58,170 bases of DNA from contig JAUSJA010000037.1 in the NCBI GenBank assembly GCA_030647905.1, positions 76,030 to 134,199 of the forward strand, written 5' to 3'. Positions 1-58,170 of this stretch are shown one piece after another. Each line of letters opens with the position of its first letter. Within the stretch, counting starts at the first letter, position 1. The DNA comes from Gemmatimonadaceae bacterium. Its GTDB lineage: Bacteria; Gemmatimonadota; Gemmatimonadetes; Gemmatimonadales; Gemmatimonadaceae. The notes under the pieces are model-generated. The model did not search any database. It was given only the letters and a program-made list of their open reading frames with translations, and was not told the origin of the DNA. The translations under genes were made by a program, and so were the position numbers.

Positions 1-603
1 GAGTCGGTCGCGGCGATTGTCCGCGAGGCAGGCGCCGAGTGCGTCATGACCGGCGGCCACCATACCACCGGCACCGAGCGGGTAGCCGAGGTGGCGGAGA
101 TGCCGCGGTTCGCCGACTTCACGACCATTGTGAATGTCCAGGGTGATGAGCCCTTCATCGGCCGGCAAGCCGTGCAGGGAGCCGCCGAGATGGTCTCCTC
201 AGGACGATTCCCGCTCGGCACGGCCGCTTCTCCCGCTCCCTGGGATATCGCGGGTGATCCGAACGTGGTGAAGGTCGTGCTGGGCAATGATGGCCGCGCT
301 CTCTATTTCTCGAGAGCCGGGATTCCATTCGTAAGAGATCCTGACGCCATCGGTTCGGCCGAAATCAGGATGCTGCAGCACATTGGAGTCTACGCATATT
401 CGAGGGAGGCGATCCGGCGTTGGGTGGCCCTTCCTCAGCACCCGCTCGAGAACACCGAGCGTCTCGAGCAGCTGCGACCGCTGGCGGCGGGCATCCCGAT
501 CGGCGTCGCCATCGCCGACGAGCCGCTGGCGAGCGGAATAGATACGGAAGACGACCTGAGCCGCGTGAACGCGCGGTGGCAGGAATTCATCGCCGGACGG
601 TAA
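1..603 (+). CDS. kdsB: 3-deoxy-manno-octulosonate cytidylyltransferase (5' end outside window)
   Basis: Activates Kdo with CTP to CMP-Kdo in the cytoplasm, the donor for the inner core of LPS. The reading frame is open from base 1, so the true start and the N-terminal nucleotide-binding loop lie upstream. Visible family features are the GGHHTTGTERVAE stretch, the VNVQGDEPFI motif that binds metal and CTP, YFSRAGIPF, HIGVYAYSRE and the C-terminal GIDTEDDL, in the family order. About 200 of the usual 245-250 residues are present. Three bases separate its TAA from pyrG, so it heads or sits inside the Kdo/LPS-export operon, next to the enzyme that makes its CTP. Confidence 0.95.
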   Translation, partial: ESVAAIVREAGAECVMTGGHHTTGTERVAEVAEMPRFADFTTIVNVQGDEPFIGRQAVQGAAEMVSSGRFPLGTAASPAPWDIAGDPNVVKVVLGNDGRALYFSRAGIPFVRDPDAIGSAEIRMLQHIGVYAYSREAIRRWVALPQHPLENTERLEQLRPLAAGIPIGVAIADEPLASGIDTEDDLSRVNARWQEFIAGR

Positions 604-2270
<1,667 letters not shown>

Positions 2271-2271
<1 letters not shown>

Positions 2272-3086
2272 TGACCCCACTCTTCCCCCGCGACCGCCTT
2301 TTCGTGATCGCGGGCCCGTGCGTGGTCGAGAGCGACGAGCTCAACCTCTCGATCGCCAGAGAGCTGCAGCGGCTGAGCCCGCGCGTTCCCGGAGGCATCG
2401 TCTTCAAGGCGAGCTTCGACAAAGCAAATCGGTCGAATAGGGGCTCGGCTCGCGGCCCCGGCCCGGGAGCCGGTATCGAGGCGCTCCGCAGGGTGAAGCA
2501 AGCCACCGGGATGCCAGTGATCACCGACGTGCATCTTCCCGAACAGTGCGCGGAGGCAGCGGACGTCGCCGACGCGCTCCAGATCCCGGCATTCCTGTGC
2601 CGACAGACCGATCTGCTCGAGGCCGCCGGCGCGACGGGCCGCGCGGTCAACGTCAAGAAGGGGCAATGGCTGCATCCTGAAGGAATGCGCGGCGCCGTGG
2701 ACAAGGTGCGCGGAGCTCAGGGCACGGGCGCTTCAGCCGAAGTGGCGGTTACCGAGCGGGGCACGTTCTTCGGGTACGGTGATCTCGTCGTGGACATGCG
2801 TGCCTTCGCGCGCATGGGCTCAGCCACCGGTTGCCCGGTGATTTTCGACGCGACACACAGCGTGCAGCGCCCAGGCCTCGGCGAAGGCGGCGCGAGCGGC
2901 GGGACGCGCGCATTCATTCCGATCCTTGCTCTCGCCGCTGTCGCGGCGGGCGCGCATGGAGTGTTTCTCGAGACACACCCGGATCCCGACAATGCACCGA
3001 GCGATGGGCCGAACATGCTTCCGCTGGACCAGCTCGAGGGACTCCTCGACAGAATCGTGTCCGTCTGGGAGGCGGTTCGGCGATGA
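2271..3086 (+). CDS. kdsA: 3-deoxy-8-phosphooctulonate synthase (Kdo-8-P synthase)
   Basis: Condenses phosphoenolpyruvate with arabinose 5-phosphate to Kdo 8-phosphate. The frame is open further upstream inside pyrG, but the GTG at 2271 overlaps the pyrG stop (TAGTG), follows a GGAG-type ribosome site, and gives 271 residues, close to the usual 275-285. Motifs: FVIAGPCVVES at the N terminus, FKASFDKANR, TDVHLPEQ, VNVKKGQW, ERGTFFGYGDLVVDMR, FDATHSVQRPG and FLETHPDPDNAPSDGPNM. The residue after VKKGQW is L, where metal-dependent enzymes often carry other residues; I do not assign a metal class. Its stop overlaps kdsD by ATGA. Confidence 0.96.
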
Positions 3087-4051
3087 AGTCAGCCGAGATC
3101 GTCGAGCGGGGACGTCGAGTGATCCGCATGGAGCGGGAAGCGCTGCAGGAAAGCGAGAAGCGCATTGACGAGTCCTTCGCACGCGCGGTGGAGCTTCTCG
3201 CGCGCTCTACCGGGCGCGCGATCATCTCAGGCGTCGGCAAGTCGGGGCTGATCGGACGCAAGATCGCGGCGACGCTCACTTCGACCGGAACTCCCGCGAC
3301 GTTCCTGCATCCGTCGGAAAGCCTGCACGGAGATCTTGGAATCGTCGGAGCTGCCGACGTCGCGGTCCTCATCTCCAAGAGCGGTGAATCCAACGAGCTG
3401 GTGGCGCTTCTGGAGCACCTCAAGCGTCTGGGTGTATGCACCATCGCGATCGTCGGCGATCGCAACTCCACACTCGGGCGCCATACCGACGTGGCACTCG
3501 ACGCATGGGTAAGCGAAGAAGCATGCGTGCTCGACCTGGCGCCGACGACGAGCACGACTGTCGCTCTCGCCATCGGCGATGCGCTGGCGGTCGCGCTGCT
3601 CGAAGAAAAGGGATTCAAGGCCGACGACTTCGCCAGGATTCACCCGGCGGGAGCGCTCGGCAGAAAGCTCCTGACGCAGGTGCGGGACGTGATGGTGAGC
3701 GGCGATCTGCTTCCGGTTCTGTCGCGCGACGCGACGATGCGTGAAGCGGTGGTGCAGCTCGCGGAACGCCGCGGGATCGCCGTCATCCGTGGCGACGACG
3801 GCCGCGTAGCCGGTGTCATCACGTCCGGAGACCTGACGCGCCTCATGGAGCACAAAGACAATGTCATGCCGATTCCCGTCAGCAGCGTGATGACGGTCAA
3901 TCCGAGAATTGCCCACGAGGATGAGCTTGGGAGCGCGGTGGTATATCGCATGGAGCAGCACGGAATCATCTCGATGCCGGTCGTTGATGGCGACGAACGG
4001 CTCGTAGGGGTAATACACCTGCACGACCTGATGCGGGCGGGCGTCGTATGA
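3083..4051 (+). CDS. kdsD: arabinose-5-phosphate isomerase (KpsF/GutQ family)
   Basis: Isomerises ribulose 5-phosphate to arabinose 5-phosphate, the substrate of the adjacent KdsA. The start chosen is the ATG at 3083 that overlaps the kdsA stop, giving 322 residues, the normal length; the longer upstream frame runs inside kdsA. An N-terminal SIS sugar-isomerase domain (about residues 40-175, with SGVGKSGLIGRKIA and LHPSESLHGDLG, then SKSGES) is followed by the KpsF signature FARIHPAGALGRKLL and a pair of CBS domains (about 205-320). A kdsC phosphatase gene, often next to kdsD, is not present here. Confidence 0.95.
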   Translation: MKSAEIVERGRRVIRMEREALQESEKRIDESFARAVELLARSTGRAIISGVGKSGLIGRKIAATLTSTGTPATFLHPSESLHGDLGIVGAADVAVLISKSGESNELVALLEHLKRLGVCTIAIVGDRNSTLGRHTDVALDAWVSEEACVLDLAPTTSTTVALAIGDALAVALLEEKGFKADDFARIHPAGALGRKLLTQVRDVMVSGDLLPVLSRDATMREAVVQLAERRGIAVIRGDDGRVAGVITSGDLTRLMEHKDNVMPIPVSSVMTVNPRIAHEDELGSAVVYRMEQHGIISMPVVDGDERLVGVIHLHDLMRAGVV

Positions 4052-4611
4052 CCGCATCCCGTTCGGCTCTGGCTGCGTTTGGCACTCTCCTGTGCGTCGC
4101 TCTGGCCGCGGGTTGCGACGCCAGGACATCGCCGCCCGTCGTGGCGCGATCAGCGCTCGCAGATTCCGCCGATCAGGTGATGTTCGGTGCGCGGTTCCAC
4201 CTCACGGACAAGGGCCTGGCTCGTGCCGAGCTGCTGTCCGATACGGCATACTTCTTCGACGACAATACGCGGGTCGAGCTGCGCAAGGTGGACATGACGT
4301 TCTACACCATGAGCGGCGCGAGGGACGCATATCTCACTTCGAAGCGGGGCACCTATGGCAGCCGCCTCGGAATGATGATCGCGCGCCAGGATGTCGTGGT
4401 CATCACCGAGGAAGGCAGGCGCCTGACGACGCCCGAGCTCAAGTACGATCAGTCGAGCAACGAAATCTCGAGCGATAGCTCTTTTGTCCTGACCGAGCCC
4501 GGTCGCAGGCTGGAAGGCATCGGGTTCAGGTCCGACCCAAACATGCAGAGCGTTCAGATCCTCAAGACGAAAAGCGGCACGACCGGCGCCGTGACACTGC
4601 CAGGGCAATGA
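4048..4611 (+). CDS. lptC: LptC-like LPS export lipoprotein
   Basis: Probable LptC, the inner-membrane-anchored periplasmic protein that passes LPS from the LptBFG transporter to LptA. The 187-residue product begins with a hydrophobic signal ending in a lipobox-like LAAGC (Cys23), so it may be a lipoprotein rather than a single-pass protein. The rest is rich in beta strands with the LptC/OstA-type pattern (VMFGARFHLTDKGL, AELLSDTAYFFDDNTRVELRKVDMTFY, DVVVITEEGRRLTTPELKYD). Identification leans on the position between kdsD and the OstA-like gene and on this fold pattern. It overlaps both neighbours by four bases. Confidence 0.8.
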   Translation: MTASRSALAAFGTLLCVALAAGCDARTSPPVVARSALADSADQVMFGARFHLTDKGLARAELLSDTAYFFDDNTRVELRKVDMTFYTMSGARDAYLTSKRGTYGSRLGMMIARQDVVVITEEGRRLTTPELKYDQSSNEISSDSSFVLTEPGRRLEGIGFRSDPNMQSVQILKTKSGTTGAVTLPGQ

Positions 4612-6044
4612 CGACGACAGTCGGCGGCAGACTTTCCGGTGCATGGCGGTCCACCGCCGTGGCCGCGACGGCTGCGTTCCTGGTGCTGGCGGCACTCCCG
4701 CACGCGACTTCCGCGCAGGTTGCCGGCCGCGAGTGCGTCCTTCAGTACGAGACTACATCGGGGAACACGCGCACGAACGCACAGAAAACCGCAGGCGGTC
4801 AGTACAACTTCTTCCAGGGCGGAGGAGTCACCTACCACTGTGAGGGACAGAACAACACTCTCATTGCCGACAGTGCCGAATACTATGGCGACCGGAAAGT
4901 CCTGTACCTCATCGGCGACGTCCACTACACGGAGCCCCGCGCGAAAGTGGATTCGGACCGCATGACATACTTCCAGCTCGAGGATCGCATCCGCGCCGAA
5001 GGCAGTGTGAACGTGCGGACGCAGACGGGCACGACGATCCGCGGGCCGGTAATAGACTACTACCGGGTCACGCCGGTGCGTCCCCTGGCGCGCACAGTCG
5101 CTACCGGCAGGCCGCACATGTCCATCGTGCAGCGCAGCAACTCGGCAGAGCCCGCCGAGCCGGTAAACGTGGTAGCCAATTCTCTTGTTGCCGAAGGCGA
5201 CAACATCGTCTATGCGTCGGGCAATGTCGAGGTGACGCGGCCCGACCTCATCGCGAAGAGCGACTCGGCATTTCTTGATGGCCAGCGCGAGTTCGCGCGG
5301 CTCATGAAGACGCCGTCCGTCGAAAGCCGTAAGGGACAACCCTTTACGCTGACGGGGGGTGTCATCGACCTGTTCTCGCGGAACAAGCTGCTGGAGCGGG
5401 TCGTCTCGACACCGACCGGCCACGTTCTGAGCCACGATCTCGAGCTTCTCGCCGACTCCGTGGATCTGAGGATGAGCGACAATCAGCTTCAGCGCGTCAT
5501 GGCGTGGGGCAGGAAATCGAGGGCGCAGGCGATTTCACCCGACCGGCAGGTGATCGCCGATTCGATAGACGCGCAGATGCCGCGCCAGCGATTACGCGAA
5601 GTGAGGGCCATCGGCAACGCCTACGCAAACAGCACGCCCGACACCAGCCGGATAATCTCGACGGAGCGAGACTGGATGCGCGGTGATCAAGTGATCGCCG
5701 AGTTTGACAGCGTCGCCGCCGGCGATACGACGACGCGACCGCAGGCCAGGCGCATCGTCGCAACAGGCGACGCAAGCTCGTTCCATCAGCTCGCCGGAAG
5801 CACTCCAGGGCGCGGACTGCCGAATCTCAATTACGTGCGTGGCCGCATCATCACCGTCGCTTTCGCGGACAGGGCGGTCAGCACCGTGAACGTGACCGAT
5901 CAGGCGTCCGGCGTGTATCTCGAGCCGTCCACGACCGCCGGTACACAGGTGGCTCCCGGATCGCGGCAATCCACACCGACGCCGAATCGGGTGACCCCTC
6001 CATCACCACCGGCCGCGGCCGCACCGAAAAGGCGCTCTCCTTGA
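4608..6044 (+). CDS. lptA: LptA/OstA-like periplasmic LPS transport protein
   Basis: Probable periplasmic LPS bridge protein. It has a signal peptide (hydrophobic core about residues 18-33, cleavage near residue 37 after TSAQ). Two OstA-type stretches can be seen: about 65-150 (NTLIADSAEYYGDRKVLYLIGDVHYTEPRAKVDSDRMTYF) and about 180-300 (VVANSLVAEGDNIVYASGNVEVTRPDLIAKSDSAFLDG), with a further strand-rich part to about 400 and a proline-rich tail. At 478 residues it is much longer than E. coli LptA (about 185), so it resembles the multi-repeat OstA-like proteins of other phyla. Whether it spans the periplasm alone is inference. TTGA overlap with lptB. Confidence 0.8.
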   Translation: MTTTVGGRLSGAWRSTAVAATAAFLVLAALPHATSAQVAGRECVLQYETTSGNTRTNAQKTAGGQYNFFQGGGVTYHCEGQNNTLIADSAEYYGDRKVLYLIGDVHYTEPRAKVDSDRMTYFQLEDRIRAEGSVNVRTQTGTTIRGPVIDYYRVTPVRPLARTVATGRPHMSIVQRSNSAEPAEPVNVVANSLVAEGDNIVYASGNVEVTRPDLIAKSDSAFLDGQREFARLMKTPSVESRKGQPFTLTGGVIDLFSRNKLLERVVSTPTGHVLSHDLELLADSVDLRMSDNQLQRVMAWGRKSRAQAISPDRQVIADSIDAQMPRQRLREVRAIGNAYANSTPDTSRIISTERDWMRGDQVIAEFDSVAAGDTTTRPQARRIVATGDASSFHQLAGSTPGRGLPNLNYVRGRIITVAFADRAVSTVNVTDQASGVYLEPSTTAGTQVAPGSRQSTPTPNRVTPPSPPAAAAPKRRSP

Positions 6045-7261
6045 GCTTCGACGAATTCCCGCCACGCGTTCGCGAGATCATACGCCACCTCTCGGGTGAC
6101 GAGCGCTCCATGTCGATCGCGCTCGGCGCGATCATGCACGAGGCCGACCAGAGCGGATCGGCTCCATTCCACAACGTCGTCATCAGGTATCGCGACGAGT
6201 TCCTCCGCGCACTGCGCGTGGAAGGGAAGGATGCGGAGCGGGAGGCGGGGCGCCTCGGGCTCGACGAGGTCGAGTCATACCTCAAGGCATCGATCCTTCC
6301 GCGGCTGGCAGGCGACGGCGCTATCCGGAGGTTCGACCCCGAAACCGATTCGACGGATCTCCATATCCAGCTGTCCCAGCCACTATGGAGTGACGTGGCT
6401 CCCAACAAGGGAGAGATCGCCGAGATTTTCCGCCATACAGGCGAGTATTCGACGATCGAGACGCCGCCAAGCTCACATCGACTTGTCGGCGGGAGCGTCC
6501 TCGAGGCGAAGGGGCTGGTCAAGAAATACAGGCGGCGAGCGGTCGTAAACGATGTCGGCGTCCGCCTGCAGCAGGGCGAGATCGTCGGCCTGCTTGGCCC
6601 GAACGGAGCCGGCAAGACGACTACCTTCTACATGATCGTCGGACTCATCGAGCCGGAGGAAGGAACGATCCTCATTGACGGGAAGGATATCTCGAACATG
6701 CCGATGTACCAGCGGGCGCGACTGGGGATTGGCTATCTGTCTCAGGAGCCCTCAATCTTCAGAAAGCTCTCGGTCGAGGACAACATCATGGCGATCCTCG
6801 AGACACTCCCGATTTCGGGAGCCGAGCGGCACCGTCGGCTGGAGAAGCTGCTGGACGAGCTCAGCATAAAGCGTTTGCGGAAGAACAAGGCCTATTCGCT
6901 CTCCGGCGGAGAGCGTCGTCGGCTGGAGATCACCAGGGCGCTGGTGACGGACCCCAAGTTCATGATGCTGGACGAGCCCTTCGCCGGCGTGGACCCTATC
7001 GCCGTGCACGATATCCAGACAATCGTGGCCGGACTGCGGCATCGGGGCATCGGAGTGCTCATAAGCGACCACAATGTGGAGCAGACCCTCGACATCGTGG
7101 ATCGCGCCTACATAATGTTCGATGGACAGGTGAAGGTTTCCGGCACTGTTCGTGACCTGGTCTTTGACGACACGGTGGCCGACATATACCTCGGCCCCAC
7201 ACTTACAGCGCGATTACGCCAGAGATTCTCACACGAGCAACCAGCGGGAGCGGCGTCGTGA
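6041..7261 (+). CDS. lptB: LPS export ATPase LptB with an extra N-terminal domain
   Basis: ATP-binding subunit of the LPS exporter. From about residue 152 to the end it is a standard LptB: Walker A GLLGPNGAGKTTTFYMIVG (about 182-200), YLSQEPSIFRKL Q-loop, LSGGERRRLEITRAL signature (about 286), Walker B MMLDEPFAGVDP, and SDHNVEQTL H-loop. Canonical LptB is about 240 residues; this frame is 406. The first 150 residues (acidic, predicted helical, including PPRVREIIRHLSGDERS and WSDVAPNKGEIAEIFRHTGE) match no domain I recognise. The frame is uninterrupted and the TTG start overlaps the lptA stop, so the extension appears to be translated. Its stop overlaps rpoN (GTGA). Confidence 0.9.
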   Translation: MSFDEFPPRVREIIRHLSGDERSMSIALGAIMHEADQSGSAPFHNVVIRYRDEFLRALRVEGKDAEREAGRLGLDEVESYLKASILPRLAGDGAIRRFDPETDSTDLHIQLSQPLWSDVAPNKGEIAEIFRHTGEYSTIETPPSSHRLVGGSVLEAKGLVKKYRRRAVVNDVGVRLQQGEIVGLLGPNGAGKTTTFYMIVGLIEPEEGTILIDGKDISNMPMYQRARLGIGYLSQEPSIFRKLSVEDNIMAILETLPISGAERHRRLEKLLDELSIKRLRKNKAYSLSGGERRRLEITRALVTDPKFMMLDEPFAGVDPIAVHDIQTIVAGLRHRGIGVLISDHNVEQTLDIVDRAYIMFDGQVKVSGTVRDLVFDDTVADIYLGPTLTARLRQRFSHEQPAGAAS

Positions 7262-8724
7262 AGCCAGGAATGAGCCAGTCAACGCAGCTTCGGCAGGAGC
7301 TGAAGATCAATCCCCGTCTTTATCAGGCGATGGATCTTCTCTACATGCCGTTGCTCGATCTGCAGCAGCACCTCAAGCAGGAGTTGCTCAATAATCCCTT
7401 CCTCGACCTGGTGGACGTCGAGGAGGAAGACGAAGATGAGCAGACGGAGCCGGAAGCAGTCGCCGAGACGCCCGAGGAGAAGGAGCGCGGCGAGGAGATA
7501 GACTGGGAGGAGATTCTCCTCGACGGGTTCGACACGGCGGGCGGGCGGCGCGAGGAGCACGAAGAGCGCGAGTACTACGAGCCGGTGACTGTCGCCACGC
7601 GAGACCTGAGCGATCACCTGCGTGACCAGGTCAGCCTCCTCGAGCTGAGTCCCCGCGAGATGCTTCTGGCCGACGAGTTTCTCGGCAACATCAACGATGA
7701 CGGCTACCTCGCTACACCCGTCGAGCAGGTGATCGACTCGGTGAACGAGATGATCGTGCAGGCGGCGGAGACGGAAGACCGCGATCTCGGCGAGCTTCCG
7801 CTGTACACCGTGGAAGAAGGCGAAGCGATGCTCCGCACGGTCCATGAGCTGGACCCGCCGGGCGTCGGCGCGCGCGATCTTCGCGAGTGCCTGATGCTTC
7901 AGCTGAACGACGCAGGACTCACCCAGTCCGTTCCTTACAGGCTGGTACACGACTGCTTCGAGGAGCTCATCGCGCACCGGTGGAGCGAGATCTCCAAGCG
8001 ATTCGGCATCAGCGCGAGCGACGTCCAGAATGCTGCCGACGAGATTGCGAAGCTCGATCCGAAGCCCGGCCTGAGGTTCCGCTCAGGCAACGAGAACTAC
8101 ATTATCCCCGACCTGATCGTGGACAAGATTGACGGCGAGTATCGCATCTTTCTCAATGACGCGAACCTCCCGCGACTTCGGCTCAGCAAGGTATACCAGG
8201 AGATCGCCCGCGACAAGAAAAAGTTCGAAGGCGAGAACAAGGAGTTCATCTCCAGCAAGCTCAACTCGGCAAACTGGATGATCCAGGCGATAGAGCAGCG
8301 ACGCCAGACGATGCTAAAGGTGATGAACTACATCGTTGACAGGCAGCGCGAGTTTTTCGAAAAGGGCGTGCAGTTCCTGAAGCCGCTGACGCTCCGCGAG
8401 GTCGCGGAAGTCATCAACATGCACGAGTCTACCGTGAGCCGCGTGACAAACGAAAAGTTCGTGCAGACTCCGCGCGGCGTGCTTCCTCTCAAGTTTTTCT
8501 TCTCGTCCGGGCTCGCTACGTCCGATGGTGACGACGTCTCCGCGCGGGGCATCAAGGACCAGCTCGAGAAGCTGGTGCAGGAAGAGGATCCAAAGCATCC
8601 GCTCACGGACCAGGCGATCGTGAACATCCTGCGAGAAAGCGGCGTCCAGATCGCGAGACGCACCGTCGCCAAGTACCGCGACCAGCTTGGCGTCCTTTCC
8701 GCGAGGATGCGGAAGCGGATATGA
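7258..8724 (+). CDS. rpoN: RNA polymerase sigma-54 factor
   Basis: Alternative sigma factor that recognises -24/-12 promoters and needs an AAA+ activator. The 488-residue protein has the glutamine/leucine-rich region I (QELKINPRLYQAMDLLYMPLLDLQQHL), an acidic region II (about residues 55-90), the core-binding domain, an HTH (LTLREVAEVINMHESTVSRVTNEKFVQTP) and the C-terminal RpoN box ARRTVAKYRDQLGV. GTG start overlapping the lptB stop. lptB-rpoN adjacency is widespread (lptA-lptB-rpoN in Proteobacteria), which supports the naming of the upstream genes. No hpf or ptsN homologue follows, unlike in E. coli. Confidence 0.97.
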   Translation: MKPGMSQSTQLRQELKINPRLYQAMDLLYMPLLDLQQHLKQELLNNPFLDLVDVEEEDEDEQTEPEAVAETPEEKERGEEIDWEEILLDGFDTAGGRREEHEEREYYEPVTVATRDLSDHLRDQVSLLELSPREMLLADEFLGNINDDGYLATPVEQVIDSVNEMIVQAAETEDRDLGELPLYTVEEGEAMLRTVHELDPPGVGARDLRECLMLQLNDAGLTQSVPYRLVHDCFEELIAHRWSEISKRFGISASDVQNAADEIAKLDPKPGLRFRSGNENYIIPDLIVDKIDGEYRIFLNDANLPRLRLSKVYQEIARDKKKFEGENKEFISSKLNSANWMIQAIEQRRQTMLKVMNYIVDRQREFFEKGVQFLKPLTLREVAEVINMHESTVSRVTNEKFVQTPRGVLPLKFFFSSGLATSDGDDVSARGIKDQLEKLVQEEDPKHPLTDQAIVNILRESGVQIARRTVAKYRDQLGVLSARMRKRI

Positions 8725-9746
8725 CCGCTGCCCGGGTTCAAGCGACCGTAGCCGCGAGCAGCGTCCCGCTCGCTTCGCCGTCCGGCGTGTCCGACGTCCA
8801 GCGCCCGCTGGTGAGCGTGCTCGTCCCCGCCAAGGACGAGGCAGAGAATCTTCCGTTGTTCATGGAACAGGCCGCGGCGGCGTTCGCGGCGGCGCCGGGC
8901 CGCTATGAAGTGATCGTGATTGACGACGGATCGGTGGACGACAGCTGGCAGGTTCTGGAGTCGCTCGCCGCGCGGTATCCGTTCCTGCGTGCCGTGCGCC
9001 ACCGCGCGAGACGCGGCATCGCGGAGTCGCTTCGCACGGGGTATCTCGCGTCGCGAGGATCGGTGCTCGTGTTCTATCCTGCCGATCTGCAGTACAAGCC
9101 GGAGGACATTCCCCGACTCGTGGCGCCGATACTCGCCGGCGAGACCGACATGGTGACGGGGTACAAGCAGGGGGAGTACAGGAAGGCGTTCGTATCAGGC
9201 ATCTACAACCACCTCAGCAGGTCGCTCTTCAGGGTCCCTGTTCGCGATCTCAACTCGGTGAAGGCGTACCGGCGAGAGGTGATGGAGTCGCTGCCGGCGC
9301 GCCCCGATTGGCACCGCTACATGATCGTCATGGCGGTCGCCCAGGGGTTCACCGTCTCGGAGATTCCTGTTCCTCTTTATCCCCGCTACGCCGGCCACTC
9401 GAAATTCGGAATTGGCCGGATTCCTGTCGGTGTGATAGACATGCTCGCCGTCTGGTTCGAGCTCCGCTTCGCGAAGAAGCCGTTGCTGCTGTTTGGAATG
9501 CTCGGCGCCGCATTGTTTCTGTTGGGTGTCGTGGCGGGCGTGACAGCGCTGGCGTGGCTGGCGGCAACCGGAGAAGGGCTGCGTGCGGTATGGACGGTGA
9601 TCCAGAGCTGCCTGATTCTCGGCAGCGTCTTCTTCTCGACCGGATTCATCGGTGAACTCGTCGCCGCACAGCGAGCCGAGACGCGCGAATTGAGGGCTCG
9701 CATAGAGGAGCTCGCGCAGGGACGGGACACGCTGCTCGATCGCTGA
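8721..9746 (+). CDS. membrane-anchored family 2 glycosyltransferase
   Basis: Likely transfers a sugar from a nucleotide donor to a polyprenyl phosphate or lipid carrier on the cytoplasmic face. The N-terminal GT-A domain (about residues 25-240) shows VSVLVPAKDEAENLP, VIVIDDGSVDDSW, and FYPADLQYKPED in place of a classic DxD. After it come two hydrophobic segments (LLLFGMLGAALFLLGVV and the stretch around CLILGSVFFSTGFIGELV) and a charged C-terminal helix. It resembles ArnC/DPM1-like enzymes; the substrate cannot be read from the sequence. It overlaps rpoN by ATGA and is followed four bases later by a GT4 gene. Confidence 0.88.
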   Translation: MTAARVQATVAASSVPLASPSGVSDVQRPLVSVLVPAKDEAENLPLFMEQAAAAFAAAPGRYEVIVIDDGSVDDSWQVLESLAARYPFLRAVRHRARRGIAESLRTGYLASRGSVLVFYPADLQYKPEDIPRLVAPILAGETDMVTGYKQGEYRKAFVSGIYNHLSRSLFRVPVRDLNSVKAYRREVMESLPARPDWHRYMIVMAVAQGFTVSEIPVPLYPRYAGHSKFGIGRIPVGVIDMLAVWFELRFAKKPLLLFGMLGAALFLLGVVAGVTALAWLAATGEGLRAVWTVIQSCLILGSVFFSTGFIGELVAAQRAETRELRARIEELAQGRDTLLDR

Positions 9747-9750
9747 GCTG

Positions 9751-10917
9751 GTGAAAGTCCTTTTTCTCACGCACTCGTTCCCGAGATTTCGCGGGGACGC
9801 TCCCGGATCCTTTTTGCTGCGGCTCGCGGTCGCGCTTCGTGACGAGGGCGTGCGCGTGCACGTCGTCGCTCCGGCGGCGGAAGGAGTTCCTGACGCCGAG
9901 GAATTCGACGGAGTCACAGTCGAGCGTTTCCGCTATGCCCCTCGCCGATACGAAACGCTGGCGTATACGGGCAGCATGGCGCAGGACGTCGCGACTTCCT
10001 GGAGCGCGAGACTCGCTCTCCTGGGATTCTTCGGCGCTGACTTCGTACGCTCCGTCAATGCGCGGCGAAGCTTCGAACCCGACGTGATCCACGCGCATTG
10101 GTGGTTTCCTAACGGCGTCGTGGGGATGTGGCTATCGAGTCTCTCGCACAAGCCGCTCGTGACGACGATGCATGGAACCGACGTCCGCATGGTCAGCAAG
10201 ATCGGAGTGAGTCGGCCGATTTTCAGAAGCGTGATGAAGCATTCATCGCGGGTGACCACGGTTTCGAGCTGGCTTGCCTCCGAAGTCGGAAGGCTCGCGC
10301 CCGGAACGCGCCCCGACGTCGCGCCGATGCCCGTCGCGACGGAGCGGTTCTCGCCAGGAGGCAGGCGCGAAGGGCAGCGGTTTCTTTTTGCCGGACGCGT
10401 CAACAGGCAGAAGGGGCTGGATCATCTTCTTCGCGCGTTCGCCTCGATGAAGCATCCGGCCATGCTCGATATCGTCGGAGAGGGGAATCAATCGGACGAG
10501 TTCCGGCTTCTCGCTTCACAGCTCGGCGTGAGCGATCGCGTCGTGTGGCACGGTCAGCTCAATCAGCAGGACCTGAGTCATTTTTACCAGTCGGCGACGG
10601 CGCTCGTCGTGCCCTCTATGGAAGAAGGGCTCGGGCTGGTTGCCGCGGAGGCGCTGCTGTGCGAGACGCCGGTCATCGCATTCAAATCGGGCGGATTGAC
10701 GGACGTGATCCAGCACGAGCGAACGGGCCTGCTCGTCACTCCAGGCGACGCCGCGGAGCTTGCCGCCGCTCTGGACGAGGTCCTCGCGGCGCCGGAGCGC
10801 GCCACGGATCTGGGGAAAGCGGGCCGCATCTTCGCTCTGGCGGCGTTCTCGCCGGAGTCCGCCGCGCGGCGCTACACAGACATCTATCGCCAGGTCGTTG
10901 CTGAACGCACGGCGTAG
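9751..10917 (+). CDS. family 4 glycosyltransferase
   Basis: A 388-residue GT-B fold enzyme. The N-terminal half has the loop FLTHSFPRFRGDAPGSF and IHAHWWFPNGV; the C-terminal half has FAGRVNRQKGLDHLLRAF and the donor-binding EX7E-type segment PSMEEGLGLVAAEALLCETPVIA, followed by GGLTDVI. The GTG at 9751 is chosen because it sits four bases after the previous stop and starts the conserved VKVLFLTHSFP strand. Sugar and acceptor are unknown; the neighbours suggest an envelope glycan or glycolipid. Confidence 0.9.
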   Translation: MKVLFLTHSFPRFRGDAPGSFLLRLAVALRDEGVRVHVVAPAAEGVPDAEEFDGVTVERFRYAPRRYETLAYTGSMAQDVATSWSARLALLGFFGADFVRSVNARRSFEPDVIHAHWWFPNGVVGMWLSSLSHKPLVTTMHGTDVRMVSKIGVSRPIFRSVMKHSSRVTTVSSWLASEVGRLAPGTRPDVAPMPVATERFSPGGRREGQRFLFAGRVNRQKGLDHLLRAFASMKHPAMLDIVGEGNQSDEFRLLASQLGVSDRVVWHGQLNQQDLSHFYQSATALVVPSMEEGLGLVAAEALLCETPVIAFKSGGLTDVIQHERTGLLVTPGDAAELAAALDEVLAAPERATDLGKAGRIFALAAFSPESAARRYTDIYRQVVAERTA

Positions 10918-11824
10918 CGCATTCGTCGCGGCGCAGTGGATTCTCGCTGCGGCCACTGTCTGGTACGCCGTCAAGGCGCTGCGCGGGCAATGGGCCGGCG
11001 CCGGGGCGCGACTTGGTGCGCTGCGGCCGGAGTGGGGATGGATCGCGCTGGCCACGGTCATCGTAGTCGCGACGTACGTCCTGCTCATCGAAACGTGGCG
11101 GCGCATTCTGATTGCGTCGGGTGAGACACTTCCGTTCGGTCAGGCCGCGCGCATCTGGTTCGTTTCGAATCTGGGCAAGTACGTGCCCGGGAAGGTGTGG
11201 TCCATCGCCGCGATGACAATGATGGCACGCGACAGCAAGGTCTCGGGGGTCGCCGCGGCGGGCTCGTCGGTGCTGATCCAGCTCGTGACGGTCGCCGCCG
11301 GCATCGGCGTGGTGCTGGTGACAGGCGCTCAGGCGGTCGATCATCCCGGAATCGCCGTTGCTGCCGCGGGAGGTATACTGGCCGTGCTCGCGGCGACTCC
11401 GGCTCTGCTCCCGCATGCCGGACGACTGGTGAGCTCGCTCACGGGACGATCAATCGCTCTTCCGCGAACGCCTGCATCGGTGGTCTGGCTTACGACAGCG
11501 AGCTCGATCGTCTCGTGGATCATGTACGGCGTCGCGTTCCAGTTCTTCGTGAGGGGAATACTCGGAAGTGCTGCTGGCGCAACATCTTCGTACATCGCAG
11601 TTTATGCGGCGTCCTACATCATCGGATTTCTTGCACTCTTCGCGCCCGGCGGAGCCGTCGTTCGCGAAAGCGCCATGGTCACCGGCATGCTTCGGCTCGG
11701 CCTGACCGGCCAGGCCGACGCGCTGGCGGTGGCGATCGCCTCGCGGCTGTGGCTGACGGTGACCGAGCTGCTGCCCGGATTCGCATACATGGCGGCAAAA
11801 AAGCGCGCATCCCGCACTGACTGA
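10898..11824 (+). CDS. lysylphosphatidylglycerol synthase-type (UPF0104) membrane protein
   Basis: Integral membrane protein of about 308 residues with roughly seven or eight hydrophobic segments. It has the conserved RIWFVSNLGKYVPGKVW motif near residue 80 and FLALFAPGGAVVRESAM near residue 240, which mark the UPF0104/LPG synthase transmembrane family. Members without the C-terminal catalytic domain, like this one, are often found with glycosyltransferases and are suspected lipid or glycolipid translocases. No ATG or GTG fits: the TTG at 10898 gives a sensible N terminus and overlaps the GT4 gene by 20 bases. The open frame upstream of that lies inside the GT4 gene. Confidence 0.82.
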   Translation: MLNARRSAFVAAQWILAAATVWYAVKALRGQWAGAGARLGALRPEWGWIALATVIVVATYVLLIETWRRILIASGETLPFGQAARIWFVSNLGKYVPGKVWSIAAMTMMARDSKVSGVAAAGSSVLIQLVTVAAGIGVVLVTGAQAVDHPGIAVAAAGGILAVLAATPALLPHAGRLVSSLTGRSIALPRTPASVVWLTTASSIVSWIMYGVAFQFFVRGILGSAAGATSSYIAVYAASYIIGFLALFAPGGAVVRESAMVTGMLRLGLTGQADALAVAIASRLWLTVTELLPGFAYMAAKKRASRTD

Positions 11825-11832
11825 CCAACGGA

Positions 11833-14322
11833 ATGGAAGAAGACAGAAAGAAGGAAAACGATGACGAGTCGTCGGTCGCCGTAGCCGAGCGGCCTCCGAC
11901 CTCCACGTCGGGGGAGCCGGCGCCTCCGCCGTTCCCGCCGATCACGCGCGAGATGGTGGCCGACAGCGGGCCCAGCCGGCCCGGTCTCTGGGCCGCTGTG
12001 CTGTACGCGCTCTGCACGCTCGCACTTGGCTATCCCGCAATCGCCGGAAAATTTCTGGCCGGCCCGAACAGCGATCAGTTCGTCGCCGGCTATGCCTTCC
12101 GCGAATACGGTGCGAGCATTCTCAAGGCGACCGGTGGATTCGCGCAGTGGAATCCGTATCTGTTCGGCGGCATGCCGTACATCGCCGCGATGCACGGCGA
12201 CATCTTCTATCCAACGTTTCTGCTCCGGATGGTGATGCCGACCGATGCGGCGATGACGTGGTCGTTCATCATGCATCTCTTTCTCGCGGGCTGGTTCACC
12301 TACTACTTTCTGCGCGCCAGCGGCTTCGGATTCTATTCCGCGCTCTTTGGCGGTGTCGCGTACATGATGAGCGGGCAGCTCGCCTCGCTCGTGTCACCGG
12401 GGCACGACGGCAAGCTGTCTGTCAGCGCGCTCTTTCCGCTCACGCTCTGGATGCTGACGCTCGGCATGCACCGGGGCAGGAGGTGGAGCTGGGGAGTGCT
12501 GGCGCTTGCTGTAGGCCTTGCCGTCCTGAGCCCGCATCCGCAGCTCCTGCAGTATCTGCTTCTGGCCAGTGGCGCGTTCACGCTGCATCTATCCGTCTCG
12601 CTGCTCAGAAGTCGCGACATTCCCGCGCGTACCGTGGCCGCGCGCATGGGGCTCGCTCTCCTCGCTGTCGCGATCGGCCTCGCTATCGGCGCGATACAGT
12701 ATCTCCCTGTGCGCGAGTACGTGGCCTGGTCACCGCGGGCGGGCGGGCTCGCCGACTACGCGGTCGCGACGTCGTACGCCTGGCCGCTCAGGGAGCTCTT
12801 CGACGCGTACCTGCCGCAGTTCACCGGAATGATCGAGGCATACTGGGGCGAGAACGCGATTCACCTGCACACCGACTACATCGGAGCGGTTGTCCTGGTT
12901 CTCGCTGGAGCGGCGTTCACGCGGCTTCGCAGGGATCCCCGCCGGGGCTTCGTGATGTTCTGGTCGGTGACGTTCGTCATCGCGCTCCTCTGGGCTCTCG
13001 GCGGACACACTCCGTTCTATCGAATACCATACGCGATCATTCCGGGCACGAAGTACTTCCGGGCGCCGGCGACCGTGTTCTTCGTCGGGACGATGGCGCT
13101 GTCCGTACTGTCCGCGACAGGTGTAGAGCGGGTGCTGACGCGCGCGATCAGTCTGAAGTATGCGTTCGGCTGGCTCGCGTTCGCGGGGATCGTTGTGGCG
13201 CTTGGATCGACCGGCGTTCTCACGGACTTCGCGCAGGCGCTGGCACCGGACGAGATGGTTGATAGTGTAATCGCCAATTCGCTCGAAGTGATTCTTGGGG
13301 CATGGCGCTCGTTCGCGTTCGTTCTGCTTCCAGTGGGAGTCATTCTTCTGCACAGGCGCGGGCGTCTCACGCTCGGCGCGGTGGGGTGGTCGCTGGCCAT
13401 TCTTGCCGCGGCAGACTCGTGGACCATCATGCGCCATTACTGGGTCTTCTCACCGCCGGCATCCATCACATATCGGGCTGACGCGGCGATCGAGCGCGTC
13501 AAGCGAGACCCGCAGCCAGCCCGCGTTCTGGCGATCGAGCTCGAGCCCAACGGACGCAGAGACACGAATCTCCAGGGCGATGGCCTGATGATCCACCGGG
13601 TCCGCACGGTGCTTGGATATCATGGAAATCAACTGGGCCGATACAACGAGCTGCTCGACAAGCAGCGGGGCTTCATTCAGATCTTCAACCCACGGATCTG
13701 GCAGCTTCTCAACATGCGGTATCTCCTCACCAACACCGCCGACGTCGGGAGATTCTTTCCAGGAGCGGAATGGATCATCGGTCCGGTGAAGGACGCGGCC
13801 GGTACGAACGTGTATCTCTACCGTTTGCCGGGAGAGAACCCGTACGCGTGGGTCGCACCGGTGATCGTGAAGGCAGATGATCCGTCTGTCAGCGCGACGC
13901 TGTTGAACCAGGCGTTCGACCTGCGCACGGCGGCGCTTTTCGCCCCCGATGCGAATGTGCGGGGTGTCGAGCATCTGGGCGCATTGCCGCCAGCATCTGC
14001 AGTGTCGGCGTCGGTCACACGCTACGCGCCCGGGCGCGTATCACTCGAGCTGAATGCGCCGGCGCCGCGAGGATCCGCGTTGATGGTCTCGGAGAATTAC
14101 TTTCCGGGCTGGACAGCCACCGTCGATGGAAAGCCCGCAACCGTGGGAAGAGCCGATTATACCATTACCGGTGTCGAGCTGCCCGAGGGTGGACGGAAGA
14201 TAGAGCTGAGTTTCAGCGACGTGGCGTATGAGCAGGGCAAGCTGATAACCATCCTCGCGCTGCTCGCCGCCGCGGGCCTGATCGCCGGGGGAATTCTACG
14301 GGAGCGCGAAGCGATTGACTGA
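11833..14322 (+). CDS. YfhO-like large membrane protein
   Basis: An 829-residue polytopic membrane protein with a charged N-terminal tail (about 45 residues), a dozen or so hydrophobic segments to about residue 560, and a C-terminal beta domain (about 690-800) with SENYFPGWTATVDGKPATV, the typical ending of YfhO-family proteins. Those proteins resemble GT-C glycosyltransferases (loop NSDQFVAGYAFREY near the first membrane helix). In firmicutes YfhO is needed for glycosylation of teichoic acid; the role here is unknown. It sits between the UPF0104 protein and a polyprenol-phosphate sugar transferase, which would suit a GT-C enzyme using a polyprenyl-linked sugar. Confidence 0.8.
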   Translation: MEEDRKKENDDESSVAVAERPPTSTSGEPAPPPFPPITREMVADSGPSRPGLWAAVLYALCTLALGYPAIAGKFLAGPNSDQFVAGYAFREYGASILKATGGFAQWNPYLFGGMPYIAAMHGDIFYPTFLLRMVMPTDAAMTWSFIMHLFLAGWFTYYFLRASGFGFYSALFGGVAYMMSGQLASLVSPGHDGKLSVSALFPLTLWMLTLGMHRGRRWSWGVLALAVGLAVLSPHPQLLQYLLLASGAFTLHLSVSLLRSRDIPARTVAARMGLALLAVAIGLAIGAIQYLPVREYVAWSPRAGGLADYAVATSYAWPLRELFDAYLPQFTGMIEAYWGENAIHLHTDYIGAVVLVLAGAAFTRLRRDPRRGFVMFWSVTFVIALLWALGGHTPFYRIPYAIIPGTKYFRAPATVFFVGTMALSVLSATGVERVLTRAISLKYAFGWLAFAGIVVALGSTGVLTDFAQALAPDEMVDSVIANSLEVILGAWRSFAFVLLPVGVILLHRRGRLTLGAVGWSLAILAAADSWTIMRHYWVFSPPASITYRADAAIERVKRDPQPARVLAIELEPNGRRDTNLQGDGLMIHRVRTVLGYHGNQLGRYNELLDKQRGFIQIFNPRIWQLLNMRYLLTNTADVGRFFPGAEWIIGPVKDAAGTNVYLYRLPGENPYAWVAPVIVKADDPSVSATLLNQAFDLRTAALFAPDANVRGVEHLGALPPASAVSASVTRYAPGRVSLELNAPAPRGSALMVSENYFPGWTATVDGKPATVGRADYTITGVELPEGGRKIELSFSDVAYEQGKLITILALLAAAGLIAGGILREREAID

Positions 14323-15037
14323 TCGGACACTTGTCATCATACCGACGTACGACGAGAAGGATAACATCGAGCGGATGATCGCCGCCGTGCTCGCGCAGGA
14401 TCCGTCGATCGACATGCTGGTCGTGGACGATGGGTCGCCTGACGGGACCGGCGATATCGTGGACGCGATTGCGGTGGAGAACCCGCGCGTCCACGCAATT
14501 CATCGCGCGGCGAAGCTTGGACTCGGCACGGCCTACGTGGCCGGGTTCCGTTGGGCGCTGGAGCGCGACTATCAGTTCATATTCGAGATGGATGCTGATT
14601 TCTCTCATTCGCCCGATGCAATCCCGCTTTTCCTGAGCGCCATCCAGAACGCCGATCTGGTGATCGGCTCACGGTACCTGGATGGCCAGGTCAACGTCGT
14701 CAACTGGCCGATGAGCCGTCTCTTCCTGAGCTATTCCGCGAACATCTATGCGCGTCGTGTCACGGGACTCCCGGTATTCGATGCGACCGGCGGCTTCAAG
14801 TGCTTCCGTCGCCGCGTGCTCGAGGCGATAGACCTGGGCGACATCCGCTCCAACGGTTACGCCTTCCAGATCGAGATGACGTTCCGCGCGTGGAAGAAGG
14901 GATTCCGCATCGTCGAGATCCCGATTGTGTTCGTGGACCGGTCCCACGGCGCCAGCAAGATGTCCAAGCGCATCGTACGCGAGGCCGTCTGGATGGTCTG
15001 GCGGCTGCGGTGGTGGGGGATCCGGGGGCGAGTCTGA
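14315..15037 (+). CDS. polyprenol-phosphate mannosyltransferase (DPM1-like)
   Basis: Soluble family 2 glycosyltransferase of 240 residues. It carries LVIIPTYDEKDNIERMI, VVDDGSPDGTGDIVD, FIFEMDADFSHSPDAIP (metal-binding DAD), GSRYLDGQVNVVNWP and SHGASKMSKRIVREA, the pattern of bacterial polyprenol monophosphomannose synthases. It would make a polyprenyl-phosphate hexose for a GT-C transferase, possibly the upstream YfhO-like protein (inference). TTG start overlapping the upstream stop; its TGA shares a base with the dapF ATG. Confidence 0.9.
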   Translation: MTDRTLVIIPTYDEKDNIERMIAAVLAQDPSIDMLVVDDGSPDGTGDIVDAIAVENPRVHAIHRAAKLGLGTAYVAGFRWALERDYQFIFEMDADFSHSPDAIPLFLSAIQNADLVIGSRYLDGQVNVVNWPMSRLFLSYSANIYARRVTGLPVFDATGGFKCFRRRVLEAIDLGDIRSNGYAFQIEMTFRAWKKGFRIVEIPIVFVDRSHGASKMSKRIVREAVWMVWRLRWWGIRGRV

Positions 15038-15876
15038 TGGAATCCAATCGATCTTTTTACAAGATGAGCGGGTCGGGCAACGACTTTGTCTTCTTCGACC
15101 TGAGCGAGGGGCCCGTCGGCCAGCTCGAGTCGGCATCGGCGATCCGGGCCTTGAGCGCGCGCGGAACGGGCGTAGGAGCGGACGGAGTGGTGTTCCTCAA
15201 GCCGGGCGCCGATGATTCATTCACGATGCGCTACTACAACAGTGATGGCTCGCTCGGGGAGCTTTGCGGCAATGCGACTCTCTGTGCCGTGCGTCTGGCC
15301 CATGAGGTCGGCATCGTGCGGGCGGACGAGATATCCATTCAAACCGATGCCGGGATAGTCAGGGGCCGGATGGTGGACGGCCTCCCGGAAATCGACCTGG
15401 CGCCGGTCAGCGAGGTCCGGACCGAGGTTCCAGAGATCGATCGCCTGGCGCGGGAGAGTCTGCTCGGCTTCGCCAGGGTGGGTGTTCCGCACATCGTCAT
15501 TGTGGACGAGGATGCCGAAACGGCGGATATCCTCGGTAGAGGTTCGCGGATCCGGCGCGATCGCTCGCTGAGCGACGGCGCCAACGTGAACTTCCTCACC
15601 CCCAAGCGGGACTGGTGGACGATCCGGACTTACGAGCGGGGTGTCGAGGGCGAGACGCTCGCCTGCGGCACTGGCGCGGTAGCGAGCGCCATCCTGCTGA
15701 CCGAGTGGGGCAGGGCGACTTCTCCAGTGCGCCTGCGGACACGATCCGGGCGCGATCTGGGAGTCCGGGTTCGCCGCGAGGGAGCGCAGTGGTATCCATC
15801 GCTGCGCGGGGGTGCCGACATCGTTTTTTCGGGTCAGATCCGGGATTTGGATCTGACCGTTACCCAGGACCCGTGA
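15037..15876 (+). CDS. dapF: diaminopimelate epimerase
   Basis: Interconverts LL- and meso-diaminopimelate for lysine and peptidoglycan. The 279-residue protein starts at the ATG at 15037, giving FYKMSGSGNDFVFFD at the N terminus. The two catalytic cysteines are in LGELCGNATLCAVRLA and GETLACGTGAVASAI. The open frame upstream belongs to the glycosyltransferase region and is rejected as start. It is the last + strand gene before the dif-like site; the repeat array starts at its stop codon. Confidence 0.97.
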   Translation: MESNRSFYKMSGSGNDFVFFDLSEGPVGQLESASAIRALSARGTGVGADGVVFLKPGADDSFTMRYYNSDGSLGELCGNATLCAVRLAHEVGIVRADEISIQTDAGIVRGRMVDGLPEIDLAPVSEVRTEVPEIDRLARESLLGFARVGVPHIVIVDEDAETADILGRGSRIRRDRSLSDGANVNFLTPKRDWWTIRTYERGVEGETLACGTGAVASAILLTEWGRATSPVRLRTRSGRDLGVRVRREGAQWYPSLRGGADIVFSGQIRDLDLTVTQDP

Positions 15877-15980
15877 CCCGCGACCCGCGACCCGTTACTT
15901 GTGACCCGTTGCCTGTGACCCGTTACCTGTGACCCGTTACCTGTGACCCGTTGGCGGGCAGCGGGTAACGGGTAACGGGA
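15874..15980 (+). repeat. GTTACCC-type short repeat array after dapF
   Basis: Begins at the dapF TGA with three ACCCGCG-like units, then five imperfect 14-base units of the form TGACCCGTTACCTG, then the inverted form GGGTAACGGGTAACGGG. CCCGTTACC near 15930-15940 can pair with GGTAACGGG at 15963-15979, with a smaller stem CCCG-TTGG-CGGG inside, so the array can fold. It could end dapF transcription, but there is no T-run after it. The same G-rich motif recurs at 57303. Confidence 0.8.
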
Positions 15981-16151
15981 ATGGCGACAGTTGATCATCC
16001 GGGCGCTGGCGAAATCAACGCAGTCGGACCGGAAATCGCGAGGAAGTGACGCGCTTTCTAGCTTGGCAGCCTCAAAACCTTCTCATTACAGCACTTAGCG
16101 ACATCCTAACCGGGAAGGACATCCTGTTCTCCACATTTCTCCACCACCAGT
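15981..16151. other. non-coding stretch between repeat array and dif-like site
   Basis: No coding frame, RNA gene or strong promoter is visible. The sequence is less GC-rich than its surroundings and becomes AT-rich toward 16150. Confidence 0.6.
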
Positions 16152-16179
16152 AGTTTACATAACATATATTATACGTTGT
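16152..16179 (-). other. dif: candidate dif site (XerC/XerD chromosome dimer resolution)
   Basis: On + it reads AGTTTACATAA, central CATATA, then TTATACGTTGT: two 11-base arms with the ATAA-N6-TTAT core typical of dif sites. Read on the - strand, the XerD-side arm TTATGTAAACT is, from memory of the published site, identical to that of Bacillus subtilis dif, and about 23 of 28 positions agree overall. It is an AT-rich island in a GC-rich window. All genes to its left are on + and all to its right on -, as expected where replication forks meet. Not tested against a whole-genome skew plot. Confidence 0.75.
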
Positions 16180-16200
16180 TGTAAACTGGGCGCGGATAAG

Positions 16201-16223
16201 GGCGACGGCACAATGCCGTCGCC
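16201..16223 (-). terminator. hairpin after the TPR gene
   Basis: A perfect 10-bp stem GGCGACGGCA / TGCCGTCGCC with a 3-base loop, ten bases after the stop of the - strand TPR gene. In the - direction it is followed by CTTATCC, only a weak T tract, so termination is likely but not certain. It also separates this gene from the dif-like site. Confidence 0.6.
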
Positions 16224-16232
16224 TTCCTGTCG

Positions 16233-16889
16233 TCAGGACTTGGGCTCTACAGCAGCGGTTAGTTCGCCGAGGCGTACACGCGCCTCGCCCGCCACAGTAC
16301 CCTTCGAGTCGGCGCCCAATACGGTCCAGATCTCCTTCGCCTTCGCCTTGTTACCGCCCGTCAGATACGCCCGCGCAGCCAGGCTCTCGTACCGCTGGCG
16401 GTCGGAATCGAACCGCGCGACCTTGGCTGCCTTCTCATATTGTTCGCCCGCTTCGCCGTATTTGTTGAGCTGCTCGAGCCCGCCCGCAAGGACGATATGT
16501 ACTGATGATCCAAGCTCCTTCGAGCCCCCGATCTGATCCTCTGCTTTCCGGAGCTCGGCCACGCCTTGCTCAAATTTGCCCTGGTCGTACATGATCTGAG
16601 CGAGAACCAGCCGGCCCTCCATCGCCGCCGTCGTGCCATCGTACCGGCTCACCATCTTCCTCAGATCGGACTCCGCCAGCGGCAGATTCCCGACGACTAC
16701 CGACCGCTGGGCGGCGAAATATGCCTTTTCGGCACGTTCGGATTTCAACTCCTGCGACCTGTTGTAGAACCATCCGCCGGCGGCGAGGGCAACGACCGCC
16801 AAGCCGCCCCAGGCCACCTGCCTGCTGTGAAGCTGGAACCAGTCCATAAAGGATTCGGAACGCTCTGAGGTCGAGAAAGACGATGTCAT
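16233..16889 (-). CDS. YfgM-like membrane-anchored TPR protein
   Basis: A 218-residue protein with a single transmembrane helix near residues 27-45 (VAWGGLAVVALAAGGWFY) preceded by a cytoplasmic SESFMDWFQLHSRQ segment, then a helical TPR-like region (LAESDLRKMVSRYDGTTAAMEGRLVLAQIMYDQGKFEQGVAELRKA). This is the layout of the YfgM/TPR_21 family, which in E. coli associates with SecYEG and periplasmic chaperones. The ATG at 16889 is chosen; the longer frame would run into the tRNA. It stands alone next to tRNA-Arg. Confidence 0.75.
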   Translation of the reverse strand: MTSSFSTSERSESFMDWFQLHSRQVAWGGLAVVALAAGGWFYNRSQELKSERAEKAYFAAQRSVVVGNLPLAESDLRKMVSRYDGTTAAMEGRLVLAQIMYDQGKFEQGVAELRKAEDQIGGSKELGSSVHIVLAGGLEQLNKYGEAGEQYEKAAKVARFDSDRQRYESLAARAYLTGGNKAKAKEIWTVLGADSKGTVAGEARVRLGELTAAVEPKS

Positions 16890-16914
16890 GTCGTGGATGA
16901 GGTGAAGGTTGTGA

Positions 16915-16988
16915 TGCCCCCGGGGTGACTCGAACACCCGGCCAACGGTTTAGGAAACCGCTGCTCTATCCACCTGAGCTACGGGGGC
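16915..16988 (-). tRNA. tRNA-Arg (anticodon CCU)
   Basis: Folds as a full cloverleaf of 74 nt: acceptor GCCCCCG / CGGGGGC with discriminator A, D arm GCTC..GAGC, anticodon stem GCGGT / ACCGT with loop TTCCTAA (anticodon CCT), and T arm GGGTG-TTCGAGT-CACCC. No 3' CCA is encoded. A recombinase remnant lies 23 bases from its 5' end, so this tRNA may have served as an integration site. Confidence 0.95.
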
Positions 16989-17011
16989 AACGTTGATTTA
17001 TAACGACTTAG

Positions 17012-17215
17012 CTAACTCACCTGCTCTGCTTCTACCTCTTTCTTTGCCGTTACTTTGCCGTTGAAGCGTCGAGCGACGGCGCGTGAGAGGTCGCTTGAGT
17101 CGATGATATTGTATCTGTCGAACATATCGCGGGTCTTCCAGCCGCACAACTTAATGATCTCCCCTTCGCTCACGCCCAACTCGCGGATGAACCGGCGCGA
17201 CACAATCGAGCGTGC
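17012..17215 (-). pseudogene. tyrosine recombinase (phage-type integrase) C-terminal remnant
   Basis: About 65 residues remain, including RRFIRELGVSEGEIIKLCGW followed by KTRDMFDRYNI, the end of the catalytic domain of tyrosine integrases with the nucleophile Tyr in FDRYNI. The upstream side should carry the HxLR box; only a degraded version (HQAFGLARS) is present, and no arm-binding or N-terminal catalytic part exists. The stop at 17012 looks natural. The 5' side runs straight into an IS256 transposase fragment in another frame. Non-functional remnant of an integrated element beside tRNA-Arg. Confidence 0.8.
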
Positions 17216-17220
17216 AAGGC

Positions 17221-17316
17221 CAAAGGCTTGGTGCGGAGCCGGACAGCTGCAAGGAGCGACTCGATGATGTTGATCGTTCGTAAGTGCTTCCAGTGCTCTT
17301 TCGGAAAGCCGAAGCT
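17221..17316 (-). pseudogene. IS256-family (Mutator-type) transposase fragment
   Basis: Translating the - strand here gives GFPKEHWKHLRTINIIES followed by LLAAVRLRTK, the conserved C-terminal signature of IS256-family transposases. Only about 32 residues survive, with no start, no DDE residues and no visible terminal inverted repeats. The 3' side is cut where the integrase remnant begins (about 17215), and the 5' side stops just before the DUF362 gene. It is too short to be found as a long open frame. Confidence 0.8.
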
Positions 17317-17332
17317 GCGACCGACGGGTGAC

Positions 17333-18331
17333 TTACCCCTGCGCAAGGATCGCTGTCAACGCGTCGGCGACAGCCTTGCTCTCTGCATCACCGGTAACGA
17401 TGTCAATCGCGTCGGCGCTGAGGACGCCGAGCTTGAGGTCCACCGCGCGGGCGATCTGTTCCTGCGCGAAGATCTTGCGGCTCATGATGGCCTGATTCGC
17501 ACCAAGCGACTTGAGCATCGCGAGCCCGACGGCGTCGACCGCGACGCGATCGTCGCCTGCGATCATCACGTTGCCCGCCTTCAGTTCACCGCGCGAAGGT
17601 CCGCCGTCGGTGAACGCCGCTACGCCATCGAGCACGATGAGATCTGGTTTGTAGCCAGTGTTGAGCTCCGCGATCATCCGGCGCATGTCGGGCGAGGCGT
17701 GCATGACCCTTCGAATCGACTTTGGCGTCAGTCCCACCGAGAGCTTGAGCGACATGGTGAACACGCCGCCGAATCCGTGCGTCTTCAGGCAGCACGTCGA
17801 CACATTGTACTCGGCGTCCACCACCAGGCGGGGCAGCGTAAACCCCTTGGGCCAGTGCGTGCCGGCAGCCGGGAACGTCACCCAGTCCTTCTCGGTGATC
17901 TGTTCGAAGTCCACCACGTCGAAACGGAAGTCCCTGGCCAGGTCGAACGTTCCCTTCTTTTCCATCACGCTGCGGGTCTGCGGCGGCCCGCTCGACTCGC
18001 CCAACGTGACGCGGCGCGCATTCAACCCATGCAACTCAGTGACGAGCTGAGAGAGTGTATCGTTGTGGGTCGACCCCGGCGCATCGTCCGCCGAGTTGAA
18101 GTTCGGCTTGATGACGACCTGTTTGCCCTTGACGGCGGTGAGATCCAGCAGCTTGAGCGCAGCGGCGACGCCGCGCTTTCGATCACCGGTCCTGACCAAG
18201 GCGACCCGGGTCCGGCGTGGCCCCACCACTTGCGCCAGCCCCGACATGCCAAGTGCCGGCATCAGTGCCATGCCTGCAGTCACCACGCGGATGAAGTCGC
18301 GACGATCGAGGTCACGAGCGGGCCGAACCAT
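17333..18331 (-). CDS. Tat-exported DUF362 domain protein
   Basis: A 332-residue protein. The ATG at 18331 has a strong ribosome site (GGAGG five bases upstream) and opens a twin-arginine signal (Arg10-Arg11 in DLDRRDFIRVV, then a hydrophobic stretch), so it is probably exported folded. The body carries DUF362 features: VVIKPNFNSAD, SLKLSVGLTPK, LIVLDGVAAFTDGGPSRGELK and a conserved ending DAVGLAMLKSLG. The biochemical role of DUF362 is not established; some members bind iron-sulphur clusters, but I see no classic ferredoxin CxxCxxC here. It is flanked by mobile remnants on its 3' side and could be part of transferred DNA, though its base use resembles the neighbours. Confidence 0.82.
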   Translation of the reverse strand: MVRPARDLDRRDFIRVVTAGMALMPALGMSGLAQVVGPRRTRVALVRTGDRKRGVAAALKLLDLTAVKGKQVVIKPNFNSADDAPGSTHNDTLSQLVTELHGLNARRVTLGESSGPPQTRSVMEKKGTFDLARDFRFDVVDFEQITEKDWVTFPAAGTHWPKGFTLPRLVVDAEYNVSTCCLKTHGFGGVFTMSLKLSVGLTPKSIRRVMHASPDMRRMIAELNTGYKPDLIVLDGVAAFTDGGPSRGELKAGNVMIAGDDRVAVDAVGLAMLKSLGANQAIMSRKIFAQEQIARAVDLKLGVLSADAIDIVTGDAESKAVADALTAILAQG

Positions 18332-18441
18332 GTGTCCTCCCAGGTGAAGGCAGCAGGCCTGCCGCATGACAGGAACCGCTCGACGATCTCGGGGGCGTAG
18401 GGCTATCAAGCCAATTTAACAGAGCGCCACAACTTCCACTA

Positions 18442-18714
18442 CTACTTACGCATGGCGAACGGAAACTCGAGCACTTCCCCAACCAGATCGAGGTCGGTCA
18501 CTTCCGTCACAACCGCGCCGTCCGGCCCCTTCCGCAGGACCCGCCGAAGCTCGTCAAGTTTCTCTTCGCTCCCCGAGGCGGCTATCTCGACAGTGCCGTC
18601 GCTCATGTTCCTGACCCAGCCCGCAAGCTGCAGCCGGCGGCCGGCCATACGGACGAACCACCTGAACCCAACCCCCTGAACTTTCCCGGACACCTGCAAA
18701 TGCACGTCGGCCAT
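18442..18714 (-). CDS. acyP: acylphosphatase
   Basis: Small enzyme (90 residues) that hydrolyses acyl phosphates. It shows the family signature VSGKVQGVGFRWFVRMAGRR with catalytic Arg18, followed by LAGWVRNMSDGTVEI with the catalytic Asn36. The ATG at 18714 is chosen because it starts directly at the conserved first strand and lies five bases after the upstream stop; a longer frame overlaps that gene. It is the last gene of a long overlapping run that begins at 25753. Confidence 0.95.
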   Translation of the reverse strand: MADVHLQVSGKVQGVGFRWFVRMAGRRLQLAGWVRNMSDGTVEIAASGSEEKLDELRRVLRKGPDGAVVTEVTDLDLVGEVLEFPFAMRK

Positions 18715-18719
18715 GCGGG

Positions 18720-19061
18720 TCAGCGGCGCATTCTCAGCAGCGTCGCCAAGCCCTGCCAGTCGTACGACTGCCACTCCGATACCGCCCAGCCCTCGGCGTC
18801 TTCCTCGGGATGCTCTGACCCGTATTCCGGCTCATTGACGACCCGATAGTCCGGCTCCGCCTCGCGAACCACGGAGTTCGCGATGGCGCCGGTGTCCAGT
18901 CCGAAGTCGTCAATTGATGGCAGCTCGTCGAGGAACTGCTCGATCGGCGGAAGATCATCGTCAGCCAGGGCGGCGCCGTACTCGCGCGACGCAGTCCCCA
19001 GCCCGGAAAATGGCGGGAACCGCGGGACTGTCGGCGGACTGTGAATTCCCGCTTCGCTCAC
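18720..19061 (-). CDS. small acidic hypothetical protein
   Basis: A 113-residue protein that I do not recognise. It is strongly acidic, rich in Asp, Glu and Pro, with DDDLPPIEQFLDELPSIDDFG in the first half and WAVSEWQSYDWQGLATLL near the end, which suggests a mostly disordered chain with short helices. GTG start after GAGG, six bases after the pcm stop; its end is five bases before acyP. Translational coupling between two recognised genes supports that it is real. It might be a regulator or partner of the protein-repair enzymes, but that is a guess from position only. Confidence 0.7.
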   Translation of the reverse strand: MSEAGIHSPPTVPRFPPFSGLGTASREYGAALADDDLPPIEQFLDELPSIDDFGLDTGAIANSVVREAEPDYRVVNEPEYGSEHPEEDAEGWAVSEWQSYDWQGLATLLRMRR

Positions 19062-19066
19062 TTGCC

Positions 19067-19729
19067 TCAGGCCTCCCAGCTATGCTTGCCCAGAAGCGGC
19101 ACAAATCGTACTGGCGCAATATCCTGCCGCTCCAGCTCACCATCTCTCCGGGTGAAGAGATGCAGAATCTGCTCGTCCCTGTCGCCGAGTGGAATCAGCA
19201 GCCGCCCGTTCTCCGCCAGCTGTTCGATGTACGCGGCCGGCACGTCAGGTGCCGCCGCCCCAACGAGAATCGCGTCGAACGGCGCGAACTGGCGCCATCC
19301 GAGCGTCCCATCACCCAGCATGAAGGAAATGTTGTTCGCTCCCATCTGCTTTAGGACTTCCCTGGCCTTCTCGAGCAACGGCGCGATCCGCTCGATGCTG
19401 AACACCTGGGAGGCAAGCCTCGACAGGAGGGCAGTCTGGTAGCCCGATCCGGTTCCGATCTCGAGGACTTTCTCGTTTCCCGTCAGCTTGAGGAGCTCGA
19501 GGTAGCGGGCGTGGATGGACGGCTGGGAGATTGTCTGCTGGTTGCCGATCGGCAGCGCGGAATCCTCGTAGGCACGGTGCCTTACGCCAGTCGGAACGAA
19601 AAGGTGGCGAGGCGTCGCATCGATCGCGTGAAGGACGCAGAGATCGCGGATCCCCTGCTCCTGCAGCGTCTCGACCAGGCGCCTGCGCGCGCCCCGGTAC
19701 TCCTGCGGATCTACTGGTCCCGCCACCAT
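19067..19729 (-). CDS. pcm: protein-L-isoaspartate O-methyltransferase
   Basis: Repairs isoaspartyl residues in aged proteins using S-adenosylmethionine. The 220-residue protein has HLFVPTGVRHRAYEDSALPI, GNQQTISQPSIHARYLELL, the SAM-binding VLEIGTGSGYQTALLSRL and the later FDAILVGAAAPDVP, all typical. The ATG at 19729 gives the usual length and overlaps surE by 19 bases. surE-pcm adjacency is conserved in Proteobacteria, and supports both calls. Confidence 0.95.
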   Translation of the reverse strand: MVAGPVDPQEYRGARRRLVETLQEQGIRDLCVLHAIDATPRHLFVPTGVRHRAYEDSALPIGNQQTISQPSIHARYLELLKLTGNEKVLEIGTGSGYQTALLSRLASQVFSIERIAPLLEKAREVLKQMGANNISFMLGDGTLGWRQFAPFDAILVGAAAPDVPAAYIEQLAENGRLLIPLGDRDEQILHLFTRRDGELERQDIAPVRFVPLLGKHSWEA

Positions 19730-20472
19730 TTCTCCGGCGCATCGAGAATCGCGTGATGAGTCACGTCGAGTTGGAGCGGCGTCACCGAGATGAAGCCTTC
19801 GTCTACTGCACGGAAGTCCGAATTCGTCGGGCCTGACCACGCGATGGAGCCACCGCCGATCCAGTAGATCGGCCGCCCCCACGGGTCCTGCATGCGCTTG
19901 ATCGAGTCGGAATACACGCGCTTTCCGAGCCGCGTCAGCCGCACGCCTCGAATCTCCGGACCGCGGATCGGCGGAAGGTTCACGTTGAGCAGCGTGTTCG
20001 GTGGAAATGCCGGCAGCGAAGTGAGATGGCGGAGCAGCGCGGTCAACGACTCGATCTGATCGTCGAGCATTGATTCATCGGCTCTCAGATCGCCGCCGGC
20101 GAATGAAACCGCTATCGAAGGTATGCCGATCGAGATTCCTTCCATGGCTGCGGCGACGGTTCCCGAATACAGTACGTCGTCGCCCATGTTCTGACCATGA
20201 TTGATCCCGCTCAGCACGAAGTCCGGACGTTCGGGCATCAGCGCTTCGACGGCGAGCATCACGCAATCGGTCGGCGTGCCGTCCACCTGCCATCGGCGCT
20301 CACCGCGTTGTATCGGGCGAACGGGATGGTGAAGTGTGAGCGAGTGGCTGGTCGCGCTCTGCTCGCGGTCTGGCGCCACCACAGTCACTTCGCCGAGCGG
20401 CTCGGCCGCCGCAATCATGCACTGGAGGCCGTGCGCGAGGATGCCGTCGTCATTGGTGCAAAGCAGCCGCAT
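19711..20472 (-). CDS. surE: 5'/3'-nucleotidase SurE
   Basis: Metal-dependent nucleoside monophosphate phosphatase. The 253-residue protein begins RLLCTNDDGILAHG with metal ligands Asp8 and Asp9 and has VDGTPTDCVMLAVEAL and DFVLSGINHGQNMGDDVLYS followed by GTVAAAMEG. The ATG at 20472 starts exactly at the conserved first strand; the longer frame runs into the upstream gene. It overlaps the glycosyltransferase stop by one base and pcm by 19. Confidence 0.96.
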   Translation of the reverse strand: MRLLCTNDDGILAHGLQCMIAAAEPLGEVTVVAPDREQSATSHSLTLHHPVRPIQRGERRWQVDGTPTDCVMLAVEALMPERPDFVLSGINHGQNMGDDVLYSGTVAAAMEGISIGIPSIAVSFAGGDLRADESMLDDQIESLTALLRHLTSLPAFPPNTLLNVNLPPIRGPEIRGVRLTRLGKRVYSDSIKRMQDPWGRPIYWIGGGSIAWSGPTNSDFRAVDEGFISVTPLQLDVTHHAILDAPEKWWRDQ

Positions 20473-21188
20473 CAGTTTTCTCCGGAGTCGCACGATGTTG
20501 GCCGGGGAACGTGCTTGTGAAAAATTCCCGACCGATGACCCCACAGCACGCCGATCACTCGCATCGTGTCCGCGATTGCCTTGAAATAGCTCTGCGGACC
20601 GTAGATCGTGGATATGGGCACGTTGCTGATGGAGAAGCTGGCGCGCGCGGTCCGGATGATGAAATCTGTCTCGAACTCGTAGCGGTCGCCGCGCGCATGA
20701 ATCTCTTCGAGCACTTCGCGTCGAATCGCGCGGAATCCGGACTGGCTGTCTTTCACCGCGCCGCCCGAGACGAGCCGCGTCGCTGCGCTCGACAGAAAGT
20801 TGGCGAAACGGCGATGCCTGGGCATCTGCTCTCCCGTCAGGTCGCGCGTGCCGATTGCGACGTGACAGTGGTCGAGAGCGGCAATCAGCGACGGCGCGAA
20901 GGCCGGATCGTGCTGGCCGTCGGAGTCTATCGTGAGGACAGCATCACACCCGCGCTCCAGCGCGGCGGCGAAACCGGCCTGAAGCGCGGCACCCTTGCCG
21001 CGGTTTTCGGCGAAGTCTATGGCGCTGTCACAGACGGATCTCAGGAGCGAGCCAGTCCCGTCGGAAGATCCGTCATTCACTCCGATGATGAATGCCTCAG
21101 GAAGCGAGGTGCGCAGCCCGCGGACAACGGGACTGAGCGTCTTGCCGGCGTTGTAGGCCGCCATGACCACCACGACCGATCGACTCAT
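20472..21188 (-). CDS. family 2 glycosyltransferase
   Basis: A 238-residue GT-A enzyme without clear membrane helices: VVVVMAAYNAGKTLSPVV, IIGVNDGSSDGT, GKGAALQAGF, the metal-binding VLTIDSDGQHDP and a later SQSGFRAIRREVLE typical of dolichyl/undecaprenyl-phosphate sugar transferases. Substrate unknown. It lies between a MerR regulator and surE with four-base and one-base overlaps, so it is co-transcribed with phospholipid genes gpsA and plsY upstream. Confidence 0.88.
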   Translation of the reverse strand: MSRSVVVVMAAYNAGKTLSPVVRGLRTSLPEAFIIGVNDGSSDGTGSLLRSVCDSAIDFAENRGKGAALQAGFAAALERGCDAVLTIDSDGQHDPAFAPSLIAALDHCHVAIGTRDLTGEQMPRHRRFANFLSSAATRLVSGGAVKDSQSGFRAIRREVLEEIHARGDRYEFETDFIIRTARASFSISNVPISTIYGPQSYFKAIADTMRVIGVLWGHRSGIFHKHVPRPTSCDSGEN

Positions 21189-21550
21189 TCGGGCGGCTCA
21201 TCTCCTTTCAGGATCGCGGCAATCGCGCGGAGATCGGATTCCAGCGATTCCACAGTCTGCATATCGAGCGCCGCGCGGGCAACGCTGCGGATCTCTCCGT
21301 TCTTCTTGTACTCGTCGATCTTCTGACGCGCGCCGTCAATCGTGTACTTCTCCGTGTACAGAAGTTGACGCACGAGCATGATAAGCTCGATCTCGCGCCG
21401 CTGGTATACGCGATTCCCGGACCGATTCTTGGCCGGATGGAGAAAGCGGAACTGGCTCTCCCAGTACCTCAGCACATGGGGCTTCAGATCCGTCAGGTTG
21501 CAGACGTCGCCCATGGAGAAGAACTCCCTTACTGGCTCGGCGGCCATCAC
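21185..21550 (-). CDS. MerR-family transcriptional regulator
   Basis: A 121-residue protein with an N-terminal MerR winged helix-turn-helix (FFSMGDVCNLTDLKPHVLRYWE, then FRFLHPAKNRSGNRVYQRREIELIMLVRQLLY) and a short C-terminal helix. There is no cysteine-rich metal site or drug-binding domain, so the effector is unknown; it resembles the HTH MerR proteins often seen beside housekeeping genes in many phyla. GTG start overlapping the gpsA stop, with an ATG one codon later as an alternative. Confidence 0.9.
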   Translation of the reverse strand: MMAAEPVREFFSMGDVCNLTDLKPHVLRYWESQFRFLHPAKNRSGNRVYQRREIELIMLVRQLLYTEKYTIDGARQKIDEYKKNGEIRSVARAALDMQTVESLESDLRAIAAILKGDEPPE

Positions 21551-22542
21551 TCGGTCTCCGATCTCAGCTCGCGCGCCATCAGCGCGCTGATGGCATCGCG
21601 CGCCGGCTGTCTTTCGAACAACACCCGGTGAACAGCATCAACGATTGGCATCTCCACTCCCTCCCGCGCCGCCAGCGCATGAGCACTCCGTGTGGTCACT
21701 ACTCCCTCGGCCACCGTCTCCTTCCCCGCCAGCACTTCGTCAAGCGATACTCCGCGCCCGATTTCGACGCCCAGGCTTCTGTTTCGGCTCAACGATCCGG
21801 TGCACGTGAGTACCAGGTCGCCGAGGCCAGCGAGACCGGCGAGCGTTGCCGGCTCCGCTCCCAGGCGCACACCCAGTCGCGTCATTTCCGCGAGCCCGCG
21901 AGTGATCAGCGCGGCGCGCGCATTGAAACCGAGCCCAAGACCTTCCGCAATTCCAGTCGCGACAGCCATTACGTTCTTCAGCGATCCGCCAATCTCCACG
22001 CCGGTGACGTCGGAATGGCTGTACACGCGGAAGTGGATCGAGCTGAACGCCTGCTGCGCAAACAGCGCCGCTTCCGCGCTTCGTGACGCGACGACGACAG
22101 CGGTCGGTTGCTGTGCCACTACTTCGGCGGCGAAGCTTGGCCCGGACAACGCGACGACCGTTGATTGCGGCAGCTCCTCGGCCGCGATGTCCGTCATCAA
22201 AGCGAGCGTATCGCGCTCGATTCCCTTCGATGCGACGACGATCGGAGTGTCAGACGGCACATGCGGTCGCGCCGAACGGGCGATCGAACGAAGCACATGT
22301 GAAGGCGTCACCAGCGTGACGAGCTCCGCGCCTTCGAGCGTCTCGTCGAGCTCGTTGTACGCTGTCAGCGTCTCGGCCAGCTGATTTCCGGGGAGGAATC
22401 TGCGGTTCTGGTGCGTTCGGTTGATCGTTTCTACCACGTCCCACTCGTAGGCCCAGATACGAACGTCATGGCCGTTCCGGGCGAGGAGGTCGGCGAGCGC
22501 CGTCCCCCACGCTCCCGCGCCGATGACAGCGCACCGGGTCAT
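21547..22542 (-). CDS. gpsA: glycerol-3-phosphate dehydrogenase [NAD(P)+]
   Basis: Reduces dihydroxyacetone phosphate to sn-glycerol 3-phosphate for phospholipid synthesis. The 331-residue protein opens with the Rossmann motif CAVIGAGAWGTALADLLARNG and has VVASKGIE, SGPSFAAEVV, GSLKNVMAVATGIAEGLGLG with the catalytic lysine, and AGLGDLVLTC. The ATG at 22542 starts at the Rossmann motif and overlaps the plsY stop; the longer frame lies inside plsY. Pairing with plsY puts two consecutive phospholipid steps together. Confidence 0.97.
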   Translation of the reverse strand: MTRCAVIGAGAWGTALADLLARNGHDVRIWAYEWDVVETINRTHQNRRFLPGNQLAETLTAYNELDETLEGAELVTLVTPSHVLRSIARSARPHVPSDTPIVVASKGIERDTLALMTDIAAEELPQSTVVALSGPSFAAEVVAQQPTAVVVASRSAEAALFAQQAFSSIHFRVYSHSDVTGVEIGGSLKNVMAVATGIAEGLGLGFNARAALITRGLAEMTRLGVRLGAEPATLAGLAGLGDLVLTCTGSLSRNRSLGVEIGRGVSLDEVLAGKETVAEGVVTTRSAHALAAREGVEMPIVDAVHRVLFERQPARDAISALMARELRSETE

Positions 22543-23162
22543 GCCGCCTCCGCCTCCGCCTTGTTGTGCGAGCCGATCTTCGGCTCGGTCCCCTGGCGCA
22601 GACGGGAGATGTTGGTCCGGTGCATCCAGATCACAAAGAGGCCGATGACGCAGCTGATCAGGAAATACGGATCGGTCGCGCCCCTCAAGAAAAGCATCGC
22701 CAGCGGAAGCGTGACGGCCGCGACCAGGGAGCCAACGCTCGCGTAGCGCGTAATCGCCACAGCCGTCACAAAGCAGACGAAAGCGATGAGCGTCGGAAGC
22801 CACGCCAGTCCGAAGAACACCCCTCCGGCGGTCGCGACTCCCTTTCCCCCTCCCTGCCCCAGCAGAAAAATCGGCTTCACGTGTCCGACGATGGCGGCGA
22901 CCCCGAACGCGATCGCCCACAGCTCTGGATGCGGGCTGTCAATGCGCGGGGGAAGGAGGAGAGCGGGAAGCATTCCCTTCAGGGTGTCACACAGGTAGAC
23001 GAGCCCACCAATCCTCGGGCCCAGGACGCGCATCGCGTTCGTCGCTCCGAGGTTTCCCGAGCCGTGTTGGCGGAGATCGATCCCTTTCGCTTTTCCAGCC
23101 AGATACGCGAACGGAATCGACCCGGCCAGATACGCGATCACCAGCCCCACCAGTGGATGCAC
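22539..23162 (-). CDS. plsY: acyl-phosphate:glycerol-3-phosphate acyltransferase
   Basis: Inner-membrane enzyme making lysophosphatidic acid from acyl phosphate. The 207-residue protein has five or so hydrophobic segments and the three PlsY motifs: AYLAGSIPFAYLAGKAKGID, RQHGSGNLGATNAMRVLG, and GQGGGKGVATAGGVFFG. The GTG at 23162 directly abuts the der TAG stop. The lysine/alanine-rich last residues look poorly conserved. Confidence 0.96.
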   Translation of the reverse strand: MHPLVGLVIAYLAGSIPFAYLAGKAKGIDLRQHGSGNLGATNAMRVLGPRIGGLVYLCDTLKGMLPALLLPPRIDSPHPELWAIAFGVAAIVGHVKPIFLLGQGGGKGVATAGGVFFGLAWLPTLIAFVCFVTAVAITRYASVGSLVAAVTLPLAMLFLRGATDPYFLISCVIGLFVIWMHRTNISRLRQGTEPKIGSHNKAEAEAA

Positions 23163-24470
23163 CTAGGCCGACTTCCGCCGCATCACGACGCGCAGCGGAC
23201 TTCCGGTGAATCCCCACGCTGCGCGGAACCCGTTGTGGAGATACCTGATGTAATGCTCCTGCACGAGATCGGGATTGTTTCCGAATACGGCGATCATCGG
23301 CGGCGTAGTCTCCACCTGTGTCGCGTAGTTCAGCTTCACCTCGCGCCCGGCTGCCTGAGGCGGCTGGCGTCGCGCGATGAGCTCTTCGAGAGTGTTGTTG
23401 ACCTGGGAGGTCGAGATGCGCTTGCTGCGCTCCGCCTCGACCTGGAGAATCGTATCGAGAATGCGCGTCACGCGCTGACCGGTGAGCGCCGACGTGAAGA
23501 TGAACGGCACGAAGCGGAAGAACGGAGCCTTCTCGGCCGCCTCCTTCTCGAACTTGTACGCGGAGTTCGTCTCCTTCTCGGCGAGGTCCCACTTGTTGAC
23601 GACGACAATCAATCCGCGCCCGGCTTCCCACGCCAGAGCGGCGATCTTCAGATCCTGATTGTGGAGCCCTTCGACCGCGTCTATCACGAGAATGCAAATG
23701 TCGGCGCGATCGATGGCGCGCCGGGACCGCAGCGACGAGTAGAACTCGATCCCATCGTCCACGCGCGACTGGCGTCTGAGGCCGGCAGTGTCCACGAACA
23801 CTATCTCCCGCTCGTGATACATCATCGGCGTATCAATGGCGTCGCGGGTCGTGCCCGCGATATCGTCGACGACCAGCCGCTCCTCGCCGAGAAGGCGGTT
23901 GACGAGCGATGACTTGCCGACATTCGGCCGACCGATCACCGCAACGCGCAGCGCATCACCCGGCTCTTCTGTCGACTCAGGGATCCGCTCGACTATCGTG
24001 TCGAGGAGATCGCCTGAATTCTTTCCATTCTGCGCCGAGACCGGGACCGGATCGCCGGCGCCGAGCGAATAGAACTCGAAGTATTCCGTGGATGCCGGGT
24101 CGTCCACCTTGTTGGCGACAAGAACCCACGGCTTGCGCGACTCGCGAAGGAGATCCACGACGCGGGAATCGCTTGGATGCAGACCGACCTGTGCGTCCAC
24201 CACGAGAAGGAGCAGGTCCGCTTCGCCGATCGCCTCCATGACCTGGCGCCGAATCTCGCGATCCATCGGCATGTGCGGATCGTCGGCGAGCCCGCCGGTG
24301 TCCACCAGCCAGAACTGCCGCCCGTTCCAGTCGGCGCGCGCGAAGTGGCGATCTCTCGTGGTACCCGGTTCGTCGCTGACGATTGCGCTCTGGTCGCCGA
24401 CGATGCGGTTGAAGAGCGCCGACTTCCCTACGTTTGGCCGCCCGACGATTGCGATGACGGGAATATTCAT
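23163..24470 (-). CDS. der: ribosome biogenesis GTPase Der (EngA)
   Basis: Double GTPase that helps assemble the 50S subunit. The 435-residue protein has two G domains, with P-loops GRPNVGKSALFN (about residue 9) and GRPNVGKSSLVN (about residue 178), DEPGTTRD and DIAGTTRDAID switch regions, NKVD and NKWD specificity motifs, and a C-terminal KH-like domain ending GFTGSPLRVVMRRK. Normal length. It overlaps the upstream radical SAM gene by four bases. Confidence 0.98.
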   Translation of the reverse strand: MNIPVIAIVGRPNVGKSALFNRIVGDQSAIVSDEPGTTRDRHFARADWNGRQFWLVDTGGLADDPHMPMDREIRRQVMEAIGEADLLLLVVDAQVGLHPSDSRVVDLLRESRKPWVLVANKVDDPASTEYFEFYSLGAGDPVPVSAQNGKNSGDLLDTIVERIPESTEEPGDALRVAVIGRPNVGKSSLVNRLLGEERLVVDDIAGTTRDAIDTPMMYHEREIVFVDTAGLRRQSRVDDGIEFYSSLRSRRAIDRADICILVIDAVEGLHNQDLKIAALAWEAGRGLIVVVNKWDLAEKETNSAYKFEKEAAEKAPFFRFVPFIFTSALTGQRVTRILDTILQVEAERSKRISTSQVNNTLEELIARRQPPQAAGREVKLNYATQVETTPPMIAVFGNNPDLVQEHYIRYLHNGFRAAWGFTGSPLRVVMRRKSA

Positions 24471-25753
24471 GCTGCGATCGCCAGCTGCTCGCTCGCGAGA
24501 ACGTCTACGAAGTCGTATGACGGATGCACTGGCATGGGCAGCTCGGCGCGAAGTTCGTCGAAGATCACGTCGTCGAGGAAAATGCGGTCTTCATTTATCG
24601 TTTCAGCGGGAATGAGCGCGATGTCCAGCTCGTCGCGCGACTGAAGCGCACGGCGGATGTCGGCGCCGACCAGCAGGCCGGCGGTGGTTATCGTCGGACC
24701 GAAGAGTGAATTCTCGGTGGGGATCAACGTGAATCGGGCGCCTGTCGCGAGTGTCAGTTTGCCGAGCAACTCGGGCATGAGATCCACCATCGCCTTGCCG
24801 GTGACCACGCCAATGTGCAGTCCGTCCAGCCGTGGCAGGTCTTCGAGTCCCTCGGCGACGCGCATACGGAGCGATGTGATGGCACCGATGCCGTTCTCGA
24901 TCTGAGCGAAGTCACCGTAATGATCCGGCCCGGGCAGCTCCACGCCAGCGAGCAGATACAGCTCGTCCGATCCGTACACCCACCTCTGCCCTCTCTCGCG
25001 AAGGGCGCGCTTGCTCCAGCGGTTCACCTGCGCAATGAGCTCGCGGGCTTTCTCCGCGTCCATCGATGCGCCGCTGTAGAGATGCGAGAACTGCGTGAGG
25101 CCGACGGGAACGACAGCGGCCGAAATGACTGCGTCGCCGAGATTCCAGAGATCGGACAACGATTCCTCGAGCACGGCGCCGTCGTTGAGGCCGGGGACGA
25201 TCACCATCTGCGAATGGAACTGGATACCGCCTTCTGCGAGCCGCGTCAGCTGCTCGACGATGTTCGGCACGCGCGAATTGTTAAGGAGAATCTTTCGTGC
25301 TTCCCAGTTGGTCGCATGCACCGATACGTAGAGGGGTGACAGGCGAAACTCGAGGATGCGGGCGATGTCACGCTCCTTCACGTTGGAGAGGGTCGCGAAG
25401 TTGCCGTACGCGAACGAGAGGCGATAATCGTCGTCGCGAATGTAGAGGTTCTTTCGCAGGCCCTGCGGCAATCCCTCGATGAAGCAGAATTCGCAGCGAT
25501 TGGCACAGCGCCGGACGTTGGGCGGCTCGAGCGCGATGCCGAGGGATTCGCCCTCGGGGCGCGCTATCTCGTAGACAATCCCCTCGCCATCGGGCTGGCG
25601 CGTCTCGACTACGAGGTCGTCTTCGGCGGTGAGAAACTCCCAGTCGAGGAAGTCCTGGACGTTACGACCGTTGACTGAGATCAGCTCGGTGCCGACGACT
25701 ATTCCGATTTCTTCGGCGATGCTTCCATCGGCCACTCGAGCGACTCTTACCAT
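24467..25753 (-). CDS. PDZ-radical SAM protein (DUF512 family)
   Basis: A 428-residue protein with an N-terminal PDZ-like segment (about 5-65, VADGSIAEEIGIVVGTELIS), a cluster-binding CX3CX2C motif CANRCEFC (Cys83, Cys87, Cys90), a radical SAM core, and the C-terminal DUF512 part (ITSLRMRVAEG, GVVTGKAMVDLMPEL). The family is widespread, and its reaction is not established to my knowledge. It is next to der here, as in several other phyla, which hints at a role in translation or ribosome maturation (inference). First gene of the nine-gene overlapping run; an AT-rich promoter-like block precedes it closely. Confidence 0.9.
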   Translation of the reverse strand: MVRVARVADGSIAEEIGIVVGTELISVNGRNVQDFLDWEFLTAEDDLVVETRQPDGEGIVYEIARPEGESLGIALEPPNVRRCANRCEFCFIEGLPQGLRKNLYIRDDDYRLSFAYGNFATLSNVKERDIARILEFRLSPLYVSVHATNWEARKILLNNSRVPNIVEQLTRLAEGGIQFHSQMVIVPGLNDGAVLEESLSDLWNLGDAVISAAVVPVGLTQFSHLYSGASMDAEKARELIAQVNRWSKRALRERGQRWVYGSDELYLLAGVELPGPDHYGDFAQIENGIGAITSLRMRVAEGLEDLPRLDGLHIGVVTGKAMVDLMPELLGKLTLATGARFTLIPTENSLFGPTITTAGLLVGADIRRALQSRDELDIALIPAETINEDRIFLDDVIFDELRAELPMPVHPSYDFVDVLASEQLAIAA

Positions 25754-25762
25754 AGCTAAAGT

Positions 25763-25790
25763 AATTTAGAGCTATAGGCGCGGAAATCAA
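25763..25790 (-). promoter_or_regulatory. possible promoter of the radical SAM/der operon
   Basis: On the - strand, TTGATT is followed after 16 bases by TAAATT, and the start codon is only nine bases beyond that. The short intergenic block is clearly AT-rich compared with its surroundings. If correct, the transcript would be leaderless or nearly so. Based on sequence resemblance only. Confidence 0.35.
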
Positions 25791-25811
25791 GTAATTGCTG
25801 ATGTTTACGTG

Positions 25812-27635
25812 CTATACCGGAGCATTGGCTGCGAGTGATTCCAGCAGCTTTCGCGCCTGCTCCGCGTTGAAGCCCGTGACTTTAGCGATGGCCTCTTCTC
25901 CGGCGTCGCGTACGCCTTGTACGCTTCCGAACTCCTGGATGAGACGGCGCCGCTTGACGGGGCCGATTCCGGGGACCTTCAGCAGCTCCGAAGTGACCGT
26001 ACGCATCGTGCGGCGCTTACGGTTGTAGGAGATCGCGAAGCGATGGGCTTCGTCGCGGATCTGCTGAAGCAGCCGGAGGGCCGGCGAGCGGCGCGACATT
26101 CTGATCGGCTCCCCCCTGCCCCACACGAACACCTCTTCCTCGCGCTTGGCCAGGCTGATGAGGGGGCGGTCACCAAGCCCCAGCGCCTCGAGTGCTTCGT
26201 GCGCTGCCGAGAGCTGCCCTTTCCCGCCGTCTATCACGATGAGATCAGGGAGAGGTTTCTCGTCGGCGAGCCGCCGTTGGAAGTACCTCGTGACGACCTC
26301 CCGCATGGAGGCGAAGTCGTCGGTCCCCTCCACGGTCTTTACGCGGAATTTGCGATACTCTGCGCGCCGCGCCCGCCCATGCTCGAACCATACGCAGGAC
26401 CCCACCGTGTCCGTGCCCTGTGCGGTGGAGATGTCGAAGCACGCCATCGTGCGCGGCAGTTTCTGCAGGCCGAGCGCGCGCCCCAGATCGTACACGGGAT
26501 CGCTGGCGCGGGTGCCGCCTTCGAGCGACGCAAGGCGAAGCTCTTCCAGGAGGTGTCGGGCATTCTGCTCCGCCAGCTCGACGAGCTCGCGCCGGGAGCC
26601 GCGCTGCGGGACGCGGACCCGTGTTCCACCCAGCGATTCCTCGAGGAGCTCCCTGTCCTCGAAATCGAACGGGACGAGCAGATCGCGCGCTCTTTCGCGC
26701 ATGGGCACGTAGTTACCGGCGAGAAAGATGGATAGAACGGACGGGTCTTCCTCTCCCTCGATATTCTCGATGAAGCGATGCTCGCGGGCCAGGAGCTTGC
26801 CGCCGCGAACGCGCAGCAGGGTGACGCACGCGTCGTCCCCGTCGCGGGCGTAACCGATCACGTCGCGATCGCCTCCCTCGACCTCCAGCACGACGGTCGG
26901 CTCCTCCATTCGCTCGACATGCTGCAATGCGTCGCGGAGCTCCGCCGCCCGCTCGAAGTCCAGCGACTCCGCGGCGAGAGCCATGCGATCCCTGATGCGC
27001 CTGAGAACCTCGTCCGGCTTGCCGTCGAGAAACAGCAATACCTCGTCTATCATCGCGCGGTAGTCCTGCTGGCTCTGCGCCAGGATGCAGGGCGCCTTGC
27101 AGCGCTTGATGGCATAGTCGAGGCACGGCCGCTCAGGCATCTCGCGCGGCATGTCGTAGTTGCACGACCGCACCGTGAAGATGCGCTTTACGACGTTGAG
27201 CGCCCGGCGCATCGCGCCGACATCGGTGTACGGCCCGAAGTAGCGCGCGCCGTCATTCTGGAGCTGCCGCGTCACGTACACCCGCGGGAAGGCCTCCTGC
27301 ACCGTAACCTTGATATAGGGGTATGACTTGTCGTCGCGCAACGCGATGTTGAATCGCGGCCGGTGCTCCTTGATGAGATTCGCCTCGAGAATCAGCGCGT
27401 GCGCCTCGGAAGGGACGACGATTGTCTCGAGATCGGTGATCTGATTGACGAGGTACCGGGTCTTGGGGCTTTCGCAGTGATCCTGGCCGAAGTAGCTCCG
27501 CACCCTGGAGCGGAGGCTTTTCGCCTTTCCGACGTACAGGATCTTCCCGTCACCCGCTTTCCAGAGATACACCCCTGGGCCGTCGGGCAGGTGAGGAAGC
27601 TTGGCGGCAACCGCGTCGGGAATCGTGCGCATCAT
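25812..27635 (-). CDS. uvrC: excinuclease ABC subunit C
   Basis: Makes both incisions in nucleotide excision repair with UvrB. The 607-residue protein has the GIY-YIG nuclease domain (GPGVYLWKAGDGKILYVGKAKSL), a cysteine cluster (CNYDMPREMPERPCLDYAIKRC), the UVR domain (about 200-235), the RNase H-like endonuclease (FDISTAQGTDTVGSCVWF, LIVIDGGKGQLSAA) and C-terminal helix-hairpin-helix motifs (LLKVPGIGPVKRRRLIQEFG). Normal length. Transcribed separately from murJ (157-base gap). Confidence 0.97.
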   Translation of the reverse strand: MMRTIPDAVAAKLPHLPDGPGVYLWKAGDGKILYVGKAKSLRSRVRSYFGQDHCESPKTRYLVNQITDLETIVVPSEAHALILEANLIKEHRPRFNIALRDDKSYPYIKVTVQEAFPRVYVTRQLQNDGARYFGPYTDVGAMRRALNVVKRIFTVRSCNYDMPREMPERPCLDYAIKRCKAPCILAQSQQDYRAMIDEVLLFLDGKPDEVLRRIRDRMALAAESLDFERAAELRDALQHVERMEEPTVVLEVEGGDRDVIGYARDGDDACVTLLRVRGGKLLAREHRFIENIEGEEDPSVLSIFLAGNYVPMRERARDLLVPFDFEDRELLEESLGGTRVRVPQRGSRRELVELAEQNARHLLEELRLASLEGGTRASDPVYDLGRALGLQKLPRTMACFDISTAQGTDTVGSCVWFEHGRARRAEYRKFRVKTVEGTDDFASMREVVTRYFQRRLADEKPLPDLIVIDGGKGQLSAAHEALEALGLGDRPLISLAKREEEVFVWGRGEPIRMSRRSPALRLLQQIRDEAHRFAISYNRKRRTMRTVTSELLKVPGIGPVKRRRLIQEFGSVQGVRDAGEEAIAKVTGFNAEQARKLLESLAANAPV

Positions 27636-27792
27636 CTAATAATACCCGGGCGCGCCAGCCAGCTGCTCTACGTGGCAGCGGGCAATGCTGGCGAGACCTG
27701 TGAGACCGGTGAGAATGCAACTGCTTTGGGTTCTGCTTGACACGTTCGAATCAGCCTGATCCCTTGCGAGCCTCACCGGCCAGTTCGACCCA

Positions 27793-29370
27793 TTACGAAT
27801 TCAACCGGCGACCGAGGAGGCGACCGGTCATCGCGACGGCTTCGCGGACGCCGAGCAGAGTCGCGATGACGAGATACGCGGCGCCGTAGGCGGCGAGAAT
27901 CGCGATCGCGATCCATACCGTGTGCACCCCGCTCATCCCCAACTTGATTCCCCACGCGATCCCGGCGGCGGCGGCCGCAGCGATCCAGAGCTTCACCGTA
28001 TGTGCCGGGGACAGCGTTGTGGGACCGATTCTGCGGGTCATCGCGCGTCTCAGAAGGAAGAACTCGACCCATCCGGCGATTCCCGCCGTCGCCGTGAGAC
28101 CCGCCACGCCCAGCTTCGCGTCGAGTCCGAGCGCCGCGGGGAGGTAAAGCGCAGCGAGGTAGCCGAGCACGCTCGTCAGCGCCACGCGGATCACCGCGAA
28201 ATACAACGGAGTCTTGGTGTCGCGGAGAGCGTAGAACGTGGACGAATACAGCCGGCCCCATGTGGACGCGAGCAAGCCGACAGTGGATCCGGCCAGCACT
28301 TGCCACACCCAGACGCTGTCGCTGCGGGTGAAGCGCCCCGACTCGAACAGCACTGCGGATAGGACATCGCCAAGAGCGAGGAAGGCCACCGCCGACGGGA
28401 TGATGAAGAATGCGATTCGCTCCAGCCCGCCGTCGAGACGGCCGCGAAGATAGCTCGCCACCTCTTCCGGCGTCCCCACGGCGCTCGACATGACCGGAAG
28501 CTCCGACGCAGAAATAGCCATGCCGAAAAGACTTACAGGCAGCGTGTAAAGTACCTGCGCATACGCGAGAGTGGCGACCGACCCGGTGGGAAGCCAGCTC
28601 GCGATGAACGCATCCACGAATGCGCTGATCTGCACGACGCCGCGGCCGACGAACGCCGGCCCGAAGTTGCGGAACACATTCCGTGAGCTCTCGGCGCGCC
28701 AGTCGAAACCGATTCGCAGTCCCTTTGCCAGGCGCAGGACGAGTGGAAGCTGCACGCCGAACTGCAGCGCGCTTCCGACGACCGATGCCCATGCCAGTAT
28801 CTCGGCCAGGCGGGGCTGCGGGGATCCGGCGCCGAAGCCGAGGAGCGCCGCGATCATCGCGACGTTCCACACGACTGGCGCGGTGTAGCTCACGAAGAAG
28901 CGACGATGGCTGTTGAGAATCCCCAGGCACCACGCTGAAAACACCAGCAGGCCGGCACCGGGAAAGAGAACCTGGGTGAGGCGGACGGTCAGATCGCGTT
29001 TTTCTCCCGTGAATCCCGGCGCTATCAGGCCGACGAGCAGCGGCGATAGAAGTACTCCAGCCAGAACGAGAATAGCGGCGACGAGAGCGAGTGCGCTCAG
29101 AACAGCGCCGGCAAGACGATTCGCGTCTTCGTCCCGCTTTCGCGCGATCAGACCTACGTATTCGGGGATGAAGGAAGCCGACAACACGCCTTCCCCGAAT
29201 AGATTCTGCAGCAGATTCGGGATCCTGAAGGCCACGTTGAATGCGTCGGCGGCCAGCGAAGTGCTGAAGTAGTGAGCGAAGATTTTCTGTCGAACGAGTC
29301 CCGCGACGCGACTGAGGAGAATTCCAGCGCCGACGAAGAACGCCGCGCCGCGCGACCGATCGGAGCTCAC
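27793..29370 (-). CDS. murJ: lipid II flippase MurJ
   Basis: Moves lipid II across the inner membrane for peptidoglycan synthesis. The 525-residue protein has about 14 hydrophobic segments and MOP-family motifs: GILLSRVAGLVRQKIFAHYF, LFGEGVLSASFIPEY and NSHRRFFVSYTAPVVWN. Length is typical. It overlaps bshC by four bases. Confidence 0.95.
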   Translation of the reverse strand: MSSDRSRGAAFFVGAGILLSRVAGLVRQKIFAHYFSTSLAADAFNVAFRIPNLLQNLFGEGVLSASFIPEYVGLIARKRDEDANRLAGAVLSALALVAAILVLAGVLLSPLLVGLIAPGFTGEKRDLTVRLTQVLFPGAGLLVFSAWCLGILNSHRRFFVSYTAPVVWNVAMIAALLGFGAGSPQPRLAEILAWASVVGSALQFGVQLPLVLRLAKGLRIGFDWRAESSRNVFRNFGPAFVGRGVVQISAFVDAFIASWLPTGSVATLAYAQVLYTLPVSLFGMAISASELPVMSSAVGTPEEVASYLRGRLDGGLERIAFFIIPSAVAFLALGDVLSAVLFESGRFTRSDSVWVWQVLAGSTVGLLASTWGRLYSSTFYALRDTKTPLYFAVIRVALTSVLGYLAALYLPAALGLDAKLGVAGLTATAGIAGWVEFFLLRRAMTRRIGPTTLSPAHTVKLWIAAAAAAGIAWGIKLGMSGVHTVWIAIAILAAYGAAYLVIATLLGVREAVAMTGRLLGRRLNS

Positions 29371-30899
29371 GCGAGTCTGGCGGCGTGCGCCCGTGCTTCG
29401 CGCATCACCGACGCGAAGAGCTCGTCGCCGTGTCTCGCCAGCAGCGGTACGATATTGAGCGCGCGCTCCTGCGGCGTTCCGAGAGGAAACAGTGCACCAC
29501 GGGCAATCGCGGCGTCGCGCAGGGCTTCGTTCCCTTTTCGCTTCACGCTCGCAGCAAACCGGCGCTCGAGTCTCTCGATTCTGTGCAGTACCCCGCGGCG
29601 CAGCCCTTCCAGCACACTCGGCGCGACGAGGTCCGCGCCCTCCGCACGAGTCAGCTCCTCGACCGATTGATCCACTGACTGCTCGAGCTGCCGAATGCGC
29701 GCAACGAGACCGGGAGGCAGCGACTCTTTCGCGATCCGGGATTCGACGGCGTGAGGATCGCGGAAGTCATCCACAGCCAGCGAATATCGCTCGAGTATCC
29801 TTTCGATTCGCGGCTCGACAACGAGTCCGGACCACCTCGGCAGGACGAGCGGAGGAGGAACTTCCAATGCCCTGGCGACGGCAGTCACCTGAGCGAAATA
29901 CGCGATCTCGGCCGGCCCGCCGATATACCCGACCGTTGGAAGAATCGATCGCTCGACGATCGGCCGGAGCAGAACGTTCGGACCGAATGTGCCCGGCTTG
30001 CCGTGCTCGAGCGCACTCTCTATCTCACGCATCCTGATCCTGTCGCGCTTTCCGGACACGCCGGCGAATACGAGAGTGCGTCCCTTCACCAGCTTGACCT
30101 GAGCCGAATGCCCTGCCGCCTTGAGAGCACGCGCGCGCTCGGTAAGCGCGCCCTCGATTTGCTCGGCGCTCGATACGGCGCGCCGGAGCAGCGGAAACGC
30201 CGCCTCGCGCACCGCCGGATGTGAGGCGTCGAGAACCGCCACTCCGAGCGGCTCCAGAACCGCGCGCAGCAGCTCGACGTACGCGCTGCCGATCGTATGC
30301 TCCGGTGTGTATGCGCGCCGCACCACCTCCAGGATTCCCGGGTTCGGCGCCGAGCCTGCCGCTGCGGCAAGTCGCGCAAGCTCGCGACTGACGTCGCCGA
30401 GTGGCATATCCGACAGCGCTGCGCCGACCGGACCGTGCGCGCTCATCTCGATGCGCTCGGCTCCTTCGGCGCCGGTCACGACTGTGGACGCCGATTCGGC
30501 AAAATCCGAGTCGTCGGTAGCGGCCCAGAAAATGGGAACCGCCGGTAGGCCGGTCTGCTCCTCCAGGCGATCCGCAAGCGCGACGGCGCTCAGCGCTTTC
30601 CACCATGTGTAGAGCGGTCCTCCAAACAGTCCCGGTTGCTGGCCCGCCGTCACGGCGATGCCGGACCGGGCCGCGCTCTGGAGTCGCTCCGCCGCCTTGC
30701 CTGTCGCACCAAATGCGGGGCCCAGGGCGGACAGCCAGTCCGGCATGATCAGCGACTGCCGGACGAGGTCAGCACGCTCCTTCCATTCCGCGGGAGAAGC
30801 CGGGCGCTTCACGAACCAATCCGGGTCGGCGGTGCCGTCTATCGCCATGCGAGCCAGCGGCGATCCGACGATCGGCGTGCTGATGATGCGAGTACTCAA
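29367..30899 (-). CDS. bshC: bacillithiol biosynthesis cysteine-adding enzyme
   Basis: Adds cysteine to glucosaminyl-malate in the last step of bacillithiol synthesis. The 510-residue protein contains VTAGQQPGLFGGPLYTWWKALSA, VPIFWAATDDSDFAE, FGPNVLLRPIVERSILPTVGYIG and GPAEIAYFAQ, which identify BshC. bshA and bshB are not in the window, so whether bacillithiol is made cannot be decided here. It overlaps murJ downstream and the methyltransferase upstream. Confidence 0.93.
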   Translation of the reverse strand: MSTRIISTPIVGSPLARMAIDGTADPDWFVKRPASPAEWKERADLVRQSLIMPDWLSALGPAFGATGKAAERLQSAARSGIAVTAGQQPGLFGGPLYTWWKALSAVALADRLEEQTGLPAVPIFWAATDDSDFAESASTVVTGAEGAERIEMSAHGPVGAALSDMPLGDVSRELARLAAAAGSAPNPGILEVVRRAYTPEHTIGSAYVELLRAVLEPLGVAVLDASHPAVREAAFPLLRRAVSSAEQIEGALTERARALKAAGHSAQVKLVKGRTLVFAGVSGKRDRIRMREIESALEHGKPGTFGPNVLLRPIVERSILPTVGYIGGPAEIAYFAQVTAVARALEVPPPLVLPRWSGLVVEPRIERILERYSLAVDDFRDPHAVESRIAKESLPPGLVARIRQLEQSVDQSVEELTRAEGADLVAPSVLEGLRRGVLHRIERLERRFAASVKRKGNEALRDAAIARGALFPLGTPQERALNIVPLLARHGDELFASVMREARAHAARLA

Positions 30900-31618
30900 C
30901 GCAGTGTCCCGAACAGAATCACTCGTGGCGATTCCGGTGTCAGCGGGCTGGCGTCGTAGTTTCCATAGGCGGTCGTGACGTCGAATCCGGCCGAATCGAG
31001 AAGCCGCCGCAGATCGTCGGGACCGAGCAGGCGAACGCGCTCCGTGAATATCTTGTCACTCCCTCGGATAGAGATGCGTTTCACGACGAACCTGCCATCA
31101 TCCGAGATCTCGCGGCGCTGTTCGACAACACGCCCGCCGATTTCCCGCTCATCGTACGGCACCAGCGACTGGCGAATCCGGGTAGCATTGAGAAAGTCAA
31201 TCACGAAGGTACCGCCGTGTGAAGTGACGCGCGCAACCTCCCGTACCACGCGGAGATGACTCTCGTCGTCCTGAAAGTACCCGAAGCTGGTGAAGAGATT
31301 CACCACCAGACCAAACGCCGCATTCCGGAATGGAAGCACGCGCATGTCGCCGCGTACAAGCGCGGTGGTAGCGCTCTCCCGGCGGGCAAGGCGGAGAAGA
31401 ACTTCCGACAGATCCAGACCAGTGGTCCACCAGCGCTTCGCGAGAACGCGCGAATGGCGACCAGCGCCGCATGCGAGATCGAGCACGCGGGAAACCGTCA
31501 CATTCCCGACCGTCCGCTCGACAAGGTCCACGGCACGCTCGGCCTCGGTTTCGTTGCGGTGCGGGTACAGCGCAACGTACTCCTCGCCGAACCAGGATTC
31601 GAACCATTCCCGCGTCAC
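30896..31618 (-). CDS. class I SAM-dependent methyltransferase
   Basis: A 240-residue protein with the SAM-binding motif VSRVLDLACGAGRHSRVLA, followed by WWTTGLDLSEVLLRLA and FGLVVNLFTSFGYF. The C-terminal part (LLGPDDLRRLLDSAGFDVTTAYGNYD) resembles small-molecule methyltransferases of the Methyltransf_11/25 type. The substrate is unknown. It overlaps rlmH and bshC by four bases each. Confidence 0.88.
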   Translation of the reverse strand: MTREWFESWFGEEYVALYPHRNETEAERAVDLVERTVGNVTVSRVLDLACGAGRHSRVLAKRWWTTGLDLSEVLLRLARRESATTALVRGDMRVLPFRNAAFGLVVNLFTSFGYFQDDESHLRVVREVARVTSHGGTFVIDFLNATRIRQSLVPYDEREIGGRVVEQRREISDDGRFVVKRISIRGSDKIFTERVRLLGPDDLRRLLDSAGFDVTTAYGNYDASPLTPESPRVILFGTLR

Positions 31619-32076
31619 TTGTGGTACGGCTCACCGCGCACGATCGAGCCGGCCCGGTACAGCTGCTCCGCGAGGACGAGCCTTGCCAGATCATGCGACA
31701 GCGTCCACGGAGCGAGCGAGAGCTTCATCGAGGAGCGACGAAGGATTTCACCTGAAAGCCCATGGGCGCCGCCAATGACGAAAGCAGTGTCCCGGTCGCT
31801 TTCGCGCTCGCGCTGAAGCCACGCAGCGAACTCCTCCGACGTGAAGGACTTTCCGCCCGGATGACAAGCGACGATACGTGCCGCGCCAACTTTCGCGGCG
31901 AGCCGGTCCCCTTCCCGGTCGCGGACGATTTGCGGAGCGAGACTCGACGCCCGCTCTTCACGCACCTCATGAACGTCGAGCGGCCAGTACCGCGCCGCCC
32001 GAGTCTCGTAGTCATTGATCGCCGCCGCAAGCGCCGCATTCCGCGGTTTGCCGACGGCGGCGACGACAACGCGCAT
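31615..32076 (-). CDS. rlmH: 23S rRNA (pseudouridine1915-N3) methyltransferase RlmH
   Basis: A 153-residue SPOUT-family enzyme that methylates pseudouridine 1915 in helix 69 of 23S rRNA. It shows VVVAAVGKPRNAALAAAINDYE at the start, FVIGGAHGLSGEILRR in the SAM knot and the C-terminal APWTLSHDLARLVLAEQLYR, then EPYHK, the expected C terminus. Its start overlaps the glutamate dehydrogenase stop. Confidence 0.96.
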   Translation of the reverse strand: MRVVVAAVGKPRNAALAAAINDYETRAARYWPLDVHEVREERASSLAPQIVRDREGDRLAAKVGAARIVACHPGGKSFTSEEFAAWLQRERESDRDTAFVIGGAHGLSGEILRRSSMKLSLAPWTLSHDLARLVLAEQLYRAGSIVRGEPYHK

Positions 32077-33383
32077 CAGGCGTAGATGCCACGGAGCCGG
32101 TGAACGGCGGCGACACGGCTGATCGCGAGCATGTATGCCGCTGTCCGCATGTTCACCTTGTGCTGCTTGGCCAGCGTGAGCACGTCCTGGAAGCTATTGA
32201 CCATGATGTCACGCAGCCGGTCGTTCACGAGCTGCTCCGTCCAGAAATATCCGCCGCGATCCTGGACCCATTCGAAATAGGAGACAGTGACGCCGCCCGC
32301 ATTCGCGAGGATGTCGGGGATGACGAACACCCCGTTCTCCTCGAGGATCGAGTCGGCGGCGGCCGTCGTGGGACCGTTGGCTCCCTCGCAGATGATTCGG
32401 GCGCGGATCTGGCCCGCGTTCTTGGTCGTAATGACGTTTTCCAGAGCTGCCGGCACGAGCACATCCACGTCGAGCGTCAGTAGATCGGCGCCGCTGATCA
32501 CTTCGCCCTTCGGGTAGCCGTCGAGTGAGCGATGCTTCTCCGCGTACGCCACCGCATCGTCCACATCGATCCCGTTGCGGTCATATATGGCGACTGAGCG
32601 ATCGCCGATCGCGACGACCTTGCATCCCTCGCGGTGCAGGAGCTGTGCGGTAATGGATCCGACGTTGCCAAAGCCCTGCACGGCGACCGTGGTGCCGGCG
32701 ACAGGCATGCCGAGGTGCGCGAGCGCCTCCTTCGTCACGATCATGCAGCCGCGTCCGGTCGCCTCCCGCCTTCCCAGTGATCCGCCCATTTCGACTGGCT
32801 TTCCAGTCACGACGGCCGTCGTCGTGTGTCCGACGTGCATCGAGTACGTGTCCATGATCCACGCCATCACACGCTCGTTCGTGTTCACGTCAGGAGCCGG
32901 GACATCGGAATCGGGGCCGAGAGTCTGGATGATCCCCGCGGTGTACCGCCTGGTGAGACGCTCGAGCTCTGTCGCGCTCATCGAGTGCGGATCGCAGACG
33001 ACGCCCCCCTTCGATCCGCCGAACGGGATGTTGACGACGGCGCACTTCCACGTCATCCACGCGGCGAGGGCCTTCACCTCTTCGAGCGTGACCTGCATGT
33101 CGAATCGGATGCCGCCCTTCGCGGGGCCCCGCGACGTGTTGTAGAGCACCCTGTAGCCCGTGTACACCTCCACCTCACCGTTGTCCTTCATCACCGGTAT
33201 GGAGATGATGATCTGCTTTTCGGGGTGCCTGAGAACCTTGTACAATCCTGGCTCGAGATCGAGGAGCTCGGCGGCCCTGTCGAAGCGAAGCATCATCGCC
33301 TCGAATGGATTCTCCTCGTTGAGAAACGTGTCCTTGTCCGGTTTTACAATCGAGTTCGTCGAGAGTCGAAGATCAGTGGCCAT
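32076..33383 (-). CDS. gdhA: Glu/Leu/Phe/Val dehydrogenase (probably glutamate dehydrogenase)
   Basis: Oxidative deamination of an amino acid, most likely glutamate. The ATG at 33383 gives 435 residues, the size of hexameric enzymes; the longer frame has a non-homologous leader running into lpxK. Motifs: [19 protein letters not shown], catalytic-lysine region [16 protein letters not shown], and the Rossmann [17 protein letters not shown]. Only 41 bases separate it from lpxK and these hold a GGCGCG-CAAA-CGCGCC hairpin (33398-33413) that might attenuate or end the lipid A transcript; no T-run follows it. Confidence 0.95.
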
Positions 33384-33424
33384 TTGGATGTATGTCGGGC
33401 GCGCAAACGCGCCGGAAAATCGCT

Positions 33425-34450
33425 TCAGTTGACGTCGATGCGCCCTCGCAGGCGCATCAGCAGCCGGTCGATAGCGGACCCCCCGCTCTCGATCCCGACT
33501 GCCAGGGAAACATACCATAAAGCCGTGTTCCCGGCAGGCCACAACGGCCCCAGTTTGACGGCGTCCTTGAGAGTGCAAATGACGTAATCGCAGGTCGCGG
33601 CTGTCTCGAGAATTGTGGCGACGTCGTCACGCGTGAACGCGTGGTGATCAGGAAAAGATCGGCCGTCCACGCGGGCCCCGAGCGACTCGAGCTGGACGAA
33701 GAATGCCGCCGGATTTCCGACCGCCGCCACGGCAAGAACGCGCTTCCCCGCGAGTGTTTCGGCGGCCTTGCTGGCACCGGCGGGCGATTCACGCACGATC
33801 TGCCCGAGAGTCAGCTTTGCGACCGCGACCGTTGCACCGCCCGCAACATCGCGCACGGCCCGCTCCACCTGAGCGACGCGCGCCTCCGACGCCGCCTTGT
33901 GCGTGATCACAACAATGGAAGCCCGCGAAAGACCTGAGAGCGGCTCGCGATACGGCCCCGCCGGCAGAAGGTGATGCCGCCCATTCCAGTCGTCGGCGCT
34001 GACCAGCACGATGTCGAGGTCGCGTGCAGTGCGACGATGTTGAAACGCATCGTCGAGAATGGCGACATTGGCACCGCGCGCAGCGGCTTGGGTGATTCCA
34101 GCGCTTCTGTCGGCGCCGACGACAACCGGAATACCCGGGTTCAACCGGGCGTGCACGAGCGGCTCGTCGTCGCCATAACCCCTGAGCACGATGGCCGGTG
34201 CAAATCCCATCGCTGCCAGGCGTGCGGCAAGCCATGCGCTCACCGGCGTCTTCCCCGTCCCGCCGACCGTGAGGTTGCCAACACTCACCACGGCGATGTC
34301 CGACGTACGCGCGGGAAGAAGGCCGCGATCGTAAAGCTCGCCGCGCAAAGCGACTGCTCCGCGGTACACGCCTTCCAAAGGCAGCAGTGCTGCGCGGGCA
34401 AGCCGGCCGGCAATCGTATCGCCGTGCCACACCCGCTCGATCAGGCGCAC
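33425..34450 (-). CDS. lpxK: tetraacyldisaccharide 4'-kinase
   Basis: Phosphorylates the 4' position of the lipid A disaccharide at the inner membrane. The 341-residue protein has the P-loop [22 protein letters not shown] (about residues 55-76), [19 protein letters not shown] and the late [10 protein letters not shown]. An N-terminal amphipathic stretch would anchor it to the membrane. It is the last gene of the lipid A operon and overlaps the DUF374 gene by ten bases. Confidence 0.96.
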
Positions 34451-35097
34451 GCCTGCCGTCCGGCGTCGTCCATCAGCTTTTCGAGCCGCGGCGCCTCCGC
34501 TGCAGCTTCGCGGGGAGTCGCTGCTTCCACGCGAGTGGGCGGCCCATACGCAACGGTAATCCGCGCGAACGGCTTTGGTACGATGAAGCCGTCCCAGGTT
34601 GACAATCTCCAGAAGCGATTCACGTGAGCCACGATCGGCAGAATCGGAGCTCCGGCGCGGTTCGCGGCGACGGCTGCGCCCGGAGCGAATTTATGGCGTG
34701 GACCGCGGGGGCCGTCGGGAGTGATCGCGGCGTCGTTGCCTCCGCGGAGCGTGCGCACGAGGCCGATGAGTGCCCGCCCTGCTCCGCGGGATGTCGAGCC
34801 GCGAATCAGCGCGTATCCCATCCACCCTAGTATGCGCGCGATAATCTCGCCATCCTTGTGCTCGCTCACAAGCACCGCCACCCCTTGATCGCGGTGATGC
34901 CAGAGCAGCGGCAACATCTCGCCGTGCCAGAGGGTGAACAGCACCGGCGTTTTCTCGGCCCGGAGTTTCAGCAGCGCATCTTCGCCGACAGTTCGGTACC
35001 GCCACGTGGAAGCCAGTGCGCGAATCACGGTCCCGCCGGCAAACAGCGAAATGCGCGTGCCCAACGGAAGCTCCGCCGTCCCGCGTGAATCCTTCAT
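34441..35097 (-). CDS. DUF374/LPLAT-type lysophospholipid acyltransferase
   Basis: A 218-residue membrane-associated acyltransferase-like protein with VLFTLWHGEMLPLLWHHRD (HxxxxL region), SEHKDGEIIARILGWMGY, RGSTSRGAGRALI and ITPDGPRGPRHKFAPGA, the DUF374 pattern. DUF374 proteins are often linked to lipid A genes and may carry out a late acylation, as LpxL/LpxM do in E. coli. Neither LpxL nor a Kdo transferase (waaA) is seen in this operon. The substrate is inferred from context. Confidence 0.85.
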   Translation of the reverse strand: MKDSRGTAELPLGTRISLFAGGTVIRALASTWRYRTVGEDALLKLRAEKTPVLFTLWHGEMLPLLWHHRDQGVAVLVSEHKDGEIIARILGWMGYALIRGSTSRGAGRALIGLVRTLRGGNDAAITPDGPRGPRHKFAPGAAVAANRAGAPILPIVAHVNRFWRLSTWDGFIVPKPFARITVAYGPPTRVEAATPREAAAEAPRLEKLMDDAGRQACA

Positions 35098-36203
35098 CGG
35101 GCGAGATCGCTCGCCATCGTCGCGACCCGCTTCGCCGCTCCTGGCTTGCCGAGCTTCGCGCGAACTTCGGCCAGCCCGTCGAGAACACGTGTGCGCTCGG
35201 GATCCGACGGATCCATCAGACGCTGCAGCTCGACCGAAACCGTCCGCGGAACGATCGCGTCCTGTACGAACTCACGGGCGACTTCGCGTCCGGCGACGAC
35301 GTTTACGAGACCGATGTGCAGAATCGTCACCATCATTCGCGCGATGAAATACGAGATCGGGCTGGTGCGGTATGCGACGACGAGCGGGCAGTCTGCGATC
35401 GCCGCCTCGAGAGTCGTCGTTCCACTCTTGCACAGCGCGGCATCAGCTGCACGCAACACCGTGAATGACGCAGAGTGAACGAGGCGGAAGGGACATCGCG
35501 CCGGATCGAGAGAGATCGCCGGCGCGACGCTGACGACCACCTGGAGGCCGGGAACGTGCCGCTCTGTTTCTCGCGCCGTCTCAACAAAATCGTCTATGTG
35601 GCGGTCGATCTCCTGCTGCCGGCTGCCGGGAAAAAGCGCGAGCACAGGGGCGGAGTCGGGCAGGCCGAGGGTTGCGCGGGCAGTGCGCTTGTCGGGCAGA
35701 TCGCCGGCGCGGTCGAGCAGCGGATGGCCGACGAAGGTTGCATCGATGCCGTGCCCGCGCAGAAGGTTTTCCTCGAACGGAAGTATCACCGCCGCCTTCG
35801 TGACGATGCGCGCGAGCTTCGGAATGCGCCCTTCGCCCCACGCCCATACCTGCGGTGTCACGTAGTACAGGACCGGCACCCCTGCTTCGGCTGCGGCCGC
35901 CGCAGCCTTCATGTTGAATCCCGGGTAGTCTATCACGACGAGCAGCTTGACATTGCCAGACGCGATCCGCTTCCGGATCCGCTGCAGCAGCTCCCAGTGC
36001 CGGGGAACGTGCCTGATGATTTCGATGAAACCCATCACGCCGGTATCGTAGCGCTCGAAGAGCGCGACGCCGGCACGCTCCATGAGAGGTCCGCCAAAGC
36101 CGGTCAGCTCGAGGTCGGGACGAAGACGCCTGAGCTCCTCCGCTACTCCCGCAGCGTGGAGATCGCCGGATGCTTCTCCGGCGATGAATACAACCTCAGG
36201 CAC
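35094..36203 (-). CDS. lpxB: lipid A disaccharide synthase
   Basis: GT19 enzyme that joins UDP-diacyl-glucosamine and lipid X. The 369-residue protein has VFIAGEASGDLHAAGVAEEL at the start, GFGGPLMERAG, VVIDYPGFNMKAAAAAAEAG, YYVTPQVWAWGEGR and FPGSRQQEI, all conserved. A C-terminal KSGTTTLEAAI completes the donor site. Its start overlaps the oxidoreductase gene by eight bases. Confidence 0.97.
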   Translation of the reverse strand: MPEVVFIAGEASGDLHAAGVAEELRRLRPDLELTGFGGPLMERAGVALFERYDTGVMGFIEIIRHVPRHWELLQRIRKRIASGNVKLLVVIDYPGFNMKAAAAAAEAGVPVLYYVTPQVWAWGEGRIPKLARIVTKAAVILPFEENLLRGHGIDATFVGHPLLDRAGDLPDKRTARATLGLPDSAPVLALFPGSRQQEIDRHIDDFVETARETERHVPGLQVVVSVAPAISLDPARCPFRLVHSASFTVLRAADAALCKSGTTTLEAAIADCPLVVAYRTSPISYFIARMMVTILHIGLVNVVAGREVAREFVQDAIVPRTVSVELQRLMDPSDPERTRVLDGLAEVRAKLGKPGAAKRVATMASDLAR

Positions 36204-37200
36204 GACTGGTGGCCGCTACTCCGGTGAGAGCGGGGCGCGTGCGCTCAATCTCGGCGACTATGCGGAGTGCCACCGCAAGCGCGCGCCTGCCGTCCTCCCC
36301 CGTCACCACGACGGGGGCTTCGCCACGGAGAGCGGCGACGAAGCTGTCGAACTCGAGCCGCAGCGGCTCGCCTTCGGGCGCGGTCAGCGAGATACGGTCC
36401 ACGAAGTCAGTGATGCTGACCGGCCCTGCGGGAGGGCGCGTGGGATCCATCTTCTCCTTCAGCCGGAAGAAGTCACCAGTGCCCGATCCAAGGTCGAGGG
36501 AGAGGTATCCGCTCTCCTGGAAGATCCGGATCTTCCGCACCCTGTCACGCGAGATACGGCTCGACGTGATGTTCGCGACCGCGCCGGACGAGAACGTCAC
36601 GCGCGCATTGGCGATGTCGAGCATGGGCGTGAGAACCGGAACACCCACGGCGGAAATCTCCTCGGCGGTGTCCCCGACGAGTGTCAGCACGAGATCTATG
36701 TCGTGAATCATCAGGTCGAGCACGACGGCGACGTCGGAACCGCGAAGGCTGAACAGCGCGAGGCGCTCGCTTTCGATGAATCGCGGACGGGACACGTACG
36801 GCAGCGCGGCGCGCACCGCCTGGTTAAACCGCTCCACGTGGCCGATCTGGACGATGCAGCCATTTCGATGAGCGATCTCGAGCAGCTCGTCAGCCTGTTC
36901 CAGCGTCGCGGTTATCGGCTTTTCGATGAAGACGTGCTTTCCGGCTTCGAGCGCGGCTCGCGCAACTGTGTAGTGTGCGGGAGTCGGAACGACAATCGTC
37001 ACCGCGTCCACGTCAGCGAGAAGGCTCGCCTCGTCCGTATACCGGCGCACACCGAGCTGGGTGGCAACCTCGCTCGCCCGCTCATCCCGTGCCTCCACGA
37101 AGCCGGCCAATGCCACCGACTCCATGTCGCGGAGAATGCGAACGTGATGAAAGCCGAGGCTGCCGGCGCCGATGACGCCAATCCGCGCGGGAGCCGTCAG
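36196..37200 (-). CDS. Gfo/Idh/MocA-family oxidoreductase in GnnA-like position
   Basis: NAD(P)-dependent sugar oxidoreductase of about 334 residues. The Rossmann motif RIGVIGAGSLGFHHVRIL lies upstream of the first in-frame ATG (37125), so that ATG cannot be the start. No ATG, GTG or TTG fits before the motif; the codon at 37198-37200 is CTG and overlaps the lpxA stop as CTGA, matching the ATGA/GTGA/TTGA overlaps nearby. Other motifs: HVFIEKPITATLEQADELL with catalytic Lys, and GHVERFNQAVRA. In Acidithiobacillus, gnnA and gnnB lie between lpxA and lpxB and make UDP-GlcNAc3N; here the partner aminotransferase is absent. Confidence 0.88.
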   Translation of the reverse strand: MTAPARIGVIGAGSLGFHHVRILRDMESVALAGFVEARDERASEVATQLGVRRYTDEASLLADVDAVTIVVPTPAHYTVARAALEAGKHVFIEKPITATLEQADELLEIAHRNGCIVQIGHVERFNQAVRAALPYVSRPRFIESERLALFSLRGSDVAVVLDLMIHDIDLVLTLVGDTAEEISAVGVPVLTPMLDIANARVTFSSGAVANITSSRISRDRVRKIRIFQESGYLSLDLGSGTGDFFRLKEKMDPTRPPAGPVSITDFVDRISLTAPEGEPLRLEFDSFVAALRGEAPVVVTGEDGRRALAVALRIVAEIERTRPALTGVAATSRA

Positions 37201-37976
37201 ATGACTACGCCCCGCTCGCTCTCCTCGACGAATCGCATCAGCTCCTCGACCTCCGGGAATCTCTCGAGATCCGACTCGGCACGCTGCATTGCCTGCGTGA
37301 GATTGAGGTCGGACCGGAAGAAGAGACGGTACGCGCGCTTCAGCTCGAGCACGACTTCCTCGGAGAATCCGTTGCGCTGCAGACCCACGCTGTTGAGGCC
37401 ATACAGTTTCACCGGATTCCCCACCGCCTTGAGGAACGGTGGAATGTCCTTCGACACGCGCGAGCAGCCTCCGATGAAGCTGTGGCGGCCGATGCGCACG
37501 AACTGGTGGACGGCGGACAATCCCGATATCGCCGCCTTGTCTTCGACGATCACATGACCGGCGAGCTGCACGCCGTTGGCGATGACCACGCCGTTACCGA
37601 TGTGGCAGTCGTGCGCAAGATGCACGTATGACATCAGCAGGCAATTGCTTCCCACGGTAGTCTTGAACGACTGCGACGTGCCGCGATTGATCGTCGAATA
37701 CTCGCGGATCACCGTGTGGTCGCCGACTTCGACCGTCGTCTCCTCGCCGGCGTATTTGAGATCCTGCGGCGGACCGCCGAGGATGCTCCCGATGCCGACC
37801 TTGACGCCGGTACCCAGCTTCACGTCGCGCTCGAGTGTCGCGCGCGGATGGATCTGACAGTCGTCCCCTACCTCGCAGCCGTCGCCGATGATCGCGAATG
37901 GACCCACCTCGACGCGCTCGCCGAGCTTCGCTCGCGACGATATGATCGCGGTGGGATGTACACCGCTGCACTTCAC
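37197..37976 (-). CDS. lpxA: acyl-ACP:UDP-N-acetylglucosamine O-acyltransferase
   Basis: First committed lipid A step, adding a 3-hydroxyacyl group. The 259-residue protein is a left-handed beta helix with hexapeptide repeats (about 5-180), including GVHPTAIISSRAKLGERV, REYSTINRGT, the catalytic-His segment YVHLAHDCHIGNGVVIANG and HQFVRIGRHSFIGG, and a C-terminal helical domain. Length is normal. It overlaps the lpxC-fabZ gene by ATGA. Confidence 0.96.
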   Translation of the reverse strand: MKCSGVHPTAIISSRAKLGERVEVGPFAIIGDGCEVGDDCQIHPRATLERDVKLGTGVKVGIGSILGGPPQDLKYAGEETTVEVGDHTVIREYSTINRGTSQSFKTTVGSNCLLMSYVHLAHDCHIGNGVVIANGVQLAGHVIVEDKAAISGLSAVHQFVRIGRHSFIGGCSRVSKDIPPFLKAVGNPVKLYGLNSVGLQRNGFSEEVVLELKRAYRLFFRSDLNLTQAMQRAESDLERFPEVEELMRFVEESERGVVI

Positions 37977-39292
37977 TTGTCGCGAACCATCGCCGCCATG
38001 TCCGCTTCGGCCACCACTTCGCCGTCCACCTTCGCCACGCCGCGCATCTTGCAGACCTTGCCGCGGATCTGCACGACGACGAGCTCGAAGAGGAGCTGGT
38101 CTCCCGGCCTCACGGGCTTCCGGAACTTGACGTTGTCGAGCGACATGAAGTAGGCGACTTTCGAATCCGATTGATTCTCGCCCAAGCCCATGAGGAGAAC
38201 GCCTCCGACCTGCGCCATCGCCTCGATGATGAGAACGCCGGGCATGATCGGATGCCCGGGAAAATGGCCCTGAAAGAACGGCTCGTTGATGGTCACGTTC
38301 TTGAGCCCGACGATCCTCTTGTTCTCCTCGATCTCGAGTATCCTGTCCACGAGAAGGAACGGATACCGGTGCGCGAGAACCTTCATGATGTCTTCGATTC
38401 CGTACACCATGCCTCTCCCGGCTGCTGTCCTGTTCGCTACGGGCGAGGAGCCATTCCCCGCCTGTACTTTTCCTGCCCGCATCAGCTCGCGGACCAGTGT
38501 CACCGTGCCACGGTGGCTTGGCCGCACGGCCACGATCCGCGCCTGGACGCGGGCGCCTGCCAACGCCAGATCCCCAACGCAGTCCATCGCCTTGTGCCTG
38601 ACGAATTCATCCGTCCAGCGCAGCGGCCCGCTCACGACTTCCGCGTCGTCCAGAACGACAGCATTCTCCAGCGACGCCCCCTTGATCAACCCACGCGCTC
38701 GCAGCCACTCGACCTCGCGCACGAATCCGAACGTGCGTGCCGGTGCCAGCTCCTTCGCGAACGATTCACAGGTCACGAGAAGACGGGTGGACTGCCTGCC
38801 GATACGCGGGTGCGGAAATTCTATCGTGACGTCGAGCTCAAGCCCGCTCGACGGATACGCTTCGTAGACCGACTCGCCGTCAATGATGCGCACGGGCTCG
38901 GTCAGCACCAGAATTTCCGGTTGGCCGTCCAGAGCCGCAAGTCCCGCGCTCTTGAGCGCGTCGAAAAACGGGCTGGCGCTGCCGTCGAGGATCGGTGGCT
39001 CGGGTCCATCCATCTCGATGAGAATGTCATCTATCCCGAGCGCGGCGACGGCGGCCAGCACATGCTCGACGGTGTGGACGGTGTTCGTCCCGCTTCCCAG
39101 CTGCGTCTGCCGCTCGGTCTCGCTCACCTGGTCAACCGTCGCGCGAATCGGCGCGGAACCGGGGAGATCCACCCTCAGCAGCGAGATTCCCTGTCCCGAT
39201 GTCGCAGGACGGAATGTCAGGCGGCACGCCTTTCCGAGGTGCAGGCCGGTTCCTTCCAGCGTCACCGGCTTCGCAACTGTCGTACGGCTCAT
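37973..39292 (-). CDS. lpxC-fabZ: bifunctional LpxC deacetylase / FabZ dehydratase
   Basis: Natural fusion of 439 residues. Residues 1 to about 290 are UDP-3-O-acyl-GlcNAc deacetylase LpxC ([28 protein letters not shown] with a zinc His, [17 protein letters not shown] with further zinc ligands). From about 300 it is (3R)-hydroxyacyl-ACP dehydratase FabZ ([38 protein letters not shown] with the catalytic His and Glu). The fusion links precursor commitment with fatty acid elongation and is typical of Bacteroidota, Chlorobiota and relatives. ATGA overlaps on both sides. Confidence 0.97.
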
Positions 39293-40365
39293 CCCGGGTC
39301 CCGCTCTTCCTGCTCGAGGATCCGCTCGATGCGCTTCATCATGCCGGCAATCCTGAACAGTGCCCCCGTTGCACGCAACGACTCACGATGCGGCCGCGCC
39401 GGATAGCCGGACCACACCTCACCTGCGGGCACGTTGCCGAACACGCCCGATTGCCCACCGATCCGCGCACCGGCTCCGATAGTGATGTGACCGCCGAGCC
39501 CGGCCTGCCCCGCGAGAACGACTCCGTCTCCGATCTGCGCCGAGCCCGAGATTCCCACCTGAGCCATTATCAGGCAAAGCTCGCCGACGCGGACGTTGTG
39601 TCCGATCTGCACGAGGTTGTCTATCCGCGTGCCGCACCCGATTACCGTGTCGTCGATGCTGCCGCGATCCACGGTCGTGTTGGCGCCAATCTCCACGTCG
39701 GAGCCGATGATACATCGGCCGACATGCGGGATCTTGCGATGCTCGCCTCCGGTAAAAACGTAGCCGAAGCCGTCGGAGCCGATACGGACGCCGGAATGAA
39801 GCACGACGCGGTCGCCCAGCTCAGCTCCCGAATAGAGAGTGACGTGTGGGAACAGCCGTGATGCGGATCCGACGGACACACCGTCTCCGACGACGCAGTG
39901 TGATCCGATCCACGCGCCATCACCGATCGTCGCTCCGTCACCGATTACCGCATACGCATCGAGAGTGACACCGGTGCCGATACGAGCGCCGCTCCCGATG
40001 CGCGCGGTGGGATGCACGCGAGGCGTCCGCTCCTCACTGGGATACAGCCGGGGGAGAAGCTCGAGCATGGCTGCCTGGGGCTTCTGAACGATTATGCGGG
40101 ACGGTATATCACCGGGCGATCCGGCAAGCTCCGGCGTCACGAGAATTACGCCGGCCGACGACGACGCCAGTGCAGGCGCGTAACGCGCGTCTCCGAGAAA
40201 GCTGAGCTGATTCCGCGCCGCCCTTCCAAGAGGCGCGACGCTGTCTACCTGTGTCTTCGGCTCGCCTTTCAGCTCGCCATGCACGATGTCCGCAATGGCC
40301 GCAGCGGTGAGAGTACGCACACGCTCACCGCTGACAGGACCGGATCCGGAATGTGCAGGTGTCAA
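39289..40365 (-). CDS. lpxD: UDP-3-O-acylglucosamine N-acyltransferase
   Basis: Adds the second 3-hydroxyacyl chain. The 358-residue protein has the N-terminal uridine-binding domain (about 15-115, VDSVAPLGRAARNQLSFLGD) and a left-handed beta helix of hexapeptide repeats, with FGYVFTGGEHRKIPHVGRCI, IGANTTVDRGSIDDTVIG and the catalytic-His segment IDNLVQIGHNVRVG. TTG start overlapping the skp stop (TTGA). It ends in a short helix-rich tail. Confidence 0.96.
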   Translation of the reverse strand: MTPAHSGSGPVSGERVRTLTAAAIADIVHGELKGEPKTQVDSVAPLGRAARNQLSFLGDARYAPALASSSAGVILVTPELAGSPGDIPSRIIVQKPQAAMLELLPRLYPSEERTPRVHPTARIGSGARIGTGVTLDAYAVIGDGATIGDGAWIGSHCVVGDGVSVGSASRLFPHVTLYSGAELGDRVVLHSGVRIGSDGFGYVFTGGEHRKIPHVGRCIIGSDVEIGANTTVDRGSIDDTVIGCGTRIDNLVQIGHNVRVGELCLIMAQVGISGSAQIGDGVVLAGQAGLGGHITIGAGARIGGQSGVFGNVPAGEVWSGYPARPHRESLRATGALFRIAGMMKRIERILEQEERDPG

Positions 40366-40958
40366 CGCTTGGGCGCGGTGACTCCAGCCGGCTTAGGCGT
40401 GACGGCACCCGTGGCTGCAGGCTTCGGCGCAGGCGCTGCCTTCACGCGCGCAAGGACCTTCTGCGTGAGGTCGAGATTCTTGTCGGCGGCGACAATGACG
40501 CTGGTCTGCGACGCGACGTCGAAGATCATCGCATAGCCATCCTCGGCGCGGATCTGCTCGATGACCTTCTGCAGATTCTCCATGATCGGCCGGATGAGCT
40601 CGGCCTGGCGCGTCTGCATCTGCTGATCGAGCTGGCGGGCGCGGTTCTGGTAATCCGCTTCCTTGTTCTGGATCACCTTGGCCCGCGAAATGCGCGTCGC
40701 GCTGTCGAGGCGTGCGGACTCCTTGTCGAAGTTCGCGGCCATCGTCTGGAGCGAGTCGCTCATCCGCTGAAGCTGCGCCTGATAAGCCGTGACCTCTCCC
40801 TTGAAGCGAGTCTCCGCTTCAGCGCGACCGGGCGCCTCGGCGAGGATCGCCGCCGAGTTGATGAAGGCTATCTTCGGTGCCGCCTGGGCCGATGCCGTTC
40901 CGGCCGCTGCTGCACCAACAATGAGTGCGAGCGAAGCCGCACGAATCAAACCACCCAT
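40362..40958 (-). CDS. skp: Skp/OmpH-like periplasmic chaperone
   Basis: A 198-residue protein with a signal peptide (hydrophobic core about residues 4-20, cleavage after TASAQA) and a long helical, Gln/Arg-rich coiled-coil body (AETRFKGEVTAYQAQLQRMSD, QNRARQLDQQMQTRQAELI), the Skp/OmpH layout. It escorts unfolded outer membrane proteins to BamA, its neighbour. The C-terminal 25 residues are Ala/Pro/Lys-rich and probably disordered. The ATG at 40958 is chosen because it starts the signal peptide; the longer frame runs into bamA. Confidence 0.9.
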   Translation of the reverse strand: MGGLIRAASLALIVGAAAAGTASAQAAPKIAFINSAAILAEAPGRAEAETRFKGEVTAYQAQLQRMSDSLQTMAANFDKESARLDSATRISRAKVIQNKEADYQNRARQLDQQMQTRQAELIRPIMENLQKVIEQIRAEDGYAMIFDVASQTSVIVAADKNLDLTQKVLARVKAAPAPKPAATGAVTPKPAGVTAPKR

Positions 40959-40971
40959 GAATACTCCAGTG

Positions 40972-43395
40972 TTAGAAGAACTGTCCAAGTTTGAAATGAA
41001 ATTTCCAGCCAGGCGCCGGACGGCCGGTCGCATCCAGTCGGTCCAGACCATACCCTAGATCAATACCGATTGGTCCGAGCGGGCTGACGATCGCCGCACC
41101 GAATCCGAAAGAACGAAACAACCGCGTGGGATCGAACTGGCGCGGGCGGTCCCACACGTTGCCGCCCTCGAAGAATGTATTCAGATACAGCGCCTGATTC
41201 ACGCGAAGGCCGAACTCGCCGGTTCCGGTGAAAAAGGCGTTACCGAACGACTGACGCTGTACTCCGCCGCCGCCTTCCGCGAACTGGTTGAATCCGGAAG
41301 GCGTGATCGAGAACTCCTCATAGCCGCGCAGCTGCTCGCCGTATTGAGTGCCGCCGAGAGCGAACGACTGGCTATAGAAGAACGGGCCAGGATCACCGAA
41401 CAGCGCACCGGCGCGGGCGGTCAGTCCGAGCACGAACGTCATCGGGGCCGAGCCCAGCGCGGCGACGCCGATGCCGCCAATGGGCGCGTAACCCTTGAGC
41501 TCGGTGGTGTACCGCTGGAACGACGCCGTGCCTCCAAGCGGCCCTCCGTTGAACTGCGCGTTGAACGTCTGCGATCCGCCCTCTGCCGCGAACGGCAGAC
41601 CCAGCCGCGTATCGTGCGACGCGGTGAATCCGACAGTGGAACGGAAGCAGTTGTCACAACGGTTGTCCACCGTGCTCAACAATCCTTCTCCGCCGTACGA
41701 CACGCCCTCGCCACCATAAGACACAAGGATGCGGCTATAAAGCGAATTGGGCACCGGGAAACCGACCTGCACCTGCGCGCCGGTGCGGACCGTGCGGCCA
41801 AGATCGGCGATCGTGTACCGCGACGCCGTATGATACGCTGTCAGGCTGCCCGAGATCCGCGTCTGATTGATGTTGGGATCCGTGTACGTCGTGTTGAAGT
41901 CATTGATGTAGCGGCCGAACTGGTACTGAAGCTGCGCGCGCTTGCAGCGACCGAGCAGGTTGGGCTGGTCGAGCCCGACGAAACCGCCGATACCCGTTCC
42001 CTGGCCAGTGGAGGCTCCAAAGTTCACGTTACCTGTACGCTTCTCTTTCACGCGGAAGATGATGTCCACGTCTCCCTGGTCTCCGACCGGACGGGTCTCC
42101 GGCGCCGGCATCGGCGACTCGAAGAAATTCAGGTTGGAGATGTTCTGATAGCTGCGCAGCAGATAGTTGCGGTTGAACACCTGCCCCGGCGCAAGAACCA
42201 CCTGCTCGCGAATGCACGACTCGTAGGTGAAGTCGTTGCCCTCGATGTCAATGCGATTCACGATGGCGGGGCTCGCCTCGTCTATCTCCCAGCGGAGATT
42301 GACGACGCGGACGGAATCGCCTCCCGGCTGACGCTCGACGACGGGCCGGATGCGCGCATAGATGTAGCCTTCGTCATTGTAGGCGTCGCGAAGCTTCTGC
42401 TCCGCCGCCTCCCACTTGCCGGCGTCGAACGTGTTGGCCGGATTGTGATACGTTCTGCGGATGATTCCCGCCGCTCGCTGGGTCAGCGTCTGCGCGTCCC
42501 CCGCGAACGGATAGTACTGCTGGATCTCGGCGCTCGAGAAGCGTTTGTTGCCGAGCACCTCGAACGTTCCGATCCTGTATCGCGGTCCCTCGCTCACTTC
42601 GAGGTCAATCACCGCCTTGCCCGCCTCGCGATCGATGATCAACGAATCGCTGAGTATGCGGAAGTCTATGAAGCCGCGGCTCGAGTAAAGCTGCGGAATG
42701 CGCTCGGCGAGATCGGTAGCGTACTTCGAGTCGTCGAATTCCCCCTTCCGGAACCAGAAGAATCCTTCCGGCTTCGACTGCATCGCCGCGGCGATATCGG
42801 CCGCCGAAACGCCACGGTTGCCAGTCACGCTGAGCCCGGAAACAGCGAGACGCCTGCCCTCCTCGACCGTGAACGCAATGCGGACATTGCTGTCGGACTC
42901 GCGAACGGTGTCCACGTGGACGCGCGCCAGATAGTAACCCTTCGACTCGTACAGCGAATCCGCGCGCTCGACGGCGAGCGCGAGCGCGGAAGGATCGAGC
43001 GGCTTGCCAGTAACAAGCGTCAGCCGATCGCGAACATCCTTTGCCGAGACTCGCTCGGCGCCCTTCACCGTGTACGCGCGAAGTACCGGCCGCTCGCGCA
43101 CGCTGATCGTGAGCGTGGTGCGGGGCGTCACCGGCGGAACGGAGCAGAGAACCTGGATGTCCTCGAACTGGCTGGTGGCGAAAAGTGCCTTGATGGCACG
43201 CTGGACGTCGCGGTAATTGAGCGTCGTGCGCGCGGAAATGCCCGCACCCGAGCGGACCGTCGCGTCGGTCACCCGCGAGTTGCCGGTAACGACGATCGTG
43301 TCAGGGGTCGTGCAGGCTCCGGGGGCGTTGTCCTGGGCCAAAACGGGAGACCCTGCCGCCATCAGAGCCAGCAGGGTGACAACATGCTTTTGCAT
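40972..43395 (-). CDS. bamA: outer membrane protein assembly factor BamA
   Basis: Inserts beta-barrel proteins into the outer membrane. The 807-residue protein has a signal peptide (cleavage near PVLAQ), five POTRA domains (about 30-430; for example RPVLRAYTVKGAERVSAKDV and FEVLGNKRFSSAEIQQYYPF) and a 16-strand barrel ending GWKFHFKLGQFF, with the terminal aromatic. The barrel has an uncommon pair of cysteines (RCDNC). An ATG five codons upstream (43410) is an alternative start. A TACAAT box lies about 28 bases upstream of the start on the - strand, but no good -35 is paired with it. Confidence 0.96.
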   Translation of the reverse strand: MQKHVVTLLALMAAGSPVLAQDNAPGACTTPDTIVVTGNSRVTDATVRSGAGISARTTLNYRDVQRAIKALFATSQFEDIQVLCSVPPVTPRTTLTISVRERPVLRAYTVKGAERVSAKDVRDRLTLVTGKPLDPSALALAVERADSLYESKGYYLARVHVDTVRESDSNVRIAFTVEEGRRLAVSGLSVTGNRGVSAADIAAAMQSKPEGFFWFRKGEFDDSKYATDLAERIPQLYSSRGFIDFRILSDSLIIDREAGKAVIDLEVSEGPRYRIGTFEVLGNKRFSSAEIQQYYPFAGDAQTLTQRAAGIIRRTYHNPANTFDAGKWEAAEQKLRDAYNDEGYIYARIRPVVERQPGGDSVRVVNLRWEIDEASPAIVNRIDIEGNDFTYESCIREQVVLAPGQVFNRNYLLRSYQNISNLNFFESPMPAPETRPVGDQGDVDIIFRVKEKRTGNVNFGASTGQGTGIGGFVGLDQPNLLGRCKRAQLQYQFGRYINDFNTTYTDPNINQTRISGSLTAYHTASRYTIADLGRTVRTGAQVQVGFPVPNSLYSRILVSYGGEGVSYGGEGLLSTVDNRCDNCFRSTVGFTASHDTRLGLPFAAEGGSQTFNAQFNGGPLGGTASFQRYTTELKGYAPIGGIGVAALGSAPMTFVLGLTARAGALFGDPGPFFYSQSFALGGTQYGEQLRGYEEFSITPSGFNQFAEGGGGVQRQSFGNAFFTGTGEFGLRVNQALYLNTFFEGGNVWDRPRQFDPTRLFRSFGFGAAIVSPLGPIGIDLGYGLDRLDATGRPAPGWKFHFKLGQFF

Positions 43396-43465
43396 CGTTG
43401 AAATATACACGTATCGGGATTGTAGGGTCCTGCTGCGCCGCGCACTTCCCGATTAGACAACGGGA

Positions 43466-43523
43466 CCGCGAAAGACGTTGCCAGGCAACTCTCTCGCGGC
43501 CCCGGAACCCGGCCAGGCCGGGT
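43466..43523 (-). terminator. two adjacent hairpins between clpC and bamA
   Basis: Directly after the clpC stop is a perfect stem ACCCGGCC / GGCCGGGT (43507-43523) with one base between the arms. Next to it, 43466-43499 forms a long stem CCGCGAAAGA / TCTCTCGCGG (one mismatch) continued by GTTGCC / GGCAAC. Neither is followed by a T-run in the - direction. They could end clpC transcription, or be part of the bamA leader. Confidence 0.5.
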
Positions 43524-46025
43524 CTACTGCGCCTGCGTCGTGCTCGTCAGGACGCGAAAATCCAGCTTCTCCCCGTCGCTCGAGATGTCCACCTCGACCT
43601 CGTCGCCCTTGGCGAACTCGCCAAGCAGGATCTTCTCGGAAAGCGGATCCTCGATGTAACGCTGGATCGCTCTCTTCAGCGGGCGCGCGCCGAATTTCTC
43701 GTCGTACCCCTGCTTCACGAGGAACCTCGCCCCCGGCTCGGTGAGCTTGAGCGTGAGTTCCTCGTCGCTGAGACGCTTCTGGACTGCCTGCATCAGGATG
43801 CCCACGATCTGTCCGATGTGCTCCTCCGACAGCGGATGGAACACGATCACCTCGTCGAGGCGATTCAGGAACTCGGGATTGAAGACGTGCGTCATCTCCT
43901 CCTTCACCTTCTCGGCGATCCGCTCGAAGCTGCTGCGGCCGTCGGGGGTGGCGAAGCCCATGTTCCGTCCCTTCGTGATGTCACGCGCGCCGACGTTCGA
44001 CGTCATGATCACCACGGTGTTCTTGAAGTCGATCACTCTGCCGTAGTTGTCGGTGAGGTGGCCTTCATCGAGCACCTGGAGCAGGATGTTGAAGACGTCG
44101 GGGTGCGCCTTCTCGATCTCGTCGAGCAGCACTACGCTGTACGGCTTGCGCCGCACCGCCTTGGTGAGCGTGCCCGAATCCTCGTAGCCGACGTAGCCCG
44201 GAGGCGCGCCGATGAGGCGGGACACGGAGAATTTCTCCATGTACTCGCTCATGTCCACGCGGATGAGCGCGGCGGGATCGGCGAAAAGGAACTTGGCCAG
44301 CGCCCGGGCGAGCTCTGTCTTTCCGACGCCAGTTGGCCCGGAGAAGATGAACGAGCCGATGGGACGGTTCGGATCCTTGAGACCAGCCCTGCTGCGGCGG
44401 ATGGAGCGCGACAGTGCCTTGATCGCCTCATCCTGGGCGACGACCGACGCGTGCAGCTCATCTTCCATGCGGAGCAGGCGTGCCGTCTCCGCTTCCTGCA
44501 GGCGCATGACCGGAATGCCCGTCCACCGGCTGACGATGAACGAGACTTCTTGCTCGCCGAGCACGGGCCGATGCGACTGGCGGTGCTTCTCCCAGTCCTC
44601 GTGCTTCCGCCTGATGTCGCCCTGCAGCTCACGCTCCTTGTCGCGCAGAGACGCCGCGCGCTCGAAGTTCTGGTCGCGAACCGCGGATTCCTTTTCCGTG
44701 TTCACGCCCTCGAGCTGCGTCTTGAGCGCGGCGACTTCCGGCGATGGCGCCTGCGTCGCGAGACGGGCGCGTGCGCCGGCCTCGTCTATCACGTCGATCG
44801 CCTTGTCCGGAAGGAACCGGTCGGTGATGTAGCGCTCCGACATCTTCGCCGCTGCCTGCAGCGTCGTGTCGGGAATCGTCACCTTGTGGTGCTCCTCGTA
44901 TTTCCCGCGAAGACCCTTCAGGATCTCGACTGTCTCGTCTACCGAAGGCGGCTCGACGATGACAGTCTGGAAGCGCCGCTCGAGAGCACCGTCCTTCTCG
45001 ATGTACTTGCGGTACTCATTCAGCGTGGACGCACCGACGCACTGGAGCTCGCCACGCGCGAGCGCCGGCTTGAGCATGTTGCTGGCGTCGATCGCGCCTT
45101 CGGCGGCACCGGCTCCGACGAGCGTGTGCAGCTCGTCTATGAACAGGATGACGTTCTTGTTCTGGGCGATCTCGTTCATCACCGCCTTGAGCCGCTCCTC
45201 GAACTGGCCGCGATACTTCGTTCCGGCGATGACGGCCGCCATGTCGAGCGACAGGACGCGGTGCTCGCGAAGGCTGTCAGGGCATTCGTCATTGGCGATG
45301 AGCTGGGCGAGGCCTTCGACGATCGCCGTCTTGCCAACCCCGGGCTCACCGATGAGCACGGGATTGTTCTTCTTGCGGCGCGTGAGAATCTCCATCACGC
45401 GCTCGATCTCCTTCGCGCGGCCGATCGTTGGATCGAGCTGCGACTCCGCGGCGAGCTGAGTGAGGTCGCGGCAGAAGTGATCGAGCGCGGGCGTCTTCGA
45501 TTTCTTCTCGCCCTTGCCGGCGGAAGCAGGCGCGGCCGAAGATCCGCCAGCAGGGGCTGCGGCCGTGCCACTCTGCGGCATGTCGGTGCCGAGCAGGCGC
45601 AGCGTCTCGGCGCGCGCGGCGTCGAGATTGATGCCGGCGTCCGTCAGGACCTGAGCGGCAATTCCCTTCTCCTCTCTCAGGAGGCCAAGAAGCAGATGCT
45701 CCGTCCCGACATAGTTGTGAGTCAGGTCGCGGGCCTCGGCCATCGCGAGCTCGAGAACTTTCTTCGCTCTGGACGTATACGGGAGATCGGGACCGGTGGC
45801 GGCGGCCGCCTTGCCCTTCTTGACTGTGTCCTCGATTTTCTGCTGGATCTCGTCGAGGTCCACGCTGAGGTTCTGGAGAACTGCAGCGGCGACTCCCTCT
45901 CCCTCGCGTATCAGTCCGAGCAGGATATGCTCCGTGCCGACGTATTCGTGACGAAGCCGCTCGGCTTCCTCTCGCGCCATCGCGAGAACCTTTCGAACAC
46001 GTTCGGTGAAGTTGTAGCCGTTCAT
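43524..46025 (-). CDS. clpC: ATP-dependent Clp protease ATP-binding subunit ClpC
   Basis: Hsp100 unfoldase that feeds ClpP. The 833-residue protein has two N-terminal Clp repeats (about 5-145, [17 protein letters not shown] and [17 protein letters not shown]), AAA-1 with Walker [14 protein letters not shown], a ClpB/C middle coil with an UVR-like [13 protein letters not shown], and AAA-2 with [15 protein letters not shown]. An MGF tripeptide ([12 protein letters not shown]) occupies the place of the VGF ClpP-binding loop. It is encoded downstream of mcsA-mcsB, as in Firmicutes, which favours ClpC over ClpA. Confidence 0.95.
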
Positions 46026-47107
46026 CGTGTAGACCCCGTATCATCAGCGAGAATTCGCCGCACGTACTTCGCGCGCGCGAGATTCTCTTCGCTCGTCGTC
46101 AGCTGGCGACCTTCGGCATGCGCCAAATGTGCCGACTGACTGAATATCAGGAGCTTGTTGAGGGTATATACACTCAGATCGGTAATCAGTTTCAGACCAA
46201 CCGCGAGACGAACGCTGCTGAGATAGCTCATCACCTCGTCGAAAGTGAGGCTTCTCGCGTAACGAAGCGTTCCGTACGCTCGCCAGAGCTTGTCTTCGAT
46301 AATATAACCGGCATCCCGAAGCAATACCTTTCTTGCTTCTTCCTCGCGCTCGATGACGTGGGTTACCACTCGCGTCAGGTAATCCAGCAGCTCCCCTTCG
46401 CTGCGTCCGAGCGTCGTCTGGTTCGAGATCTGGAAGAAATTCCCGACGACTTCGCTTCCCTCTCCGTACAATCCCCTGTACGTGAGCCCCACCTGCTGAA
46501 GGCCGGCAAGAACCTTTGCGATCTCCTTCGTGAGCACGAGACCGGGAAGATGGATGAGCACCGATGCCCGGAGGCCGGTGCCGGCGTTCGTCGGGCAGGC
46601 GGTGAGAAAGCCGAACTCGTTGTGGAACGCGTACGGAACCCGGTCTCCAAGCTCGGAGTCGAGGGCATACACGGCGTTGAAGGCATCCGCTATCCGCAGC
46701 CCCGACTCGAGCGCCTGAACGCGCAGGTGGTCCTCCTCGTTGATCATCACGCTCGTCGCGCGCGTGAGAAATACGGCGGATCCGCTCCGGACGGGACGCT
46801 GGGCGTCAAGACCGGCCAGCTCACGACTGACGAGATGACGCTCATGGAGAAGAAGGCGATCCTCGGCGGGCATCTCGTCCACGCGCAGCATCACGCCATG
46901 ATGAAGCTCGCGCATGCCTGAAATGGCCTGCTGAACCTGCGACAGGATACGAAGACGCTCCCCGTCGCGGGCTCTGCCGGCGAACGCGTAGCCCTCGAGA
47001 TTCCGCGCGAGCCGGATGCGCGTGGATATCACGATGTCGGGATAGTCGCCGGACGCGTCCAGCCATCCCACCCCGCCGTCTGGCAGCAACGAGAGATCGA
47101 GCATCAC
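46022..47107 (-). CDS. mcsB: protein arginine kinase McsB
   Basis: Phosphagen-kinase-like enzyme that phosphorylates arginines in proteins and thereby tags them for ClpCP. The 361-residue protein has VISTRIRLARNLEGYAF, NEEDHLRVQALESGL, the active-site segment FGFLTACPTNAGTGLRASV with the catalytic Cys, and GLYGEGSEVVGNFFQISN followed by QTTLG. It lacks the creatine-kinase N domain, as McsB does. The GTG at 47107 overlaps the mcsA stop; the next codon is ATG and could serve equally. Confidence 0.95.
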   Translation of the reverse strand: MMLDLSLLPDGGVGWLDASGDYPDIVISTRIRLARNLEGYAFAGRARDGERLRILSQVQQAISGMRELHHGVMLRVDEMPAEDRLLLHERHLVSRELAGLDAQRPVRSGSAVFLTRATSVMINEEDHLRVQALESGLRIADAFNAVYALDSELGDRVPYAFHNEFGFLTACPTNAGTGLRASVLIHLPGLVLTKEIAKVLAGLQQVGLTYRGLYGEGSEVVGNFFQISNQTTLGRSEGELLDYLTRVVTHVIEREEEARKVLLRDAGYIIEDKLWRAYGTLRYARSLTFDEVMSYLSSVRLAVGLKLITDLSVYTLNKLLIFSQSAHLAHAEGRQLTTSEENLARAKYVRRILADDTGSTR

Positions 47108-47589
47108 TCCATCCCTCTCAGCCGGTCGCGGATGTCCGCGGCAAGCTCGAACTGCTCGGCTTCTACGGCGCGCCTGAGTCGGTCGCGCAGCTCATTGGCG
47201 GTGCCGCCGTCGGGCACCAGCGCAGAAGCAGGGGACTCGTAGCGGCGCCCCATGTGCTGCGAGCTACCGTGTACTCGCCGAAGCAGATCGCGCATGCTCT
47301 TCTCGAATGCGTCGTAGCAGTGCGCACAGCCGAGGCGGCCGGTGGATCTGAAGTCGCGGAAGGTAGAGCTGCAGAACGCGCAGCGGGCGGCGTCTCCCTG
47401 GGTCGCCTGCATCGCGTGGTGAACACTCTGCAGGAAGTCGGAGACCTGCGGCTTCGGCGCGCCGGCGGTCGTCTCCACGCCGCGCTCCGCGGCGCAGCGC
47501 TCGCAGAGATGCAGCAGGCGTACGCCCGTGCCCTCAATCTGGGTCAACTGAATGACCGCGTCGCCTTCCTTGCACACATCACAGACCAT
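47104..47589 (-). CDS. mcsA: McsA-like zinc-finger activator of McsB
   Basis: A 161-residue protein with four CxxC pairs (Cys3/6, Cys29/32, Cys70/73, Cys88/91), consistent with two zinc sites, and a C-terminal UVR motif (LRRAVEAEQFELAADIRDRL). McsA stimulates McsB kinase activity and senses stress through its zinc sites in Firmicutes. It overlaps mcsB by four bases. The gap upstream (56 bases to lolD) has no CtsR gene and no clear CtsR heptad repeat. Confidence 0.93.
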   Translation of the reverse strand: MVCDVCKEGDAVIQLTQIEGTGVRLLHLCERCAAERGVETTAGAPKPQVSDFLQSVHHAMQATQGDAARCAFCSSTFRDFRSTGRLGCAHCYDAFEKSMRDLLRRVHGSSQHMGRRYESPASALVPDGGTANELRDRLRRAVEAEQFELAADIRDRLRGME

Positions 47590-47645
47590 ACCGCTCCCCC
47601 AACTCGGAGACGCCCCCAGTGAGCATCCCGCAACACCATACCTAA

Positions 47646-48344
47646 CTATACGAACGTGTCACTCACAACGGTTTCGGAAAGACGGCCGCCCTCGAGCAGC
47701 AGAACCCTGCTGGCACGGGCGGCCAGCGAGCGGTTATGCGTCACGACGACCATTCCGATCTCGAGATCGTTCACGACCTCCGTCAGAAGGTCGTGCAACA
47801 TCTCGCCGTTGGCGAGGTCAAGATTTCCCGATGGCTCGTCGGCGAGGACGATCCGCGGATCGGTCGCCAGCGCCCGCGCCACCGCCGTCCGCTGCTGCTC
47901 GCCGCCGGACAGCGCGGACGGGAGGTGATGCATTCTCCCGCTGAGCCCCACGCGTGACAGCAGCTCCCCGGCACGGCTCCTTGCCTCGGCGACAGTCTTC
48001 CCGGAGATCCGGAGCGGCATCATCACATTCTCGAGAGCAGTGAACTCACGAAGAAGGTGATGAAACTGAAACACGAAACCGACCGAACGGTTCCGAAGCG
48101 CAGCCAGTTGCTCGTCGTCGAGTCCGGCGATGGGCTCGCCACCGATCACGACGTAGCCGCGCGTTGGCCGCTCGAGCGCGCCGAGCACGTGGAGCAGCGT
48201 GGACTTCCCCGCCCCGCTCGCTCCGACGATCGCGACCATCTCGCGGTTATTGACAGCCAGATCCACCCCGCAGAGGACGTTGATCGTCCCACCGTCACCG
48301 CCGACGTAGGTCTTGTGCAGGTCGTGCGCTTCCAGAACCGCCAT
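47646..48344 (-). CDS. lolD: ABC transporter ATPase LolD
   Basis: ATPase for lipoprotein release from the inner membrane or a related MacB-type export. The 232-residue protein has Walker A GASGAGKSTLLHVLG, signature LSGGEQQRTAVARAL, Walker B IVLADEPSGNLD and H-loop VVVTHNRSL, at the spacing of LolD. It lies three bases after the permease stop, forming a transporter unit. Confidence 0.9.
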   Translation of the reverse strand: MAVLEAHDLHKTYVGGDGGTINVLCGVDLAVNNREMVAIVGASGAGKSTLLHVLGALERPTRGYVVIGGEPIAGLDDEQLAALRNRSVGFVFQFHHLLREFTALENVMMPLRISGKTVAEARSRAGELLSRVGLSGRMHHLPSALSGGEQQRTAVARALATDPRIVLADEPSGNLDLANGEMLHDLLTEVVNDLEIGMVVVTHNRSLAARASRVLLLEGGRLSETVVSDTFV

Positions 48345-48347
48345 TGT

Positions 48348-49598
48348 CTACTCGTGCCTGATCGCGTCGATGGGATACAGCCGTGATGCCTGGATCGCCG
48401 GATAGAGAGTAGCCACCGCCGCGGTGAGGATACTCGCCATAACGATCCATACCACGTCCGCTGGCTGAGTCGCAACCGGCAGATGATCTATGAAGTAGAT
48501 GGACGGGTCGAGGGGGATGAATTCGTACTTTTCGAGCGCGAACGCGCCGCCGAATCCGAGGAGCAGTCCGAGGGCCGTACCTACCAGACCGATCACGATT
48601 CCCTGGGCGAGGAAAACGCGGCGTATGGACCGCGACGGCAACCCCATCGCCTTCAGGATGCCGATCTCACGCGTCTTGTCGGCGACCACCATGGTGAGCG
48701 TACTGACGATGTTGAACGCCGCCACCATCACGATGAGAAGAAGGATGACGCCCATGCCGAGCTTCTCCAGCTTGAGCGCCTGGAAGAGCGATCGGTTCTG
48801 CTCCTGCCAGTCCACTGTCCGGTAGGGCCAGCCGAGCGAAGCGGTGATCCGCTCGGCGACCTGGCCGGCGTCCCACCGGTTGCTCGTTCTCACCTCGATG
48901 CCGGTCACGCCATTCCCGAGCGCGGCAAACTCCTGGGCCTTGTCGAGAGCGATGTACACGTAGGCATTGTCGTACTCGTACATCCCTGTCTCGACGATGC
49001 CGGTGACCTCGAACTGGAAGATTCGCGGAACGTATCCGCCGGTGACTGGATTCGCTTTCACTCCCGAGATGGAGACGAGATTGATCTTATCGCCGGGCCA
49101 TGCGTTATACCGCGACGCGACGAGCTTGCCAAGCACAACTCCCCGTATCTGTCCATCGCTGCTGGCAAACCGGAAGTCCCCGGATATGAGATGCTGGCGA
49201 ATGGTGGTCACGTCGGGAACGCCGCGTCCGGAAGGAAGCATTCCGACGACGTACGCCGCGCCGGCATAGTCATGGCCCGCGTTCATGCCGCCCTCGACGA
49301 GCACGAACGGCGCGGCGGCTACCACTCCCGGCTGCCGCTTTACCTTGCCGAGAACTGTGCGCCAGTCGTCAATCCTGAGATCCTCGCCATAACTGAGAAC
49401 CCTGATGTCCGGGCTGCCGACGAGAATTTTTTCGCGGAGATCGCGTTGCAGGCCGTTCATCACGCCGATGATGAGGATGAGCGCGCTCACGCCGACCATC
49501 ACACCGCCGATGGCGATGATGCTGATGAGCGACAGCAGGCGGGAACCGCGCCTGCTCCGGAGATATCTCCACGCAATGGACATCTCGAGGCGGTTCAT
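48348..49598 (-). CDS. lolC: LolC/LolE-type ABC transporter permease
   Basis: A 416-residue inner-membrane permease with one N-terminal helix (about 20-45, SLISIIAIGGVMVGVSALIL), a large periplasmic domain (about 50-260) and three C-terminal helices (about 270-400), the MacB/FtsX fold of LolC/E. The motif KTREIGILKAMGLPSRSI couples to the ATPase. There is a single permease gene, so the complex may be a homodimer (LolF-like) rather than LolCE. GTG/ATG overlap with lysS is four bases. Confidence 0.88.
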   Translation of the reverse strand: MNRLEMSIAWRYLRSRRGSRLLSLISIIAIGGVMVGVSALILIIGVMNGLQRDLREKILVGSPDIRVLSYGEDLRIDDWRTVLGKVKRQPGVVAAAPFVLVEGGMNAGHDYAGAAYVVGMLPSGRGVPDVTTIRQHLISGDFRFASSDGQIRGVVLGKLVASRYNAWPGDKINLVSISGVKANPVTGGYVPRIFQFEVTGIVETGMYEYDNAYVYIALDKAQEFAALGNGVTGIEVRTSNRWDAGQVAERITASLGWPYRTVDWQEQNRSLFQALKLEKLGMGVILLLIVMVAAFNIVSTLTMVVADKTREIGILKAMGLPSRSIRRVFLAQGIVIGLVGTALGLLLGFGGAFALEKYEFIPLDPSIYFIDHLPVATQPADVVWIVMASILTAAVATLYPAIQASRLYPIDAIRHE

Positions 49599-51109
49599 TC
49601 GGGGCGCATGGTCGGAAAGAGGATGACGTCGCGAATGTTCTGTGTTCCGGTCAGGTACATGAAGAGGCGGTCGATTCCGACTCCCACACCACCCATCGGA
49701 GGCATTCCGTATTCCATCGCGCGCAGGTAATCCTCATCTACACCGGAGGCCTCCAGATCGCCCGCCGCGCGAAGCCGCGCCTGTACCTCGAGGCGCTCAC
49801 GCTGGTCTATGGGATCGTTCAACTCGCTGAATGCGTTCGCGATCTCCCTGCCGTTGGCGAATAGCTCGAACCTTTCCGTGAGAGCGGGGTTTCCGCGCTT
49901 CAGCTTCGCCAGCGGGGACAGCTCGACCGGATAGTCCACGACAAACATCGGTTCGGTGATCTTCGACTCGACGAGCGACTGGAAGATTTCGTCCATCACC
50001 TTGGGCCGGCTCAGCGCTTCGGGATGCGAGACGCCAACGCGCGATGCCAGTTGCCTCAGAGTCGCGTCGTCGCAGGCCATCACGTCCGTGCCGGCGGCGT
50101 TGTTGAGCGACGGCACCCATTCGATGCGCGGGAAAGGCGGCGAAAGCCTCGGCACGCTGTCTCCCACTTCCGGCAGGCCGCGCAGTGCGACGGACACGCT
50201 GACGAGCAGCAACTCGACGCGGCCCATCATCACCTCGTAATCCGCGTATGCCTCGTAGAACTCGAGCATCGTGAACTCGGGGTTATGCGTCCGATCGATC
50301 CCCTCGTTGCGGAAATCGTGGCCGATCTCGTAGACGCGCTCGAAACCACCGACGACGAGCCTCTTGAGATAGAGCTCGTCGGCGACGCGCAGGAAGAGCG
50401 GCATGTCGAGCGCGTTGTGGTGCGTCGCGAATGGTCGCGCCGCGGCACCGCCGTACAGGGGCTGAAGCACCGGCGTCTCGACCTCGAGGAAACCCAGTTC
50501 GTCGAGAAACGATCGAATCGTCGTGATCATCCGGGAGCGCGCGACGAACAGCGAGCGCACCTCGGGATGCACAGCGAGGTCCGCGTATCGCTGGCGATAC
50601 CGCTGCTCGGGATCGCTGAATCCCGAGTGACGGATAGTCTCTCCGTCGATCACTTCTTCCTTTCCGAACGGAAGCGGTCGCAGCGACTTGGCGAGCAGCT
50701 CGAAGCTCCCGACGCGAACGGTCGTCTCGCCGGTGCGCGTACGGAACAGCGGGCCCGTCACTCCGATGATGTCGCCGAGATCGAGGTGGGAGAGCACCGC
50801 GAATCGCTCGTCGCCAAGCTGATCGCGACGGAAGTAGAGCTGGATGCGCCCGCTAAAATCAGAGAGGTGCGCGAAGACGGTCTTCCCATGCGCGCGCCAG
50901 GCCACGACGCGGCCAGCGACGGAAACACGCGGCCCTTCCCCGGCGCCTTCATGCGCCGCACCGGCTGCCTGGACCGGGAGCAACGCAAGCGCTTCGGCCG
51001 CGGTGTGGTCGCGGTGATACGAATAACCGAACGGATTTACCGAAGACGCGCGCAGTGCCTCCAGTTTCTCACGCCTCGCCTTGAGGACGAAGTTGAGGTC
51101 GTCGCTCAC
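49595..51109 (-). CDS. lysS: lysyl-tRNA synthetase (class II)
   Basis: Charges tRNA-Lys. The 504-residue protein has an OB-fold anticodon-binding domain (about 60-165, VSVAGRVVAWRAHGKTVFAHL), class II motif 2 (VYEIGHDFRNEGIDRTHNPE) and motif 3 (GMPPMGGVGVGIDRLFMYLTG). GTG start overlapping the prfB stop. prfB-lysS pairing is also seen in E. coli. Confidence 0.97.
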   Translation of the reverse strand: MSDDLNFVLKARREKLEALRASSVNPFGYSYHRDHTAAEALALLPVQAAGAAHEGAGEGPRVSVAGRVVAWRAHGKTVFAHLSDFSGRIQLYFRRDQLGDERFAVLSHLDLGDIIGVTGPLFRTRTGETTVRVGSFELLAKSLRPLPFGKEEVIDGETIRHSGFSDPEQRYRQRYADLAVHPEVRSLFVARSRMITTIRSFLDELGFLEVETPVLQPLYGGAAARPFATHHNALDMPLFLRVADELYLKRLVVGGFERVYEIGHDFRNEGIDRTHNPEFTMLEFYEAYADYEVMMGRVELLLVSVSVALRGLPEVGDSVPRLSPPFPRIEWVPSLNNAAGTDVMACDDATLRQLASRVGVSHPEALSRPKVMDEIFQSLVESKITEPMFVVDYPVELSPLAKLKRGNPALTERFELFANGREIANAFSELNDPIDQRERLEVQARLRAAGDLEASGVDEDYLRAMEYGMPPMGGVGVGIDRLFMYLTGTQNIRDVILFPTMRPE

Positions 51110-52225
51110 TGGCCCGCTCCGCCGCCGGACTGTTTCAGATACGCCTCGATGAATGGATCTATGCCTCCGTCCATGACCTTCTGGACGTCCGGAATCTTCA
51201 GCCCGGTTCGATGGTCGTTGACCATCGTGTACGGCTGAAACACGTAGCTCCGGATCTGGCTGCCGAAGGTCACGTCCTGCTTGTTGGCGTCGACCTTTGC
51301 CTTCTCCTCCTCGCGGCGCTGAATCTCGGCCTGGTAGAGCTTGTTCTTCAGCATCTGCATCGCCTGCGACTTGTTCTTGAATTGCGACCGCTGGGCCTGC
51401 GATGCGACGACCGTTCCCGTCGGAATGTGCGTAATGCGCACGGCTGAGCTCGTCTTGTTCACGTGCTGCCCGCCGGCTCCCGACGCGCGATATACGTCTA
51501 TCCTCAGATCCTCGTCGCGAATCTCGATGTTTATCTCTTCATTCACCACGGGATAGACGAACACCGAAGCGAAGCTCGTGTGCCGCCTCGCCGCCGAATC
51601 GAATGGCGAGATGCGCACCAGCCGGTGCACGCCTGCCTCCGGAAGAAGAAATCCGTACGCATAATGCCCGCGAATCTCGAGGACCGCGCCCTTGATCCCT
51701 GCTTCCTCTCCCTTGCTCTCGTCCAGCAGCTCCATCTCGAACCCTTTGCGCTCGGCCCACCGGGTGTACATGCGCATGAGCATCTCCGCCCAGTCCTGCG
51801 CCTCGGTCCCGCCAGCGCCGGCGCTGATCTCGACCTGCGCGTCGCGGTAGTCATCGGGCCGGCGGAGAAGCGTTCGCAGCTCGAACGAGTCGAGCTCCGA
51901 TTCGAGACCCTCCACTTCAGTCTCCAGCTCCGACTCCATCTCCGCGTCCGGTGACTCGCGCAGAAGCTCGTCGAGCTCCTCAGCGCTCCTGACTCGTGCC
52001 GTCAGCTTGTCGTAGGGCTCGATCCATCCGCGGAGCGTCTTCACTTCCTGAAGGACCTGCTGCGCCGTTTCCTGCCTGTTCCAGAAATCCGGCTCCGCCA
52101 TGCGCGCTTCGAACGCGCTCAGCTCCGCCCGCTTCGACTCGATGTCAAAGATACCTCCGCACTTCCGCGAGACGCTCAGCCGCGCTAGCGAGCGCGCGAC
52201 CCCTCTCTCCGATCGTTTCCGCCAT
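51106..52225 (-). CDS. prfB: peptide chain release factor 2 (programmed +1 frameshift)
   Basis: Terminates translation at UGA and UAA. The gene is in two frames: 26 codons from the ATG at 52225 (beginning MAETIGERGRALAS), then the classic slippery site with an internal Shine-Dalgarno, GGAGG-TAT-CTT-TGA-C, where the ribosome skips base 52147 and continues in the frame 52146..51106. The joined protein is about 372 residues. Motifs: RISPFDSAARRHTSFASV with SPF for stop recognition and YRASGAGGQHVNKTSSAVR with GGQ. In-frame TGA at 52145-52147 gives autoregulation by RF2 level. Not a pseudogene. Confidence 0.96.
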
Positions 52226-52239
52226 TCGAGTCGAGCCTG

Positions 52240-53112
52240 TTAAAAGATTTTCTTGCCGGCGCCGAGCACTTCGTTCAGCGACTCCTGAAAATGCGTCGTC
52301 GACCGCGCGAAGTCCGCTCCCACCTGCGCAATGTACTCTTCGTAGCTCTTCCTGATCTCGTCGCGGAACAATTCCTTGAGGGTTCCCTTCTCGAGCCCTT
52401 CGGCATGCTTGGCCGGATAATAAGCCACCATGTCCGAGACGAGGGCGCGGGAGAGGCGCCTGGCGCGCAGGCTCGGATCGCGCGCGAGAAACGGATTGAT
52501 GGGCCGGCGCTCGCCGGGAGCAGGCGAGACCGGTGTGGCCGGAGTCGGCGCGCGCGTCGCCGGAGGTATCGAGACCACGGGGAAAGTCGTCGTGGGCGCG
52601 AGCGAAGGTACATCGGCCTCCGCGGCCGCGAGGTACTCGCTCGTATGCGACTCGATCAGCGGCGGTGGAGAGGCCGGGGGTGCGGGCGCCGACACGCGCG
52701 CTGGAGCTGAAGCGGGCGGAGCGGCGGTCACCGACGGCCAAGGCGTGCGCGGAGTCGGCCACAGCGGAGGAAGTGACGCGCCGAGCGGCGGCGCGAGTGC
52801 CTGAGGAGTTGCGACCCGCGGCGAGGCCGCGGGAGTAACTCTGGCTTGAGGCGCGACCGGCGTGGGACGCGACGGCCTCGACGGAATGAAGGGACCAGCG
52901 GCGGTCGGCTTCTCCGCGGGCATCGCGGGACCGGCATTGAACGCTACGCCGACCGGCTCCGCCGGCGTCATCCGCGTCGCCGGACCGGATGCGGCGATGC
53001 CCACCGGAATTACGCCGCTGCAGGTCGAGCAGCGCGCCCGTACGCCACCCGTCGGGACCTTCGCCGGATCGACCCGGTAGACTGTCGCGCACTGCCGACA
53101 ACTCACGTTCAT
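52240..53112 (-). CDS. zinc-ribbon, proline-rich protein of unknown function
   Basis: A 290-residue protein. The N terminus is an MJ0042-type zinc ribbon (Cys5/Cys8 and Cys28/Cys31 in NVSCRQCATVYRVDPAKV). Residues 40 to about 200 are low-complexity, Ala/Pro-rich and probably disordered, without a membrane helix I can see. The last 85 residues are charged and helical (ALVSDMVAYYPAKHAEG, LKELFRDEIRKSYEEYIAQV), likely a folded domain; I do not recognise it. It overlaps the upstream GGDEF gene by ATGA and is 14 bases from prfB. Related two-part proteins occur in Deltaproteobacteria as gliding or social-motility proteins, but I cannot assign this here. Confidence 0.8.
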   Translation of the reverse strand: MNVSCRQCATVYRVDPAKVPTGGVRARCSTCSGVIPVGIAASGPATRMTPAEPVGVAFNAGPAMPAEKPTAAGPFIPSRPSRPTPVAPQARVTPAASPRVATPQALAPPLGASLPPLWPTPRTPWPSVTAAPPASAPARVSAPAPPASPPPLIESHTSEYLAAAEADVPSLAPTTTFPVVSIPPATRAPTPATPVSPAPGERRPINPFLARDPSLRARRLSRALVSDMVAYYPAKHAEGLEKGTLKELFRDEIRKSYEEYIAQVGADFARSTTHFQESLNEVLGAGKKIF

Positions 53113-54110
53113 CGCTTGTCTCCACCCTTGGTTGAGCTTCCCAGAGGCGACTCGAATATCGGCGGCCGATCATCCGTCCGCGTGTCGATCGAATATACAG
53201 AGCCGCTGAGCGTCTTCGCGTATGTCTTCATCTCGGTCGCCAGTCGGCTTACCTCCCGCGGCTCCTTAAAGGTACGCTGCGCATTGGTCACGACACCAAC
53301 TGAAAGTGTCATGAGCGGAACCCGGTCGAGCACGCCTCTTCTGTCCTTCCCGAAAAAATAACCTGCCCGGCGGTCCGGCTCCGAATATTGATACGGCACG
53401 AGCAGGTCGAAAGTTGAGGTGATCTCGCCGCAGATCCCGGCGATCGAGTCGTAAGGGATGATGAAGATGAAGTCGTCTCCCCCAATGTGGCCCACGAATC
53501 CACGCTCTCCGCACAGTCCCTTCACCACGTCGTGAAGAAGCATGGCGAGAATGCGGATGACGCGGTCCCCTTCATAATAACTGTACCGGTCGTTGTATTC
53601 CTTGAAATGGTCGAGGTCGGCGTAGCAGACCGCGAAAAGATCCGGCAATCCCAGGCGTCGCGAGATCTCCGCCTCGATCGCACCCGCTCCGGGAAGGCGC
53701 GTTGAGGGATGAACCCCGAGGTCCCGGTCCGATCTGACGAGGAGCGCGTCGAGCCGCCGGATACCTTCCGACTCGTCCATCCCCTGTGGCAGAACCTCGT
53801 CCGCGCCGGCGTCGAAAGCGTCCCTCACCGATTCCGCCCCGGCGGCGGCGAGGAAGAGCGCGGGAACAACCCCGGTGTACGAGTCCTGCTTCAGACGCGA
53901 GCATGCCGCAAGCGCGTCTACGCCGGCACGTCCGTCGAACAGCACAAGCCGCGGCCGGCCGCGGAGCGCGATCGCCATGAGCTCGTCGGCGGAACTCACA
54001 GAGATCGGCGGTGCCCTCTGCCTGCCCAGCCACGCCGCGACGCCGGCGGGCAGCGAGTCGCCGCCAGCCGTGAACACGATCATTGCCGGAGCCGACATCG
54101 TCGGGCTCAT
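53109..54110 (-). CDS. receiver-like plus GGDEF domain protein
   Basis: A 333-residue protein with an N-terminal receiver-like domain (about 10-125, PRLVLFDGRAGVDALAACSRL, then FDAGADEVLPQG) whose usual phosphorylated Asp lies in VLFDGR. A GGDEF domain follows (about 130-305): HPSTRLPGAGAIEAEI, CYADLDHFKEYNDRYSYYEG, and HIGGDDFIFIIP where the signature reads GGDDF instead of GGDEF. The usual RxxD inhibitory site is not evident. It may be a c-di-GMP cyclase, a degenerate sensor, or a different cyclase. No output partner is near except the overlapping zinc-ribbon gene. Confidence 0.85.
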   Translation of the reverse strand: MSPTMSAPAMIVFTAGGDSLPAGVAAWLGRQRAPPISVSSADELMAIALRGRPRLVLFDGRAGVDALAACSRLKQDSYTGVVPALFLAAAGAESVRDAFDAGADEVLPQGMDESEGIRRLDALLVRSDRDLGVHPSTRLPGAGAIEAEISRRLGLPDLFAVCYADLDHFKEYNDRYSYYEGDRVIRILAMLLHDVVKGLCGERGFVGHIGGDDFIFIIPYDSIAGICGEITSTFDLLVPYQYSEPDRRAGYFFGKDRRGVLDRVPLMTLSVGVVTNAQRTFKEPREVSRLATEMKTYAKTLSGSVYSIDTRTDDRPPIFESPLGSSTKGGDKR

Positions 54111-54138
54111 GCGTCAGATACCAGAGTCAGGATTGGTT

Positions 54139-55191
54139 CTAGTAATAGAAGAATGCAACGCCTATCACTGCATACGCCACGAGCAGGAACGCGCCCTCGA
54201 GCCAGTTCGACTCGGAATCCTGCATCACAGAGGACGCAACCGCCACCGCAACCGCAACGCTGGCGACCTCCATGACCGTGAACGCGAGATCCATCGGCTT
54301 CCCGGTGACGAGCCCCAGCAGCACCAGCAGAGGACCGACGAGCAACGCGACCTGGATCGCCGAGCCCACCGATATCGACACGGCCAGATCCATCCGGTTC
54401 TTGAGCGCCATGAGAACCGCCGAGCTGTGCTCGGCCGCGTTGCCGATGATTGGAATGAGAATCAGTCCGACGAAGAGTTGTGAAAGCCCCAGTGATTTCA
54501 CGGCTTCCTCGGTGGACCCGACGAGAAGCTCCGAGAGCACGCCGATCGTGGCGCCCACGGCGATGAGCACTGTCACGGCCTTCCGCAACGACCAGCTCGA
54601 CGGCGCCTGGTGGTGTGCGACGTCGCCTCCTTCGCTGAAGATCGTGCGGTGGCTGATGACCGAGTAAACGAGCGACATCGCATATCCGACGATGAGGAGC
54701 CCGGCGACCCAGACCGACATGCTGAGCGTCGCACGGCGGAGAGGATCGGGATGCAGCGCGTGAAAGACTGCCGGCATCACGAGGCCGAGCACCGCGACGA
54801 CGAGGAGCGTTGAGCTCATGTCGGTAAGATTGCGGTTGATCTTCTGCGACTTGTACCTGAGACCGCCGGCCAGCTGGGCCGCACCGAGCACGAGGAGAAG
54901 ATTGCCGAGGATCGACCCCGTGATTGATGCCTTCACGAGATCCACCAGTCCGGCGCTCAAAGCGAACGCGCCGATCACCAACTCGGCAAAGTTGCCGAGC
55001 GTCGCGTTGATCAGGCCGCCCACCGTGGGGCCTGTATGTCCGGCAAGCTCCTCCGTCGCCCTCCCGAGGATCCCCGAAAGCGGCACGATTGCCGCGGCAC
55101 TGAGGAGGAAGATCAGCAAAGGCGAAGCGTGGAGCAGCCTGGCGGCGATCGCGAATGGCACGAAGACGAGAAGCGCGTAAAGGTATTTCAT
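54139..55191 (-). CDS. cax: calcium/proton exchanger (CaCA family)
   Basis: A 350-residue inner-membrane antiporter with about 11 hydrophobic segments in two halves. The paired alpha-repeats are GPTVGGLINATLGNFAELVI (about residue 55) and PIIGNAAEHSSAVLMALKNR (about 245), each with the acidic residue that binds Ca2+, as in CAX/ChaA proteins. An N-terminal GRATEELAGHTG is also typical. Ends independently of its neighbours; probably its own transcript. Confidence 0.93.
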   Translation of the reverse strand: MKYLYALLVFVPFAIAARLLHASPLLIFLLSAAAIVPLSGILGRATEELAGHTGPTVGGLINATLGNFAELVIGAFALSAGLVDLVKASITGSILGNLLLVLGAAQLAGGLRYKSQKINRNLTDMSSTLLVVAVLGLVMPAVFHALHPDPLRRATLSMSVWVAGLLIVGYAMSLVYSVISHRTIFSEGGDVAHHQAPSSWSLRKAVTVLIAVGATIGVLSELLVGSTEEAVKSLGLSQLFVGLILIPIIGNAAEHSSAVLMALKNRMDLAVSISVGSAIQVALLVGPLLVLLGLVTGKPMDLAFTVMEVASVAVAVAVASSVMQDSESNWLEGAFLLVAYAVIGVAFFYY

Positions 55192-55218
55192 CGGGGGCAG
55201 CCTATCGGCATCCGGGCA

Positions 55219-56256
55219 TCAGAAGACGAAGCGGAGCGACACGTACGTCGGCGTTTTTCCCGCGTCTTCCGACAGGCCGCCGAAAGTGCGCGCGATGTCG
55301 AAGAGAAGCCGGCCGGTGCCGAGCCCGAAACCGATCGCGGCATTCGCGCCGTCGGCATCATTCGCGATGTAGCCGCCGCGGAGATGCACCGTTTTCTGGT
55401 ACGTCAGGTCCACGCCGAGTCTGGCGGAAGGATCGTCCGCCGTCTTCGTGGCGATGACGTCGGCCGCGGCGCGTACGTCCACGTCGGATATGTACTTCGC
55501 GAGGAATCCGAGCTGGTACGACAGGCCGACCTCGATCCGCGTCGGGAGCGGATCGGCCTGCTCGCGATCGTTCACCTGAAGCTTGGTTCCGATGTTCCGG
55601 ATTGCGGCTCCGATGCGCATCGGACTGTCGCCGGAGATATCGTACTGCGCGCCGAAGTCCACCGCGCTCGATGTCGCGCTGAAAGTGGAGACATTGGCGC
55701 ATTGTCCCGAGCAGTCCACGCGGTACTGGAGCCGCTTGTAGGTGACGCCGAGGCTGAGGTTCCGGCCGACTTCCGCGCCGAACGTGCCGGCGAAGAGGAT
55801 GTTGCGCGGCAGCACGAGCCCGATCGGTGTACCGCCGGGATCGGTGATTTGCTGATTGCCGAAATCGAGAATGTTCACCGACGCGGCGAAGGAGCCGACC
55901 GACTTCTTGGGGACGAGCAGCGTGATGATGTCGCCTCGCGCGGCGATCGTCTCGGAATGATGGATCGCCGCCTCGCGCTTTCCCTGCCTCGCTATTGAAG
56001 CCGGATTGGACCAGATACCTTCGCTGCCGGTTCGCTCGGCGACGGTGGCCTGCCCCATTCCGACCGTTTGCGCGCCCACGGGAAGCAGGAGGAACAGCGC
56101 GCCGTCGCTGCTGGCGCTGGCCTGGGCGCGTACGGACACGGGAGCGATCGCGACGGCCGCGAAGGCCGCGAAGGCAGCGAAGGCAGCGACGGCAGCGACG
56201 GCGCCGAGCACTGCCCGGCGAATCGGCGGCCGCACGCTAGAGCGGCGACGCCTCAT
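55219..56256 (-). CDS. PorV/PorQ-family outer membrane beta-barrel protein
   Basis: A 345-residue protein starting at the ATG at 56256, with Arg-rich first residues and a signal peptide whose core is an Ala/Phe repeat ([13 protein letters not shown], encoded by 9-base tandem repeats). The mature part is a beta barrel ending [11 protein letters not shown]. The segment [20 protein letters not shown] followed by WSNPAS matches the PorV/PorQ family, whose members in Bacteroidota act in type IX secretion. No other type IX gene is seen here, so function is open. The start overlaps the Trm112-like gene by 20 bases. Confidence 0.82.
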
Positions 56257-56404
56257 CGATGAGCATGATCGGGATGTCATCACGCACCGGGTAGCGCAGC
56301 GAGCAGGTATGGCAGATGAGGCTCGATTCGGCTTCGCGGTACTCGAGGTAACCTTTGCACTTCGGGCATACGAGAATCTCCAGCAACTGCGCGTCAACGC
56401 TCAT
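56237..56404 (-). CDS. Trm112-like zinc-ribbon protein (YcaR family)
   Basis: A 55-residue gene too short for routine ORF thresholds. It translates as [20 protein letters not shown], then [17 protein letters not shown], with Cys13/Cys16 and Cys31/Cys34 making a zinc ribbon, the standard Trm112/YcaR form. The family supports methyltransferases or acts as a small chaperone; it often sits near LPS or tRNA genes. ATG overlaps the era stop (ATGA), and the TAG at 56237 falls inside the start of the PorV-like gene. Confidence 0.92.
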
Positions 56405-57282
56405 GGTCGCTCATCCTTTCCGATGTGATATCCCAGCCGTTCGAGCGCGGATGTGCTTCGCCGCCAGTTGGGGAGCACTTTGACCCACATGTCCAGATAC
56501 ACGCTTTCGCCGATGAACGTTTCGATCTTCTTCCGGGCGGCCTGACCGACCTCGCGGATCCTCGCGCCCTTCGCGCCGATGATGATTGCCTTCTGGCTGT
56601 CCCGCTCGACGTATACGACCGCACGAATGTACACCGGTGAGCGACCCTCGCGGAACTCCTCGATTCCCACGGCGACGCTGTACGGCACCTCGTCGTGCAG
56701 CTGCTCGAGCACTGTTTCACGAATCATTTCCGCGACGAAGAAGCGGACCGACTGTGTGCTGACGTCGTCGTCGGGATAGAGGAACGGGCTCACCGGCAGC
56801 GAGTCCGCGATCTTGCGGATGAGGGCGTCGACGGACTCGCCGGTCCTCGCGGAGACGAAGATCGCGTCGGGGCGCGCGGCCTCGAGCTCGGATCGCCTGG
56901 CCGGGTTGAGCAGGTCGCTCTTGTTCAGTACTTCGATGATCCGCGCGCGCGGCGGCGAGGCGAGCCCGGCCGCTTCTTGCAGTGGGGGAGGTGCGCCGTT
57001 GGAAGCGTCGGCCAGGTATACGATTACGTCGGCGTCCCTCAATGCCCTGAGAGATGTCGAGCGCATGGATTTCTGCAGCTCGTATTTGGGCTCGAGCAGT
57101 CCCGGGGTGTCGAAGACGACCATCTGCGTGTCGTCCGCTGTGCGGATTCCGACGACTCGATCGCGGGTGGACTGGGGTTTCTGGCTGGTGATCGCGAGCT
57201 TCTGCCCGACGATGCGGTTCAGGAGGGTGGATTTGCCTGCGTTGGGGGCGCCTGCGACTGTGACGATGCCGGCTCTGGTCAT
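56401..57282 (-). CDS. era: GTPase Era
   Basis: Binds the 3' end of 16S rRNA and helps 30S assembly. The 293-residue protein has P-loop [20 protein letters not shown], switch [13 protein letters not shown], and a C-terminal KH domain ([20 protein letters not shown]). Normal length. It starts 58 bases from the rRNA terminator and so follows the rRNA operon, but probably has its own promoter. Confidence 0.97.
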
Positions 57283-57302
57283 TAGCTGAATCTAAACCGC
57301 TT

Positions 57303-57339
57303 CGGGTAGCGGGTAACGGGCGGCGGGTAGCGGGCAACG
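57303..57339 (-). repeat. GGGTAACGGG-type short repeat
   Basis: CGGGTAGCGGGTAACGGGCG followed by CGGGTAGCGGGCAACG: four imperfect 8-9 base units of the same G-rich kind found after dapF (15874-15980). It lies between era and the rRNA terminator. Suggests a short dispersed repeat family in this genome. Confidence 0.7.
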
Positions 57340-57374
57340 AAAAAGGCGCCACACATTACGTGTGACGCCTTTTT
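57340..57374 (-). terminator. rRNA operon terminator
   Basis: Stem AAAAAGGCG (c) CACAC / GTGTG (a) CGCCTTTTT with loop ATTAC, flanked by A and T runs, so in the - direction the GC-rich stem is followed by a run of Ts. A textbook intrinsic terminator just beyond the 5S gene. Confidence 0.9.
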
Positions 57375-57381
57375 CAAAGGG

Positions 57382-57498
57382 TGCCGGCGACGGCCTACTC
57401 TCCCGCGTCCTCTCGGACGGAGTACCATCGGCGCTGCAGGTCTTAACGCTCGTGTTCGGAATGGGAACGGGTGTGGCCCCTGCGCTCTAGTCGCCAGC
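57382..57498 (-). rRNA. rrf: 5S ribosomal RNA
   Basis: The - strand reads CTGGCGACTAGAGCGCAGGG, then the conserved CCCATTCCGAACACG and GCGCCGATGGTACT, closing with GAGAGTAGGCCGTCGCCGG. CTGGCGAC pairs with GTCGCCGG (one G-U) as helix I. Ends are estimated to within a few bases. Confidence 0.93.
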
Positions 57499-57567
57499 GA
57501 TGTGTGATCGCTGGCGACTGCCAGCGATGTGTGATCGCTCGGATGTCATTCCTATGGAAGGAATGAC
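57493..57567 (-). repeat. 23S-5S spacer: 20-base direct repeat and processing-type hairpin
   Basis: GCCAGCGATGTGTGATCGCT occurs at 57493-57512 and again, identical, at 57520-57539, a 27-base tandem unit that includes the 5' end of the 5S gene. Close by, GTCATTCC (57545-57552) pairs with GGAATGAC (57560-57567) around a 7-base loop, which may be a processing stem of the pre-rRNA. Confidence 0.75.
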
Positions 57568-57669
57568 GACGGAAGTAGTGTGATCGTGTGACTCTGAATC
57601 AACAGGTTAGACTGCGATATGCGTTTGTTCGGATTGCTTCGGCATTTAATCCGAAGACAATAAAAGAAG

Positions 57670-58170
<501 letters not shown>

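Follow-up and report, generated by a model that had tools for sequence, protein, structure and literature searches.

Predicted chromosomal dif of a Gemmatimonadaceae bacterium and a probable clade-specific accessory element beside its XerD arm, a putative DnaA site

The window analysed here, a stretch of 58,170 nucleotides from a Gemmatimonadaceae bacterium (G000:C37:76030-134199), carries a 28-mer, AGTTTACATAA-CATATA-TTATACGTTGT (+ strand letters), at 16152-16179, which the first-pass annotation had put forward as a candidate dif site. The 28-mer lies in the gap between two converging genes, and several ORFs in its neighbourhood were confirmed by protein-family matches. From the left, dapF reads toward it (diaminopimelate epimerase, 14800-15876, + strand; TIGR00652, E 1e-54; PF01678); the annotated start of this ORF is probably too far upstream, since the family match begins at residue 85. 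From the right, a gene for a TPR_21 protein reads toward it (16233-16937, - strand; PF09976), and the true start of this gene is probably inside the ORF, as the ORF overlaps a gene for tRNA-Arg (CCT) at 16913-16989 (- strand). A perfect 10-bp inverted repeat at 16201-16223, between the 28-mer and the TPR gene, may terminate the two converging genes. On the dapF side, the region 15854-15979 contains 14-bp tandem repeats (TGACCCGTTACCTG type) together with an inverted copy.

Read on the - strand, the 28-mer comprises a predicted XerC-binding arm ACAACGTATAA (16169-16179), a 6-bp central region TATATG (16163-16168) and a predicted XerD-binding arm TTATGTAAACT (16152-16162). The XerD arm is conserved across the phylum as well as in Firmicutes and other dif sites, and the outer end of the XerC arm is less conserved, as it is in other dif sites; this 11-6-11 architecture with a conserved XerD arm is what identifies a chromosomal dif. 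The position and AT-richness reported earlier for the 28-mer were confirmed, with a GC content of 21% compared to 58-63% in the flanking 300 bp. The 28-mer was the sole match in the 3.1-Mb genome of 37 contigs even when up to three mismatches were allowed (controls, 0), the 134-kb contig contained a single copy of the XerD arm, and one match in the genome was obtained with a looser 15-base dif pattern at one mismatch. Searches for further copies and for a better dif elsewhere, both proposed in the first-pass annotation as checks, therefore returned this locus only. An outer 8-bp inverted repeat (AGTTTACA/TGTAAACT, 16152-16159 and 16180-16187) was not seen in relatives and was taken as chance.

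The cumulative GC skew of the 134-kb contig has its maximum at C37:92077, only 104 bp from the start of dif at C37:92181, and the local GC skew turns from + to - at dif; skew was computed on this one of the 37 contigs and on samples of the complete chromosome of a relative (G070). Large ORFs, read by eye from the ORF list, tile the + strand to the left of dif and the - strand to its right, and tRNA-Arg, 5S and 23S rRNA genes to the right are all on the - strand, in agreement with the switch of gene orientation described at the outset. All six GGGNAGGG octamers in the window (6/6) are directed at dif. The polarity noted earlier thus held, but the count of two did not, and the octamer placed at 672-679 is GGGAAGGG at 673-680. 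Over the whole 134-kb contig, 17/18 octamers were directed at dif (p = 7e-5 against random orientation). The window has about as many of them as chance would give, so that only their polarity is informative. Both the skew switch, which had been named as a check, and the octamers bear out the proposal that this locus is the terminus. Sampled GC skew and GGGNAGGG polarity also switched near dif in the G070 chromosome, where the skew was noisy.

We then compared this locus with those of relatives, as had also been suggested. A strict dif pattern identified a site in 38/60 relatives, and the looser pattern in 278/395 genomes of the phylum, nearly always as a single site in both cases. The separation of dnaA and dif, expressed as a fraction of the circle, was 0.42 in G070, 0.48 in G033, about 0.45 in G079, 0.51 in G069 and 0.44 in G101, which puts dif about opposite dnaA in these five, with dnaA at 125 and dif at 1,930,270 in one 4.64-Mb chromosome and at 1,209,284 and 3,765,224, respectively, in one of 5.31 Mb. 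Other complete or single-contig relatives were off-opposite (G221, 0.26; G107, 0.16; G154, 0.15), and the last two, single-contig chromosomes in which dif is far from opposite dnaA, count against our reading. The genome under study encodes XerD (TIGR02225, above cut-off), a second XerC/D-type recombinase and FtsK-gamma. The xerD gene itself lies at G000:C37:73125-73994 (+ strand), about 18 kb from dif, and in most genomes examined it is found on the XerD-arm side of dif at a distance of 17-46 kb (G012, G070, G041, G075 and G069 are similar; G154 is an exception). The sequence features of 16152-16179 identify it as the predicted chromosomal dif of this bacterium, at which XerCD recombination of the 28-mer is to be expected.

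Beside the XerD arm there are two further conserved motifs, which were absent from the earlier description of the locus. The distal box, TTCTCCACA (TGTGGAGAA on the - strand), occupies 16127-16135 on the + strand at an offset of 16 from the XerD arm, and is an exact TTnTCCACA, of which the 134-kb contig has no other copy. The proximal box, TTCTCCACC (GTGGAGAA on the - strand), occupies 16137-16145 on the + strand, 6 bp from the arm, and has one mismatch to TTnTCCACA. The pair (16127-16145) is arranged as TTCTCCACA-T-TTCTCCACC, and since the boxes are phased by 10 bp, they would face the same side of the helix. Searching the genome for this tandem at 0-1 mismatch gave one match, which was located at dif; 13 matches were seen at 2 mismatches.

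The boxes were then scored at 158 distinct dif sites from families f1-f11 by looking for TGTGGAnAA, at 0-1 mismatch, no more than 40 bp from the XerD arm. A box was present in 46/46 sites of f1, 38/38 of f2, 5/5 of f3, 5/5 of f4 and 13/14 of f6, or 107/108 in total, with 66 exact boxes among these 108 sites, counts that are phylogenetically non-independent. Among the 50 dif sites of f5 and f7-f11 there were no exact boxes, and 5/50 had a box with one mismatch. Matches were low in the controls (XerC side; +200). When relatives were aligned on dif, the XerD-side flank read GTGGAnAA(n)TGTGGAnAA, which is TTnTCCACA on the other strand, with the inner box about 6 bp from the arm and offsets of 15 and 16 bp dominating. 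Columns within the boxes had an information content of 0.5-2.5 bits, compared with near 0 for those beside them, and the profile was flat in the box-less families. The conserved flank spans about 25 bp. In f2 and f3 the tandem is weak, the outer box alone being well preserved, and an inverted TTnTCCAC comes next in 9/14 sites of f6. By eye, the tandem was unseen at the dif of Firmicutes, Myxococcota, Fibrobacterota and other phyla with the same core.

The association of the tandem with dif was also apparent in a search of 50 genomes with one mismatch, where 24 of the 36 matches fell at known dif coordinates and 3 beside parB (manual count); the reversed-pattern control gave 3 matches. Tandem-box searching also led to some unrelated places, including a repeat array of G043 (L261, G043:C1:931423), a regular, CRISPR-like array of ATTTCCGCACTCACCTGAGTGCGGCCCCATTGAAGC with unique spacers.

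The genes around dif are themselves conserved, raising the concern that the flank had been kept simply by descent. In nearly all of the 3-kb loci examined, dapF and the TPR_21 gene both read toward dif, and dapF is kept on the XerD side in two families. The TPR_21 gene is found at dif in the box-less families f5, f8 and f10 too, indicating that this gap holds dif whether or not boxes are present. That the columns between the boxes and around them are random answers the concern about descent. The boxes form an element that is constrained and directional and keeps a fixed register with the XerD arm. As both conserved neighbours converge on dif, we rejected the possibility that the boxes serve as an operator in the promoter of one of them. 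We also set aside the idea that they are degenerate extra Xer half-sites, because the boxes ignore the change in the XerD arm from f1 (AAACT) to f2 (TAAGT).

A seven-genome tree based on XerD, XerC, FtsK and ParB (f4 was left out) parted f5 and f7 from f1, f2 and f6 with high support. This split, along with the absence of boxes in f11 and in other phyla, makes one gain of the boxes the simplest history; one loss in f5 and f7, plus others, is a possible alternative.

The 9-mer matches TTnTCCACA, the consensus of the DnaA box, in which the third position is free, at every constrained position. Two other conserved places carry it. In most f1-f3 genomes looked at, TTTTCCACA overlaps the -35 element of dnaA (TTGACTTTTCCACAT), and G072 has TTATCCACA at this position; the box at the dnaA -35 was absent in the f5 and f7 genomes looked at. 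A conserved TTGACTTTTCCACAT is seen upstream of dnaA in Gemmatimonadales families (e.g. L183, L176, L182, L282). The second place follows parB (L398:2377, L392 and L395, from G000, G012 and G003, and L264 and L265), where TTATCCACA, TTCTCCACA and TTGTCCACA occupy one and the same position in three congeners, with the third base varying freely. Tandem boxes follow parB in G072 and G033, and TTnTCCACA may mark the origin region here. A dense, oriC-like cluster of TTnTCCACA was not found within 1.5 kb of dnaA, so the identification as DnaA boxes rests on the consensus and these two other conserved places.

The DnaA of this bacterium aligns to solved DnaA structures, including the domain IV entry 1j1v, and contains the domain IV motif GGRDHSTV. 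The DnaA of a box-less family has the same motif, which implies that DnaA does not need boxes at dif. Two DnaA matches in one frame occur in several families (G037, G039, G041-G043, G070, G079, G101, G107, G221), none of them in the genome under study; the example in G037 (L188:253-2208, - strand) is a 651-aa protein with two tandem DnaA-like AAA+ domains and no evident DNA-binding domain IV. The boxes, next to XerD, are probably bound by DnaA or by another protein with its specificity.

Taken together, we consider it most probable, at roughly 60%, that the locus is a dif site with a clade-specific accessory element on its XerD side, predicted to be a DnaA site. The strongest competitor, to which we give about one chance in four, is an ordinary dif next to which another clade-specific DNA-binding protein, nucleoid-associated or architectural, has an accessory site that resembles a DnaA box by chance. 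PepA, ArgR and ArcA are accessory factors of this kind at plasmid Xer sites. Such a protein would account for boxes that are confined to a clade, whereas DnaA with its domain IV motif is found throughout the phylum, and it would fit the fixed 10-bp phasing, the fixed distance to the XerD arm and the want of a box cluster near dnaA. It does not readily account for a 9-mer that agrees with the DnaA box, free third base included, in every constrained position, and that recurs in the dnaA promoter and after parB, where DnaA is expected.

An improbable alternative is that the boxes merely titrate or store DnaA at the terminus, with no part in recombination, and adjoin dif since this gap is always terminal. 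DnaA titration sites are known in other bacteria, and the convergent, syntenic gap would suit one. Titration needs no fixed distance, however, and the 15-16 bp to the XerD arm are kept over five families with random bases between; moreover, one or two boxes are few for this purpose. That the boxes are KOPS-like, FtsK-orienting or FtsK-loading motifs is very improbable, for even though they are directional and near dif in a genome encoding FtsK-gamma, one exact TTnTCCACA on the 134-kb contig is far too rare for KOPS, which have to occur often and with a skew on both replichores (PMC2533119), and GGGNAGGG already has the expected polarity.

If the boxes are a DnaA site, as we favour, the following course of events can be proposed. 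XerC and XerD would bind the arms of dif and be activated by FtsK at the septum, and dimers would be resolved where the forks meet. In this clade, dif would have gained an outer element on the XerD side, consisting of one or two tandem TTnTCCACA boxes to which DnaA would bind, adjoining XerD, and from which a passing fork would displace it. While bound, DnaA might modulate the XerD-FtsK interface and so tune dimer resolution to the state of replication, the most weakly inferred step of the scheme. FtsK reaches and activates XerD, and a protein by the XerD arm would therefore be well placed to delay or stage activation. We regard a role of the boxes in recombination as somewhat doubtful, and the fuller proposal, that DnaA beside XerD at dif controls the timing of XerCD-FtsK recombination in a large clade of Gemmatimonadota, as more tentative still. 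If true, it would directly link the initiation protein with the final step of the chromosome cycle.

To our knowledge, chromosomal dif is generally regarded as a bare 28-bp site under the control of FtsK alone. A conserved outer element, gained or lost once in the phylum, would mean that dimer resolution is under a second control in some bacteria, for which DnaA is the leading candidate. Families with and without boxes that have the same recombinases offer a natural comparison, and the box motif sharpens the prediction of dif in the phylum. A dif was predicted earlier for one Gemmatimonadetes genome (Kono et al. 2011, PMC3025954), in a paper where a word search showed no mention of the flank, DnaA or an accessory sequence. 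We found no paper in the open-licence literature joining dif with DnaA boxes, and no earlier description of a conserved box pair at a fixed distance from dif in this clade.

The site shares its 28-bp length, 11-6-11 architecture, single copy, position at the skew switch and XerC, XerD and FtsK-gamma with the chromosomal dif of the XerCD-FtsK systems of B. subtilis and E. coli, but differs from these in the conserved outer boxes on the XerD side. Chromosomal dif has been described as FtsK-controlled, and plasmid Xer sites as FtsK-independent with about 200 bp of accessory sequence bound by accessory proteins (PMC2533119). Like the plasmid sites cer and psi, the locus combines a core site with an adjoining, one-sided element predicted to bind protein; unlike them, its element is about 20 bp long, chromosomal and at the terminus, and in place of the roughly 200 bp with PepA, ArgR or ArcA sites that define the plasmid type, the conserved flank is about 25 bp. 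With the DnaA boxes (TTATCCACA) of oriC, dnaA promoters and datA/DARS, the element has in common the 9-mer TTnTCCACA and the head-to-tail tandem arrangement, but unlike the boxes of oriC and promoters it is situated at the terminus, in fixed register with dif.

Follow-up and report, generated by a model that had tools for sequence, protein, structure and literature searches.

Probable fossil end of a reversed-orientation integrative element at tRNA-Arg(CCU), beside dif, in a Gemmatimonadaceae genome

The window analysed here, meaning the whole 58-kb stretch of contig 37 from the 3.1-Mb draft genome of a Gemmatimonadaceae bacterium, carries a tRNA-Arg(CCU) gene (anticodon CCT) at 16913-16989 on the minus strand, as detected by ARAGORN and by Rfam (RF00005, 64.7 bits) and marked as an attachment target by junction comparison. 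The gene is single in the genome, the other DNA matches, among the matches listed, being only 76% and 72% identical. Going upstream of it on the minus strand, a spacer of ~23 bp is followed by an integrase tail, a piece of an IS256-type transposase gene, a DUF362 gene and acyP, and both pieces of mobile genes thus sit on the 5' side of the tRNA. On its other side, a TPR gene directly follows. The minus-strand gene at 18442-18774, which we take to be acyP (acylphosphatase-like), adjoins the tRNA in relatives and is its native right-hand neighbour.

The remnant nearest to the tRNA is the C-terminal end of a tyrosine integrase (17012 to ~17206, minus strand), assigned from tblastn matches, DNA homology and a tree. 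The minus-strand frame ending at 17012 reads ...RRFIRELGVSEGEIIKLCGWKTRDMFDRYNIIDSSDLSRAVARRFNGK...QVS*, contains the motif FDRYNI, and lies on the same strand as the tRNA with a gap of 23 bp to its 5' end. The initial annotation had extended the remnant to 17215; the remnant is real, and its protein similarity is clear only to ~17206. The tail shares 56% identity with residues 309-365 at the C-terminus of an intact integrase from the same-genus genome G013 (tblastn, E 2e-12). Its C-terminal motif GWKTRDMFDRYNI aligns with those of related integrases, as in a tyrosine recombinase, and the tyrosine in this motif is presumably the catalytic one (PF00589), while a Pfam search of the tail gave no integrase match. 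The DNA of the tail and the spacer matches six integrase or element-end loci (L036, L039, L040, L076, L077 and L080), which jointly cover 17176-16990. In a small FastTree tree, to which the short tail contributes ~60 residues, it groups with L080, L077 and L076 with a support of 1.000. Among the matches listed for the window's genome are six PF00589 loci, none of which has a tRNA within its 3-kb locus.

The spacer, CTAAGTCGTTATAAATCAACGTT (16989-17011, minus strand), was delimited by aligning the site with those of G013 and G015 and with the empty sites described below. It differs from the G013 spacer at 2 of 23 positions, is similar in the G015 element copies, and is unlike the upstream DNA of the empty sites. 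Read jointly with the nucleotides surrounding the int stop codon, it yields the motif TTAGCTAAGTyGTT.

The IS256-type piece is an internal remnant of 86 bp (17229-17314, minus strand) in a different frame from the integrase tail, as the initial annotation had proposed. It is identified by Pfam, by protein matches and by DNA homology spanning 17314-17229, and nothing of a full-length transposase gene beyond these 86 bp is found in the window. About 29 residues are shared with Transposase_mut (PF00872; profile positions 322-350, E 0.019, 14.3 bits, below the cut-off of 21) and, unlike a full transposase, the piece is cut at both ends of the gene. A search of 394 genomes gave matches in 25 other genomes, sharing 48-69% identity across 26-31 residues (E from 4e-10); several of these matches fall in open frames of 428-447 codons. 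The two broken genes had been thought to meet almost exactly at 17215-17221; the junction is less exact than that, with ~22 unassigned bases between the end of clear integrase similarity and the start of IS similarity. An insertion or a deletion, as the initial annotation proposed, may have joined them, and its interpretation is on the whole partly supported. The description of the locus as a graveyard of mobile genes fared better, both genes being broken and no other match to the integrase tail or to the IS256 family being found in the draft genome.

A frame of 106 codons stays open throughout 17332-17012, and could be taken for a real short gene born of the fusion. We regard this as extremely unlikely, as the IS part is homologous in another frame, the corresponding tail in G015 is altered by gaps, and no match across the fusion was found among the matches listed in other genomes. 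The initial annotation had itself named a fused segment conserved as one gene as the finding that would count against it; such a gene is disfavoured, with no cross-fusion match among the matches listed for 60 relatives (best four candidates per genome scored) and for 394 genomes.

The DUF362 gene (17333-18409, minus strand; PF04015, E 7e-39) is intact and is missing from the tRNA-acyP interval in relatives. Its homologues, at 51-86% protein identity, are scattered over Gemmatimonadota- and Acidobacteria-titled MAGs, and six Acidobacteria-titled MAG loci stand at 51-77% (five of them at 71-77%), a pattern that suggests transfer between phyla. Such patchiness, and the fact that three inserted pieces lie end to end, would also suit a reading in which a single transfer or rearrangement brought in the integrase tail and the IS piece, as unrelated debris, together with the DUF362 gene and left them near the tRNA by chance. 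We think this highly improbable: the gap between tail and tRNA (23 bp) is like those in G013 (23), G091 (22) and G192 (24), the spacer sequence is conserved, and there is no tRNA gene in nine DUF362 loci scanned (3.8-17 kb each). The same scan leaves unsupported the idea that DUF362 genes are typical cargo of these elements.

A dif site of 28 bp lies at 16152-16179 on the minus strand, identified from the recurrence of a 21-mer, a switch in GC skew and XerD on the contig; its limits were set from what we take to be the layout of E. coli dif. The search took in only those loci of relatives that have the interval from dapF to the TPR gene, and in all 16 of them this interval contains the dif-like 21-mer, with no mismatch in five loci, one in two, two in four, three in four and five in one, the last being weak if taken alone. 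Cumulative GC skew, computed on the 58-kb window only, peaks at 15-16 kb. XerD scores above its NCBIfam cut-off, and its gene shares the contig with dif at a distance of ~18 kb; an XerC-like protein on contig 17 scores just under its own cut-off (327.6 against 335.15). The dif-like site that the initial annotation had seen within 1 kb is therefore real, and its view of the locus as an integration hotspot at the terminus is supported, because 0.75 kb separates the tRNA site from a dif that is conserved and coincides with the local switch in skew. Just after dapF, ~170 bp from dif, short repeats GACCCGTTACCTGT followed by the reverse GGTAACGGGTAACGGG were noticed by eye at 15868-15990.

The site was compared across 18 same-genus genomes, of which 15 loci were read; G008, G010 and G016 were left out, having no close match to tRNA-Arg(CCU). 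Nine of the 15 loci (G001-G006, G009, G011 and G012) hold an empty site with the order TPR gene, tRNA, acyP; in all nine the TPR gene is at most 0.6 kb from the tRNA, and the matches to tRNA and acyP are ~60-215 bp apart, compared to ~1.45 kb in the window. Integrase DNA is present on the 5' side of the tRNA in the window, in G013 and in G015. Three element ends at tRNA-Arg(CCU) in G013 and an array of elements of ~15 kb in G015 bear out the hotspot claim. G014 carries an insert of ~4.7 kb on the 3' side of the tRNA; in this insert (L043, G014:C199, 299-5106), frames resembling a gamma-glutamyltransferase and a TonB-dependent receptor, and no integrase, were noticed by eye. The contigs of G007 and G017 break inside the tRNA and that of G018 stops before acyP, and none of these was scored as empty or filled. 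The start of G007:C377 and the end of G017:C173 both fall inside the tRNA, as would happen if the assembly had failed to resolve an array with repeats of a tRNA half. In G018, other DNA without an integrase tail lies upstream of the tRNA (at 5257 in L044); its end, GTTGTTGTGGTACAACTTC, strongly resembles the element ends of G015, and it is possibly a small scar.

Alignment of the filled sites showed that each reads from the int stop codon through a short spacer with TTAGCTAAGTyGTT or a variant into the tRNA 5' half, up to ...TTTCCTAAACC. This 5' half is followed by the host 3' half in the window, in G013:C52 and in G015, and by AAACCCGCC and a hairpin-like stretch, the other element end, in three places in G015 and two in G013. 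A pattern search of 179 family genomes found the junction of 5' half and AAACCCGCC only in G013 and G015, in these five places, and a backward control pattern gave 0 matches. From these five half copies, positions 16947-16988 (minus strand) correspond to the segment of the tRNA that attP appears to carry in this element family. The partial tRNA copies in G015 comprise bases 33-75 (one 3' half) and bases 1-42, 1-42 and 4-42 (three 5' halves). Of these half copies, the one at 13314 in L036 is without the spacer motif. The outermost 5' half, at 19262, is preceded by DNA of the host type and carries changes in its first bases, in line with its having fallen out of use. The BLAST ends of the partial copies delimit a segment in the anticodon loop (16947-16956, minus strand) that the 5' halves and the 3' half displaced in G015 have in common, and that is likely the strand-exchange region. 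One usual 3'-half element and several mirrored ones thus seem to share a single anticodon-loop crossover region in G015.

Duplicated 5' halves were found in the relatives G013, G015, G162 and G043. The initial annotation had suggested a search for duplicated tRNA 3' ends; duplicated ends do occur in relatives, and those beside this integrase type are 5' halves, so that the element belongs to the rarer reversed type. The window contains no second tRNA half, further similarity to the tRNA reaching at most 12 exact bases or 14 of 15. It thus offers no att pair of its own, which weighs against the reversed-element reading given below, and, lacking a duplicated 5' half, the locus is called a remnant of a 5'-half-targeting element and not such an element itself.

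We consider it highly probable (roughly 87%) that the segment is the fossil right end of a phage-satellite-like integrative element, inserted in reversed orientation into tRNA-Arg(CCU). The attP of this element would have carried the first ~42 bases of the tRNA gene, as far as the anticodon loop, just downstream of int. Recombination in the anticodon loop would have regenerated a complete tRNA, with int and the element-borne 5' half now linked to the 3' half of the host, and would have moved the host's own 5' half and upstream DNA to the far end of the element. Later deletions and an IS256-type insertion may then have stripped away the element body together with the att half at the far end, so that what remains is ~200 bp of int, an 86-bp IS piece and the DUF362 gene. 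The remnants and their position in the window were observed, as were the 5'-half junctions and duplications in relatives; we infer that the window locus went through the same steps as the relatives, and likewise the order and kind of the decay events. These decay steps cannot be ordered from comparison, because the same fossil was seen in no other genome compared. The invading element appears to have supplied part of the tRNA-Arg(CCU) gene as well as the DNA upstream of it, and the tRNA of the window is best read as a chimera of an element 5' half with its upstream DNA and a host 3' half.

Because G015 and G014 carry copies of the 3' half on the TPR side, islands of the usual 3'-half kind seem to use tRNA-Arg(CCU) too, and one of these might once have stood on the other side of the tRNA and owned the integrase. 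This is very unlikely for the window, where the TPR gene comes directly after the tRNA, the integrase is on the 5' side with a 5'-type spacer, and no copy of the 3' half is found, the TPR side included.

The reversed-element reading is in keeping with the behaviour of the wider integrase family. The intact G013 integrase (371 aa; phrog_1 E 2e-41, PF00589 45 bits) ends 23 bp from tRNA-Arg(CCU), and matches to it occur in 6 of 179 family genomes (E up to 1e-20) and 17 of 394 class genomes (E up to 1e-30), G013 being included in both counts; no match was found in IMG/VR viral contigs. Among 20 integrase loci, the query's own included, seven have a tRNA 5' end 22-67 bp after int, the tRNAs being Arg, Arg, Ser, Lys, Lys, Lys and one CAU tRNA, and seven have a tRNA 3' end within 116 bp. 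The remaining six stand outside this count, five (L097, L099, L101, L104 and L107) having no tRNA at the 3' end and one (L108) having it 919 bp away. Duplicated 5' halves on the same contig accompany three of the seven 5'-facing loci (38, 42 and 40 bp, all tRNA-Lys), and duplicated 3' halves two of the seven 3'-facing ones. No second half was found for the other nine, searched over 59 kb in G192 and over stretches of 4-20 kb, several cut by contig ends, in the rest; for the G013 tRNA-Arg, half copies lie on other contigs. Weaker partial tRNA matches were seen in G162 (26/30 bases, 30-59) and G222 (23/25, 18-42, and 15, 59-73). In the FastTree tree, the window tail with L080, L077 and L076 forms one 5'-facing clade, L078, L083 and L082 form a second (support 1.000), and L105 is a third, isolated 5'-facing case. 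The facing therefore splits within one related integrase group, and both kinds duplicate halves that end at the anticodon loop.

In G013:C52 the integrase is accompanied by an HTH regulator, a primase-like gene and a weak AAA match that falls below the Pfam cut-off. G013:C131 combines a second integrase C-terminus with an AAA gene and a small terminase subunit, and among the genes of the G015 array are those for an Eco57I-type methylase and a Schlafen AlbA_2 protein. Judged by gene content, the G013 and G015 elements are putatively phage-satellite-like. Compared to the layout of a PICI (phage-inducible chromosomal island), PICI-type genes are partly present in the G013 contigs: the relatives' elements likewise have an integrase, an HTH regulator and a primase-like gene, and one G013 contig has a small terminase subunit. 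The window, by comparison, keeps only the integrase tail, with no PICI repressor, primase or packaging genes between the tRNA and acyP.

Integration into the 5' half of a tRNA is a known mechanism, and the window represents an uncommon but known type of element. Targeting of the 5' part of tRNAs by integrative elements is in print (Zhao and Williams 2002, as cited in a passage of PMC6563490), and in Sinorhizobium meliloti, according to an excerpt of PMC11476347, 9 of 88 tRNA-integrated sequences have the att segment at the tRNA 5' end. In the passages of both sources, as in our relatives, a 5' tRNA segment is duplicated and the tRNA stays whole; the window differs in being a decayed remnant, in a Gemmatimonadaceae genome, at a tRNA-Arg(CCU) beside dif. 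Islands associated with dusA, as an excerpt of PMC4482086 describes them, likewise replace the 5' end of their target gene with their own sequence, but that target is a protein gene. The usual 3'-half islands and prophages, which Islander finds by tRNA fragments (excerpt of PMC4383910), likewise place a tyrosine integrase beside a regenerated tRNA gene and can form tandem arrays; in contrast, the attachment segment of the window is the mirror image, with the integrase beside the tRNA 5' end. Among the matches listed, insertion into a 5' end brought up one Streptococcus paper (PMC4701971), and the one paper naming Gemmatimonadota (PMC11271474) has one mention each of integrase and prophage; none of the matches listed concerns such elements at tRNA-Arg(CCU) in this lineage, and none has promoter wording for such elements.

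The locus shows in readable form how an element that rebuilds the 5' half of its tRNA gene decays and, for annotation, singles out the tRNA-Arg(CCU) beside dif as a hotspot for islands in this lineage. Since a reversed element substitutes its own sequence for the 5' half and upstream region of a tRNA gene that is single-copy here, the host might now depend on the element end to transcribe tRNA-Arg(CCU). Such promoter capture would explain the retention of this element end at all three decayed loci, namely those of the window, of G192 and of the whole tRNA copy in G015; the integrase tail would then be the part that cannot be lost, and such islands would bind the host to their last few hundred bases. 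We regard it as possible but doubtful: a sigma-70 scan of 16850-17450 found no promoter-like site, which speaks against it. The motif TTAGCTAAGTyGTT was also considered as a tRNA promoter and is unsupported in that role; similar motifs, noticed by eye, adjoin tRNA 3' ends in some 3'-facing elements, and the motif therefore fits an integrase-binding arm better.

Two further loci resemble that of the window. In G192, which belongs to another genus, an integrase matching only query residues 229-352 lies beside tRNA-Arg(CCU) (L084, G192:C2, ~15600-16135), and 59 kb contain no second tRNA half, the best being a 17-base match at 94%; this is apparently a second decayed case. In L041 (G034:C34, ~7821-7870), where no significant integrase match was found nearby and no second tRNA half was found, a different tRNA gene (anticodon CAT) is preceded at ~18 bp by AGTTAGCTAAGTCGTTATAAAT, the motif of the element end, and this is perhaps another fossil of the same element family.
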